Below are positions 1-64,000 of a DNA stretch of 64,000 bases, one piece after another (position 1 is the stretch's first letter; each line of letters starts with the position of its first letter). The notes under the pieces were generated by a model. It searched no databases. It saw nothing but the letters and a program-made list of their open reading frames with translations, and was not told where the DNA came from. This stretch comes from Myxococcales bacterium. GTDB taxonomy: Bacteria > Myxococcota > Polyangia > Nannocystales > Nannocystaceae. Made by a program: the position numbers and the translations under genes. Where the stretch lies: contig JAEUJW010000020.1 of assembly GCA_016793465.1 (NCBI GenBank), positions 1-64,000 of the forward strand, given 5' to 3'.

Positions 1-1
1 G

Positions 2-918
2 CCACCCCGAACGCTGGACCGGCAACACCCGCAACTGGAAGCCCGTCCGCGTCGTCTGCCTCAACCCAGAGCGTGAGCCCGCCGATTCCAAGGCGAAGCA
101 CGCCTGATTGCCAAGGCGACAACTATCCTGAAACTCACCGGCGGTCTGCAGGTAGCGCACCTCGCCGTCGCCGAGGTTGGCGCGCAGCGCGTGGAGCACG
201 CGCTCGGACACCTGGTCGCGGGCCGTGGGCGTCATGGCGTGGAGGACACCGGCGAACAGCACGTTGGCCAGGGCCTGGCCCTGCCAGAACGCTTCAACCG
301 AGGGGGCCGCGAACTCGTGCGCGACGAGCGAGACCTGGATCTGTTCGAAGCCGGCCTCGCGGAGCTCCTGGCGCATCGACTCGGCGTCGGTGAGCGGCAG
401 CCGCGGGAACGTCGGCGGCGACTCCGACAACGCCTCGCGGAACAGCTCGAACAGGATGACCGGAGGCGAGCTCGGGTCCATCGGCGCCCACGAGCCGACC
501 AGCGCGCGTGCGCCCGGACGGAGCACGCGCAGGAGCTCCCGCAGCCCGCGCGCCCGGTCCGGGAAAAAGATCAGCCCGAACATCGAGAACGCCGCGTCGA
601 AGCTCTCATCGGCGTACGGGAGGGCCTGGCCGTCGCCGACGACGGCCTCGACGTTGGTGAGCCCGCGGGCTGCGGCGTCGTGTCGCAGCCGGTCGATCAT
701 CCCCGACGAGAAGTCGAGCGCCGACACGCGCCGCACGTCCGGCGCCGCGAGCAGCGCGAGCGTCCCCGGCCCCGCGGCGACGTCGAGGATGTGCGCGTCG
801 GCGGCGGGCTGTACGAGCGACAGGGCCGTGCGCGCGTACGCGGCGAGCGTCGGCGTGAAGCGGCTGGTGTAACCCTGGCCCACGCGGTTCCAGGCGTCGG
901 GCGTGACGAGCGAGACGG

Positions 919-922
<4 letters not shown>
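2..922 (-). CDS. Class I SAM-dependent methyltransferase, open to the left edge
   Basis: A GTG at 922 opens a frame with a Rossmann methyltransferase core. Motif I ([10 protein letters not shown]) is at residues 45-54, an acidic strand ends near [10 protein letters not shown], motif IV-like residues are near [13 protein letters not shown], and the usual [10 protein letters not shown] follows. This is the UbiE/Methyltransf_11 type; the substrate is unknown. The start overlaps the stop of the upstream GTPase gene (GTGA, 922-919), so the two are probably translationally coupled. After about residue 268 the frame runs antisense through the transposase remnant without a stop to the edge. The natural C-terminus may therefore have been replaced, and the true end is not visible. 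Confidence 0.7.
3..107 (+). CDS. C-terminal fragment of an insertion-sequence transposase (cut by left edge)
   Basis: An open frame enters from the left edge and gives 34 residues to a TGA at 105-107. It contains HPERW, then TRNWKPV and LNPERE. This resembles the C-terminal tail of DDE (rve-type, IS3-like) transposases, which end in a PERW..G.TRNW.PV...LNP pattern; that is recalled family knowledge, not a search result. The catalytic domain would lie outside the window. The bases just downstream (about 108-140) are less GC-rich than the surroundings and may include the element's right terminus. The fragment lies antisense to the 3' part of the methyltransferase, so the element probably inserted into or abuts that gene. 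Confidence 0.5.
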   Translation, partial: HPERWTGNTRNWKPVRVVCLNPEREPADSKAKHA

Positions 923-2172
<1,250 letters not shown>

Positions 2173-2191
2173 GGAGCGACCATCGCATTAA

Positions 2192-2206
2192 TGCAACGGA
2201 GTTGCA
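2192..2206. promoter_or_regulatory. Zur/Fur-like palindromic operator upstream of the CobW-type gene
   Basis: TGCAACGGAGTTGCA is a perfect 6-3-6 inverted repeat in an AT-richer pocket (ATTAATG before, CAGTTAATC after). It lies 20 bases upstream of the GTG of the COG0523 GTPase. Size, symmetry and position fit a Zur-type repressor site, which commonly controls this gene family. The assignment to Zur rather than another Fur-family protein is inference. Confidence 0.5.
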
Positions 2207-2210
2207 ACAG

Positions 2211-2432
2211 TTAATCTTTAGCGATATTGTCGCGCGGAGCCGCTGGGTCTCGTCCGCGGGGTTCTTGCGCTGGCCGGCGCTGCGGGTCATGCGACGCGGG
2301 CGCCGGGGAGGCGGCGCTGGCGTTGCTGGCCCCGCCGTCCGTTGCCGGCCCGGCCTCACTGGCCGCGGTCGTGGAGGTCGACCCCGCCGGCTCGTCGTCG
2401 CAGCCGATGGGGTCGGTGAAGGTGCAAGCCAC
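2211..2432 (-). CDS. Small Thr/Ser/Ala-rich protein, possibly lipoprotein-like
   Basis: A 73-residue frame with a GTG start. It follows the frameshifted gene in the same direction and ends just before the operator of the GTPase gene. The N-terminus reads VACTFTDPIGC and then becomes a disordered Ser/Thr/Ala/Asp stretch like the linkers of lipoproteins elsewhere in the window. There is no convincing positively charged signal peptide, so it may be a degraded remnant rather than a working gene. No family recognised. Confidence 0.3.
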   Translation of the reverse strand: MACTFTDPIGCDDEPAGSTSTTAASEAGPATDGGASNASAASPAPASHDPQRRPAQEPRGRDPAAPRDNIAKD

Positions 2433-2456
2433 GGCTTGGACCGCTAGCCGTGCAGG

Positions 2457-2680
2457 TCAGGCGGACTGGCGGAGCGCCGCCGGGCTGCCCCGGCGCGACG
2501 CGGTCGGCCCGACCTCGACCGCCGAGACCTCGATCTCCCACGAGCGGTTGATGCTCTTGATCCGCGTCTCCTTCGGCCCGCGCAGCACGTAGCCCGTGCG
2601 CGGGTTGCCGGTCTCGTCGAGCACGTGCGACGACCCCGGAACCTTGAGCTGTCCACCCGGATCTCGACCGCCTTCGTCAC
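2457..2680 (-). pseudogene. Small operon gene with an apparent frameshift
   Basis: The GTG at 2680 overlaps the stop of the upstream lipoprotein gene (GTGA), the usual coupling seen here. The first ~10 codons read MTKAVEIRVD. That frame then becomes an Arg-rich nonsense stretch, while the +2 frame immediately reads a plausible sequence (QLKVPGSSHVLDETGNPRTG, then YVLRGPKETRIKS and SWEIEVSAVEVG) to a TGA at 2457-2459. The join near 2648-2655 therefore looks like a 1- or 2-base indel, either a real mutation or a sequence error. The rebuilt protein would be ~73 residues, cytoplasmic-looking and of unknown function. Confidence 0.5.
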
Positions 2681-3447
2681 CCGCCCTGCGCCGCCGCCAG
2701 GTAGTGCGCGTGCGAGTAGACCGCCCGACGCAGCAGGTTCGCCGCCTCGCTGTCCGGTACGATCGTCACGACCCCGTCGCTGTCCTCGTCGAGCGCGTCG
2801 AACGCGAGCCCGTCGAACATCGACTTCGCCTCGACCGGGTCGGTCGGCTCGAGCTGGAGGGCGATCATCGTCTGCGTGTCGGCCGCGATCGTCAGCTCGA
2901 ACGGCGCGCCGATCATCTGCGTCCCCACGTCGTAGTCCAGCGCCGCCGTGAACACGACCTCCGCGTCCCCCTTGCGCGCGACCCCGCCGAAGTAAGCCGA
3001 GTGCCCGAGCAGCGGGTCGTCCGCCATCAGTCCGTCCTCGGGCCCGGCAACGCGGAAGCTGAAGTTAAGACCGTTGTAGTCGCCGGTCAGCACGTCGGCT
3101 GGGCCGAGTGTCACCCCGTCGGCGCCGAACCAGTCGAGTACGAACTCGCCGACCAGCTCGCCCGTCACGTCGCCACCCGCCGCGTGTCCGGGGTGGGCCC
3201 ACGCCCGTCGGATGAGCCAGCCGTCCAGCCACGCGCTCGCCCCATGCATCTCGCCGAGGATCGTGAATTGCAGGTCGGCCACGGCGATGCGCGCCGCGGA
3301 CAACGTCACCGTCCAGCCCTCATCGTTGGTCGAGTCGGTGATCGTCGAGCCGTCGATCGACACCGGGATCTGCACGTGTACCGCCTCCTGGCTCGGCGCA
3401 CACGCCAGCGCGCCGGCAAGCAAGAGGTTCGTTCGGACCAGTCTCAT
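2677..3447 (-). CDS. Predicted lipoprotein, possibly metal-binding
   Basis: A 256-residue protein starting MRLVRTNLLLAGALAC, with a signal peptide and a lipobox ending at Cys16. The open frame extends further upstream, but the ATG at 3447 is the only start giving a signal peptide. The mature part contains WAHPGH, several acidic DDE clusters and a C-terminal HAHY, which could bind metal. The architecture loosely recalls MbnP-like periplasmic proteins, but I cannot confirm that. It heads a minus-strand run leading to the COG0523 GTPase, which makes a role in metal handling an attractive inference. Confidence 0.7.
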   Translation of the reverse strand: MRLVRTNLLLAGALACAPSQEAVHVQIPVSIDGSTITDSTNDEGWTVTLSAARIAVADLQFTILGEMHGASAWLDGWLIRRAWAHPGHAAGGDVTGELVGEFVLDWFGADGVTLGPADVLTGDYNGLNFSFRVAGPEDGLMADDPLLGHSAYFGGVARKGDAEVVFTAALDYDVGTQMIGAPFELTIAADTQTMIALQLEPTDPVEAKSMFDGLAFDALDEDSDGVVTIVPDSEAANLLRRAVYSHAHYLAAAQGG

Positions 3448-3646
3448 GGCGCCGGTACGATACGCCGACCCCGATGGGATCGACGCGCGCCCTATTGCGC
3501 TCGCTTGCACACATGACCCTAAAGAAGCACGGTCGGCCCCGAGATTTTGACCATCAACTTCGTGACCGACGATCCCGGCTCGTGCGACGTACGTACGTCC
3601 CCGACCCGCCGGGTGCATCCGGGGACATCGCAACGGAGATCGAGAA

Positions 3647-4222
3647 ATGCCGAGAAAAAAGTCGTGGAGGTTGTTCGCTCTTGCTGGTCCTCTCTGCCTC
3701 GCGGGCGCGCTCGCGGGCTGCACGGAGGGCGGCGATCCGGTGGCCGAGGAGCCCAACAAGGACGTGCCGTACCGCGGAGTCGACGGTCCCTTCACCAGCG
3801 ATCCGCTCGCGGCCGAATGCCCCGACGACCCGCGCAACCCCGGCCGGGTCGTCCTCGACAAGATGGAGACCATGTCGTTCTACGAGGATCGCGAGGGTAC
3901 CCTGCCCCTCGCGGAGAGCTGCCGCTACAAGTACGTCGGGCACGAAGGCGACCCCCACTACTTCCCAGAGACCCTGACCTCGGTGTGGCTGGTCTTTGAG
4001 CTGACCGGCGGCGACGCCGGCTGCGAGGACTTCACCCACGTCGTGATGCGGCCGCCCCACGGCGACGGCGACATCAAGCACATGCACCTGCGCTACGGCG
4101 ACGCGTCCACCACGGCCGCGGCCCTGCTCGACATGAGCGGCGGTGACTACGAGGACGCGGACGTGTGCAACCCGTGGTGGAGCGTGTACTGCACAGCCGG
4201 CGCCGAGGCGTGTGACGGCTGA
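3647..4222 (+). CDS. Hypothetical lipoprotein
   Basis: 191 residues. The signal peptide (MPRKKSWRLF, then a hydrophobic stretch) ends in the lipobox LAGC at about residue 25. A GGAGA-like ribosome site lies about 10 bases before the ATG. The mature protein is about 165 residues with paired cysteines (AECPDD, ESCRYKY, DAGCEDF, VCNPWW, VYCTAG) that could form disulfides outside the cytoplasm, and an HGDGDIKHMHLRYG segment. No family recognised. Its 3' end overlaps the 3' end of the convergent NADAR-like gene by 76 bases. Confidence 0.7.
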   Translation: MPRKKSWRLFALAGPLCLAGALAGCTEGGDPVAEEPNKDVPYRGVDGPFTSDPLAAECPDDPRNPGRVVLDKMETMSFYEDREGTLPLAESCRYKYVGHEGDPHYFPETLTSVWLVFELTGGDAGCEDFTHVVMRPPHGDGDIKHMHLRYGDASTTAAALLDMSGGDYEDADVCNPWWSVYCTAGAEACDG

Positions 4223-4512
4223 GAGAACGCGTCGCAACGCTCGTCCCGGGTCCTCGGGTCGTCGCCGAGGCGGCGGGCGAGGGCGGCGTGCTCGGCGGGC
4301 GACGAGCACGCCAGGATATCGGCGCGGGCGGCGGCGTCGGCGAGGGCCAGCGCCTTGTCGGCCGCGGCGTATTGCTCGAGGCAGCAGTAGGCGACGCCGT
4401 CGACGGTGAAGGGCCCGGGGGCGCGGCGGCCGAGCGCGCTGGTCGGGCCGAAGGCGACCACCGACTCGTGCTCGAGTATCCGCGGGTCGTCGTCCGGGTG
4501 CACGGCGGTCAT
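4147..4512 (-). CDS. NADAR-like (YbiA/DUF1768) protein, short version
   Basis: 121 residues. The middle matches the NADAR family: FGPTSALG, then PGPFTVDGVAYCCLEQY, then a DKAL helix and a segment ILACSSPAEHAALARRLG. NADAR proteins are N-glycosidases acting on ADP-ribose-related or aminoribosyl intermediates and are usually 150-180 residues. Here the usual C-terminal part (the KF..n..l...L..TG and WG regions) is missing. The last ~30 residues look unrelated and run antisense over the neighbouring lipoprotein gene. It is therefore either truncated or a divergent short form, and activity is doubtful. Confidence 0.55.
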   Translation of the reverse strand: MTAVHPDDDPRILEHESVVAFGPTSALGRRAPGPFTVDGVAYCCLEQYAAADKALALADAAARADILACSSPAEHAALARRLGDDPRTRDERCDAFSQPSHASAPAVQYTLHHGLHTSASS

Positions 4513-4552
4513 GGTACGCGGCTCGCCGGTCGGGAGGGGAGGGCGCGGGGCG

Positions 4553-5980
4553 TCACTTCGGTTCGTCGTCGACGACGTCGTCCGGTCGGACGAGCCCGTA
4601 GATGCCGATCCACCGGGTGATCTGCTTGCGCTCGACCTCGTAGTGCCTGGCCGTCGCGCGCACGCTCCACCCGTGGGACGTCAGCGCGGCGAGCAGCGCC
4701 TCGCGGGTCGGGCGCGGCCGGGCCTCGCGGCGGGCCGGCGTCGGAGCGGTCGCCGCAGCGGGAGGTGAGGTCGGGGTCGGGGTCGGCGCTTCGGTCGCGT
4801 CGCGCAGCCAGGGCGCGAGCTCGGCGAGGGTGCGCGGCGCGTCGCCGCCGGCCGCCCCGCAGGCGTGCACGAACCGCTGCAGACCGCGCAGGTTGTCGGG
4901 CCAGCGCTGCAGCAGCAGGGCCTCGACGGCCTCGGCCTGGAACTCGAGCGGCGCGTGGGCGCGGCCTCGCTTGTCGCACCAGGCCTGGTGCAGCCGGTCG
5001 ATCCAGGCCACGAGGTCGGCCCGGCGGGCGCGCAGCGGCGGGGCCGGGACCTCCCACAGGGCCATGCGGGCGTAGAGGTCGCGGCGGAACCGGCCCCGCT
5101 CGACGTCGTCGACCAGCGAGCGGTTGGTCGCGGCGATCAGCCGCACGTCGACGGTGTGGCGCTGGGTGCTGCCGACGGCCACGACCTCGCCGAGCTCGAC
5201 CGCCCGCAGCAGCTTGGGCTGGAGGTCGACCGGGAGCTCGCCGAGCTCGTCGAGGAACAGGGTCCCGCCGGTGGCCGTGCGGAACAGCCCGACGTGCTCC
5301 TGGCTGGCCCCGGTGAACGCCCCGCGGGTGTGGCCGAACAGCTGGCTCTCGACCAGCTGCGGGCTGAGCGTCGCGCAGTTGACGGCGACCAGAGGTCCGC
5401 GCCGTCCGCTCAGGCGGTGCAGCTCGGCGGCCACGCGCTCCTTGCCGACGCCGGTCTCGCCGAGGATCAGCGCCGGCGAGGTGTCGGGGCCGGCGCGAGC
5501 GATCGCCCGGCGCAGCTCGCGGACCGCCAGCGAGACGCCCGGGACGGCCTCGCGCGAGACCTCCGGCGCGTCGTCGGCGGCGCCCTCGCGGCGCTCGTAG
5601 ACCGCGAGCACGTCGCCGATGCGCAGCACCGCCCCGTCCTCGAGGTAACAGGGCATGGCCAGCACCGGTCGCCCGTCGAGCCAGGTGCCGTTGCGGCTGC
5701 CGAGGTCGGTCACGTAGTGGCGCCCGACCGCCTCGTCCCAGCGCAGCGCCGCGTGCCGGCGCGACACGGTCTTGTGCGTCGCGCCGATCTGACCCGGCTC
5801 GGGCGACCGCCCGATCTCCCGGTCGGCGGCGCCGAGCGCGTGCGTCGCGGCCAGCTCACGCGGGTACACGAGCACCAGCCGGGAGGTGCGCGGGGGTGCG
5901 CAGACCCGGGTCGTGCGCTCGGTGGACTCCGTCTCTTCGGCAGACCGACGCGACCCCATGGGGGCGGGATGGTGGCCCAT
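4553..5980 (-). CDS. FHA-domain sigma54-dependent transcriptional activator
   Basis: About 475 residues. An N-terminal FHA domain (roughly residues 35-125; GRSPE, SRRHAAL and DLGSRNGTWLDG) binds phosphothreonine. The AAA+ sigma54-interaction domain follows, with Walker A GETGVGKE, the GAFTGA loop that contacts sigma54, Walker B TLFLDELGELP, and an arginine-finger region. The C-terminus has a Fis-type helix-turn-helix (TREALLAALTSHGWSVRATA). FHA-linked activators are typical of myxobacteria and take input from Ser/Thr kinases. ATGs at 5980 and 5959 are both possible, and neither has a clear ribosome site. It is divergent from the ADYC lipoprotein gene, which has a good -24/-12 promoter and is a likely target. 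Confidence 0.9.
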   Translation of the reverse strand: MGHHPAPMGSRRSAEETESTERTTRVCAPPRTSRLVLVYPRELAATHALGAADREIGRSPEPGQIGATHKTVSRRHAALRWDEAVGRHYVTDLGSRNGTWLDGRPVLAMPCYLEDGAVLRIGDVLAVYERREGAADDAPEVSREAVPGVSLAVRELRRAIARAGPDTSPALILGETGVGKERVAAELHRLSGRRGPLVAVNCATLSPQLVESQLFGHTRGAFTGASQEHVGLFRTATGGTLFLDELGELPVDLQPKLLRAVELGEVVAVGSTQRHTVDVRLIAATNRSLVDDVERGRFRRDLYARMALWEVPAPPLRARRADLVAWIDRLHQAWCDKRGRAHAPLEFQAEAVEALLLQRWPDNLRGLQRFVHACGAAGGDAPRTLAELAPWLRDATEAPTPTPTSPPAAATAPTPARREARPRPTREALLAALTSHGWSVRATARHYEVERKQITRWIGIYGLVRPDDVVDDEPK

Positions 5981-6054
5981 GGGGCAGCGTCGCCACAAGC
6001 GGGGAGCCCACGTCGGACCCACGCCTGACCTCACGCAATCCTTGAGAATTCTTG

Positions 6055-6070
6055 TGGCATGTTCGCTGCT
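6055..6070 (+). promoter_or_regulatory. Candidate sigma54 (-24/-12) promoter
   Basis: TGGCATGTTCGCTGCT has GG at 6056-6057 and GC at 6068-6069, exactly the 12-base spacing required between the -24 GG and -12 GC. It matches the consensus TGGCACG-N4-TTGCW except for two positions. It lies 66 bases upstream of the ADYC lipoprotein start and beside the gene for a sigma54 activator, which raises its credibility. Confidence 0.6.
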
Positions 6071-6135
6071 GAGACCGGTCTGGGACCGACCGCAGCCGCG
6101 GGAGCCCGCACGATCCACAGCGCCGGAGTAGTTCG

Positions 6136-7103
6136 ATGTCTTTGCTTGCCCTTCGCCTTCACCACGCCCTTCCCACCCTCCTGCTCGCGACCTCGACCGT
6201 CGCGTGCGGCCCCCTGCTGCTCGACCCCGACGAGGTCGAGTTCCGCGAGACCATCGGCTGCGCGAGCTGCCCGCCCAACTCGCCGCACGTCAACGACGCC
6301 CCGATCCCGAACCTGCGGCTCAGCGGCCTGCCCAACGACGACGGCGTGAGCCTGCTCGGGCTCCGGCCGAACACCAGCGCGCCGCTGCACACCGTCACCA
6401 CCGACAGCCACGAGGACCTCGTCGCCGTGCTCGACGGCACCATCGTCGCCAGCGGCGCCGGGCTGGTCGGCTGGCAGCTCGTGGTCGAGTTCGAGGGCGA
6501 GGAGGAGGTCGTCACGATCGCCGGGTACGACCCCGCGGTCCCGTCGCTCGCCGACGCGGGCCGCCCGATCACCACCTACGCGCTCAACTTCTCGGTGCCC
6601 GCGGGCTCGGGCGCGGCCCGCGACGTCAACGTCTGTCCGGGCGGCTACGCGTCGGGTGACACGGTGATCACGGTGATCCGCGGCGAGACCTACGACAACG
6701 AGCTGAAGAAGGTCCACTACCAGGACCCCGACTGGGTCACCCTGGCCTGCGCCGACGAGGCCGCCTACAAGACCAAGCGCCTCGGCTACGGCCCGATGTC
6801 GGCGCTCGGTCCGCCGAACCCGGCCGCCAGCAAGGACCAGCGCGACGCCACCCTGAAGATGATCACCGCCGACTACTGCGGCACCGGCGAGAGCTTCACC
6901 GCGCAGGGCACGGGGCTCTACTACGAGGACCGCGCCGGCATCGTCGTCGCCTACACCCACAACGTCCAGCTCACCGAGGCGCTGTGGACCAAGGACGGCG
7001 CGCTGTGCCTCGACTTCCCGCGCCACACGGACCGCGAGAAGGTGTCGGAGGTCTGCGACCTCCCGTACTGCGGCGCGCTCGACCACTACCAGGCGGGCAT
7101 CGT

Positions 7104-7131
<28 letters not shown>
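6136..7131 (+). CDS. ADYC-domain lipoprotein
   Basis: 331 residues. A signal peptide with lipobox TVAC places it on the outer face of a membrane. A short Cys motif (CASCPPN) is followed by Asn/Pro/Leu-rich repeats. Near residues 245-275 is the segment TADYCGTGESFTAQGTGL that gives the ADYC domain its name; the domain is largely known from myxobacteria and its function is not established. Further cysteines near the C-terminus (CLDF, VCDLPYC) suggest disulfides. The ATG has a GGAG ribosome site. It is probably transcribed from the sigma54-type promoter just upstream, and its 3' end overlaps the following kinase gene. Confidence 0.82.
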
Positions 7132-9779
<2,648 letters not shown>

Positions 9780-9790
9780 TCGGGCCCCCT

Positions 9791-9811
9791 GGGGCTCGCG
9801 GCCCGAGCCCC
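9791..9811. terminator. Hairpin after the kinase gene
   Basis: GGGGCTCG and CGAGCCCC form a perfect 8-base stem with a 5-base loop, 11 bases after the kinase stop. There is no U-tract, as is common in such GC-rich genomes. Confidence 0.5.
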
Positions 9812-9908
9812 ATGGGCTCGCGCGGCGCTCCGGCCTCGCGCGGCGACAAACTCGAATGGTTACACGCCCTCCACCGCGGACCGCGGCCTGCAGTGAGGGC
9901 GTCGTCCC

Positions 9909-11924
9909 ATGACGCACAGAGTCCTTACATCCCTGTCACTCCCGTTCACCCTCGCCGCGCTCGCCGTGCCCGCCGCCGCGAACGCCTACGACATCAAGCC
10001 GCCGTGGCGCGGCGACTCGCTGCCGCACGGCGTGTACATGCAGACGCGCGGCCACGGCACCGCCTACGACTGCCCCGACGGCTCCGGGGGCGGCTGCGCG
10101 ATGGACATCAAGGCCGTGCGCTTCGACTCCGTGCAGGGCTGGACCGAGATGATCACCACCGCGAGCACCGACCCGGCGCCGCACTCCGACTTCCTGTCGT
10201 TCGGGGTGCAGCTGTACTCGCCGGTCGACGGCGACGTCATCGGCTGCTGGCAGAACATGCCCGAGGAGCTGGCCAACGGCGACGAGCCGCCGGAGTGCGC
10301 CGCCATCCCCGGAGGGGTGTGTGCGATCAGCGGCAACCACCTGCTGATCCGCACCGACGACGGCCACGTGCTCTACCTCGCCCACCTGCAGACCGGCAGC
10401 CTCGAGCCGGGCCTGTGCCCGTTCACCGACGAGGTCCTGACGCCCGCAGGCGGCGGCATCGAGTGCATCGAGGCCGACCACGTCGGCCTGCGCAACGACG
10501 CCCGCATCGACAAGATCTCGCCGTTCCCGGGCTTCCCGCGGGTCAAGAAGGGCGACCCGCTGGCCAAGATCGGGGCCAGCGGCGCCGCCGACAACCCGCA
10601 CCTGCACCTCGGCGTGTACGCCCTGACCATCGACGAGCTCGGCAACCCGTGCCTGTCCGGCGAGCCCTACGAGTTCAGCGAGGCGTGGTCGCAGGAGCGG
10701 CCGAGCGGCGAGCCCGACCCGGTCGACTGGACCCCGCTGGTCAGCGAGGAGCTGTTCTTCGACGACGACAACTTCACCTACCTGCTGTGGGGCGACCCGC
10801 TCGGCCCGCGCGTCGACGAGCTCGACATCGTCGACGGCACCGTGCCGGCCCTGGCGATGACGAGCTCCGGGGGCGTGGCCGCCTACCGCAACACCTCGGG
10901 CGAGCTCGAGGTCAACGCCTTCAACTTCGACGTGAGCGGCGGCTTCGACCCCGGCGTCGCCGACGACGACCTGCTGGTGTCCAGCCTCGACATCGCCCGC
11001 ATCAACGGCACCGACCGCCACGCCGTCGCCGCCGTGATCAACAGCGCGACCAAGCTGGCGATCGTGCCGGTGTACGTGAAGACCGACGCCGACGTCATCT
11101 ACGGCACCACCCGCACCGAGTCGACCGCCGGGGCCCAGCTCGTGCGCGCGACCCCCTCGCCGGTCCACAGCGGCATCGTCGCCGCCATCAAGAACAGCGG
11201 CGACGGCGTCTCGGTCGTCAACTACAAGACCTCGCTGTCGGGCACCACGCTGTCGGTCACCCGCGAGAGCAGCGCCGCGTCGGCCGACACCATCACCGAC
11301 CTCGACGTCGCCACCGTGGTCGCCGGCCGCGGCGTCAGCGAGACGACCGGCGCGTTCAAGGGCGTCGTCACCGCCGAGCGCCGCAGCAACGACACGCTGT
11401 GGCTGCAGAGCTGGCAGCTGAACTCGACCGGCACGACCATGACGCTGGTCGACGAGGAGCAGGTCAAGAACGTCGTCGGCAACGCCAGCTTCACCGTGTC
11501 CGACGTCGACGTCACGGTCACCGGCAGCCTCGGCGGCCGCGAGTTCATCGTCGTCTCGGCGGCGCTGGCGTCGGGCGGCAACCTGCGGGTCCAGAGCTGG
11601 GAGATCACCAGCGCCGGCCAGCTCGGCCGCATCGAGCAGTACGACGGCGGCGGCCCGGTGTCGCAGCTGTCGTCGTCGCGCGCCGGCCTGCAGGACGTGG
11701 CCGTCGGCATGCGCCTCGGCACCACCAGCCAGACCGTGCTCTCGTTCCACGTCACCTCGGCCGGCGCGCTGCGCCGCGTCGGCACCTGGGACGCCGAGAA
11801 CCTGTCCGCGCTGGCCGTCGGCGGGCGCAGCAGCGAGGAGGACCTGGTCGCGCTCTACCCCGACCCGAGCACCGGCGACCTCCGCCTCGCCCACTACGTG
11901 ACCAACTACGCGTGGTCGCTCTGA
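9909..11924 (+). CDS. Secreted M23-like (LytM-type) peptidase-domain protein
   Basis: 671 residues with a Sec signal peptide ending near ANA-YD. The N-terminal third carries M23 features: RGHGTAYD (H..D-type zinc ligands), GHVLYLAHL, and the conserved H-x-H in NPHLHLGVY. M23 enzymes cleave peptidoglycan cross-bridges, and many relatives bind without cleaving. Cysteines around the domain (YDCPDG, GGGCAMD, IGCWQ, PPECAA, GVCAIS) suggest disulfide-stabilised insertions. Residues about 290-671 form a long beta-rich region of repeated Val/Thr/Ser strands, probably propeller-like, with no known catalytic motif. A strong hairpin follows the stop. Confidence 0.78.
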   Translation: MTHRVLTSLSLPFTLAALAVPAAANAYDIKPPWRGDSLPHGVYMQTRGHGTAYDCPDGSGGGCAMDIKAVRFDSVQGWTEMITTASTDPAPHSDFLSFGVQLYSPVDGDVIGCWQNMPEELANGDEPPECAAIPGGVCAISGNHLLIRTDDGHVLYLAHLQTGSLEPGLCPFTDEVLTPAGGGIECIEADHVGLRNDARIDKISPFPGFPRVKKGDPLAKIGASGAADNPHLHLGVYALTIDELGNPCLSGEPYEFSEAWSQERPSGEPDPVDWTPLVSEELFFDDDNFTYLLWGDPLGPRVDELDIVDGTVPALAMTSSGGVAAYRNTSGELEVNAFNFDVSGGFDPGVADDDLLVSSLDIARINGTDRHAVAAVINSATKLAIVPVYVKTDADVIYGTTRTESTAGAQLVRATPSPVHSGIVAAIKNSGDGVSVVNYKTSLSGTTLSVTRESSAASADTITDLDVATVVAGRGVSETTGAFKGVVTAERRSNDTLWLQSWQLNSTGTTMTLVDEEQVKNVVGNASFTVSDVDVTVTGSLGGREFIVVSAALASGGNLRVQSWEITSAGQLGRIEQYDGGGPVSQLSSSRAGLQDVAVGMRLGTTSQTVLSFHVTSAGALRRVGTWDAENLSALAVGGRSSEEDLVALYPDPSTGDLRLAHYVTNYAWSL

Positions 11925-11947
11925 CGCCGGGCCCGGCGCACCGGCGA

Positions 11948-11982
11948 CGCCGCCCCGGCCGCGCGACGCGGCCGGGGCGGCG
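11948..11982. terminator. Strong GC hairpin terminator
   Basis: A perfect 16-base stem (arm starts CGCCGCCCCGG, ends GGCGGCG) with a 3-base CGA loop, 24 bases after the M23-like gene. It is one of the strongest hairpins in the window; no U-tract follows. Confidence 0.65.
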
Positions 11983-12062
11983 CAGGTTCACGCGCCGGCG
12001 TGACCGTCGACCCGCGCGCCCGGGGGCGACGCGCGCGTCGCGGCGGTGGTAGGGTGTCCGGC

Positions 12063-12455
12063 ATGACCACGTCGCCGGCGAAGAAGTCCGTCCTGCTCAT
12101 CGGCCTCGACCCGCAGCTCGTCGACTACTCGCGGTTCCCGGGGCTCGACGCGGACAGGGTCGCGGCGGGCATTCAGGTCGGGCTCGAGCGCACGCTCGCT
12201 GCCGGCTTCGACGCCGAGTGGTGCCTGACCGGGCACGCGTGGCCCGCGGCGGAGCGGCAGATCCGGACCCACCTGGCGGCGAAGTCGTTCGCGGCGGTGA
12301 TGATCGGCGCGGGCGTCCGCATGGCCCCCGCGGACACGCCGCTGTTCGAGCGCATCATCAACCTCGTGCACGCCGAGCTGCCGTCGGCGAAGATCTGCTT
12401 CAACACCGCGCCGGACACCACCGCCGAGGCGGTGCTGCGCTGGCTCGATCCGTGA
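12063..12455 (+). CDS. Conserved hypothetical protein
   Basis: 130 residues, cytoplasmic, starting at an ATG. It has an alternating strand/helix pattern: VLLIGLDPQLVDYS, then an amphipathic helix, then FAAVMIGAGVRM, then a helix, then AKICFNTAPDTTAEAVLRWL. This suggests a small Rossmann-like or flavodoxin-like fold. No catalytic motif recognised. It stands alone between a strong terminator and a convergent membrane-protein gene. Confidence 0.7.
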   Translation: MTTSPAKKSVLLIGLDPQLVDYSRFPGLDADRVAAGIQVGLERTLAAGFDAEWCLTGHAWPAAERQIRTHLAAKSFAAVMIGAGVRMAPADTPLFERIINLVHAELPSAKICFNTAPDTTAEAVLRWLDP

Positions 12456-12492
12456 GCGGCGCCCCGGTCGTCGGCGCCGCCTCCCTCCGGCG

Positions 12493-13908
12493 TCAGCCCG
12501 TGAGCGCGCGCCAGTCGGCGGCGACGCCGTCGATGAGCCGGCGCGCTCGCAGCGACTGGAAGTCGAGGCGGCCGGTGTGGAACATCCACGCGAACAGCGC
12601 GAACAGCACGACCTTGGCGGCCCAGGCGATGGCGAACACGACGGGCTCCGTCATCGGCGCGGCGAGGTGGGCGCGGGTCAGCAGCGAGAGGACCGACCAG
12701 CTCGGCTGGATCGCCGCGTAGAGGTAGAGCGCGACGAGCACCAGCCGCCCCGGGGCGATGAACGCGCTGTCGAGGCGGCCGACGAACATGGCGATCACCA
12801 CCGCCGCGGCCATCCCGCTGCCGAGGTCGAACAGCGCGCTCGCGGTGCGGGCCGCGCCCGCGTCCGCCGGTCCGCCGATCGCGTCGAACACGGTGACGAC
12901 CTGGACGACCGCGTAGGCGAGCACCGCGACGAGCGCGATCAGCCAGGCCGCCGGACCGCCGGGGCGGGCGAGGTCCCGGCGCGTCGGCTCGAGCGGGACG
13001 GTCACGTAGGTGAGGATCCAGAAGGCCACGAAGATCGCGGCCGTCGCGGCGTTGTTGAGCAGCGTCAGCAGCGCGCGCAGCAGCGCGACCGTGTGCGGCG
13101 TCGACGCCCGGGTCAGCGTGTCCCACACCGCGACCGCGTAGAGGCACGTCCACGTCGACCACAGCAGCAGCCACGCGCGGCGGCTCTGGTCGCGCGCCTC
13201 GATGGCGGCGTCGAGCCAGCGCGAGAGGCTGTCGCGCGAGCGCGGGTCGGCGCCGGCGGCCGCGCGCACGGCGGGGTCGCCGGCGCCGGCGTCGGCCTCG
13301 AGCTCCGCCAGCTTGCGCCACATCTCCGTGTACGTGCCGCTGCCGCGGAACAGCCACGAGGCGTCGGGCGTGCGCCAGGTCGCGAAGCACAGCAGCGCCG
13401 CGGCCGAGAACGTGGCCTGGCCGACGTGCAGCGCGAGGTACGTCCCGCGCAGCGGATCGGCGAGCGGAGCGCAGGCGGCGACCGCGGCCGCGGCGAGCAG
13501 CGGGACGCCGCACAGCGCCGCGAGCGGGCGCCAGTGCCAGCGGCACCACGCCGCGAGCGTGGGCTCGAGCGCCGCCTCGCGCCGCTCGTCGGCGCGGCGC
13601 GGCGGTCGCGGCGGGCGCGGCGGGGCCGCGGGCGCGCGCAGCCGGACGCCCGTGGCCGCGGCGACGTCGAGGATCTCGCCGCGGCGGTGGGGGCGGTGGC
13701 GCAGCAGCTTCTCGAACAGATCGGCGCCGAGGAGGCCGTGCTGGTCGAGCAGGGTGGCCGCGCGCAGGAAGAACGTCTGCGGCGGGCAGGTCAGCGCGGG
13801 CAGCTCGTGGACGAGCGCCCGTCCGTCCTCGATGTCGAGCAGGAAGGCGACGAAAGACTCCGGACTGAACGCGGACAGGAGCAGGCGATACAGCGGCTCG
13901 ATCGGCAT
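12493..13908 (-). CDS. Multi-spanning membrane protein with N-terminal effector-associated (EAD1-like) domain
   Basis: 471 residues. Residues 1-85 match the EAD1 pattern: LYRLLLSAFSPESFVAFLL, a short GRAL..LP loop, a helix FFLRAATLLDQHGLL and a closing helix LFEKLLRHRPHRRGEILDV. EADs are small helical adaptors that link bacterial conflict effectors by homotypic contacts. A Pro/Arg-rich linker (about 90-110) leads to roughly eight hydrophobic segments (LAALCGVPLLAAAAVAACA, AFWILTYVTV, WLIALVAVLAYAVVQVV and others) with a soluble insertion near 185-230. The membrane part could be an effector or sensor; function unknown. A second EAD-like protein is encoded near the right edge. Confidence 0.68.
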   Translation of the reverse strand: MPIEPLYRLLLSAFSPESFVAFLLDIEDGRALVHELPALTCPPQTFFLRAATLLDQHGLLGADLFEKLLRHRPHRRGEILDVAAATGVRLRAPAAPPRPPRPPRRADERREAALEPTLAAWCRWHWRPLAALCGVPLLAAAAVAACAPLADPLRGTYLALHVGQATFSAAALLCFATWRTPDASWLFRGSGTYTEMWRKLAELEADAGAGDPAVRAAAGADPRSRDSLSRWLDAAIEARDQSRRAWLLLWSTWTCLYAVAVWDTLTRASTPHTVALLRALLTLLNNAATAAIFVAFWILTYVTVPLEPTRRDLARPGGPAAWLIALVAVLAYAVVQVVTVFDAIGGPADAGAARTASALFDLGSGMAAAVVIAMFVGRLDSAFIAPGRLVLVALYLYAAIQPSWSVLSLLTRAHLAAPMTEPVVFAIAWAAKVVLFALFAWMFHTGRLDFQSLRARRLIDGVAADWRALTG

Positions 13909-13952
13909 CGTTGTGCCCGCATGATGCCACCGCCGCGCTCGGCGGGCGCGCC

Positions 13953-13976
13953 CGCCGTCCGCCGCGGCGGACGGCG
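13953..13976. terminator. 24-base perfect palindrome between two minus-strand genes
   Basis: The half-site CGCCGTCCGCCG is followed directly by its exact reverse complement. It lies between the subtilisin stop (14100) and the start of the EAD membrane gene (13908), so it may terminate the former. Without a loop it could instead form a cruciform or bind a dimer. Confidence 0.35.
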
Positions 13977-13979
13977 ACC

Positions 13980-13993
13980 TGTCCCTCGGGACA
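13980..13993. repeat. Copy 1 of dispersed TGTCCC-NN-GGGACA palindrome
   Basis: TGTCCCTCGGGACA, preceded by GACC. The identical 14-mer recurs at 43630, and variants occur at 52950, 56765 and 58202. Confidence 0.6.
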
Positions 13994-14074
13994 TCTTCAG
14001 CGAGGCCCGACCGCGGCGCCCGCGGCCGCGGTCGCCGGCAGGTCCCGCCGCGGCGGGCCGCCGCTCAGGTGGCC

Positions 14075-14103
14075 GTGACCGCGGCGGCCGCGGCCGCGGT
14101 CAC
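14075..14103. terminator. Hairpin overlapping the subtilisin stop codon
   Basis: GTGACCGCGGC and GCCGCGGTCAC form a perfect 11-base stem with a 7-base loop. The stem includes the TGA of the subtilisin gene (14102-14100). A further symmetric CCCGCCGCGGCGGG follows at 14044-14057. It probably serves as a 3'-end structure. Confidence 0.5.
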
Positions 14104-16550
14104 GGGCAGCTCCCGCCGCAGCGGGCCGCCGCGCTCGCGGCCACCTGCGCGGCCGACAGCGGCGCGCCGAACACCTGGACCTCGTCGATGTTGCCGGGGA
14201 AGGGCATGCTCGCCGGGTTGCCGGGCACGATGCTCGCGCCGTTGCCGACCCGGTACACCGGGGCGGTCGCCGGCGGCACGAAGCTCGAGGGCATGACGAA
14301 GCTGAGGGTGTTGTCGGGCACGCCGTCGACGTAGAGGCTGATCTTCATCGGCGCGAGCGCGGCGCCGGACTGCGGCTCGACCACCGCGGCGACGTGGGTC
14401 CACTGGTAGACGTTCGCCGCGGCGACCGACGAGACCACGTGCGGCGGGCCGCCGCCCTGGATGTTGCTGGCGAAGTAGATCGCCCCGGTCGGGTGCAGGC
14501 CGAGCTCCCAGCCGTGGGCGCCGTCGGGCGTGTAGGCGGCGATGATGCCCTCGCCGCCGCCGCCGCGGCGGATCCACGCCTGCACCGCGGCGCGGTAGAA
14601 GCTCGGCGGGGCGACGGCGTGCGCCGTCATCACGTCGGCCGCGCCGCCGAAGAAGCCGGCGCCGTCGCGCACGTAGCCGTTGGGCCCCGGCGCGGCGTCG
14701 CCGAAGTACTGCCCGTCGTTGTCGCCGAGCGAGTCCGCGGCGACCGGGAAGGTCGAGCGGTCGAAGCGCCACCAGGCCACCCCGCCGGGCGGCAGCGGCG
14801 TGCACGCCCCGCACACCTCGATCTCGTTGTAGTCGGTGGCGGTCACCCCGTTCGTCGCGTCCCTGGTGGTGAGCCGCAGGACGTAGCGCCCGGCCGCCGG
14901 GAAGCTGCCCGGGCCCACGGTCCCGAGGTCGACCTGGCCCGGGGCCGCGCCGCCGACGATCGCGCCGGCGCCGATCGGCGTGTACGCGCCGTGCAGGCTC
15001 GTCGACCACTCGACCTGGTAGCTGCCGGCGCTGCCCGGCGGCGTGTCGGCGTAGCCGAAGATCTTGGTCTTGCCGCGGATGTGCTGGTCGTTCTTCGGCA
15101 CGGTGATGTTGGCGGTCGGCGGCGGGGTGCCGGCGAGCGCCCGCAGCACCGTCGCCTCGGCGTCGACGCGGCCGTGCCCGAGCTCGTCGTCGAAGCCGGG
15201 CAGGCTGCCCGCGTTCTTGTCGAGCGCCGCCAGGCGGATCGCCGAGCGCACCTGCTCCACCGACCAGCCCGGCGCCAGCTCGCGCACCAGCGCGGCCAGC
15301 CCGGCCACGTGGGGGGCCGCCATCGACGTCCCCGAGAGCGCGCGGTAGCCGGTCGGGTCGAGCGCGGTCGGGTAGGTCGAGAGCACCGCGCCCGCGGGCA
15401 GCCCGCTGCTGTCCCCGCCGGGCGCCGCCACGTCGAGCTTGACGCCGGTGTTCGAGTAGCTGGCGCGCACGTCGCCCGGCTCGACCGCGGCGATCGCGAG
15501 CGCCCACTCGACGTTGGCCGGGGCCGCCATGGCCAGGCTGGTGTGGTTGCCCGCGGCCGCGGTCACCAGCACGTCGGCCGCGTGCGCCGCCTGGACGGCG
15601 TCCTCGATCACCCGCGAGGTGGCGTGCAGGGCCACGCTGGCGTTGGCGATGGTGGCGAAGCTGGCGGCGTGGGCCAGGCCGGCGGCCACGCAGGCGGACA
15701 CCGGCGCCCCGGCGGCGTACACGTCGACGCTGAGGAGCGTCGCGGCCGGGGCCATGCCGGCGACGCCCGTCGCGTTCCAGGCCGCGCCGGCGATGCCGGC
15801 GACGTGGGTGCCGTGGCCGACGCCGTCGACCGGGGCCACGAGGGCGCCGCTGCAGGCGTCGTAGCCGTTCGGGTCGACCTGGCCGGCCAGGTCGGGGTGG
15901 GCGCCGTCGATCCCGCTGTCGAGCACCGCGATCGTCTGGCCGGCGCCGCTCGCGAGGTCCCACGCGCCCGGGGCAGCGATCAGGTCGGGGCCCCACTGCT
16001 GCGGGTACAGCGGATCGCCGGGGACCAGCGCCAGCGCCCCGGGCAGCAGCGGCTCGGCGTACTCGACCCCGGGCAGCGCGCCGAAGTGGGCGGCCGCGCG
16101 GGTCGGCGACAGCGCGGGGTCGATCGCCAGCACGAACACCCGCTCGAGGTGCGGCAGCGGCACTTCGGGGTCGACCTGCCGGCCCTCCGCCGCGAGCTCG
16201 CGCAGGCGGGCGCGCAGCGCCGCGTCCGACACCTCGCCCGCGAACAGCGGCCACGCCGCCGTGACCCCGTAGGTGCGCTGCAGCGCCGCCAGCTCGGCCG
16301 GGAGGGCGACGCTCGTCGGGTCGTCTCCGGCCGCCAGCGCCGCGGTCATGGCGGCCGCCAGCGCCGCGTCGAGCTTGACGACCACCCGCCCCGCCACCGG
16401 CGCCGCGGACGAGCGCGCGGGCGACGGCTCCGCGGGCGACGGGACCAGGCCGCGGGCCGCGAGGTCGGGCGCGGGCTCGTCGTCGCAGCCGGCGACCAAC
16501 AGCGGAGAGAGGGCGAGCAGCGTTCGAAAGCGGGTGCACATGGTGGGCAT
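14100..16550 (-). CDS. Subtilisin-like (S8) serine protease lipoprotein with LamG-like C-terminus
   Basis: About 816 residues. The ATG at 16550 has AAGGGG eight bases upstream; a second ATG at 16541 is possible. The signal peptide ends in lipobox LVAGC. A propeptide-like region is followed by an S8 domain with all three catalytic motifs: AVLDSGIDGAHPDL (Asp), GHGTHVAGI (His) and SGTSMAAPHVAG (Ser), plus the AAAGN oxyanion Asn. After an Ig-like linker, the C-terminal ~200 residues (WWRFDRS, ADSLGDNDG, VQAWIRRG, LYVDGVPDN) form a concanavalin/LamG-like domain probably binding glycans. Likely a surface-bound or released protease used in predation or nutrition. Confidence 0.9.
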   Translation of the reverse strand: MPTMCTRFRTLLALSPLLVAGCDDEPAPDLAARGLVPSPAEPSPARSSAAPVAGRVVVKLDAALAAAMTAALAAGDDPTSVALPAELAALQRTYGVTAAWPLFAGEVSDAALRARLRELAAEGRQVDPEVPLPHLERVFVLAIDPALSPTRAAAHFGALPGVEYAEPLLPGALALVPGDPLYPQQWGPDLIAAPGAWDLASGAGQTIAVLDSGIDGAHPDLAGQVDPNGYDACSGALVAPVDGVGHGTHVAGIAGAAWNATGVAGMAPAATLLSVDVYAAGAPVSACVAAGLAHAASFATIANASVALHATSRVIEDAVQAAHAADVLVTAAAGNHTSLAMAAPANVEWALAIAAVEPGDVRASYSNTGVKLDVAAPGGDSSGLPAGAVLSTYPTALDPTGYRALSGTSMAAPHVAGLAALVRELAPGWSVEQVRSAIRLAALDKNAGSLPGFDDELGHGRVDAEATVLRALAGTPPPTANITVPKNDQHIRGKTKIFGYADTPPGSAGSYQVEWSTSLHGAYTPIGAGAIVGGAAPGQVDLGTVGPGSFPAAGRYVLRLTTRDATNGVTATDYNEIEVCGACTPLPPGGVAWWRFDRSTFPVAADSLGDNDGQYFGDAAPGPNGYVRDGAGFFGGAADVMTAHAVAPPSFYRAAVQAWIRRGGGGEGIIAAYTPDGAHGWELGLHPTGAIYFASNIQGGGPPHVVSSVAAANVYQWTHVAAVVEPQSGAALAPMKISLYVDGVPDNTLSFVMPSSFVPPATAPVYRVGNGASIVPGNPASMPFPGNIDEVQVFGAPLSAAQVAASAAARCGGSCP

Positions 16551-16760
16551 GCGGCGGCCCCTTGCCAGGGCCGTGCGAGCCGCGCCCGGCGGGCTTTCTC
16601 GTGGCATGTGCGGCGCTTGCGGGCGCGGTCGGCGGGCGCCGGCGGGCCGCGCCCGCGGGTGTCCCGGGACGAGCGTCCCGCCGCCGCCCGCCCCGCGCCC
16701 CGCGTCGGCCGCGGAACAAACGCGGCCGGCGACGGCACGGCCGCTGCAAGGGGCCCGGCG

Positions 16761-19403
16761 ATGACCACACGGCTCCGTCACCGCGCACGCACCCGCCTCA
16801 CCCACCTCCCGCTCGTCCTCGCGGGCCTCGCCGGCCCGCTCGCCCTGACCCCGCTCGAAGCCCGCGCGTACCTGCAGAATTGCGTGCAGGGCGCGAGCGG
16901 CGAGCTGCCGATCGGCGCCCCCGGCGACCCCGGCCACGCCTGGAAGTGGACGATCAACGACTGGCTCGGCCGGTTCGGCAGCGACGACTTCACGTGGGTC
17001 GAGCCGCTCACGCTCGTCGACCCGATCCAGGCCTACGGGGCCGGGTACGCGCCCAACGGCAACCTGTGCTCGTTCGGCAACCAGGTGCTGCCGGCGCCGT
17101 GGCCCGGCGTCGGCCCGGCGGAGCGGCTGCACATCGAGCAGTTCTGGCTGCTCAACGGGACCCGCTTCGTGATGCCGTGGGAGTGGTTCACCCACGACCC
17201 GAAGGCCTACACGCTCGACCACATGACCGACGAGGCCGCCTGCGACGTGCGCACGCCGGGCCTCGCCTGGGGCGACTCGCTGGCGTTCTTCGCCTCGTGG
17301 GAGTACGCCGGCAGCCCGTTCCGCCCCGGCCTCGCCAACAACGAGGTGCTGAAGCGGCGGCTCGCCGCCTGGCTCGGGCTGCAGCTGATCATGCTGGACT
17401 TCGCCCACTACGGCGGCGACGGCACGTTCGTGCCGCACGCGTACGCCGGCCCGCCGCGGTTCGACCACCCGCTGCCCGGCACCGCGGGCCAGAACCCCGC
17501 CTGGATGAGCATGCTCAATGGCGCCGAGCTGTCCGGCCAGCTCGCCCTGCTCGCGTGGACGTTCGGCCACGTCCGCGACATCCTCGCCGACGACGTCGAC
17601 GCCGCCTACCGCGAGGCGCTGCTGACCATGGCCGAGCGCGTCCACCTGTGGAACCCGTACAACCCGCAGATCAACCGCGGCATCCGCTCGACCTACGGGC
17701 TCGGCTACGTGTGGGAGCAGACCCAGGACCCCGACGCCTGGGCCTGGTACCAGGCCACGCTCGACCAGTTCTACGACCCGCAGTCCGGCAACTGGATCCC
17801 CGGCGGCTACTGGCGCGACGACTACGGGCTCGACCTCGGCTACGGCGGCTCGAGCCTGATGGCCGGCGAGCGCGTGGTGTCCGAGGACCCGGGCGCGCCG
17901 GCGTTCGTCTACGAGGCGGTGGCGACCAGCCAGGAGCTCGTCGCCCACCTCGCCCTGCCGGACGTCGACGGCCACTGGGTCTCGCCGAGCGCGTTCAACG
18001 CCCGCACCTCCAAGGGCCCGATCGTCAACGTCGCCGCCTCGGCGCGCGAGGGCTACTACGGCGGCGTGCACCGCTACCTGCTCGGCCTCGCCGCCGACCT
18101 GCCGTACGCGCGGGCCTTCCTGCGCGACGTGCAGTACCTCGGCCCGCAGGGCCAGGACGCCCTCGACCCGCGCGCGCCCGGCTTCCACGAGAACCTCGCC
18201 TGCCTCGGCGCCGGCCTCGTCGTGTTCATCAACCCCCTGCTCGGGCAGAGCGGCGGCGGCGGCTCGGTGTCGTGGCCCGACCTGACCCGCTCGCAGGACT
18301 GGGCCCCGCCCCCGACCTACGTCGAGAACCACACCACCGACCTGCTCGTCGACCTGTGGGACGACCTCGACCAGAGCCCGCAGGACGCGCTCATGCCGGT
18401 CGAGCGCGGCGGCCTGACGATCCGCAACTTCGCCGACCGCTTCGTGTTCGGCCGCTTCGACCCCGACGCCGGCAACCCCTACGCGGCCGGGCTCCACCTC
18501 GGCGAGGTCGGGGCGATCGCCGGCGTCGGCGAGTCGGGCTTCGGCGGCGGTCAGCTGGCGTTCTTCTGGACCCCGGACGGCGGCCCCACGCTGCTCGGCG
18601 TGCGCAAGGGCCGGAGCACCGGCCTCACGCCCAGCGACGACAACTGGATCGAGTGGCGCACGTTCCCGCAGCACGCGGTGTGGGTCCGCACCGCCGCCGG
18701 CAACCTCACCACGTCGGCCCGCATCGTCACGCCGACGACCGAGGTCTTCACGCTCGCGCAGGACCCCACGTTCTTCGCCCTCGACGCGGCCATGCACGGC
18801 ACCGGGGCGTGGGCGTCGCCGCCGACGGTGGCCGACGACCAGGCCGTCGCCGTGCTCGCGCGCGTGTCCGGCAAGATCCCGACCATGGGCCACTCCACCG
18901 CCGTGGCCACCGGCGCGCCGACGCCGACCCTGACCGCGCCGATCGCCTACAAGCGCACGTTCCTGATGGGCGAGGCCGGCGTCTGGGTCGAGTCCACGCT
19001 CGGCGGCGGGCACCCCGCCGACAGCGTGACCGAGCTGTGGGAGAGCTTCCCGGTGTGGCACGGCGACGTCGCCTCCCAGCCGGCGGTCGACCCGCCGATC
19101 GTGCTGCTGCACTCGTCGTCGCAGGGCGTCGTCGACGCCTCGCTCGGCACCCCGACGCCGGTCGCGGACGTCGGCAAGATCGAGATCCTGCGCGCGCAGG
19201 GCGACACGATCATCCACCTCGACGACTCCGAGCGCACGGTCCAGGTGACGGGCCCGGCCAACCTCGGCCCGCACCACGGCCAGTGGCAGCTCGGCACCCG
19301 CGAGAGCCAGACGGTGCTGGTCGACCGCCTGCCGCCCGGCTGCGCGTCCGGCTGCCAGGTCGCGCCCGACCGCTTCCGCTACTGGATCGAGGAGCAGCCG
19401 TGA
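16761..19403 (+). CDS. Large secreted protein of unknown function
   Basis: 880 residues. A signal peptide (RLRHRARTRLTHLPLVLAGL, then a hydrophobic core, cleavage near ARA-YL) exports it. The N-terminal half is rich in Trp, Tyr, His and Asp, with helical stretches such as VLKRRLAAWLGLQLIMLDFA, AELSGQLALLAWTFGHVRDI and WEQTQDPDAWAWYQATLDQF. That layout recalls the (alpha/alpha) toroids of polysaccharide lyases, and the C-terminal half is beta-rich like their sandwich domains. I see no diagnostic catalytic motif, so glycan degradation is only a suggestion. It is divergent from the subtilisin gene and shares a 210-base intergenic region containing GGGACGAGCGTCCC. Confidence 0.65.
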   Translation: MTTRLRHRARTRLTHLPLVLAGLAGPLALTPLEARAYLQNCVQGASGELPIGAPGDPGHAWKWTINDWLGRFGSDDFTWVEPLTLVDPIQAYGAGYAPNGNLCSFGNQVLPAPWPGVGPAERLHIEQFWLLNGTRFVMPWEWFTHDPKAYTLDHMTDEAACDVRTPGLAWGDSLAFFASWEYAGSPFRPGLANNEVLKRRLAAWLGLQLIMLDFAHYGGDGTFVPHAYAGPPRFDHPLPGTAGQNPAWMSMLNGAELSGQLALLAWTFGHVRDILADDVDAAYREALLTMAERVHLWNPYNPQINRGIRSTYGLGYVWEQTQDPDAWAWYQATLDQFYDPQSGNWIPGGYWRDDYGLDLGYGGSSLMAGERVVSEDPGAPAFVYEAVATSQELVAHLALPDVDGHWVSPSAFNARTSKGPIVNVAASAREGYYGGVHRYLLGLAADLPYARAFLRDVQYLGPQGQDALDPRAPGFHENLACLGAGLVVFINPLLGQSGGGGSVSWPDLTRSQDWAPPPTYVENHTTDLLVDLWDDLDQSPQDALMPVERGGLTIRNFADRFVFGRFDPDAGNPYAAGLHLGEVGAIAGVGESGFGGGQLAFFWTPDGGPTLLGVRKGRSTGLTPSDDNWIEWRTFPQHAVWVRTAAGNLTTSARIVTPTTEVFTLAQDPTFFALDAAMHGTGAWASPPTVADDQAVAVLARVSGKIPTMGHSTAVATGAPTPTLTAPIAYKRTFLMGEAGVWVESTLGGGHPADSVTELWESFPVWHGDVASQPAVDPPIVLLHSSSQGVVDASLGTPTPVADVGKIEILRAQGDTIIHLDDSERTVQVTGPANLGPHHGQWQLGTRESQTVLVDRLPPGCASGCQVAPDRFRYWIEEQP

Positions 19404-19565
19404 ACGCGGCGACCCCGTGACCTGCCCTCGCGTCAGCGGGCCCTCGCGGCGCGAGCGCGGCTGAGATCGCGACACCGCCGAGCGCGGCGCTCCTCGCCTG
19501 CGGGCGGCCCGGCGCGAAGGAACGCGTCGACGTCGACGAGCGCGGCGCGTATCCTCGGCCCCCTG

Positions 19566-20045
19566 GTGTCGATGCAGGCCGCGCTCCCGATCTCCGTGGT
19601 GCTCGCCGGCGGGCTGGTGGCCGCCGCGCTCGTCCTGACCCGCCCGCCCGCGCCGCCCGCGACGACGGCGCAGGCGGCCGCGCCCGCGGCGGAGCCGCCG
19701 ACGCCGCCGCCGAGCGTCGCGCCGCCGGTGGTCCCCCAGGAGACGCCGGAGGTGCGGGCGCGCGGCCAGGACAACGCGGCCCGGGCGCTCGAGGCGTACC
19801 GGGCGAGGTTCGTCGAGCAGTGCTGGGCGCCCGCGGCGGCGCGCCAGCCCGAGCCGCGCCGGCTGCCGCTGACGTTCAACCTGTCGTTCTCGCCGGACGG
19901 CGCGCTGACGGGGCTGGGCATCAGCGAGGACCGGCAGGTCCAGCGCCCCGAGGTGGGCACGTGCCTGCGCGGCATCGAGGTCGAGCTGAAGATCCCGGCG
20001 CCCGGCGTGATGCTGATGGTCGAGGTGCCGTTCACGCTGCCGTGA
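19566..20045 (+). CDS. Membrane-anchored Pro/Ala-linker protein, first of a tandem pair
   Basis: About 159 residues from a GTG; an ATG at 19572 two codons later is equally possible. An N-terminal membrane helix (LPISVVLAGGLVAAALVL) is followed by a Pro/Ala-rich linker and a C-terminal domain of ~85 residues containing EQCWAPA, LSFSPDGALTGLGISED and GTCLRGIEVEL. The conserved C..W..G.L..C..C pattern resembles the TonB-C-like/AgmX C-terminal domains common in myxobacteria. The next gene is a paralogue. The role is unknown; envelope location is inferred from the anchor. Confidence 0.65.
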   Translation: MSMQAALPISVVLAGGLVAAALVLTRPPAPPATTAQAAAPAAEPPTPPPSVAPPVVPQETPEVRARGQDNAARALEAYRARFVEQCWAPAAARQPEPRRLPLTFNLSFSPDGALTGLGISEDRQVQRPEVGTCLRGIEVELKIPAPGVMLMVEVPFTLP

Positions 20046-20057
20046 GAGGGGTGCGCA

Positions 20058-20708
20058 GTGGTCGCGAACAATTGGTTGGTTCCCGGGGCGGTGGTGGTCG
20101 GCGGCGGGCTGGTGGCGGCGATCGTGCTGTGGCTCGGCGCAGGCGAGGCGGCGCGGCCGGAGGCGGCGCGGCCGGAGGCGGTCGCGCAGGCGCAGGTGGC
20201 CCCGGCCGGCGGCGTGCGCCCGGCCGAGGTGGACCCGGCGCGGCGCATGGACCTCGACCCGCGCGCGGGTGACGACCCGCCGCCGCTGCCCGCGGCGCGC
20301 CCAGCCGAGCCTGCGCCCGACGAGGACGAGCGGCGAGCGGCGCCGCCTGTCGAGCCGCCGCCGCCGCCGCCGCCGCTGACCGAGGAGCAGGTCGCCGCGG
20401 ACCAGGCGGCGACGCGGCTGCGCGAGCAGGTGGCGAAGGCCGTCGGCGAGCAGCTCGGCGAGCGGCGGGCGGCGCTGCGCAAGGCGTGCTGGAAGGACAC
20501 CGGCGGAGCGAGCGCCGCCGACTTCTCGGTCAACGCGAGCTTCGACGCCGACGGCAAGCTGACGGGGATGGGCATCTCCGACATCCGCGGGCCCGGCTCG
20601 GCGGCGACGGCGGGCGTGGGCCAGTGCCTGCGCAGCCAGGTGATACCGCTTAACATCGAGCCGCCGGGCCAGGGCGTGACGGTCGACGTGGCGCTGCGCA
20701 TGCCGTAG
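20058..20708 (+). CDS. Membrane-anchored Pro/Ala-linker protein, second of a tandem pair
   Basis: 216 residues from a GTG with GAGAGGGG upstream, 12 bases after the first paralogue. It has the same layout: membrane helix (VPGAVVVGGGLVAAIVLWL), a longer Pro/Glu/Ala linker ending in a proline run, then a helix (TRLREQVAKAVGEQLGERRA) and the conserved C-terminal domain (KACWKDTG, ASFDADGKLTGMGISDI, GQCLRSQVIPL). The pair arose by tandem duplication and the proteins may form a heteromer. No enzymatic motif. Confidence 0.65.
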   Translation: MVANNWLVPGAVVVGGGLVAAIVLWLGAGEAARPEAARPEAVAQAQVAPAGGVRPAEVDPARRMDLDPRAGDDPPPLPAARPAEPAPDEDERRAAPPVEPPPPPPPLTEEQVAADQAATRLREQVAKAVGEQLGERRAALRKACWKDTGGASAADFSVNASFDADGKLTGMGISDIRGPGSAATAGVGQCLRSQVIPLNIEPPGQGVTVDVALRMP

Positions 20709-20920
20709 CGGCTGGGCCCGCGCCCGCGAACGGCGCGTCGCCCCGCGGCCGCTGCATGACGCGAGGTCCGACCGCGCAGGATCGGCATGGTCGGAGCATT
20801 TGCGGCATGACGTCATTGTTGGGACGCGCGGGCTCGAATCATGACAGCCGCGATCGTCGCGACGCGTTCGCGGATGGCGACGGGTGATCGATCGCGGACG
20901 CGTCGCCCGCGGCGGTGTCC

Positions 20921-20929
20921 TGTTAGGAT
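20921..20929 (+). promoter_or_regulatory. Candidate extended -10 promoter element
   Basis: TGTTAGGAT matches an extended -10 (TG-N-TATAAT, 4 of 6) 56 bases upstream of the lipoprotein ATG, in an intergenic stretch that is AT-richer than its surroundings. No clear -35 is visible. Confidence 0.3.
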
Positions 20930-20984
20930 GAGCTGCGCGTCATTGTGGCGCGCATTCGTACAGGCTTAGAGGGGAGTGTGTAGA

Positions 20985-21545
20985 ATGGGCCGAGCCGCAC
21001 AGAGATGGGGTCCGGTCGTGATCGTGGGGGCGTTGCTCAGCGCTTGCGGCGACGACGTCGCGGGGGCCACGGAGACGGAGGCTTCGACCGGGACGACCGC
21101 GGGCGAGACGACCCTGGAGCCGCCGACGACGTCGCTGCCGACGACGACAACGCCGCCGACGACGGACACGACGTCGCCGACCGAGGCGCCGACGACGACC
21201 GACACGCCGACGACGACCGCGCCGACGACGACCGACGCGCCGACGACGACGGACACGACGTCGCCGGTGACGAACACGACGACGGACACGAGCACGGGGA
21301 CGACGGACACGGACACGGACACGGGCACGAGCACGGGGACGGACACGGACACGGACACGACGACGGGTGGTGAAGTGACGGGCCGCTCGGTGAGCCAGAC
21401 GGTGAACGGCGGGACGAAGGCGAGCAGCGCCAACTTCTCGATGGTGTTCACGCTGGGCCAGCCGACGACGAACCAGGGTGTTTACAACTCCGCGAACTTC
21501 CGGCTGCAAGGCGGGTTGATCGGGGCGAACGGGAATCCTCCATGA
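20985..21545 (+). CDS. Thr-rich lipoprotein, partner of collagen-like protein (copy A)
   Basis: About 186 residues. The ATG at 20985 has AGAGGGGA nine bases upstream. The signal peptide ends at lipobox LLSAC. About 100 residues of almost pure Thr/Asp/Gly/Pro linker follow, then a ~55-residue C-terminal module ([40 protein letters not shown]). This module is nearly repeated in the paralogue at 38133-38690. The stop overlaps the start of the collagen-like gene (ATGA), so the two are coupled. The Thr-rich linker could be glycosylated and span the surface layer. Function unknown. Confidence 0.75.
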
Positions 21546-22855
21546 CGAAGAACATGATGCATACAAAAGGATGGCTGTTGGGTGCCGCGATCGCTGCGTC
21601 GACGTGGCTGGTGGGGCTCGAGGCGCGGGCGGACGTGCCGGCGGTGGTGACCCACCAGGGCCGGCTGTTCGACGGCGGCGGGGTGCCGGTGGTCGGGGCC
21701 CAGGACGTGAAGTTCACCATCTACGACGCCGAGAACGGCGGCGTGGAGCTGTGGACCGAGACGATCAACATCGACTTCGACGAGGGCTACTTCTCGGTGC
21801 GGCTCGGAGAGGTGACGACGCTCGACGAGGTGGTGCTCGACGGCACCGTCCGGTGGATGGGCATCACGGTCGGGGCCGACGCCGAGATGACGCCGCGGGC
21901 GGCCATCACGAGCGTGCCGTACGCGATGTTCGCGGGCGACGTGCGCGGGGTGATCAACCCGGTGAGCGTCAACATCCAGGGCTTCGGCGAGGTCATCGAC
22001 CAGAACGGCGTGTGGGTCGGTGACCCGACCGGGCTGCAGGGTCCGCCGGGTCCGGCGGGCGCGGCGGGTCCTGCGGGTCCGGCGGGTCCTGCGGGCGCGG
22101 TGGGCCCTGCGGGTCCTGCGGGCCCTGCGGGCGCGGTGGGTCCGGCGGGTCCGGCGGGCGCGGTGGGTCCTGCGGGTCCGGCGGGCGCGGTGGGTCCTGC
22201 GGGTCCTGCGGGTCCTGCGGGCGCGGTGGGTCCTGCGGGTCCTGCGGGTCCGGCGGGCGCGGTGGGTCCGGTGGGTCCGGCGGGTCCGGCGGGCGCGGTG
22301 GGTCCTGTGGGTCCTGCGGGTCCTGCGGGCGCGATGGGTCCGATCGGCCCTGCGGGTCCGGCGGGCGCGGTGGGTCCGGCGGGTCCGGCGGGCGCGGTGG
22401 GCCCCGCGGGTCCGGCGGGCGCGGCGGGTCCGGCGGGCCCCGCGGGTCCGCAGGGCCCGAGCGGCGTGGTCGGCAACGCCTACGCCTCGGCCAACGGCAA
22501 CGGCGTGACCGCGGCGACCGCGTTCATCGGGCCGACGGCGTCGGTGATCGTGGGCGCCAACCAGAAGGTGCACGTCGTCGCCCACAAGGCGCTGGGCAGC
22601 GCCGTCGCCGGCGGCGCGGACGCGCTGAACCTGTACATCTGCTACCAGCAGGGCGTGAACCCGATCGTGACCGTGGGCAGCGGCAGCTTCGGGCTGCGCG
22701 CCGCCCAGAATACCCGGCACATGTTCGGCATGAGCGCCGTCATCACCGGGCTCGCGGCCAACACCTACTCGGTCGGCCTGTGCGGCTCGTCGTCGCAGGC
22801 GGCCAACTGGAACAACAACGAGTTCGGCCAGGTCTCGGCGATCGTGTTCAACTGA
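21542..22855 (+). CDS. Collagen-like repeat surface protein (copy A)
   Basis: 437 residues with a signal peptide (cleavage near ARA-DV). The N-terminal ~150 residues follow a known bacterial module: [40 protein letters not shown] and [17 protein letters not shown]. About 46 Gly-x-y triplets (mostly GPAGPAG and GPAGAVG) fill residues ~165-303, enough for a triple helix. A ~130-residue globular C-terminus with cysteines (YICYQQG, GLCGSSS) follows and may trimerise. The repeat DNA is itself repetitive and prone to slippage. Translationally coupled to the preceding lipoprotein gene; the same two-gene unit recurs at 36967-38690. Confidence 0.88.
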
Positions 22856-22873
22856 GGCCCGCCAGGGTCGCGT

Positions 22874-22904
22874 GAGGGCGGGGCGTCGGCGACGCTCCGC
22901 CCTC
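22874..22904. terminator. Hairpin after the collagen-like gene
   Basis: The arms GAGGGCGG-G-GCGTC and GACGC-T-CCGCCCTC pair over 13 bases with one mismatch around a 3-base loop, 18 bases after the stop. Confidence 0.6.
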
Positions 22905-22905
22905 T

Positions 22906-22933
22906 CGCGTGCGCGGCGATCGCCGCGCACGCG
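22906..22933. repeat. 28-base perfect palindrome
   Basis: The half-site CGCGTGCGCGGCGA is directly followed by its exact reverse complement, with no spacer. It sits immediately after the hairpin terminator. It could form a cruciform, act as a second terminator, or be a protein site. Confidence 0.6.
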
Positions 22934-23285
22934 GCACACGAGCAGGTTCGCCGCTCGGCGGCTCGACGCGCACGCGGTGGTCGCTGCCGTGGCCGGCGTG
23001 CTTGCCTCCGCCGACGCAGCGCCCTCGCGTAGCGACCACCGCCCGCGCGAGCGAGTCGCCGAGCGGGCCCCGCGGCTGCCCGCCGTCCGCGAACGTGAAC
23101 GGAGCCGGCGCCCCCAGCCGCTGCCGCGGCGCGGATCGGCCTGCGACCGCGACACCGAAGCGTCCGCGACCGCGTGCGGTCCGCGAGGTCGCGGGCGCCG
23201 CCGCGGGGTCGAAGTCTCTGGTTGTAACAACCATGCGGCAGTGGGGACCGAGTCGGATGGAGCCTTGAGCTCCGGAGGTCCCCCT
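22934..23285. other. Intergenic stretch upstream of the Stig1-like lipoprotein
   Basis: No gene is supported here; open frames on both strands lack recognisable content. A short inverted repeat GGTTGTAACAACC (23220-23232) lies about 55 bases before the next gene in a locally AT-richer patch and may be an operator or part of a promoter. A GGAGG ribosome site precedes the downstream ATG. Confidence 0.4.
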
Positions 23286-24569
23286 ATGCGCCCGCTCGCC
23301 TTCGTCTGCAGTCTCATCACGCTCGTGCCGCTCGCGTGCGGTGGAACCGATCCCACCGGCAGCGCCACGGCCACGACCACGGACACCGGCACGACCGGCG
23401 GGGCCACCAGCGGGGCCACCAGCGGCCCGACGAGCGGCGTCGACGGCACGACCGGCGGCGGCGCGAGCGACGGCAACACCGGCACCGCGAGCGACCCGAC
23501 CGCGACCTCCGGCGTCAGCGTCAGCTCGACCGACCCGACCCTGACCGGCGACCCGACCGCGACCACCGGGCCCGTGTCCTGCGGCGCCGGCGAGGTGCTG
23601 TGCGGCGACCTCTGCGTCGACATCTCGAGCGACCCCGAGAACTGCGGCGGCTGCGGCGACGGCTGCGAGCCCGGCCAGACCTGCACGCTCGGCAACTGCG
23701 TGGCCGGCTGCCCGCTCGGGGCCCTGCTGTGCGGCATCGACTGCGTCAGCCCCGACTCCGACCCGCAGCACTGCGGCGGCTGCGGCAACGCCTGCGCCGA
23801 CGGCGAGGTGTGCGGCGGCGGCCAGTGCCTCGGCATGTGCCCGATGGGCACCATCCAGTGCGGGGACGCCTGCGCCGACGCCTCGTCCGACCCGCTGCAC
23901 TGCGGCGGCTGCAACGACGACTGCAACGCCGGCCAGACCTGCGAGGCCGGCAACTGCGCGTGCGCGCTCGGCTTCGAGGCCTGCGGCCCGCAGTGCGTCG
24001 ACACCCAGACCGACCCCGACAACTGCGGCGGCTGCGGGGTCGAGTGCAACGGCGGGCTGTGCGTGGCCGGCCAGTGCGAGTGCGGCCCCGGGCAGGAGGC
24101 CTGCCCCGGCGGCTGCGCCGACCTGCAGACCGACGCCGACAACTGCGGCGGCTGCGGCGTGCAGTGCGACGGGCAGACCGAGGTGTGCGCGGCCGGCCAG
24201 TGCGCGTGCCGCCCGGGCCTCAGCGCGTGCGACGGCCAGTGCGTGGACACCACCAACGACCCCGACCACTGCGGCATGTGCGGCATGAGCTGCCCGGGCG
24301 ACGCCTGCGGCAACGGCCAGTGCCTGCAGAGCTGCGACGGCTTCCCCGACGAGTGCAACGGGGCCTGCACCGACGTCGACGTCGACCCGCTCAACTGCGG
24401 CGACTGCGGCGACGCCTGCGACGCCGACGAGCTGTGCGTCAACGGCAACTGCCGCAACTACGTCGACTCGCCGTGCGACATGTGCCCGTGCGACGACTGC
24501 GACGGCCAGTGCTGCAACTCGGAGTTCCTCGACGCGGCCGTGTGCGTGCAGGGCGGCGACTGCCCGTGA
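23286..24569 (+). CDS. Cys-rich repeat lipoprotein (Stig1-like repeats)
   Basis: 427 residues. The signal peptide ends at lipobox VPLAC. A Thr/Gly/Ser linker (~20-95) is followed by about nine repeats of the form C..G..C.D...DP.NCGGCG..C....C..G.C, the Stig1-type pattern frequent in myxobacterial secreted proteins. The dense cysteines imply extracellular disulfides. The C-terminus has a different Cys cluster (CDMCPCDDCDGQCC). The ATG is set by a GGAGG site. Likely a surface structural or adhesive protein; no enzymatic motif. Confidence 0.82.
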   Translation: MRPLAFVCSLITLVPLACGGTDPTGSATATTTDTGTTGGATSGATSGPTSGVDGTTGGGASDGNTGTASDPTATSGVSVSSTDPTLTGDPTATTGPVSCGAGEVLCGDLCVDISSDPENCGGCGDGCEPGQTCTLGNCVAGCPLGALLCGIDCVSPDSDPQHCGGCGNACADGEVCGGGQCLGMCPMGTIQCGDACADASSDPLHCGGCNDDCNAGQTCEAGNCACALGFEACGPQCVDTQTDPDNCGGCGVECNGGLCVAGQCECGPGQEACPGGCADLQTDADNCGGCGVQCDGQTEVCAAGQCACRPGLSACDGQCVDTTNDPDHCGMCGMSCPGDACGNGQCLQSCDGFPDECNGACTDVDVDPLNCGDCGDACDADELCVNGNCRNYVDSPCDMCPCDDCDGQCCNSEFLDAAVCVQGGDCP

Positions 24570-24717
24570 GGGCCCGCCGCCCGCGCGGCGGCGCGGGTCG
24601 GCGCAGGCAGGGGCGCATCGCCGCGGCGAGCCGGGCCGCGGCGTCGCCCCTCGGGACCGAGCAGGGATCGCCGGTGACGGAGTGGGCGGCCACGTCGGCG
24701 CCGGCGGGGCGGACAGG

Positions 24718-26130
24718 CTAGCGGCCGGGGGCGAGGCTCGCGTGGGCGACCGCGTCCTGCAGCGTGCCGCGGATCTCGACGCCCGTCAGGTCGACGCCGA
24801 GGCCGACCAGGGTCGCGGCGACGGTCGGCTGGATGCCGGTGACGATGGGCCGGACGCCGCGCAGGCGCAGCGCCTGGGCCGCGCCGACGAGGGTGCTGGC
24901 GGCGGCGGTGTCGAGCTCGCGCACGCCGGTGATGTCGAGGATCGCCGCGCGCACGCGGGCCGAGCCGCCGAGGTGGACCAGCGTCTCGACGATCTGGCGC
25001 CCGCGCGCGGCGTCGATCGAGCCGATGATCGGCATGACCAGCACGTCCTCGCGGATCGGCAGCAGCGGCGTCGAGCGCTCGGCGAGCGCGAGCTCCTGCG
25101 CGGCCAGCAGCGCCTCCTGCGCGCGCAGCCGCTCGAGCTCGCGGCGGCGCGCGTCGGTGATGTCCTGGTAGATCAGGATGACCCGCGGCGCCGGGTCGCC
25201 CGGGTAGCGCAGCAGGCTGGTCGTCACCTCGATCAGCGCCCGCTCGCCGGGCGTGCGCTCGAGCTCGAGCTCGGTCGACTGCGTCTCGCCGGTCGCCAGC
25301 GTGACCGCGTGCGGCAGCGCCTCCGGGGCGAGCGGGGTCGTCTCGCCGGGGGCGAACACCAGCCCGACCGATGCGTCGATCTGCGCCGCGTCCTCGGCGT
25401 GGTCGCCGAGCAGCGCGGCGCCGCGGTGGTTGACGAGCTCGCGCCGGCCGGTCTCGCCGTGCACGACCGCGACCCCGAGCGGGAGGTTGTCGAGCAGCAC
25501 CCGCAGCATCGCCGTCTTGGCCTCGGTCTCGCGCAGGGTCGCCGCGGTGCGCTGCAGCAGCGCCGCGTTGCGCTCGTAGGCCTCGCGCAGGGCCCGCTGG
25601 GTCCGCTTGCTGGCGAGGGTCTCGGCGAACAGGTGCATGCGCACGAGCAGGTGGGCGCGCTCGACCTCGTCGAAGACGTGCGGCGCGGTCCAGTAGACGC
25701 CGACGACGCCCTGCCAGGTGCCGTGGCGCTCGCTGAACAGCGGCAGGATCGCCGCCGACGCGACCGTGCGGCCGACCGCCAGCATCACCTCGGCCAGCTC
25801 GGGCTCCGCCGTGATCTCGGGCAGCAGCTGGGGCTCGCCGCGGCTGCGCAGCATCAGCCGGGCGATCGGGAAGCCGGACACGAGGTAGCGGCCGCCGACG
25901 ATCGGCGACGCGGCCAGGTCGCCGTGGGCCCAGCTGGACACGACCTCGAACTCGGCGGGCTCGCCGTCGGCGCCGAGGTGCACGTACGCGAGGTCGACGA
26001 AGGCCGGCCCGAACGGGGCCAGCGCCCGGCCCACGGCCCGCAGGAACGCCTCCGCGTCGTGGGCCCGCGCGAGCGCGCCGTGGATGTCGACCATGCGCGC
26101 GAGAGAGTCGAGAAGGTCCGCTCCGTCCAT
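24718..26130 (-). CDS. GAF-PAS-STAS regulator (RsbR-type)
   Basis: 470 residues. The ATG at 26130 has GGAGG seven bases upstream and is preferred over an ATG 30 bases earlier. A GAF-like sensory domain covers about residues 15-180, a PAS domain about 205-325, and a short coiled segment leads to a C-terminal STAS domain (VLVMPIIGSIDAARGRQIVE onward, then DITGVRELDTAAA). The DITGV..LDT segment corresponds to the region phosphorylated in RsbR proteins. RsbR paralogues form stressosomes that sense signals and release a switch kinase. Cytoplasmic. It is one of four STAS proteins in the window, none beside an RsbS/RsbT pair. Confidence 0.82.
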   Translation of the reverse strand: MDGADLLDSLARMVDIHGALARAHDAEAFLRAVGRALAPFGPAFVDLAYVHLGADGEPAEFEVVSSWAHGDLAASPIVGGRYLVSGFPIARLMLRSRGEPQLLPEITAEPELAEVMLAVGRTVASAAILPLFSERHGTWQGVVGVYWTAPHVFDEVERAHLLVRMHLFAETLASKRTQRALREAYERNAALLQRTAATLRETEAKTAMLRVLLDNLPLGVAVVHGETGRRELVNHRGAALLGDHAEDAAQIDASVGLVFAPGETTPLAPEALPHAVTLATGETQSTELELERTPGERALIEVTTSLLRYPGDPAPRVILIYQDITDARRRELERLRAQEALLAAQELALAERSTPLLPIREDVLVMPIIGSIDAARGRQIVETLVHLGGSARVRAAILDITGVRELDTAAASTLVGAAQALRLRGVRPIVTGIQPTVAATLVGLGVDLTGVEIRGTLQDAVAHASLAPGR

Positions 26131-26805
26131 CTGTCGCCTCCGTGGGTCCGGTGAGCTCATGCGCCGCGGGGCCCCCGGCCGCGCGCGACCGGGGCGCCGT
26201 CCGCCGCCGCGGGTGTGAAGGTTTGTACGGCGCGTCCGTTCGAGCCCGCGACGACAGGGTCGGGCGCCGCGGAGGCCGCGAACAACGGCGGTCGTTCGCG
26301 TCTCGTGGCCGCCCCGGACATGGCGGCATGACAGCATGGTTGTTCACAGCCTGTCAGCGCATGGCATCGCCCGGGCGCCGGCGGCGCCGCTCGGCAAGCT
26401 CTGCGTGGCCCTCCGACGCGCGCGCCCGCGAGGCCGCGGACCGGCGATCGCGACGTCGATGGGCGAACGAGCCGACGAGGCGCGGTGATGTCGGACAGCG
26501 CGCGAGTGCGCGGACGTGGCGAGGCGCGGCGATCGTCCGCCCGGTCGGGAGGCGGATCGTTCGTCCGGCGTCGGGTCGCAGGCGCGTGCGCTGGGCGGGC
26601 GAGGCCGGAACCCGCGCGCGGCGTCTCGGCGGCGCAGCGGTGGGGACGCGGAGCGGGGCGGACCGCGGACGCACGCCGGACGCACGGCCTCGTCCCGACG
26701 TGCGCTCCGCGTCGCGGCGACCGTTCAGCGCGACACGAGAACCGCGGATCCGGGGGCGATAAAGGCACCTTGTCAGCGTTCGCGGGGCGTCTGCATCATC
26801 CCCCG
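26131..26805. other. Long intergenic region between divergent genes
   Basis: About 675 bases between the GAF-PAS-STAS gene and the DUF4215 lipoprotein gene. The open frames here are Arg/Ala-rich shadows without recognisable content. At 26207-26220 the 14-mer CCGCGGGTGTGAAG is identical to one at 54288-54301; in minus orientation both precede a minus-strand gene by 70-76 bases. GTTTGTACGG (26221-26230) recurs at 42528-42537. Nothing else recognised. Confidence 0.4.
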
Positions 26806-28731
26806 ATGCGATGGATTCGTTGGGGTCTGGGGGCGGCGCTCGCGGCCGCGTGCGGGTTGAACGGGTGCGGCGACGACGCGCCGACGACGGGCGGGTCGAC
26901 GGGCGGCGACACCAGCGGCGGGCTCGTGACGACCAGCGGCGTGCCGACGACCGCGGGCGAGACGACCGCGGCGGACGGCACCACGACCGATGCCACGTCG
27001 ACGACCACCGGCGGGCCGCAGACGACGACCGGCGAGCCGATGCCCGTGTGCGGGGACGGGGCGGTCGACGCGGGCGAGCAGTGCGACGACGGCGCCAACA
27101 ACGGCGCCGGTCAGGCGTGCAAGGCCGACTGTACTCCGAACGTGTGCGGCGACGGCGACGCGGGCCCGGGCGAGGCCTGCGACAACGGGGCGGACAACGG
27201 CCCGACGGGCGCGTGCACGGCGGCCTGCGCGGCGAACGTGTGCGGCGACGGCATGGTCGGGCCGGGCGAGGGCTGCGACGACGGCAACGACGACGACGGC
27301 GACGCGTGCAGCAACGCCTGCAAGCTGGTCAGCTGCGGCGACGGCGAGGTCGCGCCGAACGAGGCGTGCGACGACGGCAACCCCGACAACACCGACGGCT
27401 GCACCGACACGTGCACGCTGGCGGCCTGCGGCGACGGGTACGTGCAGGCGGTCGCGGGCGAGGCGTGCGACGTGGGGGCGGACAACTCGGACAACGCGGC
27501 GTGCACGACCCAGTGCACGCAGGCGGCCTGCGGCGACGGGTTCCTGTGGAACAGCGACGGCGGCGACGAGCAGTGCGACGACGGCGCCGACAACGGGCCG
27601 GGCAACGCGTGCAAGGACGACTGCACGCCGAACGTGTGCGGCGACGGGTTCGTCGGCCCGGGCGAGAGCTGCGACGACGGCAACGTCGGCGGCGGCGACG
27701 GCTGCAGCCCGGCGTGCAAGCTCGAGACGTGCGGCAACATGATCGTCGACCCCGGGGAGACCTGCGACGACGGCAAGAACGGCGACCAGGAGGACGGCTG
27801 CACCGACCTGTGCAGCGGGCCGAAGTGCGGCGACGGGTTCGAGCAGGTCAGCAACGACGAGGAGTGCGACCTCGGCAACGCCAACAGCAACACCGGGGCG
27901 TGCACGCTGAGCTGCACCGACGCGGAGTGCGGCGACGGGTTCGTGCAGGCCAACGTCGAGCAGTGCGACAACGGCAACCAGAACGCCAACAACGCCGCGT
28001 GCAAGGCCGACTGCACGCCGAACGTGTGCGGCGACGGCTTCGTGGGTCCGGGCGAGGGCTGCGACGACGGCAACCAGAACGACAACGACGCCTGCACCAA
28101 CGTGTGCAAGCCGGCGGCCTGCGGCGACGGGGTCAAGGGCCCGGGCGAGGAGTGCGACGACGGCAACCAGGTCCAGACCGACGCCTGCCTCAACAGCTGC
28201 AAGGCGGCGAAGTGCGGCGACAGCCAGGTCCAGGCCGGCGTCGAGGAGTGCGACGACGGCAACATGGTCCAGACCGACGCGTGCATCAACACCTGCAAGG
28301 CCGCGAAGTGCGGCGACGGGCAGGTCCAGGCTGGCGTCGAGCAGTGCGACGACGGCAACCAGAACAACAACGACGTCTGCAACAACATGTGCAAGTTCAC
28401 GTCGCCGTGCCCGCAGGGGTCGGTGTACCACCAGAACTACTGCTGGACGATCGCCAACGCGTGCGAGACCCAGGCCCAGCGCTGCGCCGCCCTCGGCCTG
28501 ACCCCGACCGCCAGCCAGCTCAACGGCGTGGCCTGGAACATGAACACGCAGACCAGCCTGTGCGCCGGCTTCGGCTGCCAGGCGATCGGCGTCAACGGCT
28601 GCTGCGCGCAGTCGGGCTGGCTCAACCCGCAGAACCAGCTGTTCGCGCACAACTTCGGCGACACGTACTTCACCAACTACGGCTGCTTCAACGGCGTCGA
28701 CCGCCCGCTCTACACCTGCAACCCGCTGTGA
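26806..28731 (+). CDS. Cys-rich repeat lipoprotein (DUF4215-like repeats)
   Basis: 641 residues. The signal peptide ends at lipobox LNGC. A Thr/Gly linker (to ~75) leads to about fifteen repeats of CGDG.V..GE.CDDGN.N..D.C...C, the DUF4215 or myxococcus Cys-rich repeat. Acidic DDGN loops in each repeat could bind calcium. After residue ~540 a different domain of about 100 residues carries cysteines and aromatics (CPQGSVYHQNYCW, GFGCQAIG, GCCAQSGWLN, YGCFNGVDRP). Extracellular, probably adhesive or structural. Confidence 0.83.
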   Translation: MRWIRWGLGAALAAACGLNGCGDDAPTTGGSTGGDTSGGLVTTSGVPTTAGETTAADGTTTDATSTTTGGPQTTTGEPMPVCGDGAVDAGEQCDDGANNGAGQACKADCTPNVCGDGDAGPGEACDNGADNGPTGACTAACAANVCGDGMVGPGEGCDDGNDDDGDACSNACKLVSCGDGEVAPNEACDDGNPDNTDGCTDTCTLAACGDGYVQAVAGEACDVGADNSDNAACTTQCTQAACGDGFLWNSDGGDEQCDDGADNGPGNACKDDCTPNVCGDGFVGPGESCDDGNVGGGDGCSPACKLETCGNMIVDPGETCDDGKNGDQEDGCTDLCSGPKCGDGFEQVSNDEECDLGNANSNTGACTLSCTDAECGDGFVQANVEQCDNGNQNANNAACKADCTPNVCGDGFVGPGEGCDDGNQNDNDACTNVCKPAACGDGVKGPGEECDDGNQVQTDACLNSCKAAKCGDSQVQAGVEECDDGNMVQTDACINTCKAAKCGDGQVQAGVEQCDDGNQNNNDVCNNMCKFTSPCPQGSVYHQNYCWTIANACETQAQRCAALGLTPTASQLNGVAWNMNTQTSLCAGFGCQAIGVNGCCAQSGWLNPQNQLFAHNFGDTYFTNYGCFNGVDRPLYTCNPL

Positions 28732-28909
28732 GCCGGGGCGCGCGGCCGTGCGTCACCGCGACGTCCTGGCGGCTCCGGGGGACCGGGGTCGCCGCGACGG
28801 CGGCGGTGAACGCCGGGCCCGGACGTGAGCGTCACCCGCCGGCGCGGCGCGGTTCGAGCGGCCGCGCCTGGTCACGACGGCGCGGTCCGGTCGCGCCGGG
28901 TCCGCGGGC

Positions 28910-29773
28910 TCATCGCCACAGCGCGGTGAGATCGGCGATGTACCGCGAGAGCGTGCGCGCCGGTCGGCCGAGCAGGCGGGGCAGCGTCGGGTCGACGTCG
29001 CGGGCCTGGCCGAAGCGCAGGCCGACGTGGAGGAGCGTCTGCACGGCGATCTGCGCCCACGGGAGCCCGCGTCGGCGCTCGCGGCGGGCGTACGCGAGGA
29101 CCCCGGGGCGGGCGTAACGGATCGGCCGCCCGAGCGCGGCGGTCAGCAGCGCGGCGACCTCGGCGAACGTCAGCGCCTCGGGCCCGGTCAGGGTGTGCGC
29201 GACGCTGACGTGGCCCGGCTCGACGAACGCCCGCGCCGCGACCTCGCCGAGGTCGCGGACGTCGACGAACGCCGCGGCGCCGTGGCCCGCCGGCACGAAC
29301 AGCTCGTCGCGCTCGCGGATGTCGGCCCGGTAGGCGTCGCCGAGGTTCTGCGCGAAGAACCCGGCGCGCAGGAAGGTCCAGTCGGCGCCGACGGCCCGCA
29401 GGTGGCGCTCGACCTTCGCGTGCGGGACGTAGCCCCGCCGGTCCGCGCCCACCACCGACAGGAACACGACGCGCCGCGCCCCCGCGGCCATGGCCGCGTC
29501 GACGAGCGCGCACAGGGTCGGGCCGACATCGGCGATCGGCGGCGGCCGCACGAGCACGAGGCCGCCCGCGCCGGCGACCGCCGACGCGAAGGTGTCCGGG
29601 CGCGCGAAGTCGAGGGCGACGACGTCGGGGCCCGGCGCGCGCGACGGGTCGCGGACCCCCGCGCGGGCCGGCACGCCGAGGTCGGCCAACGCGCGCAGCG
29701 CGGCGCGGCCGAGGTTCCCGGTCGCGCCGGTGACGAGGATCGGGGCTGCGGTCACGCGGGCATGCTGACACAT
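28910..29773 (-). CDS. NmrA-like NAD(P)-binding protein
   Basis: About 287 residues from an ATG at 29773; a GTG at 29755 would begin right at the fold and the frame stays open further upstream. The N-terminal ILVTGATGNLGRAALRAL is the NAD(P)-binding Rossmann motif of atypical short-chain dehydrogenases. The segments RRVVFLSVVGADRR and VERHLRAVGADWTFLRAGFF are typical of the NmrA/YtfG group, which includes NAD(P)H:quinone oxidoreductases and redox-sensing regulators. The active-site Tyr-x3-Lys is not evident (V-P-H-A-K instead). Cytoplasmic. Convergent with the DUF4215 lipoprotein gene. Confidence 0.8.
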   Translation of the reverse strand: MCQHARVTAAPILVTGATGNLGRAALRALADLGVPARAGVRDPSRAPGPDVVALDFARPDTFASAVAGAGGLVLVRPPPIADVGPTLCALVDAAMAAGARRVVFLSVVGADRRGYVPHAKVERHLRAVGADWTFLRAGFFAQNLGDAYRADIRERDELFVPAGHGAAAFVDVRDLGEVAARAFVEPGHVSVAHTLTGPEALTFAEVAALLTAALGRPIRYARPGVLAYARRERRRGLPWAQIAVQTLLHVGLRFGQARDVDPTLPRLLGRPARTLSRYIADLTALWR

Positions 29774-29975
29774 CCCGCGCCGGATCGACGCGCGCGCTGG
29801 TTCGCCGGCGGCCCGCCTCGCCGGCGCCCGATCGGCGCCTCGCGGACGAGGCATGGGAATTTTCGCCGGCGCGTCCGCGGTCGGTGATCCGCGCCGGCGA
29901 CGCGTTCGTCGTCCGCGTGCTCGTCGCCGCTGCGCGCACGCGGGCGACCCGCGCCGCGGCGACGCGCGGCGGCCG

Positions 29976-32072
29976 TCAGGGCGGGCTCGGCAGCACGGTC
30001 GCGCCGGGCGGCGGCTGGAAGTCGGCCTCGCGGGGCCGGCCGAACTCCGCCGCCTCGAACTCGAACACGCGCTGCCCGGCCGTCACGAGCGAGGCCGAGA
30101 GCAGCACGCCGGTCTCGAGGTCGTGGCACACCGCGGACGTGACGGCGTTCTCCTCGGTGAGCTTGCAGGCCGCGCGCCGGCCGGCGATCGTGCGCGGCTC
30201 GTGGCGCTCCGGGCCGCCGCTGCCGGTCGTCAGCCACGCGCGCAGGCTGTCCGGCGTCTCGGTCCGCGCGAAGCCGCTGAACGGGTCGAGGGGCGCGCCC
30301 TCCTCCTGCGTCCAGCACTGCGCCGGGCCGCCGACCTCGACGCAGGTCATGAGCCGCCGCCCGTCCATGACGGTCCGCGTGTTCGCCATGACGATCGCCT
30401 CGCGCGGCGGGTCGACCACGAGCGTGAACTCGGAGTCGCCGCCGTCCTGGCGGACGGTGTAGCGGACGCGGTAGCGCGGCCCGGCCGACGCCTGGGCGCG
30501 CCCGGCGGCGCGGGTCGGGTGGAGCCCGGGCCGCGGATCGTCGAGCGTCTGCAGCGCCTGCGCCGAGCGGATGAACGCCGGGTCGCGCGCGACGGCGAAG
30601 TCGAGGGTGCACTCCGCCAGCGCGACCGGCTCGTGCACGCCCGCGGCGGCGCAGGCGGCCGCGGCGGCGCGGCGCGCCTCCGGGTCGAGCGCGTCCAGCG
30701 TCGAGGGGGCCGCCGGCATGCCGCGGTCGGTGAAGCCCTCGCTCGACTCGCCGGGCCCGTAGTCGAACAGCGACTCGCCCGGCCGCACCCGCCAGCCGTC
30801 GGCGAAGCGCCCGTGCAGGGTCGCGTGGTCGGGGTCGACCAGCACCTCGCCGTCGCGCAGGGTGAAGTCGTTGCCGGGGTCGCCGTCGTGGCTGCCGAGC
30901 AGCCCGGACGTGCGCCCGCGCAGCGCCTCCGGGGCCGCGAAGAACACGTCGAGCGAGCGGTCCAGGACCTGCACCCACGCGCGCGCGCCGTCGGGCCAGT
31001 CGACCACGTAGTCCTCGCCATGGCGGGCGATCGACCCGCCGCCGGCCAGCGCCAGCCGCTGCGGCTCGCGCACCGTCGGCGCCCCGCCGACCGTGACGAT
31101 GCGGTGCTGGCGGGCGACCCCGATGTCCGCCGGGGTCAGCTCGACCGCCGCGCCGTCGACGCGCAGCCCCACGCCGGGCCGGATCGACAGGCGCGCCGCG
31201 CCGACGCGCAGGCCGACCGCGGTGTTGATCGACACCACCCGCGAGGCGTCGGTCGGCTGCATGCGCAGCTGCACGCGCGACTCGCCGTCGACCGCGACCG
31301 CCACGAACTCGCCGGCCGCCTGCAGGTCGTAGGTGCGGCCGTCGTGGGTCTCGAGGTGCGGGTCGCCGGTGCTGCGCGCGCAGCCCTGGCAGGTCGGCGG
31401 TCCGCCCGGGGGCGGGGGCGGGGCAGGGGGCGGCGGGTCCGGGCACTCCCACTGCAAGCTCCGCGAGCGGTCGAGCCGCGTGCCGTCGGACAGGTCGAAG
31501 CGCATGTCGACGGTGCCGCCCGGATCGGAGCCCTGCCCGTAGCGGATGACCATCGGCACGCCCACGCCGTCCTGCGCGGCGATGTCGTCGGGGCTCGCCT
31601 CGTCGTTGGCGTAGCGCTCGTCGCGGATCTCGCCGCCGGGGCCCGGGTGGGTGTGAAAGTGCATGACGACCCGCCCGCCCGAGATCTGCGGCTTGCTCGA
31701 CCCGCCGCCGGAGTCGACCGTGCCCTCCTTGTCCCACTTGATGAACGTGTCGTACGTCGCCGGCTTGGCGTGCACGTTGCGGCGCTGGATCACCCAGAAG
31801 CTCTCCTCGTGCTCGCCGTCGGTGCCCTCCTCCGAGCGCCGCCACGCCTCGTCCATGGCCTCGCGCACCTTCGGGTCCTGGACGACGTCGTCGACGTCCG
31901 GCGACGGGCACGGCGACGCCGGCGGCTGCGGCGGCGGCTGAGGCGGCTTCGGCTCCACCGGCTCCGGCCTCGGCGGCGGCGGCGGCGGCTCCGGCCAGAG
32001 GAAGCACTCCGAGAGCGAGGCGACGAGCAGCAGCGCGCCCGCGCCGAGGGTTCCGTGCACTGTCATGATCAC
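29976..32072 (-). CDS. Lipoprotein with JAB-like (DUF4329-type) and von Willebrand type D domains
   Basis: 698 residues from a GTG at 32072 placed 5-7 bases after GGAGAAG; an ATG two codons later is possible. The signal peptide ends at lipobox LSEC, followed by a polyproline stretch. Residues ~75-190 resemble DUF4329/JAB peptidases, with HFHTHP and a later SPDD. A second Pro-rich linker with CQGCARS leads to a VWD domain starting STGDPHLETHDGRTYD and including LLGSHDGDPGNDF. The remaining ~250 residues contain paired cysteines. The pairing of a possible metallopeptidase with a VWD adhesion module is unusual. It forms an operon with the gene 24 bases upstream. Confidence 0.75.
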   Translation of the reverse strand: MIMTVHGTLGAGALLLVASLSECFLWPEPPPPPPRPEPVEPKPPQPPPQPPASPCPSPDVDDVVQDPKVREAMDEAWRRSEEGTDGEHEESFWVIQRRNVHAKPATYDTFIKWDKEGTVDSGGGSSKPQISGGRVVMHFHTHPGPGGEIRDERYANDEASPDDIAAQDGVGVPMVIRYGQGSDPGGTVDMRFDLSDGTRLDRSRSLQWECPDPPPPAPPPPPGGPPTCQGCARSTGDPHLETHDGRTYDLQAAGEFVAVAVDGESRVQLRMQPTDASRVVSINTAVGLRVGAARLSIRPGVGLRVDGAAVELTPADIGVARQHRIVTVGGAPTVREPQRLALAGGGSIARHGEDYVVDWPDGARAWVQVLDRSLDVFFAAPEALRGRTSGLLGSHDGDPGNDFTLRDGEVLVDPDHATLHGRFADGWRVRPGESLFDYGPGESSEGFTDRGMPAAPSTLDALDPEARRAAAAACAAAGVHEPVALAECTLDFAVARDPAFIRSAQALQTLDDPRPGLHPTRAAGRAQASAGPRYRVRYTVRQDGGDSEFTLVVDPPREAIVMANTRTVMDGRRLMTCVEVGGPAQCWTQEEGAPLDPFSGFARTETPDSLRAWLTTGSGGPERHEPRTIAGRRAACKLTEENAVTSAVCHDLETGVLLSASLVTAGQRVFEFEAAEFGRPREADFQPPPGATVLPSPP

Positions 32073-32096
32073 CCGTTCTTCTCCGGCCGCGCCGGC

Positions 32097-32711
32097 TCAC
32101 TTCTTGACGATGGCGTGGAAGGTCCCGTCGGCGAGCGTCGGCCCCGCCTGGCCGGGCTCGGGGCTCCACGCGAACGTCCCGTCGATCGCCGAGTCGCTGG
32201 CCGCGGTCACCGTGACGCGCGCGCCGGTCAGCAGCGCGACGTCCGCGCCGGCGACGCTGTCGGTCACCACGTCGGCGCGGGCGCCGTCGTCCGGCGCCGC
32301 GACGGCGGCCCTGGTGTCGACCGCCACGCGCGTGAAGTTCGAGCCGCCGCCGCCCGTGTAGCTGCCCGCGCCCGCGTAGCCCTCGGCGACCAGGGCGATC
32401 TGCTCGCGCTGCACGACCCCGGCGGCGTCGGTCGTGCGGCTGCACGCCAGCGACAGGCGCTCGCCGCCCGCGCCCGGCTTGATCCGCGCGGTGCACCGCT
32501 CGGCCGTCCACGCCGCGCCGTTTAGCGTGACCGTCGCGCGGCCGTTGTCCCTGGCCGCGCGCGCCGAGCCGTCGCGCGCGGCCGCGGGGGCCGCAGCGGC
32601 CGCGGGGGCCGCCTCGGGCGCCCCGGCGTCGCAGGCGGCGGCGAGCGTCACGAGCCAGAGCACGGAGGGGCCGCCCGCGACGCGCGGCAGGTGGTTGTTC
32701 GTCGTCTTCAT
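32097..32711 (-). CDS. Hypothetical lipoprotein
   Basis: 204 residues from an ATG with GAGGTG upstream. The signal peptide ends near LAAAC, and an Ala/Pro-rich linker covers about residues 28-55. The mature domain (~145 residues) is beta-rich with two cysteines (AERCTAR, LACSRT) and contains RATVTLNGAAWTAERC and GTFAWSPEPGQAGPT. No family recognised. It is first in a two-gene unit with the VWD lipoprotein. Confidence 0.68.
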   Translation of the reverse strand: MKTTNNHLPRVAGGPSVLWLVTLAAACDAGAPEAAPAAAAAPAAARDGSARAARDNGRATVTLNGAAWTAERCTARIKPGAGGERLSLACSRTTDAAGVVQREQIALVAEGYAGAGSYTGGGGSNFTRVAVDTRAAVAAPDDGARADVVTDSVAGADVALLTGARVTVTAASDSAIDGTFAWSPEPGQAGPTLADGTFHAIVKK

Positions 32712-32868
32712 CACTCGCACCTCGTTGGGTTTGCGCGCCGCAATGCGAGGGCACCCGGCGCGGAGCTGCACGCGCGGGGCGCGTCCCGGCGCCTCGCGCG
32801 ATCGATGGTTCCTGTCAGAGCCTCCGCTTGTGGGCGACCGGCGCGGGTGATAGCCACACGAGCGGAGC

Positions 32869-33987
32869 GTGGACCTGCGCCGCGAACACGCGCAGCTGAA
32901 GCAGCTGCTCACCTCGGGGATCGACCTGATCACCCAGATGCCGGCGACGGCCGAGCACCTGCGCCGCGTGGTGCCGGCGTTCAGCCTGTCGCTGATACGC
33001 GTCGACGAGCGCTGCGCGCCGACCTCGCACTACAGCGAGTTCTTCGACGACCACAGCCACGCGCTGTTCGCCAGCAGCGGCCACGTGTTCTCGGCCCGCT
33101 CCGACGACCCCGCGGCGTTCGGCAACCTGCTGCGCAACCGTCGGGCGGTCGGCACGCTCGTCGACACCTCGCCGGCCTACGTGGCCGGCGCCACCTACCA
33201 GCACCTGTTCAAGCGCAACGGCATCCACCACACGCTCGACGCGGCGATCCGCCACGACGGGCGCCCGCTGGGGATCCTCGGCATCTTCCGCGAGGCGCGG
33301 GCCCCCGCGTTCACCCGCGCCGACGTCGCCCGGGTCTGCGAGCTCTACCCGCTGCTCGTGCACGCCTTCCTCGCGGAGCCGCTGCCGGCCGACCACGTCG
33401 AGTGTGACAGCGCGTTGATCGTCACCGCCGCCGACGGGGCGATCGAGTGGGCCTCGCCGGCCGCGCGGCGCTGGCTGGCGGACGCGGCCTTCGGGGTCGA
33501 GCGGGCGCACCTCACCGACCGCCACGTCCTGCCGTCCGCGTGCCGCCGGCTGTGCGCCGCGCTCGCCGCGGTCCAGGCCGGCGCCGGCGGGCCCCAGGAC
33601 GTGCCGAGCCTGACGCTGCCGGTGCCCGGCGGACGGCTGCGCCTGCGGGCCTACGGGCTGTCGTCGCGGTGCTCCGGCGAGGCGGCCACGCGCTGCGGGA
33701 TCCAGCTGAGCCTCGAGATGCACCGCGGGCTGCAGGTGCTGCGGGCGCTCGAGCAGGCGCCGCTCACCCCGCAGCAGCGGCGCATGGCCTACGCGTACTA
33801 CGAGGGCAAGCGCCCGCGGGAGATCGGCGCGCTCCTCGGGGTCAGCCCGAGCAGCTTCAAGACCTACCGCAAGGAGCTCTACGCCCGCCTCGGCGTGACG
33901 AGCGAGGCCGAGCTGCGCGACGCGCTGGTGGCCCTCGCGCGCTCGGCCACGTTCGACCTGCAGCGCCACCAGCCCCGCAGGGGGTGA
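32869..33987 (+). CDS. LuxR-type transcriptional regulator with N-terminal sensory domain
   Basis: 372 residues from a GTG. Residues ~1-175 look GAF-like (FSLSLIRVDERCAP, HDGRPLGILGIFREA). A PAS-like middle follows (VTAADGAIEWASPAARRWL). The C-terminal ~60 residues form a LuxR/GerE helix-turn-helix (LTPQQRRMAYAYYEGKRPRE, then GVSPSSFKTYRKELYARLGV). There is no receiver domain, so input is probably a ligand or redox signal. Divergent from the lipoprotein gene at 32711, a possible target. Confidence 0.8.
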   Translation: MDLRREHAQLKQLLTSGIDLITQMPATAEHLRRVVPAFSLSLIRVDERCAPTSHYSEFFDDHSHALFASSGHVFSARSDDPAAFGNLLRNRRAVGTLVDTSPAYVAGATYQHLFKRNGIHHTLDAAIRHDGRPLGILGIFREARAPAFTRADVARVCELYPLLVHAFLAEPLPADHVECDSALIVTAADGAIEWASPAARRWLADAAFGVERAHLTDRHVLPSACRRLCAALAAVQAGAGGPQDVPSLTLPVPGGRLRLRAYGLSSRCSGEAATRCGIQLSLEMHRGLQVLRALEQAPLTPQQRRMAYAYYEGKRPREIGALLGVSPSSFKTYRKELYARLGVTSEAELRDALVALARSATFDLQRHQPRRG

Positions 33988-34496
33988 GCCGCCCGCGACC
34001 GTCGCGCGGGCGGACGCGATGGCGCCGCCGTGTCCCGTCCCGTCCATGCTTCGACCCGCGGACGAGTCTACCGGCCGCGCCTGCGCGGGCGCCATCCCCA
34101 CGAGGGGAGGGTGCCGCCGGTTCGTCCGGGCCACGACCCGCGTCAGCGCGTCGAGCGAAGGGCTGGGGCCGGCGCCGTCGATCGAATGTGCCACCGCAGC
34201 ACCCGTCGGCGTCCGATCCCTCGATCGCCGCCCCGCCGACGGAGAAGGGTCGCGCGGCCTGTCAGGCGTCGTTCGACCGCTCCGCGCGCGGCAGCCCCCT
34301 GACTGCCTGCGATCACGCGGCGCGCGACGCAGCATGAGGACCACCCGCTCGGGCGTCGCGCAGGTCGCGACGCGTTCGTCGAAGGGTGATGACCGCGTGC
34401 GCGTGGGCGCGGTCGTGCTCGGAGCGGGCCGCCGCCCGGGCCGCCGCCCGGGCCGCGGCTTGACCCGCGGCCTTGCACGCGGTTACTGTGCCGTGA
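33988..34496. other. Intergenic stretch, no gene supported
   Basis: About 509 bases upstream of a STAS gene. Open frames here are Arg-rich shadows. A short tandem repeat of the 12-base unit GGGCCGCCGCCC (nearly three copies, about 34425-34457) lies near the downstream gene. GGTTACTGTGCC just before the STAS start may belong to its promoter, with low certainty. Confidence 0.4.
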
Positions 34497-35177
34497 ATGG
34501 ACTCGGCGAGCCCGGACGCCCTCAGGGTCACGCCAGAGCGGGTCCAGCGGATGATCGACGCGCTCGCGCTGATCGGCGTCGATCAGCACGACAGGGCGCT
34601 CGACCTGCTGCCCGAGCTGGCCGAGATGCGCGACGAGATCGACCTGCTCGAGTCGTGCGTCCGCGTGCTGATCGAGCAGGTCGCCGAGTCGCAGGCCGCG
34701 AACGACCGCTACGCACAGGCGCTCGAGGAGTCGCGGCAGCACCTCGCCGACAAGCTCGAGCTGATCCAGCGCCAGACGATCGCGCTCGCCGACCTGTCGA
34801 CGCCGATCATCGAGGTCTGGGACGGCACGCTGGTGCTGCCGATCATCGGCGCCATCGACGCCCCGCGGGCCGCGGCGATCGCCGCGACGCTGCTGCGCAG
34901 CATCACCGACCTGCGCGCGCGCCACGTGCTGCTCGACCTGACCGGCGTCGAGACCATCGACGCGGTGACCTTCGAACACCTCTCGCGGCTGGTCCGCGCG
35001 GCCGAGCTGCTCGGCGCGCGCTGCACCCTCACGGGGCTGAGTCCGGCCGTCGCCGCCGCGGTCGTCGGGCTGGGACTCGACCACTCCGTCCTCCACACCC
35101 GCGCGACCCTGAAAGAGGGGCTGCGCGACGTCGTCGCCCGCCAGCAGCCCCCGTCCGACCCGCCGAGACGCCGATGA
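34497..35177 (+). CDS. STAS-domain regulator (RsbR-like, short N-terminus)
   Basis: 226 residues. Residues 1-100 are helical (DRALDLLPELAEMRDEIDLL, then a coiled coil to ADLSTPIIEVWDG), with no PAS or GAF domain. Residues ~105-215 form the STAS domain (LVLPIIGAIDAPRAAAIAAT, LLDLTGVETIDAVTF, LGARCTLTGLSPAVAAAVVG). The phosphorylatable Thr context DLTGVETID is kept. The stop overlaps the next start (ATGA), so it is coupled to a second small STAS-like protein, which may be its partner as RsbS is to RsbR. Confidence 0.8.
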   Translation: MDSASPDALRVTPERVQRMIDALALIGVDQHDRALDLLPELAEMRDEIDLLESCVRVLIEQVAESQAANDRYAQALEESRQHLADKLELIQRQTIALADLSTPIIEVWDGTLVLPIIGAIDAPRAAAIAATLLRSITDLRARHVLLDLTGVETIDAVTFEHLSRLVRAAELLGARCTLTGLSPAVAAAVVGLGLDHSVLHTRATLKEGLRDVVARQQPPSDPPRRR

Positions 35178-35566
35178 ACGAGCGCAGCAGGAGCATCACC
35201 ATCACGGCCGAGGGCGACGTCCTCGAGGTTCGACACACGGGCCCGTTCGAGCTCGACTACCTGCGGCAGGTCCTCGCCCGGATCGACGCGATGCGCGCGA
35301 TCCACCCGCGGATGTTCCTGCTGATGGCCAGCGGAGAGTCGACCACGATAGAGGCGCGCAAGTACGCGATCGAGTGGCTCCGGACGTCGGAGCCGCTCGA
35401 CGTCGCCGTGTGGGGCGGCGGGGTGGTCCAGCGGACGGTCGCCGAGCTGTTCACCCGCGGGGTCAACCTGATCCGCCCGGGGCAGATCCACGTCAGCTTC
35501 CACGCCACCCGCGAGCTGGCGCTCGCGTGGATCGACCAGCGGCGCGCGTCGTCGGCCTCGACCTGA
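35174..35566 (+). CDS. Small STAS/SpoIIAA-like protein
   Basis: 130 residues. The pattern ITITAEGDVLEVRHTGPFEL, MRAIHPRMFLLMASGE, EWLRTSEPLDVAVWGGG and VNLIRPGQIHVSF gives alternating strands and helices like the SpoIIAA-like fold. Cytoplasmic. It overlaps the upstream STAS gene by 4 bases, indicating translational coupling and probably a complex. Ser/Thr residues in ASGESTTIE could be regulatory; this is a guess. Confidence 0.65.
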   Translation: MNERSRSITITAEGDVLEVRHTGPFELDYLRQVLARIDAMRAIHPRMFLLMASGESTTIEARKYAIEWLRTSEPLDVAVWGGGVVQRTVAELFTRGVNLIRPGQIHVSFHATRELALAWIDQRRASSAST

Positions 35567-35631
35567 GGCCCCGCAGGGCCGTCTCGGCCGCCGATGGCGG
35601 CGCGCGTGCGAACCGTCATCGACGTCGGTGA

Positions 35632-35810
35632 TCCCCGTCGCCGGACGCGCCCGGTCGCCTCGACTGGGTGCACGTCGGCGACCCCCTGTCTCCCGGCCAC
35701 ACCAACGCGGCGCGAGCCCTCGGCCCCGACTCCTTCGTCCTCACCGCCCACTCCGACGGCCTGTGGGTCGTCCGACCGCTGCCCGTGATCGACGATCGAG
35801 GGCCAGCTCC
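35632..35810 (+). pseudogene. Possible gene fragment in a 333-base intergenic region
   Basis: Between 35567 and 35899 no complete gene is supported. One frame reads RLDWVHVGDPLSPGHTNAAR and then LGPDSFVLTAHSDGLWVVRP, which looks like true protein composition rather than noise. It starts after a stop at 35629, has no ribosome site, and degenerates into Arg-rich sequence near 35810. It is most simply a decayed gene piece. No family recognised. Confidence 0.25.
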
Positions 35811-35899
35811 GCGCCGGCCCCTTCGAGGCGGCTCTTACGGGGGTCTTCGCATGTGGATAGGCGAGCGGAGACCGTGTAAGAGCATGAGTCGGTACTTCC

Positions 35900-36307
35900 A
35901 TGATTCGGCTCGCCCTGACGATGAGCACCTGGCTGATGGCCGGCGGCGCCGCGCTGGTCCTCTCGGCCTGCGCCGAGCGGACGCTCGACGACGAGGTCGA
36001 GCAGCTCTGCCGCGACGGCTGCGAACGTACGATGCGATGTGACGTCATCTTCGACGACAAGACGCTGGAGCAGTGCGTACAGGACTGCATCCCGCCGACG
36101 AAGAAAGGTCGCGAGAAGTGCGAGGCGTTGTTCGACCTCTCCGTGTGCGGCAGCCAGTTGACCTGCGAGGAATCCGCAGAGTACGAAGACGTGCTCGAGC
36201 ACGCTGACGGAGAGCGCGAGTTTGAGATTAACTACCCCTGCGCCGAGGAGAACGTTCGTTATATCGAAGAGTGTCTCGGGTCCTGGGAGAGTGGACCATT
36301 AGAGTAG
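35900..36307 (+). CDS. Small Cys-rich lipoprotein
   Basis: 135 residues. The signal peptide ends at lipobox LSAC. The mature domain has about nine cysteines in a regular pattern (QLCRDGCERTMRCDV, QCVQDCIPP, EKCEALF, SVCGSQLTCEE, NYPCAEE, EECLG), consistent with four disulfides; this resembles small Cys-rich myxobacterial lipoproteins of unknown function. Base composition drops toward the 3' end (GC lower than the neighbours after about 36180). Followed after 11 bases by another lipoprotein gene. Confidence 0.72.
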   Translation: MIRLALTMSTWLMAGGAALVLSACAERTLDDEVEQLCRDGCERTMRCDVIFDDKTLEQCVQDCIPPTKKGREKCEALFDLSVCGSQLTCEESAEYEDVLEHADGEREFEINYPCAEENVRYIEECLGSWESGPLE

Positions 36308-36318
36308 GCTCACGGCAG

Positions 36319-36801
36319 ATGCATACTCCGAGCGAACGTTGTCGTAAGCCACTGAACATCGACTCGCTTTCGCTAGTCGGTGTCCTTGCTTTCTGCGGAT
36401 GCACTGATAATGATGGCTCGCCGTGGGTTTTTCCGGAAATCGTAGAGAGTGGTGTATATTCGCACCCGCTGCGCACCGTGTACGTCCTGCGCGCGGGCCC
36501 CGACGACCTCGTCCTGCACGACGCCGGCGGCGCCGTGGTCGGCTCGCTGAAGGCCGGGCAGATCCAGCTGGCGAGGACCAACGCCGAGGTGTGGCGCAAC
36601 GCCGGCACCAAGTACGCGCGGTCGAACCTCAGCGCCGTCGTCCAGGTCCACCACGCCGGCGGATCGTTCTTCATCATCCCCGACACGATCGTCGCCCCCA
36701 ACGCCGACTGCGCGACGACCCCGACGACGACCTGCTACGAGGTCCCCCAGGCCACGTACTTCCAGGTCGCGCGCCACGCCGCCGACCCGCCGCGCGTGTG
36801 A
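36319..36801 (+). CDS. Hypothetical lipoprotein, compositionally mosaic
   Basis: About 160 residues from the ATG at 36319, the start that gives a signal peptide (NIDSLSLVGVLAFCGC). The first ~45 codons are noticeably less GC-rich than anything nearby. From about 36470 the codon use is fully GC-rich, and the protein continues VYVLRAGPDDLVLHDAGG, ARTNAEVWRNAGTKYAR and FFIIPDTIVAPNADC. The change inside one frame suggests a fusion of a newly acquired 5' end to a resident gene, or recombination at this point. No family recognised. Confidence 0.6.
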   Translation: MHTPSERCRKPLNIDSLSLVGVLAFCGCTDNDGSPWVFPEIVESGVYSHPLRTVYVLRAGPDDLVLHDAGGAVVGSLKAGQIQLARTNAEVWRNAGTKYARSNLSAVVQVHHAGGSFFIIPDTIVAPNADCATTPTTTCYEVPQATYFQVARHAADPPRV

Positions 36802-36927
36802 GCCGGTCCGCCGTGAACGGCGCCCGATCGCGTCTCCGTCGGCGAGCCGAGCGGGCGCGCAATTAATCTGACAGTGCAGGGCGGGCCGCGTCGATCGTGA
36901 CATCAGGCCCGCGTCGGGGCTCCGGCT

Positions 36928-36957
36928 CCCCCGGGCCCCGCACGCGAGGCCCGGGGG
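36928..36957. terminator. Hairpin after the second collagen-like gene
   Basis: CCCCCGGGCC and GGCCCGGGGG form a perfect 10-base stem with a 10-base loop, ten bases beyond the stop of the minus-strand collagen-like gene. Confidence 0.6.
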
Positions 36958-36966
36958 ACGCCGCGC

Positions 36967-38132
<1,166 letters not shown>

Positions 38133-38136
<4 letters not shown>

Positions 38137-38690
38137 GGCGGGCTCCCGTTGGCTCCGACGAGACCTCCGCGGAGCTTGAAGTTGGGCGATGAGGTGGTTC
38201 CCTGGTTCTGGGTGGGCTGGCCCATGGTGAAGACCAGGCGGAAGTTGGGGCTGGACACGAGGTGGCCGGCGTTGACCGTCTGAGACACGGTGCGGCCGGT
38301 GACCTCGACGCCGGTGGTGGTGTCGGTGGTGGTATCGGTGTCGGTGGCGCCGGTGGACGTGGAGCCCTCGGTGGTGCCGGTGCCGGTGAGACCCATGGTG
38401 GTGTCGTCGCCCGTGGTGGGCGCCGCGGTGGTGGGTGTGGACGTGGACGGATCGGTGGTGGCCTCGGTCATGGTGCCGAGGGTGTTGCCGCCTTCGGTGG
38501 TGGTGGGCGGCTGGGTCGAGGTCGGGACGTCGCCCGAACTCGACGTGTCACCCGCGCTCGTGCCGGTCCCCGTGCCGGTCGCGGTCTCGGAGACGCCGAC
38601 GACGTCGTCGCCGCACCCGCCCGCGAACATTGCCAAACATCCTGCCAACAGCCATCGACCCAACCGCTGGTTGGTCGGTCCTACATGCAT
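38133..38690 (-). CDS. Thr-rich lipoprotein, partner of collagen-like protein (copy B)
   Basis: 185 residues. The ATG has GGGAGG six bases upstream. The signal peptide ends at lipobox AGGC. A Thr/Gly/Ser linker of ~100 residues leads to the same ~55-residue C-terminal module as copy A ([40 protein letters not shown]). The stop is shared with the collagen-like start (ATGA). Conservation of both the order and the 4-base overlap in two distant copies argues that the two proteins act together. Confidence 0.77.
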
Positions 38691-38787
38691 GAAGCCTCCC
38701 TTCCCTAAAGCTCGCCCAATACAGCGGAGAAGCCGGAAATTCGCAAGACCGGAGGATCGCGCCCGGCGTGGCGGCCGGTGACGAAGC

Positions 38788-38816
38788 GAGGGCGCCGGGC
38801 GAGGTCCGGCGCCCTC
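38788..38816. terminator. Hairpin after the coiled-coil gene
   Basis: GAGGGCGCCGG and CCGGCGCCCTC form a perfect 11-base stem with a 7-base loop, 22 bases past the stop at 38839 on the minus strand. Confidence 0.6.
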
Positions 38817-38838
38817 CGTTGCGAACCGACCGGCGTGT

Positions 38839-39393
38839 TCAGCCGGGCGGCGGTACGGTGATCACGACGTCCTCGTCGCGACCGTCCGCGGTGCGGCCCT
38901 TGATGACCATGCTCTGTCCGGCCAGCGCGGGGTCGCGGTTGGTCACGACGAGCGCGCCCCCGTCGGTCTGCGAGACCTTCACGTCGTCGTTGGGGGCGCG
39001 AAGCGACGTGTAACGCGGCGAGCCGTCGGCCATGACGTCAGTGCGGGCGTCCGCGGAGGGAGATTCACCGGACGAAGAGTCACCCGCGGGCGCGGGCGCA
39101 GCCGCGGTCCGGGCGACCGGGTTCTGCAGCAGCGTCTCGACGCGGGCGAGCCTCCGCTCGGCGTCGGCGAGCGCGACGGCGCTGCCGGGTGCGCTCTGCT
39201 GGCTGCGGGTGACGTCGACGCTGCGTCGCAGCTCGGCGAGCTCCGTGCGCAGGGCGGCGACCTCCTCGGGGCTCACGGCGGCGGTCCGGGTCTCGCCGCG
39301 CAGCGCCCCGTAGAGGCCGACGCACAGGGCCGCCACCGACAGCACGGTGGTGGCCAGGAGGAGGCGAACGATGGCGTTGTTATCGGTGGTCAT
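38839..39393 (-). CDS. Single-pass membrane protein with coiled coil
   Basis: 184 residues from an ATG. One membrane helix (LLLATTVLSVAALCVGLYGA, residues ~11-30) is followed by a predicted coiled coil (EEVAALRTELAELRRSV and DAERRLARVETLLQ), a Ser/Ala/Pro-rich linker, and a short C-terminal domain ending DEDVVITVPPPG. This is an inner-membrane protein with most of its length on one side. No family recognised. It is transcribed alone and ends at a good hairpin. Confidence 0.65.
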   Translation of the reverse strand: MTTDNNAIVRLLLATTVLSVAALCVGLYGALRGETRTAAVSPEEVAALRTELAELRRSVDVTRSQQSAPGSAVALADAERRLARVETLLQNPVARTAAAPAPAGDSSSGESPSADARTDVMADGSPRYTSLRAPNDDVKVSQTDGGALVVTNRDPALAGQSMVIKGRTADGRDEDVVITVPPPG

Positions 39394-39633
39394 GGGATCC
39401 AAGCGCCGGTCACGCGGTGGCACATCGAACTGTACCGTGTCGCCGCCCCCGAACAACCGGACGTTCACGAGCGCGACGCGGCCCGCGTCGCGCGGCGACC
39501 CCGAGGGCCTCGCGCGGTCCGGCACGCGCTCGCGGCGACGACTCGGCGGGCCACGTTCACAAGCGCCACGCGCCGCTCGGCGGTCGACGTGCCCGGGGCA
39601 GGTCGGCGGCAGCGATGCCAGCCGCCGTCCGCC

Positions 39634-40371
39634 CTAGACCAGGTGGTAGTGCAGCCAGTCGGTGGCGGCCTTGGCCGGGTGGGCCTCGGCGGCGAAGCTG
39701 GAGTAGACGGCCCGCACGAGGTCGGTGCTCGGGCCGTCGGGTCCCCACTTGTCGGCGTTGGCGGCCGCGAGGGTCTGGGCCTCGGTGCGCTCGGCGGCGA
39801 TCTCGCGGACGACCGACGAGATGTTGCGCGCCGCCCGGATCTTGGCCTCGAAGCCGCTGGCCGCCGGCGCCACCGGGAACTGCACCTTGGTCGTCACGAC
39901 CGCCCCGGCCTTCTCGATCTCGGCCGGCCACGACTCGCCGAACACCTTCAGCATGCCCTGCAGGCTCTCCGGGGTCAGGGCGCCGCCGAACGGCAGCACC
40001 TCGACGGCGGCCTCGGCGACCGCGGCCGAGAGGTGCGAGGTGTCGAGCTTGTAGTGGGACTTGCTGCTCGAGCTCGTGATCGACGCGGCGACCATGCCCG
40101 AGAACCCGAACAGCGCGCTGGCCTCGGACGTGGTCGCGGACGCGAGCATCGAGGCGCCGAAGCACTCGCGCGTCACGTACAGCGGCACGCCGGCGGGTGT
40201 GCTCGTGAGCGTCGACGCGCCGGTCATGGCGAGAATGTCGAGCATGAGCACGCGGCGGCCGACCGAGACGTCGATGCCGATGTCGACCATGCCGGTGAGG
40301 GTTTGAGCGGTGTGCACGTCGACCTCCAGGGCCTGGAAGCGGACGCTGAATTTCTGCAGTAGCTGGGTCAC
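39634..40371 (-). CDS. Unknown cytoplasmic-type protein, second of a pair
   Basis: 245 residues, no signal peptide or membrane helix. The text is beta-rich with many Ala/Ser/Thr (SVRFQALEVDVHTAQTLTGM, SALFGFSGMVAASI, SHYKLDTSHL). One stretch (LQGMLKVFGESWPAEIEKAG, then AVVTTKVQFP) faintly recalls the MACPF pore-former signature F G T H Y V but lacks key residues. It follows another unknown gene by 19 bases and the two probably act together. Function unknown. Confidence 0.6.
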   Translation of the reverse strand: MTQLLQKFSVRFQALEVDVHTAQTLTGMVDIGIDVSVGRRVLMLDILAMTGASTLTSTPAGVPLYVTRECFGASMLASATTSEASALFGFSGMVAASITSSSSKSHYKLDTSHLSAAVAEAAVEVLPFGGALTPESLQGMLKVFGESWPAEIEKAGAVVTTKVQFPVAPAASGFEAKIRAARNISSVVREIAAERTEAQTLAAANADKWGPDGPSTDLVRAVYSSFAAEAHPAKAATDWLHYHLV

Positions 40372-40390
40372 GGTGGTGTCTCCGTCCTGG

Positions 40391-41242
40391 TCAGAGGAAA
40401 AGTCCCTGGGCCCACGAGGCGTCGGCGGGCTTGATCGGGCCCTCGCCGGTCCCCGAGAGGCGGTTGCAGTAGAACTGGGTCACCAGCGCCTCGTCGGCCC
40501 ACGCGGGGCGGCGGAGGCGGGCCTGGGCGAGCGACTGGCCGGCGGCCATCTGCCCCGAGGCCCAGCGCAGCGTGCGGGCCTCGGCGAGGAACGGCTCGTG
40601 CGGGCGCGACTGCAGGGTGACCCCGATCGGCGCGAGGCCCTCGCCGCTCTGAACGGCCTTCAGCATGGTCTTCAGGACCGTGTGAAGGGCGTTCGAGAGG
40701 CGCGCGTGGGCGGCGACGTCGAAGCGTCCGCCGAGGGGCAGGCTGCGCAGCACGGCCGCGAAGACCGAGGGGGCGGTGGCGACGCCCTCGACCTGATACT
40801 CGACGCGCGCCCGCCCGAGCTCGACCGCGGCGGCGTAGCTGACGGGGCCGGCGGGGATGTCGAGCTTCACGTGGCTGTCGAGCGCGTGGATGCGCAGGAC
40901 GACGCGCACGGTCGAGCCCCAGAACGTCTGGCGGACGATCTTGTCGTCGGGCAACGAGTCGCCGGTGAAGCTGGCGAGCACGCCGACGGCGAAGTCGAAG
41001 CAGTCGACGCGGGAGGAGCCGTTGACGTCGAGGTCGACGTACTTGCCGACGCCGACCCTGGCGGCCATGGCCAGCGACATCGAGTAATAGTTATACGAGA
41101 TGCTGGCGTCGGCGGTCGTCTGTGGCCGCGGGATCGGGCGCGCGTCGACCTTCCCGTAGAGCGAGCGCAGGACCTCGAGGTGGCCCTCGCCGTCCAGCTC
41201 CGAGGCGATCGGCATGTAGTTCGGCGTGAATGCGATGGACAT
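40391..41242 (-). CDS. Unknown protein, first of a pair
   Basis: About 283 residues from the ATG at 41242; the frame stays open to 41347, but the extra N-terminus is Arg/Ala-rich and unconvincing. It is a soluble protein with beta-strand-like segments (MSIAFTPNYMPIASE, SYNYYSMSLAMAARVGVG, TVRVVLRIHALDSHVKLDI) and a helical C-terminal third. FAAVLRSLPLGGRFDVAAHA is the best-formed helix pair. No motif matches a family I know. An operon with the downstream gene is implied by a 19-base gap. Confidence 0.58.
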   Translation of the reverse strand: MSIAFTPNYMPIASELDGEGHLEVLRSLYGKVDARPIPRPQTTADASISYNYYSMSLAMAARVGVGKYVDLDVNGSSRVDCFDFAVGVLASFTGDSLPDDKIVRQTFWGSTVRVVLRIHALDSHVKLDIPAGPVSYAAAVELGRARVEYQVEGVATAPSVFAAVLRSLPLGGRFDVAAHARLSNALHTVLKTMLKAVQSGEGLAPIGVTLQSRPHEPFLAEARTLRWASGQMAAGQSLAQARLRRPAWADEALVTQFYCNRLSGTGEGPIKPADASWAQGLFL

Positions 41243-41402
41243 GCCGACCGCCGAAGCAAGGCCCGTGCCGGCGGCGGTGATGAATGCCTGTCGTGATCGC
41301 CGGGCGCGGCGCCTCGTAGCGATTGCCGGCGCCTGCAATCGGTGCATCGACTCGCCGACGCCGCGCGGGTGTGGAGCGGCCGACGAACGCGCGCCGCGGC
41401 GA

Positions 41403-42305
41403 TCAGGCGGACAGGCCGGCGACGAACGCGATGCCGTCCTGCAGGCTGCTGCAGGTGTGGATCCCCGAGAGGTCGACGCCCAGCGTGACGAGGGTCTGGG
41501 CGATCGCGGGGCGGATGCCGGTCAGGACCACGGTCGCGCCGAGCAGGCGGACGGCCTGCGCGGCGCGGATCAGGGCCTCGGCGCCGAACGTGTCGATGCT
41601 GTGCACGCCGGTGATGTCGACGATGGCGAAGCGGGCGCGCCGGGTCGCCACGCCGTCGAGCAGGCCTTGAAGGATCTGGGCCGCGCGCTCGGGGTCGATG
41701 TCGCCGACGAGCGGCAGGGCGATCACGTCGCCGGCGATCGGCACGATCGGCGTCGCCAGCTCGCGCAGGGCGGTGGTCTGGCGGCGCAGGATCTCGTTCT
41801 GGGCCTGGAGCTGGGCCACCAGGCGCTCGCGCTCGTGCTCGGCGGCGTGGCGGGCGGCGGCGGCGGCGTGCTCCTCGGTCGCGTCGAGGATCACGCCCTC
41901 CCAGCGCGTGCTGCCGTCGGCCTCGCGCGTCGGGAAGGAGAACGCGTGCAGCCATTTGACGACCCCGCGCTCGCCGAGGATGATGCGGCCCTCCCAGCGG
42001 AACGGGGTCAGCTCCGCGGCGGAGCGGGCGACGGCGGCCTGGAACCCGGGCAGGTCCTCGGGGTGGATGACCTCGAGGCTGTAGCGGATGTCGGCCAGCA
42101 GCTGCGCCGGGGTCAGGCCGTAGATCTGCTCGCAGCCCTTGCTGACGAAGGTGAAGCGGGCCTCGCCGGTCGCCGACAGCGTCCACTGGTAGAGCATCAC
42201 CGGTACGCAATCGACGATGGCGCGCAGCAGGACGAGCTCACGCTCGGCGTCGGCGAGCCGGAGCGACAGGGCCGCGTTGTCGGTGGGGACGATCGGTTCG
42301 GTCAT
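41403..42305 (-). CDS. PAS-STAS regulator (RsbR-type)
   Basis: 300 residues. A PAS domain (~25-150: LVLLRAIVDCVPVMLYQW, FVSKGCEQIYGLTPAQLL, VIHPEDLPGF, then a PAC-like WLHAFSFPTREADGS) is followed by a coiled linker (~155-185) and a STAS domain (VIALPLVGDIDPERAAQILQ, IVDITGVHSIDTFGAEALI). The RsbR phosphosite context DITGVHSIDT is kept. It is divergent from the bilin operon, sharing the 283-base intergenic region, so a regulatory link is possible but unproven. Confidence 0.82.
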   Translation of the reverse strand: MTEPIVPTDNAALSLRLADAERELVLLRAIVDCVPVMLYQWTLSATGEARFTFVSKGCEQIYGLTPAQLLADIRYSLEVIHPEDLPGFQAAVARSAAELTPFRWEGRIILGERGVVKWLHAFSFPTREADGSTRWEGVILDATEEHAAAAARHAAEHERERLVAQLQAQNEILRRQTTALRELATPIVPIAGDVIALPLVGDIDPERAAQILQGLLDGVATRRARFAIVDITGVHSIDTFGAEALIRAAQAVRLLGATVVLTGIRPAIAQTLVTLGVDLSGIHTCSSLQDGIAFVAGLSA

Positions 42306-42493
42306 CGCAGCCGGCGATCGTGGCTCAGCACGACCCGCGGGGGAAGAGGGTCGCCGGGGCGGGACAGGCGCCGGCGCGGCGCTCGATCCGATGCTCGTGC
42401 TCGACGAGGTCGCGGTCGCCGATCCGGGGGCCAGGCGGTCCCGCGCGTGGACGCCTGCTCCCTCCCGGGATGCTTACCGAGCGTCATGTAGTG

Positions 42494-42521
42494 GGAACTC
42501 CGGCCCGAAGAACAGTTGTGA
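42494..42521 (+). promoter_or_regulatory. Candidate ECF-sigma-type promoter of the bilin operon
   Basis: GGAACT (42494-42499), a 16-base spacer and TTGTGA (42516-42521) resemble a sigmaE-class promoter (GGAACTT-N16-TCTGA). It would start transcription near 42528, about 60 bases before the first gene of the bilin cluster. The stretch 42511-42545 is clearly AT-richer than its surroundings. Confidence 0.35.
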
Positions 42522-42588
42522 GACAAAGTTTGTACGGTGCAGGTCCGAACGGTTGCGCCGATGGCCCGGCCGATGCTAGGGATTCGCC

Positions 42589-43074
42589 ATGAAACGGGTC
42601 ATCATCGCCGGCGCTGATGAACCTGTGGACCTCCGGACAAACCTTCGGCTGGTCGACGCTATTTCGACCTCCGGAACCCATTTGCTGCAGGCCTGCGGCG
42701 GCAAGGGGCTGTGCGCCACCTGTCACGTATATATCCGTGCGGGGGCCGAGCAGCTCTCGCCGGTCACGCCGCGCGAGCGGTCGTCGCTGCGGATGCTCAA
42801 CGAGCGCCGCGACAACTCGCGGCTCGCGTGTCAGGCGAAGGTCGTCGGCGACGGCGTCGAGGTCGCCTTGCCGAGCGGTCGCTATCTGACCGCCTCGACC
42901 GACCTCGAGGCGCTGGTCGGGCGCCGCGCCGACGAACGCATCCTCCACCCGGTCGACGGCCGCGTCCTCATCGAGCCCGGAAAGATCATCACCCGCAGCC
43001 GCATTCGTGAGCTCGCGGCCGTCGACGTCGATCTCGCGGAGGTCAAGTCGCACTCCCTCACGCTCCCCCACTGA
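42589..43074 (+). CDS. 2Fe-2S ferredoxin-like protein of the bilin cluster
   Basis: 161 residues. The plant-type 2Fe-2S ligand set is complete: Cys36, Cys42, Cys45 (ACGGKGLCATC) and Cys81 (RLACQ). A ~75-residue C-terminal extension (ASTDLEALVGRRADERIL, VLIEPGKIITRSRIRELA) is not found in ordinary ferredoxins. It opens the eight-gene bilin operon. Published BBAG clusters include an iron-sulfur protein. Here it is the obvious electron donor for the heme oxygenase and the PcyA-like reductase, both of which normally take electrons from ferredoxin. Cytoplasmic. Confidence 0.88.
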   Translation: MKRVIIAGADEPVDLRTNLRLVDAISTSGTHLLQACGGKGLCATCHVYIRAGAEQLSPVTPRERSSLRMLNERRDNSRLACQAKVVGDGVEVALPSGRYLTASTDLEALVGRRADERILHPVDGRVLIEPGKIITRSRIRELAAVDVDLAEVKSHSLTLPH

Positions 43075-43109
43075 TCACGGCGTCGTCGCCGGATCGCCCG
43101 AATGTCCGT

Positions 43110-43871
43110 ATGGATTCTTTAATTGGCCGCATTCGCAAGCTCTGGAACGACCTGGTGCGCCTGCTCCGGGGCGAGCGACCCGCCCTGGCCGCGCCCCGCG
43201 AGGGCGGTCCGCCCGCGGCGACCCCCGCCACGCCCGCGGCCTCCGTCGCCGCGGCGCATGCGTCGGCGGCACGTGCGGCGGCCTCCGTCGTCGCGGCGCC
43301 CGCGGCCTCCGTCGCCGCGGCGCCCGCGGCCTCCGTCGCCGCGGCGCGTGCGACGACCCCCACCGCGCCCGCGGCGGCTGTCGTCGTCGCCACGCCCGCA
43401 GCGCCTGCGTCCGCAGCGCGTGCGGCGGCCTCCGAGGCCGCGGCGCCGGCGGCCTCCGTCGCCGCGGCGCCCGCGACCGTGGACGTCCCGGCCGCTGCCG
43501 TGTCGGCGGCCGACCTCGCCGCCACGCCCGCGGCCGCGGTCGCCGCCGAGTCCGTGCCGGACCTCGCGCTCGCGTCGATGCGGGCCGCGGTCGCGGCCGC
43601 CGATCCCACAAACGACCCGCATCCGGAGATGTCCCTCGGGACAGGCGCGGCGATCCGTGAGTCGGCGCTGACAGTGACGGTCCGTAGCTTCTTCAGCCAG
43701 GTCGCCGCGTCTGCGCCGGGCGGCCTCGACGTCGACTTCGCGGCCTGGGAGACCGCGAAGGTCGAGCGCTTCTTCCTCGCCCTCCACACCCTGCCCGGCC
43801 GGCGGCGCGGGCCGGCGCTGACCGAGCGCGCCGGCATCGACGACGCGTTCGCCGACTTCCAGTGGGACTGA
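43110..43871 (+). CDS. Ala/Val/Pro-rich linker protein within the bilin operon
   Basis: 253 residues. The N-terminus is a basic amphipathic helix (MDSLIGRIRKLWNDLVRLLR) that could touch a membrane or a partner. Residues ~25-150 are low-complexity Ala/Val/Ser/Pro (APAASVAA repeats). A ~95-residue C-terminal part looks folded (VTVRSFFSQVAASAPGGL, FAAWETAKVERFFLALHTLP) and ends FADFQWD. A helix-linker-domain design suits a scaffold or tether. I know of no family match. A copy of the dispersed TGTCCC palindrome lies inside the gene (43630-43643), reading through as part of EMSLGTGA. Confidence 0.6.
   Translation: MDSLIGRIRKLWNDLVRLLRGERPALAAPREGGPPAATPATPAASVAAAHASAARAAASVVAAPAASVAAAPAASVAAARATTPTAPAAAVVVATPAAPASAARAAASEAAAPAASVAAAPATVDVPAAAVSAADLAATPAAAVAAESVPDLALASMRAAVAAADPTNDPHPEMSLGTGAAIRESALTVTVRSFFSQVAASAPGGLDVDFAAWETAKVERFFLALHTLPGRRRGPALTERAGIDDAFADFQWD
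43630..43643. repeat. Copy 2 of dispersed palindrome, inside a coding region
   Basis: TGTCCCTCGGGACA, identical to the copy at 13980-13993. Confidence 0.6.
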
Positions 43872-43890
43872 CCCGCACGAGACAACGACC

Positions 43891-44391
43891 ATGAACAACG
43901 AGATCCAAGCCATGCTGACGGCCTGCGAGGGCCGCTATCCGACCCGCGCGGAGCAGGCGATGCTGCGCGAGTGGGCCTCCCGGCTCGACGCGCGCCTGGC
44001 CGCGCTCGAGGAGATCCGCGCCCGCGAGGACGCGATCGTCGGCGCGACCGTCGACGACGTGCTGCGCCGCTACCCGGAGCTCGAGAAGCGGGTCAAGAAC
44101 GCCCGCCAGTGCTGCGTGCGCGACGAGACCCTGGTGCTCCGCTACTGCGCGCTCGCGCTGGTGCGGAGCGACCCGCGCTGGCTCGAGGACTCGCTGCTGA
44201 CCTGGATGTCGACGATCCTGCGCGGCGTCGGCTTCGCCGGCCCGTTCATCGCCGACGCCTACCAGACGATGACCCGCACCGCCGCCCGCGAGCTCTCGCC
44301 GTCGACGATGGAGCTGCTGCGGCCCTACCTCGAGCAGTGCGTCGCGACCCTCGCCGGCAAGCGCGAGGCCGCCGGAGGCGCGCCGACATGA
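43891..44391 (+). CDS. Phycobiliprotein-like globin (bilin-biosynthesis-associated globin, BBAG type)
   Basis: 166 residues, about the size of an allophycocyanin subunit. The helical pattern matches the phycobilisome globin fold. At residues 74-85 the stretch CCVRDETLVLRY aligns with the phycobiliprotein helix around Cys84 (A-C-I-R-D-x-x-Y-Y-L-R-Y), so the bilin-attachment Cys (Cys75, with Cys74 beside it), Arg77 and Asp78 are all present. Downstream, SDPRWLEDSLLTWMSTILRG corresponds to the AGD-ld...l-G-l..-Y segment. No photosynthesis gene is near, and the surrounding heme oxygenase, bilin reductase, 2Fe-2S and V4R genes match published BBAG clusters. It probably binds the bilin made by its neighbours. 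It overlaps the next gene by 4 bases. Confidence 0.83.
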   Translation: MNNEIQAMLTACEGRYPTRAEQAMLREWASRLDARLAALEEIRAREDAIVGATVDDVLRRYPELEKRVKNARQCCVRDETLVLRYCALALVRSDPRWLEDSLLTWMSTILRGVGFAGPFIADAYQTMTRTAARELSPSTMELLRPYLEQCVATLAGKREAAGGAPT

Positions 44392-45020
44392 GCGACCAGC
44401 GATCGCTGCAGTACTTCCGCCGCCCCGACTTCCCGCGCCTCGACGTCCAGGCCGGCGTGCTGCGCAGCCGCGGCGGCACGCGGTTCGTCGCGGTCACCGA
44501 GGACTTCCTGCGCGGGTTCGTGGCCGCCTGCGAGCACGAGGCCGGGCCCGCGGCGGCGCTGGTGCTGCGCCGCTGCGGCGAGTTCTTCGGCGCCCGCCTG
44601 GCCCGCCGCTTCGAGGCCGAGCTGGGGCAGTTCGCCGGGCAGTCGCTGCGCGACCGCACGATGGCCGAGTTCGACGAGCTGCTGCGCGACCTGTGGCGCG
44701 GCTGCGGCTACGGCGACCTGCAGGTCGACTGGACCCGCGGCGCGCGCGGCTTCCTGGCGATCCGCCTGGTCGACAGCCCGCTGCAGGACATCGGCCCGAG
44801 CGGGCACGTCGGCGACGACATCTTCTGCGGCCTGCTCGCCGGGTTCTTCAATGAGTTCTGCGACGCCGACGTCCGCTGCGTGCAGACCGGCGACGCCCGC
44901 CTCGGCGACCGCGACGGCACGACCTTCATCGTCGCCCCCTTCGAGATCGCCAAGCGCGTCGAGGGCATGCGCGCCAACAAGGTCCGCCACAGCGAGATCG
45001 TCGAGACCATCGACGCCTGA
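44388..45020 (+). CDS. V4R-domain protein 1 of the bilin cluster
   Basis: 210 residues, cytoplasmic. It has the V4R (4-vinyl-reductase/bacteriochlorophyll J-type) architecture: VTEDFLRGFVAACEHEAG, LRRCGEFFGARLA, then a second half GLLAGFFNEFCDADVRCVQT and GDRDGTTFIVAPFEIAKRV. V4R domains bind small hydrophobic ligands, and relatives act in tetrapyrrole metabolism. Published BBAG clusters contain two V4R proteins, as here. Several V4R cysteines expected near the C-terminus (as in the paralogue's EEFCKF) are replaced (GTTFIV), so the two may not be equivalent. Starts in a 4-base overlap with the globin gene. Confidence 0.78.
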   Translation: MSDQRSLQYFRRPDFPRLDVQAGVLRSRGGTRFVAVTEDFLRGFVAACEHEAGPAAALVLRRCGEFFGARLARRFEAELGQFAGQSLRDRTMAEFDELLRDLWRGCGYGDLQVDWTRGARGFLAIRLVDSPLQDIGPSGHVGDDIFCGLLAGFFNEFCDADVRCVQTGDARLGDRDGTTFIVAPFEIAKRVEGMRANKVRHSEIVETIDA

Positions 45021-45027
45021 CGTCGCC

Positions 45028-46485
45028 ATGGACCCCGTCCCCGAGTCCGTGCTCGACCGCTACTCCGTCGGCAACCGCCTCGCCGCCGGCGCCGCCGGCA
45101 CCGTCGTCGCCGCCGTCGACACGACCACCGGCGAGCCCGTGGTCGTCAAGTTCTTCGACGGCGCCGACGACAACTTCACCGCCTGGGTCGCCGAGGTCCG
45201 TCTCGCCATGCGCCTGCGCCACGCCAACATCCCGCGCTGCCTCGACGCCGGCCACGACGCCGGCTGGGGGCTGTCCGTCCTCGTGTTCGAGCGCGCGGCC
45301 GGCGGCTCGCTGCGCCGCGCCCTCGCCTCGGGCCGCCGCTTCGCCGCCGACGAGACCCGCCGCGTGCTCGCCGACGTCGCCGCGGCCCTCGCCCACGCGC
45401 ACGGCCACGGCGTGATCCACCGCGACGTCAAGCCGGAGAACATCCTCTCGCGGACCGCCCTCGGCGAGCCGCCGTGGCTGCTGACCGACTTCGGCGCCGG
45501 CCGGTTCTTGCCCCGCGGCGCCGTCGCCCGCGCGCCCGCGGGGTCGTTCGCGTACATGGCCCCGGAGGTGATGCTCGGCGGGGCCACCGCGGAGAGCGAC
45601 CAGTACTCGCTCGGTGTGGTCGGCGCCGAGCTGTGGGGCGGGGCGGCGCTCGACCGCCGCGCGCGCTCGCAGTTCCGCCTGGACCACGTCGACGGCGACG
45701 CGCTCGCCCGGGCGATCGTCCGCCTCCTCGACCCCGACCCGGCCCGCCGCTTCCCGACCGTCGAGGCGGCCGGCCTCGCGCTCGCCGGCGCGGGCCGCTT
45801 CGACGTCACCGCGATCCGCGACGGCAGCACGTTCATGCTCGTCGACGACGCCGTGTTCGTCCGCCGCCCCGACGACCCGGCGCTCGCGCAGGTCGGCCAC
45901 GTCGCCGGCGCGCGGCGCTTCGTCAACGCCTGGGGCGACGCCCACGCGATCGTGCTCGCCGACCGGCTCGTCGCCTTCGACCCCTACGGCCGCACCCTCG
46001 GCCCCGCGCCCGACGCCCCGGTGTTCGTCGCCGAGGCCAGGCCCCACGCCGCCTGGACCCTCGAGCCCGCCGGCGTGGCGCTGCGCGCGGCCCACCGCGC
46101 GGTCACCCGCGTCGACGCCGCGCTGCCCGCCGACTGGCGCGCCGGCGGCCGCCCGCTCGGCGTCGGCGTCGGCCCCGGCCGCGCGCTGCTCGGCGTGCGC
46201 GGCAGCGCCGTGGTCGCCGTCGCGTCGGTCGCCGACGGCGCGCCGCGCCTGACCCTCGAGGGCCTGCCCGGCCCGCTCCACGACGTGCGCCGCGTCGGCG
46301 GCCACGCCGTGATCCTCTGCGGCGACGCCGACCGCGGCGCCGCGCTCGCGCTCGACGCCGGCCTGCGGCTGCTCGCCGCCGTCGAGCGCCCGGTCGACAC
46401 CCTGCGGGTCGACCTCATCCGCGACACCCCGAGCGTGACGACGCTGGCGCCCGACCTCGTGCGCGTCGTCGAGGAGAAGCCGTGA
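45028..46485 (+). CDS. Soluble Ser/Thr protein kinase with beta-rich C-terminus in the bilin operon
   Basis: 485 residues. The kinase domain (about 10-260) has a Gly-rich loop (NRLAAGAAGTVV), the VVVKFF lysine, HRDVKPEN catalytic loop, TDFGAG, and APE motif SFAYMAPEV, so it should be active. No membrane helix is present, unlike the kinase at 7104. Residues ~265-485 are a run of short beta repeats (AIVLADRLVAFDPYGRTLG, RALLGVRGSAVVAVASVADG) consistent with a propeller-like sensor. It sits seven bases after V4R 1 and overlaps the reductase gene by GTGA. A kinase is not part of the published core set that I recall, so it may couple bilin status to phosphorylation (inference). Confidence 0.85.
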   Translation: MDPVPESVLDRYSVGNRLAAGAAGTVVAAVDTTTGEPVVVKFFDGADDNFTAWVAEVRLAMRLRHANIPRCLDAGHDAGWGLSVLVFERAAGGSLRRALASGRRFAADETRRVLADVAAALAHAHGHGVIHRDVKPENILSRTALGEPPWLLTDFGAGRFLPRGAVARAPAGSFAYMAPEVMLGGATAESDQYSLGVVGAELWGGAALDRRARSQFRLDHVDGDALARAIVRLLDPDPARRFPTVEAAGLALAGAGRFDVTAIRDGSTFMLVDDAVFVRRPDDPALAQVGHVAGARRFVNAWGDAHAIVLADRLVAFDPYGRTLGPAPDAPVFVAEARPHAAWTLEPAGVALRAAHRAVTRVDAALPADWRAGGRPLGVGVGPGRALLGVRGSAVVAVASVADGAPRLTLEGLPGPLHDVRRVGGHAVILCGDADRGAALALDAGLRLLAAVERPVDTLRVDLIRDTPSVTTLAPDLVRVVEEKP

Positions 46486-47189
46486 CCGCCGACGACCCGA
46501 GCATCGACCAGGGCCTCCGCGGCGCGCGCGAGGCCGCCGAGGCGCTCGCCGCGGCGCTCGACCTGGCGCCCCAGGACGTGCCCGCCGAGCTGCGCCGCCT
46601 GCCCGGCGACCTGCGCGGCGCGCCGATCGCCCTGCACACCCGCCGGTTCGCCGGCCCCCGCTGGGCCCTGACCCTCGCCGAGATCACCGCCGCCGACGGC
46701 GCGCTGATCGCCTTCACCGCCATCGGCCTGCCCGCCGGCGCGCCAGCGCCGATCCTCGGCGTCGACCTCGTCGCCGTGCAGGGCGCGCTCAGCCTCGTCG
46801 CCGTCGACCTCGCGCCGACCGACGACGCGGCCTGGTCCGCCGCCGAGCCGGCGCTCGTGCGACTCCACCAGGCGACCGCCGAGCTGGTGGTCCCGCGCCG
46901 CCGCCCCGAGTTCGCCGACGAGGTGTTCTCGCCGCGGGCCCTCATCGCCGGCGCCCGCCGCGGGCATGAGGCCGCCGCGCTGGCGGCCGTGGCCGCGTTC
47001 CTCCGCGAGGTCGCGCCGATCGTCGCGGCCGCCACCGCGACGCCGACCGTGCACCACGCGGCCGACGAGCGCCGCCGCCGCTGGTGCCTCGCCGAGCGCC
47101 GCAACCGCCGCGAGCACGACGCGCTCGCGCGCATGTTCGGCGCCGGACCGGCGTCGTCCTACAGCGAGTTCCTGTTCCCGTCCCTGTGA
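46482..47189 (+). CDS. PcyA-like ferredoxin-dependent bilin reductase (pre-PcyA type)
   Basis: 235 residues from a GTG. Residues ~90-112 (PILGVDLVAVQ, then VAVDLAP) match the PcyA family segment P-x-F-G-x-D-L-V-x-x-x-G ... A-D-L-S-P, placing Asp95 where the catalytic Asp105 of PcyA lies. The C-terminus (RRRWCLAERRNRREHDALAR, then MFGAGPASSYSEFLF) matches the family's Q-x-x-N-D-K-T-R-x-x-L-x-x-x-F-G ... Y-x-x-x-L-F tail. The usual PcyA His88 has no obvious equivalent (LIAFTAI), consistent with a divergent ancestor-like enzyme whose product may not be phycocyanobilin. Expected reaction: ferredoxin-driven reduction of biliverdin from the heme oxygenase two genes downstream. Confidence 0.75.
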   Translation: MTADDPSIDQGLRGAREAAEALAAALDLAPQDVPAELRRLPGDLRGAPIALHTRRFAGPRWALTLAEITAADGALIAFTAIGLPAGAPAPILGVDLVAVQGALSLVAVDLAPTDDAAWSAAEPALVRLHQATAELVVPRRRPEFADEVFSPRALIAGARRGHEAAALAAVAAFLREVAPIVAAATATPTVHHAADERRRRWCLAERRNRREHDALARMFGAGPASSYSEFLFPSL

Positions 47190-47226
47190 TCCACCGATGT
47201 CACCCACGCCCCCAGGAGGTCCGAGC

Positions 47227-47892
47227 ATGTCCACGGGTACACCCGCCCTGCCGACGGTCGAGGTCGCCGGCCAGTCCGTCGAGCTCCACAACTACTACGA
47301 GCCGCGCAAGTTCCTCCGCCGCACCCAGGAGGGCCGCATCCTCGACACCTACAACCAGCGCTGCATGCTCGTCAGCGAGGACTTCATCGTCGGCTTCCAG
47401 AGCGCGCTCGAGGAGGAGGTCGGCGACGCCGCCGGCGACATCATGTACCGCTGCGGCTTCGAGTGGGGCCGCCGCGACATCGACCGGTTCGTCGCCCGCT
47501 TCCCCGAGGAGTTCGGGCGCCCGCTGTCCGACTTCCGCTTCGGCCAGCTGCTCGAGACGTGGTGGTGGCCGCTGCAGGTCACCGGCTGGGGCGCGTGGCG
47601 CTACGACCTGCAGCACCGCAAGGAGGGCCTGATCTTCGTCGACCTCCACGACTCCGCGGTCGCGCGCAGCGTCGGCAACATCGGCAAGGTGGTCTGCCAC
47701 TACTACGCCGGCATGTTCGCGGCCGTGTTCTCGCGCCTGGCCCAGCGCGAGCTCAGCTCGATCGAGATCCAGTGCTACTCGATGGGCGAGGAGTTCTGCA
47801 AGTTCCTGATCGGCTCGGCGAAGCGGATCCAGGCGGCCCAGTTCTGGGTCGCCGAGGGCGCCCGCGCCAGCGAGATCATCAGCCGCCTGTGA
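47227..47892 (+). CDS. V4R-domain protein 2 of the bilin cluster
   Basis: 221 residues with an excellent AGGAGGT ribosome site. V4R pattern: LVSEDFIVGFQSALEEEVGD, IMYRCGFEWGRRDIDRFV, then CHYYAGMFAAVFSRLAQREL and IEIQCYSMGEEFCKFLIGSA. Three cysteines (YRCG, IQCY, EFCKF) are kept that differ in V4R 1, possibly for metal or ligand binding. The WWWPLQVTGWGAWRYDLQ stretch is strikingly aromatic and could stack on a bilin or porphyrin. Between the reductase (37-base gap) and the heme oxygenase (5-base gap). Confidence 0.83.
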   Translation: MSTGTPALPTVEVAGQSVELHNYYEPRKFLRRTQEGRILDTYNQRCMLVSEDFIVGFQSALEEEVGDAAGDIMYRCGFEWGRRDIDRFVARFPEEFGRPLSDFRFGQLLETWWWPLQVTGWGAWRYDLQHRKEGLIFVDLHDSAVARSVGNIGKVVCHYYAGMFAAVFSRLAQRELSSIEIQCYSMGEEFCKFLIGSAKRIQAAQFWVAEGARASEIISRL

Positions 47893-47897
47893 GCCCC

Positions 47898-48539
47898 ATG
47901 CACGCCGCACACGCCGTCCACACGCCGACCCCGACGCTGTCCGCCCGCCTGCGCGACGAGACCCGCGAGGCCCACCGCGCCGCCGAGCGCGGGCGCCTCG
48001 TCCGCGACCTCGTGCGCGGCGACCTCGACCGCGACCGCTACGCGGGCCTGCTCGCCGCGCTCTACCGCGTGCACCTCGCCCTCGAGGCCGGCCTCGAGGC
48101 CCACCGCCGCCACCCGTGCGTCGCCCCGCTGCACTGGCCGGCGCTGGCCCGCAGCCCGGCGCTGGCCCGCGACCTCGCCGCCCTCGCCGGTCCGGGCTGG
48201 CAGGGCCGCGTGGTCGTCGACGCCGCCGCCGACGCGTACGTCGCCCGCCTGGTCGCCCTCGGCCGCGAGGCCCCGCCGCTGCTGCTGGCGCACGCCTACG
48301 TGCTGTACCTCGGCGACCTCTCGGGCGGGCAGATCCTGCGCGCCTGCGTGGCCCGCTTCGCCCCCGAGGCGCTGGCCCGCTTCGACTTCCCCGGCCTCGA
48401 CGTCTCCGCGGCGCGCCTCGAGTTCCGCGAGCGCCTCGACGCGGCCCCGCTCGGACCGCCGCTGGTCACCGCGGTGATCGCCGAGGCCGGCCGCGCGTTC
48501 GAGCTGCACGCCGGCCTGGCCGACGCGCTCGTCGCGTGA
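47898..48539 (+). CDS. Biliverdin-producing heme oxygenase
   Basis: 213 residues, typical for bacterial heme oxygenases. The proximal heme ligand is His26 in RDETREAHRAAER. The distal-helix signature YVLYLGDLSGGQILRA carries the Gly-rich bend over the heme. The enzyme opens heme to biliverdin, CO and Fe2+, using electrons from ferredoxin. It is last in the operon and supplies the substrate of the PcyA-like reductase. Its 3' end, including the stop, is imperfectly duplicated just downstream (48576-48609). Confidence 0.9.
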   Translation: MHAAHAVHTPTPTLSARLRDETREAHRAAERGRLVRDLVRGDLDRDRYAGLLAALYRVHLALEAGLEAHRRHPCVAPLHWPALARSPALARDLAALAGPGWQGRVVVDAAADAYVARLVALGREAPPLLLAHAYVLYLGDLSGGQILRACVARFAPEALARFDFPGLDVSAARLEFRERLDAAPLGPPLVTAVIAEAGRAFELHAGLADALVA

Positions 48540-48609
48540 GCCGCGGGCCGGCCGCGCGCCGCCTCGGCCGGGCGACACGCCGGCCCGGCCGACGCGCGGG
48601 TCGCGTGAG
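48507..48609. repeat. Imperfect duplication of the heme oxygenase 3' end
   Basis: A 34-base segment ending the heme oxygenase gene (48507-48540, starting CACGCCGGCC and ending GTCGCGTGAG) recurs at 48576-48609 with three mismatches, separated by a GC-rich spacer with self-complementary runs. The second copy carries the stop codon too but has no gene attached. Confidence 0.7.
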
Positions 48610-48626
48610 CGCCGGCGCGGGCCGCC

Positions 48627-50027
48627 TCAGCCGAGCCCGGGCACGCCGCCGGCGCCGACGCCGAGGCGCTGGGCCTCGCGGACCGCGCTGAGGACCGCGC
48701 CGTGGACGGTGCCGAAGTTCGTCCGCGACGTCGCCTCGCCGGCGAACAGCAGGCGGTCGCCGACCGGCGCGGCCAGGGCGTCGAAGTCGTCGAGGGTCTG
48801 GCCGAGCGCCGGGAAGCTGTACGAGCCGCGGCTGTAGGGGTCGTCGCGCCAGCGGGTCACGTGGGCGGCGACCGGCGGCGGCACGGCCACGCCGAGCGCC
48901 GCGGCGAGCACGTCCCGCGCGCCGGCGATCAGGGCCGCGTCGTCGAGCGCGTCGAGGGCCTCGCGGGCCCGCGCGCCGCCGTGGAGGAGCACGAGCGTGG
49001 GGGCGCCGGCCGCCGCGCTGACGTCGACGATCAGCGGGAACTCGCCGCGGGTCGCGCCCGCGTGCAGCCACGCGGCGTCGGGCGTGTCGGGCCAGAACGC
49101 CGCGTCCCAGCGCAGCACGACCTTCTCGAGGCTGCCCATCTCGAGCCGCGCGATCGCCTCGCGCTTGGCCGCCGGCAGCGCCGGCGCGAAGGTGATGCCC
49201 CCGGCCTGCAGCACCCCGAGCGGCACGGTGACGATCACCCGGTCGGCGCGCAGCACCTCGCCGCCGGCGAGCTCGACCCGCGCCGCGTCGCCGGCGAGCT
49301 CGACCCGCGTCACCGGGCGCGCGAGGCGGATGTCGAGGCCCTCGGCCAGCGGCGCCAGCAGCGAGCGGTAGCCGCCGACGACCACGTGGTCGTCGTAGCC
49401 GTAGAACTCGTCCTCGTCGAAGATCGCCAGCGAGGTGCGGGCGGTCGGGCCGCCGTAGTCGACCTCGAGCGCGTACTGCTCGAGGATCAGGCGGGCGTAC
49501 CGCTCGGCGCGCGGGTCGAGGGCGAGCCCCGCCAGGTGCGCGTCGATCGCCGCCTGCATGCTCGCCTGCTCGCCGAGCTCGGCCTGCAGCGACGGCAGCG
49601 CCGCCAGCAGCCCCTCCTCGCGCGCCAGCGCGGCCGCCAGCTCGTCGTCGCCGGCGAACCGGCCCTCGGCGGCGTCCCACAGCGCGACCGGCTCGTAGGC
49701 GTGCGGGCGGGTCGCGACCCCGTAGCCGTCGGCCATCGCCGCGACCGGGTTGCCGCTGCGCCCGTGGATCCACGCCGCGCCGACGTCGACCCGCGCGCCG
49801 GCCAGCTCGACGGTGTCGATGCGCCCGCCGATCCGCTCGCGCGCCTCGACCACCACGACCGCGATGCCGTCGGCCCGCAGCAGGCGCGCGGCCACCAGCC
49901 CGGCGACGCCGGCCCCGACGATCACCACGCTGCGCGTCGGCCCGGGCACGACCGGCGGCGCCTCGGCGCGGCAGGCGAGGCCCACCAGCGCCCCGAGGGC
50001 CCCGAGCAGCGGACGACGCGGCAGCAC
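48627..50027 (-). CDS. FAD-dependent amine oxidase (monoamine/polyamine oxidase type)
   Basis: 466 residues from a GTG. The N-terminus (RRPLLGALGALVGLAC) can be read as a signal peptide with lipobox, so it may be exported as a lipoprotein. The FAD-binding motif VVIVGAGVAGLVAARLLRAD is at ~34-53, then ERIGGRID, the substrate region VDVGAAWIHG, and the C-terminal FAD contact LLFAGEATSRTNFGTVHGA. Such enzymes oxidise polyamines or other amines, giving aldehyde, ammonia or amine, and H2O2. It is convergent with the bilin operon and probably unrelated to it. The catalase at 54451 could remove its peroxide. Confidence 0.87.
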   Translation of the reverse strand: MLPRRPLLGALGALVGLACRAEAPPVVPGPTRSVVIVGAGVAGLVAARLLRADGIAVVVVEARERIGGRIDTVELAGARVDVGAAWIHGRSGNPVAAMADGYGVATRPHAYEPVALWDAAEGRFAGDDELAAALAREEGLLAALPSLQAELGEQASMQAAIDAHLAGLALDPRAERYARLILEQYALEVDYGGPTARTSLAIFDEDEFYGYDDHVVVGGYRSLLAPLAEGLDIRLARPVTRVELAGDAARVELAGGEVLRADRVIVTVPLGVLQAGGITFAPALPAAKREAIARLEMGSLEKVVLRWDAAFWPDTPDAAWLHAGATRGEFPLIVDVSAAAGAPTLVLLHGGARAREALDALDDAALIAGARDVLAAALGVAVPPPVAAHVTRWRDDPYSRGSYSFPALGQTLDDFDALAAPVGDRLLFAGEATSRTNFGTVHGAVLSAVREAQRLGVGAGGVPGLG

Positions 50028-50179
50028 CGCGCCATCATACCCGAGGCCGCGGCGCCGGCGGATTTATGATTCTTGGTGCGCGCCGACCCGCCGACGCGGG
50101 CGTCCGCGGCCCCGCGGCGGCGCGTCCCGGGTCGTCCCGTCGCGGCGGAGCCGTGGGCTGCCAGGCGCCGCCCGGCGGC

Positions 50180-51349
50180 TCACGGCCGCAGCACGACCTT
50201 GATGCAGCCGTCCTGCTTGTCGCGGAAGGTCTTGTAGGCCTCGGGCGCCTGGTCGAGCGGCAAGCGGTGGGTGACGACGAACGACGGGTCGATCGCGCCG
50301 GACTCGATGTACGCGAGCAGCGGCCGCAAATAGCGCTGCACGTGGGTCTGGCCCATCTTGAGGGTCAGGCTCTTGTTCATGGCGGCGCCGAACGGGACCT
50401 TGTCGAGCATGCCGACGTACACGCCGGGGACCGAGACGGTGCCGGTCTTGCGGCAGCACATGATCGCCTCGCGCAGCGCGTGCAGGCGGTCGGTGGCGAG
50501 CATGACGGCCGACTTGACCTTGTCGAGCACGGCGTCGGCGCTGCCGCTGGCGTGGGCCTCGCAGCCGACGGCGTCGATGCAGCGGTCGGGGCCGCGGCCG
50601 CCGGTCATCTCCATCAATCGCTCATAGACGTCGGCCTCGTCGAAGTTGATGGTCTCGGCCTTGCCGGCCTCGGCCATGCGCAGGCGCTCGGGCACGCGGT
50701 CGATTGCGACGACCCGGCCGGCGCCGAGCAGCCAGGCGCTGCGGATGGCGAACTGCGCGACCGGGCCGCAGCCCCAGATCGCCACCGTGTCGCCGGGCTC
50801 GATGCCGGCGTACTCGGCCGCCATGTAGCCGGTCGGGAAGATGTCCGACAGGAACAGCACCTGCTCGTCGGCGAGGCTCGACTCGATCTTGATCGGCCCG
50901 ACGTCGGCGAACGGGACCCGCAGGTACTCGGCCTGGCCGCCCGCGAACCCGCCGAGCATGTGCGAGTAGCCGAGCAGGCCGGCGGGCGAGTGCCCCATGG
51001 CCTCGCGGGCCATGTGCGCGTTGGGGTTGCTGGTGTCGCAGCACGAGAACTCGGCGCGCTTGCAGAAGAAGCACGAGCCGCAGGCCAGCACGAACGGCAC
51101 GACCACGCGGTCGCCGACGGCCAGGTTGCCGACGCCCTTGCCGACCTCGACGACCTCGCCCATCGGCTCGTGGCCGAGGATGTCGCCCGCCTCCATGGTC
51201 GGCATGAAGCCGTCGTAGAGGTGGAGGTCCGAGCCGCAGATCGCCGTCGAGGTGACCTTGATGATGACGTCGCGGGCGTCGAGGATCGTCGGATCCGGGA
51301 CGGTATCGACGCGGACGTCGCTCTTGCCGTGCCAACAGAGTGCGCGCAT
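50180..51349 (-). CDS. Zinc-dependent alcohol dehydrogenase (formaldehyde dehydrogenase-like)
   Basis: 389 residues. Medium-chain dehydrogenase: catalytic-zinc Cys in [26 protein letters not shown] with the His-Glu pair, structural-zinc cysteines in [18 protein letters not shown], and the NAD-binding motif [20 protein letters not shown]. The insertion [12 protein letters not shown] and overall length match the glutathione-independent formaldehyde dehydrogenase-like subgroup. It would oxidise an alcohol or aldehyde with NAD. Encoded alone, divergent from a small disordered protein. Confidence 0.9.
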
Positions 51350-51650
51350 GAAGTTTCTCCGGCCGAAGACATGCGCCTCGTCGGCGGCCCGGCCCGCGCA
51401 AACCACGGATCGCCGGGACACGGGCCGCCTTCGCGGCCGACCGGCGAGGCGCGGCGACCGTCGTCGTGACGGCGCAGGGGCCGCCCGGCGACGAGCCCGG
51501 GGACATTCCCAGGCGCGGCGAGCCACGAGCGGCGCGACGGCCCTGCACGTCGTCGGACCGGCGACGCGCCCGCGCCCCGATCCGCGGCGACGCAACGTCT
51601 TCGCCTGGCCGCGCGCGGCGGGACCCGTAAGCCGTGGGCGGAGGCAAGCC
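51350..51650. other. Intergenic region between divergent genes
   Basis: 301 bases with no supported gene. A partial copy of the dispersed repeat (CCCGGGGACATTCCCAGG near 51495-51512) lies here. No clear promoter elements recognised. Confidence 0.35.
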
Positions 51651-51929
51651 ATGGATCCCAGCAAGAACACCCGACCGTCCCACGACCGCCACGACATCGA
51701 TCGCGACGGACCAGGCAGCGGGGTCAATCAGGTCAACCCGCACGACACGCCCGCGACCCGCGGCACCGACAAGCCGGGCCACCAGGGCGGCGACCCGTCG
51801 GAGGTCAAGCCGCGCCCGACGCAGCCGAACCGCGACGCGCAGCCCGACGGCCGCCGCGACCCCGGCTTCGACGCCGAGCACCCCGACGCCGGGCGCCGCC
51901 GCGGCGGCCAGCTCGAGCAGGACGAGTAG
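51651..51929 (+). CDS. Small disordered hydrophilic protein
   Basis: 92 residues, rich in Asp, Arg, Pro, Gly and His, with no hydrophobic core: [20 protein letters not shown], then [18 protein letters not shown]. Composition and length are like stress-associated intrinsically disordered bacterial proteins. No signal peptide. The ATG is the only reasonable start. No family assigned; the acid/base balance and the catalase nearby make a stress role conceivable only. Confidence 0.55.
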
Positions 51930-51937
51930 CGCACCCC

Positions 51938-51956
51938 GGCGCCGCTCGCGGGCGCC
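51938..51956. terminator. Bidirectional hairpin between convergent genes
   Basis: GGCGCC, a 7-base loop and GGCGCC lie in the 34-base gap between two converging stops. Confidence 0.4.
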
Positions 51957-51963
51957 TCGCCGC

Positions 51964-52905
51964 TCACTGCACGTGGACGACGAGCGCGACGAGGGCGATG
52001 CGGTCGACGTCGGCGTAGAGGTCGCTCGCCAGCTCCTCGCCGTACACGTCGGGGTCGACCTCCTCCCACGCGGCCTGACAGGCGCGCCCGGCCAGCACCG
52101 GGGCGAGGGCCGCGTGCAGCGGGTGGCGCCCGGCGATCACCGGCGAGCCGGTGAACAGCACCAGCTGACCGCCGGGGCGCAGGCGGACCAGCGCCTCGCG
52201 GACGATGCGCACGGCGAGGTCGTAGCCGTGGTCGCCGCCGCCGTCGCGGTAGAGGCGGCGCGCCGGGTCGCGCATGAACGGCGGGTGGGCGACGACCGCG
52301 TCGATGTCGTCGCGCACGCCGGCGAGCAGGTCGCTGGCCAGCACCAGCACGCCGGGGGCGTCGGCGATGGCGGCGTTGATGCGGGCGAACCGCAGGGCCC
52401 GCTCGTTGATGTCGGTGAGCACGACCTGGCCGGCGCGTCCGACCAGCGACAGGCCCGGCGCGCCGCTGCCGGCGCAGACCTCGACGAGGCGGCGGGCCGG
52501 GGCGACGGCGCGGCGGAGCACGCGGATGAAGCGGTAGGTGTCGGGCCCGAAGAACACGGCGTCGGCGGCGGCGGTCGGGTGGGCCGAGTGCACGTAGATC
52601 GCCGGGTCCTGGCCGGGCTGCTCGGGAGGCGGGTCGACGCTGGCGAAGCGCACGGTGGCGCGCCGCAGCCGGCCCGCGGGCGCCAGCGCGTCGGCGGCGA
52701 CCAGCAGCGCCTCGACCTCGGGGGGCAGCACGCCGGGTCCGAACGGGCGCGACCAGCCGAGCACGTCGGCGAGCGCGCGGGCCTCGGCGTTGCCGGGGCG
52801 CGCGTCGACGTGGCGGTGGGTCGCCGGGGTGGGCGGGACGAACCGGTGACCGGAGCGGCGGAGCAGGCGTCCCAGCTCGACGAGGGCCAGATCTGCGGGT
52901 GACAT
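51964..52905 (-). CDS. Class I SAM methyltransferase (HemK/RlmG-like)
   Basis: 313 residues from an ATG; a GTG six codons earlier is possible. The N-terminal ~130 residues are a substrate-recognition region. SAM motif I is VEVCAGSGAPGLSLV, followed by VLTDINERAL. Motif IV reads VVAHPPFM, a variant of the (N/D)PP(Y/F) motif of amino- and base-methylating enzymes, and LRPGGQLVLFTGSPVIAG follows. The substrate is probably a nucleic-acid base or a glutamine side chain. A perfect 18-base palindrome lies 45 bases upstream. Confidence 0.8.
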   Translation of the reverse strand: MSPADLALVELGRLLRRSGHRFVPPTPATHRHVDARPGNAEARALADVLGWSRPFGPGVLPPEVEALLVAADALAPAGRLRRATVRFASVDPPPEQPGQDPAIYVHSAHPTAAADAVFFGPDTYRFIRVLRRAVAPARRLVEVCAGSGAPGLSLVGRAGQVVLTDINERALRFARINAAIADAPGVLVLASDLLAGVRDDIDAVVAHPPFMRDPARRLYRDGGGDHGYDLAVRIVREALVRLRPGGQLVLFTGSPVIAGRHPLHAALAPVLAGRACQAAWEEVDPDVYGEELASDLYADVDRIALVALVVHVQ

Positions 52906-52949
52906 CGGCGGGACAGATGACACGCGCGGTTGCGACCGTCAAAGCGAAG

Positions 52950-52967
52950 CATGTCCCCGGGGACATG
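52950..52967. repeat. Copy 3 of dispersed palindrome (18-base perfect form)
   Basis: CATGTCCCCGGGGACATG is perfectly self-complementary. It lies between the ATP-grasp stop and the methyltransferase start. It is followed by TCGCAACG; the half-site GGGGACATCGCAACG near 3621 looks related. Confidence 0.65.
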
Positions 52968-52993
52968 TCGCAACGCGCAGGTGATGCGGCGGC

Positions 52994-54217
52994 TCAGGCG
53001 ACGTCGACCTTCAGGCGCGTCACGACCTCGTGCAGCGCCGCCGTGACCACCGCGGTGTCCGGGTGGCGCACGATCAGCAGGCCGTCGCCGCTGTAGCTGC
53101 CCGTGGGGGTCGCGCCGATCTGCGGCAGCCGGACCTCGACGACGAGCTGGCCGAGCTCGCGGCGCAGCTCGTCGACCCCGCGCAGGCCGCGGATCTTGCC
53201 GTGGCCCTGGCCGCGCAGGTAGGCCACGCCGACCGCCCAGCGCCGCGGCGGCGGCGTGAAGCGGTCGAGCAGCATCAGGCGCGGCCACTCGGCGTAGAGG
53301 TCGATGTCGTGGGCGAAGCCGAGGGCCGAGGTGATGCCGGCGCCCGGCGGCCGCGCGCCGACCTCGGACACCGCGACGCCGCCGTCGGCGCGGCGGAACC
53401 ACTCCATGTGCGACAGCCCGTGCCGGAGGCCGAGGGCCCGCAGCGCCGCCGGCCCGACCCGCCGGATGTCCGCGAACTCGCCGCCGTCGACGGCGCGCGG
53501 CAGCAGCACGACCCACTGGATCCACGGGCTGCGCAGCGCCTCGAGCGGCGTCGGTCGGTAGCAGGCGATCGAGTGCCACACGACCTCGCCGCCGATCGTC
53601 ACGCTGTCGTAGGTGAACTCGTCGCCGAGCAGGAACTCCTCGAGCAGGCGCGGGTCGGCCGGCGACGGCGGGGTCGCCGCGAGCCAGCCGCGCAGCGCCG
53701 CGGCGTCGTCGAGGCGGAAGGTGTCGACCGCGCCGGCGCCCGCGGGCGGCTTGACCACCAGCGGGAACCCGACCTCGGCCGCGAACGCCAGCGCCTGGGC
53801 CGGCGCGACGACCACGGCGTGGCGGGCCACCGGCACGCCCGCCGCCCGCAGCACGTCCTTCATGCGGTGCTTGTCGCGGAAGTTGAGCGCGGTGGCCGCG
53901 TCGAGGCCCGGCAGGCCGAGGAACTCGCGGGCCTCGGCCACCGGCACCTGCAACTGCTCGAGGATCGCGATCAGCCGCTCGACCGGCCGCCCCGCGTGCG
54001 CCGCCAGCCCGCGCGCGGCGTCGACGATCTGCTGCGGGTCCATGGCGTCGTCGACCCGCCAGTGCATCGCCAGCGACTCGCGCAGCCGCGGCGGCAGGCG
54101 CTCGCGGGGCTCGCAGGTGATCAGCGCCAGGCGGACGCCGGCGAGGCGGGCCGCGCTGTCGATGAAGCGGACGGTCGCGTCGAGCAACCACGGGGCGACG
54201 AAGGCGGCGAAGCGCAC
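52994..54217 (-). CDS. ATP-grasp enzyme
   Basis: 407 residues from a GTG. ATP-grasp features: FRDKHRMKDVLRAAGVPVAR (nucleotide-binding start), GFPLVVKPPAGAGAVDTFRL (lysine and Gly-rich loop), LLEEFLLGDEFTYDSV, and metal-site residues in VSEVGARPPGAGIT. This is the carbamoyl-phosphate-synthase/BL00235-like group, joining a carboxylate to an amine or thiol via acyl phosphate. The N-terminal ~95 residues form the usual pre-ATP-grasp Rossmann domain. No substrate-specific neighbour is present. It shares the intergenic region with the divergent catalase gene. Confidence 0.85.
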   Translation of the reverse strand: MRFAAFVAPWLLDATVRFIDSAARLAGVRLALITCEPRERLPPRLRESLAMHWRVDDAMDPQQIVDAARGLAAHAGRPVERLIAILEQLQVPVAEAREFLGLPGLDAATALNFRDKHRMKDVLRAAGVPVARHAVVVAPAQALAFAAEVGFPLVVKPPAGAGAVDTFRLDDAAALRGWLAATPPSPADPRLLEEFLLGDEFTYDSVTIGGEVVWHSIACYRPTPLEALRSPWIQWVVLLPRAVDGGEFADIRRVGPAALRALGLRHGLSHMEWFRRADGGVAVSEVGARPPGAGITSALGFAHDIDLYAEWPRLMLLDRFTPPPRRWAVGVAYLRGQGHGKIRGLRGVDELRRELGQLVVEVRLPQIGATPTGSYSGDGLLIVRHPDTAVVTAALHEVVTRLKVDVA

Positions 54218-54361
54218 GCGCGCAGGGTGACCCGTGTCGGTCGGCCGATCGCGCCGCCGGCCCGCACGCGCGTGGAGGCGGTGATCCCCGCGGGTGTGAA
54301 GATTCCCGGGCGCGACGTTCGCGGCCCGCGCAGGTCGACCTCGGCAAGACCCGAGTGTGGC

Positions 54362-54381
54362 GATTCACGTACGGGTGAATC
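54362..54381. promoter_or_regulatory. Inverted repeat in the catalase promoter region
   Basis: GATTCAC and GTGAATC are separated by six bases, 70 bases upstream of the catalase ATG. AT-rich CATAATTTTAC (about 54396-54406) lies between and could be the -10 region. The arrangement suits a regulator site controlling the catalase gene; the protein is unknown. Confidence 0.4.
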
Positions 54382-54450
54382 TCCCGGGGACCGCACATAA
54401 TTTTACAGTCCTCGGCGCGCGACGGAGTCGTCAATCGAAGAAATGCTGTC

Positions 54451-56640
<2,190 letters not shown>

Positions 56641-56670
56641 GGCCCGCCGCCGGAAGCGACGCGCGCGCCG

Positions 56671-56700
56671 CGGCTCGGCTCCGAGGTCCTCGGCGAGCCG
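56671..56700. terminator. Hairpin after the catalase gene
   Basis: CGGCTCG / CGAGCCG outer arms and CCGAG / CTCGG inner arms pair around a GTC loop, with a 3-base bulge on the left side. Confidence 0.55.
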
Positions 56701-56764
56701 CCCGCGGAGCGACGCGCGTCGCCCGTCCCCACTCGGCGCCCACCACGGCCCGTCGAGTTCGACC

Positions 56765-56778
56765 TGTCCGCCGAGACA
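56765..56778. repeat. Variant copy of dispersed palindrome
   Basis: TGTCCGCCGAGACA preceded by GACC, followed by GCCG; compare the copies at 13980 and 58202. Confidence 0.4.
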
Positions 56779-56811
56779 GCCGGGCTGCGTGAGCGGCCGG
56801 GCCGCCCGCGC

Positions 56812-57993
56812 TCACCGCGGACGGAGCTCGCGCGCCGGGCCGCGGTCGCGGGCCTGCAGCGCGTCCTCGAGGCTCGGGAAGCACGGCACGCCGCCGAGGT
56901 CGAGCCCGTCGTGGACGCAGGCCTGGGCGAGCCGTGGCGTCACGCCGCTCAGCGCGGCGGCGACGCCGCGCAGGCGCAGCACCGCGATCAGGCGGGCGAG
57001 GCCGGCGGCGGCGGCGGCGGCGAACTCGGCGCCGGTCAGGTCGAGCACGACGCGGCTGGTCGGCTCGGCGACGGTGCGCTGCATCAACGCGGCGACGGCG
57101 GCCTCGAGGCGGTCCGCGTCGAGCCGGCCGATCAGCGGCAAGGCGAGCACGCCGGGGCCGACGCGCATCACCGGCGCCGCCAGCCGCCGCATCTCCTCGG
57201 CCTGGGCGGCGAGCTGCTCGCGGCTGCGCTCGAGCTCGTCGACGCGGGCGAGGCGCTCGGCGATGTCGAGCTGGGTGACGAGCACGCCGCGCCGCCCGGT
57301 CACGGGGTCGAGGGTCCCGCGCGCGACGGTCTCGTACCAGCGCTCGCCGTCGGCGGTGCGCACCAGCACGTCGGCGCGGTAGACCCGGTCGGCCTCGACG
57401 CTGGCCCGCACGACGTCGGCCTGCGCCGGGTCGACGAAGCTGGCCCGCAGCTGGTCGTCGACGCGGCCCGCCGGGGCGACGTCGCCGAGCGCGCGGGTCG
57501 CCGCGGGGTTGCGCAGCAGGGCCTCGCCGGTGTCGGCGTAGTACGACACCAGCTCGCTGAGGTAGCGCAGCGCCTCGTAGCTGCGGCGCTCGCTCGGGTA
57601 GGTCTCGTCGGCGGTCAGCGGCCGGGCCTCGATCAGCATCGCCAGGCGGCCGGGCTCGCCGCGGGCGTCGGCGACGACGATGCCCGAGGCGCGGCACTCG
57701 GCGACGACCGGGGGGGCGCCGTCGGGGTAGAAGGTCCAGCGCTCGGTGGCGACCTCGCCGGCCTCGAACCGCCGACGCATGGTGTCCATGCGGATCATCG
57801 TCGCCTCGGACGGCCGGTTGGTGGTGTTGCGCGAGCACCACTCCTCGCGCGACGGCGAGTTCCACATCGCCAGGCCGGCACGGTTGCACCACCACTTGGT
57901 GGCGTGCGCGAGGTCGACGATCCACGTCGGCGTGCGCAGCCGGTCGAGGACCGCCAGATCCTCCGGGGTACACGGAACATCGTCCCAGGTCAT
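56812..57993 (-). CDS. PAS-STAS regulator (RsbR-type)
   Basis: 393 residues. The ATG at 57993 gives a sensible N-terminus (MTWDDVPCTPEDLAVLDRLR); the frame stays open upstream but is Arg-rich. A PAS-like domain near residues 10-125 (PTWIVDLAHATKWWCNRAGL, WNSPSREEWCSRN) and a second near 150-255 (RADVLVRTADGERWYETVAR) lead through a coiled linker to a STAS domain (VLALPLIGRLDADRLEAAVA, VVLDLTGAEFAAAAAAGL). The usual phosphosite threonine after DLTG..-x-D is replaced by an Ala run (AEFAAAA), so its stressosome function may be altered. Confidence 0.8.
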   Translation of the reverse strand: MTWDDVPCTPEDLAVLDRLRTPTWIVDLAHATKWWCNRAGLAMWNSPSREEWCSRNTTNRPSEATMIRMDTMRRRFEAGEVATERWTFYPDGAPPVVAECRASGIVVADARGEPGRLAMLIEARPLTADETYPSERRSYEALRYLSELVSYYADTGEALLRNPAATRALGDVAPAGRVDDQLRASFVDPAQADVVRASVEADRVYRADVLVRTADGERWYETVARGTLDPVTGRRGVLVTQLDIAERLARVDELERSREQLAAQAEEMRRLAAPVMRVGPGVLALPLIGRLDADRLEAAVAALMQRTVAEPTSRVVLDLTGAEFAAAAAAGLARLIAVLRLRGVAAALSGVTPRLAQACVHDGLDLGGVPCFPSLEDALQARDRGPARELRPR

Positions 57994-58483
57994 GCAGGTC
58001 CCACCCGGGAAAGGGTCGCACGAACCGTCGGCCCGGCAAACCGCCGTCACGACGAAGTTCTGCGCGCCTTTGCCACCCCCGGGCCTGCGCTCGTGGTCCG
58101 CCGCGGCCCTCGGAGGACCACCGGGCGGTCGGCGGACAGTGCGCGGACGCGCTGGCCGCGACGTTACCGCAGCTTCCCTGGCGACGTCGCCGACGTCGAC
58201 CTGTCCCCGGAGGCAGCCGCTCGACGCTCGACGCCGCAGGTCCACCGATGGCCACGCCCGGTCCGCCGCTGCGATCCGGCTCGTCGGCGACACGCGCCTC
58301 ACGCGGGCCGCGTCGACCGTGCGCACGCGCCGTCGGCCTGCTCGCGGCGCGGGGCTCGGCACGACCTCGTGGCGCGAGCAGGCGGCCGCGCTGCGCACCG
58401 CGGACGGCCCCGCGTGGGGCCGACGGACGGCGCCCGCGGTCTCACCGGTGCGGCCGCGGGGACGGCGGGTGTATCACGGTGCC
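57994..58483. other. Intergenic region between divergent genes
   Basis: 490 bases without a supported gene. A variant of the dispersed palindrome (TGTCCCCGGAGGCA) is at 58202-58215, preceded by GACC. No convincing promoter or RNA seen. Confidence 0.35.
58202..58215. repeat. Variant copy of dispersed palindrome
   Basis: TGTCCCCGGAGGCA preceded by GACC and followed by GCCG, the same flanks as the copy at 56765. Confidence 0.4.
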
Positions 58484-61381
58484 GTGGCCGACCCGAGACA
58501 GGCGCTGCTGGCGGTCGCCCTGCTCGCCGCGTGCGCCGGGCGGGCGGTCCGCGAGCCCGCGTCGGCGGTCGAGGCGAGCCGTCCGCCGCTGCGGGTCGAG
58601 GCGGTGCGCGCCGATCGACGCGCCGGCGGCGTGCGGCTGCAGGTGCGGGCCCCCGCGGGCCACGGCTACGAGCCGGGGCGGCTGGTGGGGCTCTACGCCG
58701 ACGCGGACGCGTTCGCGGGGTCGGTCCCGGTCGGCGCGGCGGACGTCGTCGAGGCGTCGGAGCACGGGTTCGAACTGCTCGCGCAGTGGCTCGACCCGGT
58801 CCACCGCGGGCGGCCGCTGGTGGTCGGGCCGATCCCCCCGGGCCACCACTTCGGCTTTCGCCTCGGGCAGATCGTCGCCGACGACGGCGACCCGCGGCGC
58901 GTCCGCATCAACATGGGCGACGCGCACGGCGTCGCCCCCGGCGCGATGTACACGGTGCTCGGCGAGCCCTACGCCGACGTCGACGCCGGCGGCCGCTCGC
59001 TCGGGCGGGCCAGCGTCGGCGTCGTGCAGGTCGTCGAGGCCAGCCGCGGCGGCCTCACGGCGCTCGCCGAGCTGCGCCACGGGGTCGCGCCGGTCGGCGC
59101 GTACGTCCGCCACGCCGGCCACGAGCCGGTGGCGCCGCGGCCGTCGCTGCGGATCCTCGTCACGCGCTTCGCCGGCGACCGCGGCGACCTCTACAGCGAG
59201 GCCCTCCTCCACGCGCTCGAGCTGGCGCTCCGCGAGGCGCCCGCGGCCGAGATCTCGGTGGCGCGCGGCGATCGTGCGGTGGCCACCGTCGACGCCGACG
59301 ACGCCGACGCGCTGCGGCAGGGCCGCACCCACCGCGCCGACCTGGTGGTGTGGGGCAGCGCGAGCGCCCTCGGCGACGACATCGTGGTGCGCCCGCGGCT
59401 CACGCTGCTCGACGCCCGCGCCGCGGGGCCGCGGCCGTGGGCGCCGCTGGTCCTCGCGGCCGCGCGGCTGACCCGCGCCGAGCCCGACGCGCTGTCGCGG
59501 CGGCTCCACGGGCTCGCGGCCTACCTGGTCGGGCGCCTGTACTTCACCGACTTCGAGGCCAAGGTCGAGGGCTCGTACGCCCGCGCGGCGGCCTACTTCC
59601 GGGTGGCGATCGCCCACGCCGACGCCGAGCAGGCCGAGCAGGCCGAGCTCGCCCTGTTCGAGTGCCTCGACCGCGTCGGCGACTGGGCCGGCGCCGACCG
59701 CCTGGCCCGCGCGATCGAGGCCTCGGGGCGCACGCGCGGCGACCCGGCCCGGCGCGCCGTCGGCCTGCTGCTGCGCGCGCGGATCGCCGAGCACACCGGC
59801 GAGCTCGACGCGGCCCTCGCCGACGCGCGCGCGGCCGCCGACGCCTTCACGGCCCTCGCCATGCCGCGGGACGCGGCGCTCGCGCTGCGGCTGGTCGCCG
59901 ACGTGATGGTCGAGCGGGGCCAGGGCGAGGCCTCGCTGCGGCTGCTGCGCGAGGAGCTGCTGCCGGTGTTCGACCGCCTCGGCGACGTCCGCGAGCGGGC
60001 CGTCACCCTCGCCGGGATCGCCGAGATCCTGCACGCGCGCGGCGAGTACGACGAGGCGCTGCGCCTGCTCCGCGACGAGGTGCTGCCCGCGTTGACCGCG
60101 GCGGGCGCCGCCAGACCGCGCGCCCGGGCGCTGCGCGCCGTGGCGGACGTGCTGTCCGTGCGCGGCGAGCTCGACGAGGCGCTGCGCCTGCGCCGCGACG
60201 AGGTGCTGCCGGTGTTCGTGCGCCTCGGCGACCGCCGCGAGCAGGCGGACACGCTCGGGCGGATCGCCGATGTCCTGCAGGCGCGCGGCGAGCTCGACGC
60301 GGCGCTGCGGCTGCGGCGCGACGAGGTGCTGCCGATCCAGAGCGAGCTGGGCGACCTCGCCGGGCAGGCGCTGACGCTGTCCCGCATGGCCGACGCGCTG
60401 CAGAGCCGCGGCGAGCTCGACGCGGCGCTGCGGCTGCGGCGCGACGAGGTGCTGCCGCGCTACGAGAAGCTCGGCGACCCCCGCGGCCGGGCGCGCACCC
60501 TCGGTCAGCTCGCCCTGATCGCGCGCCACCGCGGCGAGCTCGACGAGGCCCTGCGGGTGCTCACGCGCGAGGTCCTGCCGATCCACGAGGCGCTCGGCGA
60601 CGCGCTCCAGCGCGCCCACACGCTCGCCGAGATCGCCTACACCCGCCACCTCCGCGGCGACGTCGACGGGGCCCTGCGGCTCTACCGCGAGCGGGTCGTG
60701 CCGGCCTTCCGGCGCCTCGGCGCGGCCCAGTTCGAGGCCGGCGCGAAGTCCCGGATGGCGTCGATCCTGCGCGAGCGGGGCGAGCTCGACGAGGCCCTGC
60801 GGCTCTACCTCGAGGAGGCGCTGCCGGTGTTCGAGCGCCTCGGGCTGCGACGGCACCGCGTCCAGGCGCTGCTCGGCGTGGCCGCGATCCGGCGCGCGCG
60901 CGGCGAGCTCGACGAGGCGCTGCGCGTGCTGCTGGCCGCGGGCGAGGGGCCGAGCGTCGACCCCGTGCGCGCGGAGGCGCTCGAGCAGCTGGTCGCCCTG
61001 CGACGCGCGCGCGGCGAGGCCGGGGAGGCCCTGCGGCTCCTCCGCGACGAGCTGCTCCCGCTGCGCCGGCGGCTCGGCAACAAGTGGCAGCAGGCGCGCA
61101 CGCTCGACGAGATCGCCGAGCTCGTCGCGGCCCGCGGCGAGCTCGACGAGGCGATCCGGATCCGCGGCGACGAGGTGCTGCCGATGCTGGAGGCGATGCA
61201 CGCCCCCGAGACCCTCGCGCGCTGCCGCTGGCAGGCCGCCGTCGTGCGGCTCGCCCGCGGCGCGCCCGGCGATCGCGAGGCCGCCGCCGACCTGCTGAGC
61301 AAGGCGCAGGCGGCCGCCGAGGCGCACGCGCTGCCGTTCGCCCGCGACATCGCGGCGCTGCGCGCCGGGCACCGACTATGA
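58484..61381 (+). CDS. TPR-repeat lipoprotein
   Basis: 965 residues from a GTG at 58484 (another at 58469). The signal peptide (RQALLAVALLAAC) ends in a lipobox. Residues ~35-230 are beta-rich (RVNMGDAHGVAPGA-like loops, VRINMGDAHG), then a TolB-like region (LRILVTRFAGDRGDLYSEAL). From about residue 380 some fifteen regular 40-residue TPR-like units follow, each containing RGELDEALRLRRDEVLP and a short helix. The repeats are very alike, implying recent expansion. Likely a periplasmic or surface scaffold. Convergent with the EAD/lipoprotein pair; the last 6 bases overlap. Confidence 0.78.
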   Translation: MADPRQALLAVALLAACAGRAVREPASAVEASRPPLRVEAVRADRRAGGVRLQVRAPAGHGYEPGRLVGLYADADAFAGSVPVGAADVVEASEHGFELLAQWLDPVHRGRPLVVGPIPPGHHFGFRLGQIVADDGDPRRVRINMGDAHGVAPGAMYTVLGEPYADVDAGGRSLGRASVGVVQVVEASRGGLTALAELRHGVAPVGAYVRHAGHEPVAPRPSLRILVTRFAGDRGDLYSEALLHALELALREAPAAEISVARGDRAVATVDADDADALRQGRTHRADLVVWGSASALGDDIVVRPRLTLLDARAAGPRPWAPLVLAAARLTRAEPDALSRRLHGLAAYLVGRLYFTDFEAKVEGSYARAAAYFRVAIAHADAEQAEQAELALFECLDRVGDWAGADRLARAIEASGRTRGDPARRAVGLLLRARIAEHTGELDAALADARAAADAFTALAMPRDAALALRLVADVMVERGQGEASLRLLREELLPVFDRLGDVRERAVTLAGIAEILHARGEYDEALRLLRDEVLPALTAAGAARPRARALRAVADVLSVRGELDEALRLRRDEVLPVFVRLGDRREQADTLGRIADVLQARGELDAALRLRRDEVLPIQSELGDLAGQALTLSRMADALQSRGELDAALRLRRDEVLPRYEKLGDPRGRARTLGQLALIARHRGELDEALRVLTREVLPIHEALGDALQRAHTLAEIAYTRHLRGDVDGALRLYRERVVPAFRRLGAAQFEAGAKSRMASILRERGELDEALRLYLEEALPVFERLGLRRHRVQALLGVAAIRRARGELDEALRVLLAAGEGPSVDPVRAEALEQLVALRRARGEAGEALRLLRDELLPLRRRLGNKWQQARTLDEIAELVAARGELDEAIRIRGDEVLPMLEAMHAPETLARCRWQAAVVRLARGAPGDREAAADLLSKAQAAAEAHALPFARDIAALRAGHRL

Positions 61382-62038
61382 GCCGTCGCGGGGCATCCAC
61401 GCGGCCGCGCCGCCGCGCAGGTCGGCGCGGTCGGGCGGGCGCCTGACGACCACGCAGCGGGCCGTCGCGGCCTTCAGGTGCAGCGGGTCGGCCGGGACCT
61501 GGCACAGGCCGTCGCGGTCGGTGTCGAGGGCCAGCGGGGCGGCGCCGTCGGCGACCACCGCGGCGCCGAGCAGCAGGAACTGGTCGCCCGGCACCAGCCC
61601 CGCGCCGGCGCCGACGTTGAGCACGACGTAGGCCTCGCCGCGCTCGGAGGTGCCGGTGGCGATCACGCGGGCGAGGCACGGACCGACGCGCTCGTCGGCG
61701 TGGGCGGACAGCGGCCGCGCGGGCATCGGCGAGGCCAGCGCGGCCCCGGGCGCGACGCACTGCGGCGCGACCGGCACGCTCGCGCCGACGGCCGGCCCGA
61801 GCGCCTTCAGCACGGCGACGGCGCGGGCGTCGGGCGTGCCGGCGATCGGCCGCAGGGCGGCGAACAGGTCGCCCTGCGCGACCAGCCCGGCGGCGTCCGG
61901 GTGCATGCCGGTGACGAACCACGCGCCGTCGCTCTCGACCAGGCGCAGCCCCGCGGGCGCCGGCGGCGTCGGCGGCTGCGACGCCCGCGGGCCGCAGGCG
62001 AGGGCCAGCGTGGCGAGCAGCGCGAGGCCGCGGCTCAT
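61376..62038 (-). CDS. Lipoprotein coupled to EAD-like membrane protein
   Basis: 220 residues. The signal peptide ends at lipobox LALAC. The mature domain is beta-rich, with GAGAGLVPGDQFLLLGAAVV resembling the G-x-x-x-G-x-x-hydrophobic loops of FlgT/TolB-type envelope domains; similar loops occur in the neighbouring TPR lipoprotein and in the EAD protein's C-terminal domain (GNDAPRVGDVFV). Cysteines (PQCVAPG, GPCLAR, GLCQVP, ARCVVV) may pair. Its start overlaps the stop of the EAD gene (ATGA), so the two are co-translated. Confidence 0.65.
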   Translation of the reverse strand: MSRGLALLATLALACGPRASQPPTPPAPAGLRLVESDGAWFVTGMHPDAAGLVAQGDLFAALRPIAGTPDARAVAVLKALGPAVGASVPVAPQCVAPGAALASPMPARPLSAHADERVGPCLARVIATGTSERGEAYVVLNVGAGAGLVPGDQFLLLGAAVVADGAAPLALDTDRDGLCQVPADPLHLKAATARCVVVRRPPDRADLRGGAAAWMPRDGS

Positions 62039-62928
62039 CGCTCCTCCGGCGCCGCGCGCACGAACACGTCGCCGACCCGCGGCGCGTCGTTGCCCGGCAA
62101 GGCGACCACCCAGCAGGTCCCCGGCGCCTCCTCGATGCGACACTGCACCGCGCTGACGAACCGCCGCCCGTCCGCGGGCGCGACGAGCGTCAGCAGGCCG
62201 CGCGTCGGCAGCTCGCCGCCGAGGAGCAGGCGCTTGCCGTCGACCCGCTGCACGGTCCACCGCTCGCGCGGCGCCGCCGCGGGCGCCGCGTCCGGCTCGC
62301 GCGGCCGGGCCCCGCGGGTCGACGCGCGCGCGGCCTTCGCGGGCGGCGACGTCTCGAGCGGAGTCGCGGGTCCCGACGGCGACGTCTCGAGCGGCGTCGC
62401 GGGCCCCGGCGGCGACGCCTCGAGCTGGGTGCGCGCCGCGGACCCCGGCGGCGGCGCCACGGGCTGCGTGCGCACCGGCGCCGCGTCGACCACGACCGCC
62501 TGGTTCGCCTGCTCGCGCGACGGCTCCGGCGCCCGCGCGGGGGCGGGGTCCGGGCGCACGAGCGCGGCGACGAGCGCCGCCGCGCCGAGGCCCGCGCCCG
62601 CGAGCACGGCCGCGCCTCCGCGACCGCCGCTCACCGCCGGTCGCGGCGGCGGAGCGAGCCCGGCGGCCCCGGCGAGCCGCGCGATCTCCGGCCACGCGCG
62701 CGGCCGCAGCGCGAGCAGCACGCGCAGCAGCTCGTCGTCGAGCGCGCCGTGGTTCACCACCAGCTCGGCGGCCCGCAGCGCCAACTCGGAGCGGCTGGCC
62801 CCGCGCTGCGGGAGATCGAGGTGCGCGCGCGGCCCGACGCGCAGCATCACGGCGCGCACCTCGGCGTCGCCGAGCCGCTCGAACAGGTCGATCAGCGCGA
62901 TGAGCGGGGTGTTGTCGGAGGGCGTCAC
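62035..62928 (-). CDS. EAD-like domain protein with one membrane helix and envelope domain
   Basis: 297 residues from a GTG. Residues 1-85 follow an effector-associated-domain pattern: LIALIDLFERLGDAEVRAVM, DLPQRGASRSELALRAAELV, VNHGALDDELLRVLLALRPR and an IARLAGA end. A membrane helix (AAVLAGAGLGAAALVAALV) is followed by a Pro/Ser/Thr linker with near-identical units (GPATPLETSP) and a ~75-residue C-terminal domain (VDGKRLLLGGELP, GTCWVVALPGND). The layout puts the adaptor domain in the cytoplasm and the rest outside. It is divergent from the peptide/radical SAM genes. Confidence 0.6.
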   Translation of the reverse strand: MTPSDNTPLIALIDLFERLGDAEVRAVMLRVGPRAHLDLPQRGASRSELALRAAELVVNHGALDDELLRVLLALRPRAWPEIARLAGAAGLAPPPRPAVSGGRGGAAVLAGAGLGAAALVAALVRPDPAPARAPEPSREQANQAVVVDAAPVRTQPVAPPPGSAARTQLEASPPGPATPLETSPSGPATPLETSPPAKAARASTRGARPREPDAAPAAAPRERWTVQRVDGKRLLLGGELPTRGLLTLVAPADGRRFVSAVQCRIEEAPGTCWVVALPGNDAPRVGDVFVRAAPEER

Positions 62929-63063
62929 GCGCGAGCTCGCCGCCAGACTAACGCGTCCACGCGCCGCCGGGGTAGCCCCACGGCGGTCCTCGTCGGCGGC
63001 CGCGTTGACAGCGGGAGGCCGCTCTTCGATCGTTGGGGGGCCTATTGTGGCGGAGGTCGTGGC

Positions 63064-63450
63064 ATGCCGATCGATGACAAGAACCCGGTGGAGATCAAAA
63101 AACCAGTCGAACGCAGCTCGCTCGCGGGCCTCGCCGTCGCCGGCGGACAGGTCGAGCTGGTCGAGCGGCTCTCGAAGGTCCTCGAGGAATTGCGGGCCGC
63201 GGGCGGCCTGATCGTCGGCGGCAACCCGGTCGCCAACTGGTCGCAGGAGGGCGGGTGGTTCCGCGATCTCAACGACGGCTGGGGGCAAAAAGGCGGTTGG
63301 GTCCAGACCAACGATCGCACGCCCGGGGCGCTGGTCCGTCCGCCCGAGGCCGTCGGGCGCGACCTCGGCGCCCACCTGCAAGAGCCCGCCCGCGAGCTGG
63401 GCCGCGGGGTCGGCCGCGTGATCGTCAAGAAGCCGGGCGAAGGCGGCTGA
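63064..63450 (+). CDS. Putative RiPP precursor with W-x-(Q/R) triads
   Basis: 128 residues. A GGAGG site sits eight bases before the ATG. Residues 1-53 are a charged, helical leader-like part (VELVERLSKVLEELRAAGG). The core (58-86) contains four Trp-x-(Gln/Arg) triads: W59-S-Q61, W65-F-R67, W73-G-Q75 and W79-V-Q81, three of them preceded by a Gly (GGW or DGW). Aromatic-x-x triads of this form are what cyclophane-forming radical SAM/SPASM enzymes cross-link. The radical SAM gene begins 18 bases downstream. The ~40-residue tail (LGAHLQEPARELGRGVGRVI) is unusual and may be a recognition follower. I know no named family with this exact core. Confidence 0.65.
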   Translation: MPIDDKNPVEIKKPVERSSLAGLAVAGGQVELVERLSKVLEELRAAGGLIVGGNPVANWSQEGGWFRDLNDGWGQKGGWVQTNDRTPGALVRPPEAVGRDLGAHLQEPARELGRGVGRVIVKKPGEGG

Positions 63451-63468
63451 CGCCCGGCGAGGGCCGCC

Positions 63469-64000
63469 ATGCACTTCGTGATGAAGCTGAGCAAGCTGTG
63501 CAACCTGCGCTGCAGCTATTGCTACGAGTATGACGAGCTCGGCGAGCGCGGGCGCATGCCCCTCGATCGCCTCGAGTGGTTCCTCGCCGGGCTCGCCGAG
63601 CACTACGTCGCGGCCGACTGGCGCTTCAAGCTCTCGTTCGTGTTCCACGGCGGCGAGCCGCTGCTGCTGCCCGAGACCTACCTCCGCGCGCTCGTCGCGG
63701 CCATGCACCGCCGGCTCGGCGACGCCGGCGTGCCGTTCGAGGTGTCGCTGCAGACCAACCTCACCCGCCTCGGCGACCGCACCATCGACCTGCTCGACGA
63801 GCTGCGCGTCGCCCTCGGCGTCTCGCTCGACGTCTACGGCGGCCAGCGCCTGACCATCGCCGGCGCCGACTCGCAGGACCGGGCGCTGGACAACCTCCAG
63901 CGGCTGTTCGACCGCGGCGTCGTCCGTCGGCTCGGCGTCGGCGGGATCAGCGTGCTACACGCCCGCAACGTCGACCGCGCCGTCGACACCTTCGAGTTCT
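63469..64000 (+). CDS. Radical SAM peptide maturase (cut by right edge)
   Basis: The first 177 residues. The radical SAM cluster motif CNLRCSYC (Cys11, Cys15, Cys18) lies at the very N-terminus, followed by the GGEP motif (FHGGEPLLL, 61-64) and SLQTNLTRL and GVSLDVYGG, the strand order of the partial TIM barrel in SPASM/twitch-type peptide-modifying enzymes (anSME/FxsB-like). The SPASM domain would lie beyond the window. It uses S-adenosylmethionine and a 4Fe-4S cluster to make radicals. Gene order and 18-base spacing point to the preceding peptide as its substrate. Confidence 0.88.
   Translation, partial: MHFVMKLSKLCNLRCSYCYEYDELGERGRMPLDRLEWFLAGLAEHYVAADWRFKLSFVFHGGEPLLLPETYLRALVAAMHRRLGDAGVPFEVSLQTNLTRLGDRTIDLLDELRVALGVSLDVYGGQRLTIAGADSQDRALDNLQRLFDRGVVRRLGVGGISVLHARNVDRAVDTFEF

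What the first reader, a model, noticed from the sequence alone, without database searches (positions are those of the whole stretch)
42589..48539. Complete bilin operon with phycobiliprotein-like globin in a non-photosynthetic (myxobacterial-type) genome
Eight tightly spaced plus-strand genes (two 4-base overlaps, no gap over 37 bases) encode a 2Fe-2S protein, an Ala-rich protein, a phycobiliprotein-like globin with C-C-x-R-D at the bilin-site helix, V4R 1, a kinase, a PcyA-like reductase, V4R 2 and heme oxygenase. Seen: motifs and order. Established: BBAG/pre-PcyA clusters with two V4R proteins and an iron-sulfur protein are reported in non-photosynthetic bacteria as ancestors of phycobilisome chemistry. 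Inferred: this locus makes and binds a reduced bilin. The bilin's use here is unknown; no phytochrome or photosystem gene is in the window.
Basis: partly seen in the sequence, partly recalled or inferred. Interest (0 to 1): 0.95.

Follow-up and report, generated by a model that had tools for sequence, protein, structure and literature searches.

The report
Bilin-globin operon with dedicated kinase
This stretch of a myxobacterium-like genome carries a full gene set that is predicted to turn heme into a coloured bilin and load it onto a relative of the cyanobacterial light-antenna proteins, and because a protein kinase gene sits in all 16 such gene sets compared here, the bilin likely serves a signalling circuit rather than photosynthesis.

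Summary
Profiles, trees and models identify a pre-3-type bilin reductase (Thr at PcyA His88, Asp at Asp105), a phycobiliprotein-fold BBAG with C75-V-R-D, a 2Fe-2S protein, two V4R-type proteins and a heme oxygenase. This is the cluster published by Rockwell et al. 2023 (PMC10151467), so the core is a new member of a known kind. Two genes that the paper's main text does not name prove to be conserved parts. (1) The kinase: all 16 BBAG clusters compared (window included) hold a Ser/Thr kinase, directly behind V4R1 in 10; the pre-3 copies form a clade of their own, far from their genomes' other kinases. (2) The Ala-rich protein: a short family with aromatic motifs, in the same place (V4R2-x-BBAG-V4R1) as a small gene of cyanobacterial clusters. 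In Synechocystis the operon's kinase SpkG is reported to be needed for phosphorylation of the operon's own 2Fe-2S protein. Best reading, untested: a bilin-making module wired to a kinase. A tempting claim of a catalytic Glu76 was tested and dropped.

The parts
42589..43074 (+). 2Fe-2S protein (161 aa), C36-x5-C42-x2-C45 ... C81; kin of cluster Fe-S proteins incl. cyanobacterial ones
   Evidence: Pfam Fer2 1.1e-08; Cys positions; alignment with 13 rows from other clusters, two of them the same gene; Acaryochloris copy 3.5e-47
43110..43871 (+). Ala-rich small-motif protein (253 aa): N-terminal amphipathic helix, Ala/Pro-rich linker, conserved C-terminal ~65 aa (VRSFF...W...VERFFLAL...FADFQWD)
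   Evidence: No Pfam hit; profile of the C-terminal part finds the gene between V4R2 and BBAG in other clusters; helix moment
43891..44391 (+). BBAG, phycobiliprotein-fold globin (166 aa) with C75-V-R-D78
   Evidence: PF00502 2.3e-21; AlphaFold2 pLDDT 91.2; Foldseek best match C-phycocyanin 9.5e-06; R77 and D78 in 40 of 40, C75 in 34 of 40 aligned rows
44388..45020 (+). V4R-type protein 1 (210 aa), overlaps BBAG by 4 bases
   Evidence: No Pfam hit; relatives in the other clusters and similarity to V4R2
45028..46485 (+). Dedicated Ser/Thr kinase Kin1 (485 aa): K41, HRD131, DFG154; own C-terminal region 270-485 without Pfam hit
   Evidence: PF00069 1.4e-32; ortholog test; tree; motifs
46482..47189 (+). 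Pre-3-type ferredoxin-dependent bilin reductase (235 aa, GTG start): T79 = PcyA His88, D95 = Asp105
47227..47892 (+). V4R-type protein 2 (221 aa), XylR_N-like + V4R
   Evidence: PF02830 4e-16, XylR_N 0.0012 below cut-off; Acaryochloris copy 2.3e-66
47898..48539 (+). Heme oxygenase (213 aa), TREAHRAAE and DLSGGQ motifs
   Evidence: PF01126 8.2e-47; motifs
42306..42588 (.). Intergenic stretch shared with the divergent PAS-STAS gene (41403-42305, -); presumed promoter region of the operon (inferred)
   Evidence: Position only; no promoter test made

Best explanation
This operon is a pre-3-type BBAG gene cluster with a dedicated Ser/Thr kinase, and it is predicted to turn heme into a reduced bilin, load the bilin onto the phycobiliprotein-like globin, and likely couple the state of that globin-V4R complex to the kinase, whose likeliest target is the cluster's own 2Fe-2S protein. 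Shown here: the genes, their families, and the recurrence of the kinase and of the small protein in other clusters. Inferred from named families: heme oxygenase makes biliverdin; the 2Fe-2S protein, as the operon's ferredoxin, feeds electrons to heme oxygenase and reductase; the reductase makes phytochromobilin and/or phycoerythrobilin, as the one pre-3 enzyme tested in print does; BBAG binds it, through C75 or without a covalent bond. Inferred from position and precedent, untested: V4R1/V4R2 act as sensor subunits, the Ala-rich protein ties the complex together (and perhaps to the membrane) by its helix and its aromatic motifs, and the kinase phosphorylates the 2Fe-2S protein, so that bilin making and signalling are linked in a loop.
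For: Families; the window's reductase lies in a set of 71 rows, 70 with Thr at this site (SH-aLRT 96), six PcyA apart (99) (quick method). Kinase: present in 16 of 16 BBAG clusters compared (window; G001 x2, G002, G103, G106, G125, G241, G207, G259, G262; G104, G114; G341 x2, G492), directly behind V4R1 in 10 of 16. Against 10 genomes the window's kinase domain scores 1.7e-63 to 2.2e-78 (47-54% identity) on the six pre-3 cluster copies there, and at best 1.9e-26 on any other match (100-151 matches a genome). In the tree the pre-3 cluster kinases form one clade (20 rows, 99), those of the other clusters another (7 rows, 98), with none of 26 background kinases inside. Lys, HRD and DFG intact in 9 of 9 pre-3 first kinases incl. 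the window's. Chance of a kinase in any 10 kb of these genomes 0.15-0.29, of one as the next gene about 0.01-0.02. Metagenome contigs: of 14 BBAG hits whose longest contig is 8 kb or more, 10 share that exact length with a contig of a kinase hit. Precedent: in Synechocystis spkG is the last gene of slr0144-slr0152, and in its mutant Fd5 was no longer phosphorylated, which the review calls indirect evidence (passage of PMC11863333); Fd5 is Slr0148, the adrenodoxin-like 2Fe-2S protein of that operon (passage of PMC4284462). Biochemistry of the pre-3 pair MBL9008304/MBL9008307: PMC10151467.
Against: Two cyanobacterial copies of the cluster on Acaryochloris plasmids have no Ser/Thr kinase within the 18-kb stretches read (a histidine kinase gene lies upstream of one), so the kinase is not needed everywhere. 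SpkG's sequence was not at hand, so its kinship with Kin1 is untested, and its kinase activity is unverified. The cluster kinases fall into at least two clades that are not sisters in the tree; those of the non-pre-3 clusters score against the window's kinase only like background (9e-22 to 6e-20 for G259, G241, G262), and for G259, G262 and G207 the cluster kinase is not the best match of its own genome even to a kinase of its own clade. The genomes hold 100 or more kinases each, and the pre-3 clusters share ancestry, so 16 of 16 is not 16 independent events. BBAGs tested in print were photoinactive. The site's Cys is missing in 10 of 15 BBAGs of the window and compared loci (G341 and G492 not looked at) and in 6 of 40 aligned rows, so covalent loading is not general. 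No wet data.
Confidence: 0.45

Rival explanations
1. A plain bilin-making and bilin-storing operon (heme turnover, antioxidant pigment); the kinase is a neighbour with a job of its own.
For: Heme oxygenase, reductase and globin suffice for a bilin protein; these genomes hold very many kinases; two Acaryochloris clusters lack a Ser/Thr kinase.
Against: In pre-3 clusters the kinase is a dedicated ortholog that scores about 40 or more orders of magnitude better than other kinases of the same genomes, stands behind V4R1 in 10 of 16 clusters and is found in all 16; V4R pair and small protein are not needed for storage.
Confidence: 0.25
2. A light sensor: the bilin-BBAG-V4R complex senses light and the kinase passes it on, for example to buoyancy or motility.
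For: In G001 the second cluster encloses gas vesicle genes (GvpA type x3, GvpK, GvpG, GvpL/F) and a LuxR-type response regulator between V4R1 and the Fer2-kinase part. Gas vesicle genes occur over the cut-off in 4 of 8 pre-3 genomes and 14 of the other 309 of that class (Fisher p 0.0004).
Against: BBAGs tested in print did not photoconvert and fluoresce little (PMC10151467). Only one locus has the genes side by side; kinship and habitat may explain the rest; for reductase-bearing genomes as a whole the link is weak (4 of 27 against 14 of 290, p 0.056); no gas vesicle gene among the 25 window genes profiled.
Confidence: 0.2
3. A light-harvesting antenna of an unknown phototroph.
For: Phycobiliprotein fold and CxRD motif.
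Against: Far below every NCBIfam antenna cut-off listed (best 29.1 bits against 225); no linker or photosystem family among the genes profiled; low fluorescence of BBAGs in print.
Confidence: 0.03

Closest known systems
Pre-3 / BBAG-3 clusters of Myxococcales (Rockwell, Martin and Lagarias 2023, PMC10151467)
   Same: 2Fe-2S protein, two V4R proteins, BBAG with CxRD, pre-3 reductase (Thr at His88, Asp at Asp105), heme oxygenase.
   Different: V4R2 lies between reductase and heme oxygenase here, against Fer2-V4R2-x-BBAG-V4R1 in the pre-3 relatives read. The kinase and the small-motif protein are not named in the main text ('kinase' occurs there only in a reference title; slr0150-slr0152 are mentioned only as neighbours of the cyanobacterial cluster; figure drawings and SI not seen).
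Synechocystis slr0144-slr0152 operon with SpkG and Fd5
   Same: 2Fe-2S protein, V4R proteins, BBAG (Slr0149) and a Ser/Thr kinase in one operon.
   Different: No reductase or heme oxygenase in that cluster; kinase at the far end; SpkG sequence not compared.
Acaryochloris marina plasmid clusters (L158, L159)
   Same: Order V4R2 - small VxxFFxxxxW protein - BBAG-like - V4R1 - Fer2 - BBAG, collinear with V4R2 - small protein - BBAG - V4R1 of the myxobacterial clusters.
   Different: No Ser/Thr kinase, reductase or heme oxygenase recognised in the stretches read.
Phycobiliproteins (phycocyanin, allophycocyanin)
   Same: Fold (Foldseek best 9.5e-06, TM about 0.7) and CxRD site.
   Different: About 18% identity; no antenna subunit model reaches its cut-off.

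Membership tests
Pre-3 bilin reductase | Match to Fe_bilin_red and FDBR fold | tested here: met
Pre-3 bilin reductase | Thr at PcyA His88, Asp at Asp105 | tested here: met
   T79 and D95; both in 43 of 43 rows of alignment A1
Pre-3 bilin reductase | No Glu at PcyA Glu76 | tested here: inconclusive
   E67 aligns with Glu76 but A66 does; strand pairing of the model (61-70 with 75-84) puts A66, not E67, on the face of T79; A66 in 42 of 43, position 67 variable. Absence of Glu76 is likelier
Pre-3 bilin reductase | Clustered with Fe-S protein, two V4R proteins, BBAG and HO | tested here: met
Pre-3 bilin reductase | Reduces biliverdin to phytochromobilin/phycoerythrobilin | not testable with these tools
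   needs enzyme assay
BBAG (BBAG-1/BBAG-3 lineage) | Phycobilisome-family globin in a cluster with a pre-PcyA gene | tested here: met
   PF00502 2.3e-21; reductase three genes downstream
BBAG (BBAG-1/BBAG-3 lineage) | CxRD site (in some members) | tested here: met
   C75-V-R-D78
BBAG (BBAG-1/BBAG-3 lineage) | Binds bilin | not testable with these tools
   needs co-expression
Light-harvesting phycobiliprotein | Passes an antenna subunit model | tested here: not met
   best 29.1 bits, cut-off 225
V4R proteins | V4R domain in both | tested here: inconclusive
   V4R2 PF02830 4e-16; V4R1 none in Pfam, yet matches V4R2 at 2e-14
Hanks-type Ser/Thr kinase | Kinase domain with Lys, HRD, DFG | tested here: met
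   PF00069 1.4e-32; K41, HRD131, DFG154
SpkG ortholog | Common descent with Slr0152 | not tested
   no Slr0152 sequence was reachable
Small VxxFF motif protein of cyanobacterial clusters | Sequence homology of the window's Ala-rich protein | tested here: inconclusive
   profile of the myxobacterial copies finds no cyanobacterial hit; shared place and motif

The most novel reading that the evidence does not exclude
BBAG clusters are an old kinase-linked bilin sensing module, made of bilin-globin, V4R pair, a multi-motif scaffold protein, ferredoxin and Ser/Thr kinase, that existed before phycobilisomes; SpkG phosphorylating Fd5 in Synechocystis is its surviving circuit, and the light-harvesting phycobiliproteins are sisters of a signalling protein.
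Probability: 0.2. Interest if true: 0.85.

Novelty: new variant of a known kind. Interest (0 to 1): 0.6.

Why it matters
What BBAGs do is stated to be unknown in the paper that named them, and that paper set aside the genes next to the cyanobacterial cluster for want of evidence that they are conserved. A kinase found in each of the 16 clusters compared gives such evidence from the myxobacterial side and makes the question testable: which cluster protein is the substrate, and does bilin loading change it. It also adds a conserved small protein family for which Pfam gave no hit.

Tried and rejected
Glu76. The first alignments put Glu on the PcyA Glu76 column in the window and 17 of 61 homologs, against the printed statement that pre-PcyA enzymes lack it. 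A wider alignment put A66 there and the model's hairpin agrees, while position 67 varies freely. Dropped; my own rule of 12 residues before Thr also mis-scored rows with longer hairpins, so its E76 group is not used.

Loss of the reductase together with loss of the BBAG Cys in G104. PF05996 found no reductase in G104, but my own profile found one behind its heme oxygenase. Dropped; that call also shows Cys-less BBAGs in clusters with a reductase (G103, G125, G104, G259, G262).

Kinship of the window's Ala-rich protein with the cyanobacterial small gene by profile: no hit; kept only as shared place and motif. The motif pattern and the helix segments were chosen after seeing the sequences, so those shuffle counts are post hoc. 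No such gene was recognised in G241, G207, G259, G262; in G125 the contig ends at BBAG.

Phytochrome as user of the bilin: PHY domain in 1 of 12 genomes with a cluster or pre-3 reductase (G106). BBAG in plasmids and reductase in phages by tblastn: no match; the former missed the Acaryochloris BBAGs that V4R2 and Fer2 led to, so it was too blunt. PcyA-like scan of viral contigs: 11 stretches matched a pattern, none confirmed. The PAS-STAS neighbour as a conserved part: not tested by profile in the other clusters.

Rows dropped before the count of 16: six weak PF00502 places (G204, G314, G046, G315, G120, G203; E 4e-7 to 3e-4, long frames), four of them fetched and without Fer2 or V4R hits; and G003, whose contigs hold reductases and a second-type kinase but no BBAG match.

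Not in print, as far as seen: the listings (one search lists 20 of 47) show no paper on a kinase in BBAG clusters outside cyanobacteria; of these I read the Results and part of the Discussion of PMC10151467 and passages of PMC11863333, PMC3102658, PMC4284462 and PMC13193486. The library holds open papers only.
Full report
Observation. Spacing is 35, 19, -4, 7, -4, 37 and 5 bases. Pfam places six of them: Fer2, Phycobilisome, Pkinase, Fe_bilin_red, V4R, Heme_oxygenase. V4R1 has no Pfam hit but matches V4R2 at 2e-14. The Ala-rich gene has none either.

Bilin site. R77 and D78 stand in 40 of 40 aligned rows, C75 in 34 of 40. Among 15 BBAGs of the window and compared loci only five have the Cys (window, G114, G106, G002, G001 first copy; G341 and G492 not looked at). 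The pocket seems kept where the covalent anchor is not; inference.

The kinase. Loci around BBAG and reductase genes were taken from related genomes: 27 of 317 genomes of the class of G001 have PF05996 at E 1e-3 (23 over the cut-off), 17 of 317 have PF00502, and 7 of 377 genomes drawn from the phylum match the BBAG alignment, two of these (G341, G492) not met in the class. G001 and G002 are Myxococcales MAGs by record title; the tool gives no class name. With six weak PF00502 places left out, this gives 15 clusters plus the window. All 16 hold a Ser/Thr kinase gene. In 10 of 16 it is the gene behind V4R1; in G341 first copy a ParA-like gene (named by eye) lies between; in G001 second copy gas vesicle genes, a response regulator and a further Fer2 gene lie between; in G241 and G207 it follows the reductase; in G259 and G262 it lies between Fer2 and V4R2. 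Against ten genomes the window's kinase domain scores 1.7e-63 to 2.2e-78 on the six pre-3 cluster copies there and at best 1.9e-26 elsewhere; kinases of the non-pre-3 clusters score only like background. The tree has the pre-3 kinases in one clade (99), the seven of the other clusters in another (98), a second kinase of pre-3 clusters (tandem or fused) in a third (98), and all 26 background kinases outside (quick method). The background was picked by likeness to the window's kinase, so the test is fair for the first clade and weaker for the second; a second search shows the cluster kinase as its genome's best for G341, G241 and G492, not for G259 and G262, unclear for G207. In metagenomes, 10 of 14 BBAG hits on contigs of 8 kb or more, and 9 of 22 reductase hits, share the exact contig length with a kinase hit; this is circumstantial, as only the longest contig of each protein cluster is shown.

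Chance. Kinases stand every 29-63 kb in ten of these genomes; a 10-kb stretch holds one with probability 0.15-0.29 and the next gene is one with about 0.01-0.02. Shared descent makes the 16 clusters far fewer independent events; even so, several arrangements and two kinase clades, each with a kinase, are hard to get by chance.

The small protein. The last ~65 residues of the Ala-rich gene are conserved in the gene between V4R2 and BBAG: a profile built from the window, G002, G103, G106 and G001 first copy also finds G114 (2.3e-14) and, weakly, G001 second copy (1.6e-5). G104, G341 (both copies) and G492 have at the same place genes with repeats like SVRxRFxxVxW or VSAFF and, in G341 second copy, the same kind of tail. 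In two Acaryochloris plasmid clusters the gene at that place has three VxxF[FL]xxxxW repeats (0 of 5000 shuffles reach three; pattern chosen after the fact), though the profile itself does not find them. The N-terminus of the window's copy is an amphipathic helix (12 of 2000 shuffles as high; other copies from 1 to 364 of 2000). A tether or linker is the natural guess; untested.

Mechanism. Inferred chain: heme to biliverdin by heme oxygenase; reduction by the pre-3 enzyme to phytochromobilin/phycoerythrobilin, as for MBL9008304; loading on BBAG, which needs no lyase in print. What is new is the output: a dedicated kinase. The only functional precedent is SpkG, last gene of the Synechocystis operon; in its mutant Fd5 was no longer phosphorylated (passage in PMC11863333), Fd5 being Slr0148 of the same operon. 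I therefore propose that Kin1 acts on the operon's 2Fe-2S protein, under control of the BBAG-V4R complex. Against it: SpkG's activity is unverified, the Acaryochloris copies lack a Ser/Thr kinase, and orthology with SpkG is untested.

By the numbering alone, MBL9008304 (reductase) and MBL9008307 (BBAG) leave room for two genes between them, as in G002 (V4R1 and one fused kinase); this is a guess from accession numbers.

Light. The gas vesicle link (4 of 8 pre-3 genomes against 14 of 309 others) is suggestive but rests on one locus and related genomes, and tested BBAGs were photoinactive.

Noticed in passing
41403-42305 (-): PAS_3 + STAS protein (RsbR-like make-up), divergent from the operon with 283 bases between; a second STAS protein lies at 34497-35177 (+).
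   Followed up: partly
L046/L107 (G001 contig 58): A second BBAG cluster encloses gas vesicle genes (GvpA type x3, GvpK, GvpG, GvpL/F, an AAA ATPase) and a LuxR-type response regulator.
   Followed up: yes
L045 7647-8705 and L048 3088-4149: Extra bilin reductases of G001 and G003 each stand beside a 353-aa protein; the G001 one has a C-terminal STAS domain, the G003 one looks alike in its first residues.
   Followed up: no
L040, L038, L105, L002: Second kinases of pre-3 clusters look degenerate in some (GFG for DFG in G106 and G104, HGD for HRD in G103 and G104) and are fused to the first in G002.
   Followed up: partly
L135 10503-11282: A ParA/MinD-like ATPase gene (named by eye) sits between V4R1 and kinase in G341 first copy.
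   Followed up: no
L004: A pre-3-like reductase lies on a 10.7-kb contig filed under Klebsiella pneumoniae; probably a misplaced contig.
   Followed up: no
32869-33987 (+): GAF + LuxR-type regulator about 9 kb upstream of the operon; whether its GAF domain could bind a bilin was not examined.
   Followed up: no
54451-56640 (+) and 48627-50027 (-): A large catalase some 6 kb downstream, and a flavin amine oxidase gene directly behind the operon on the other strand.
   Followed up: no
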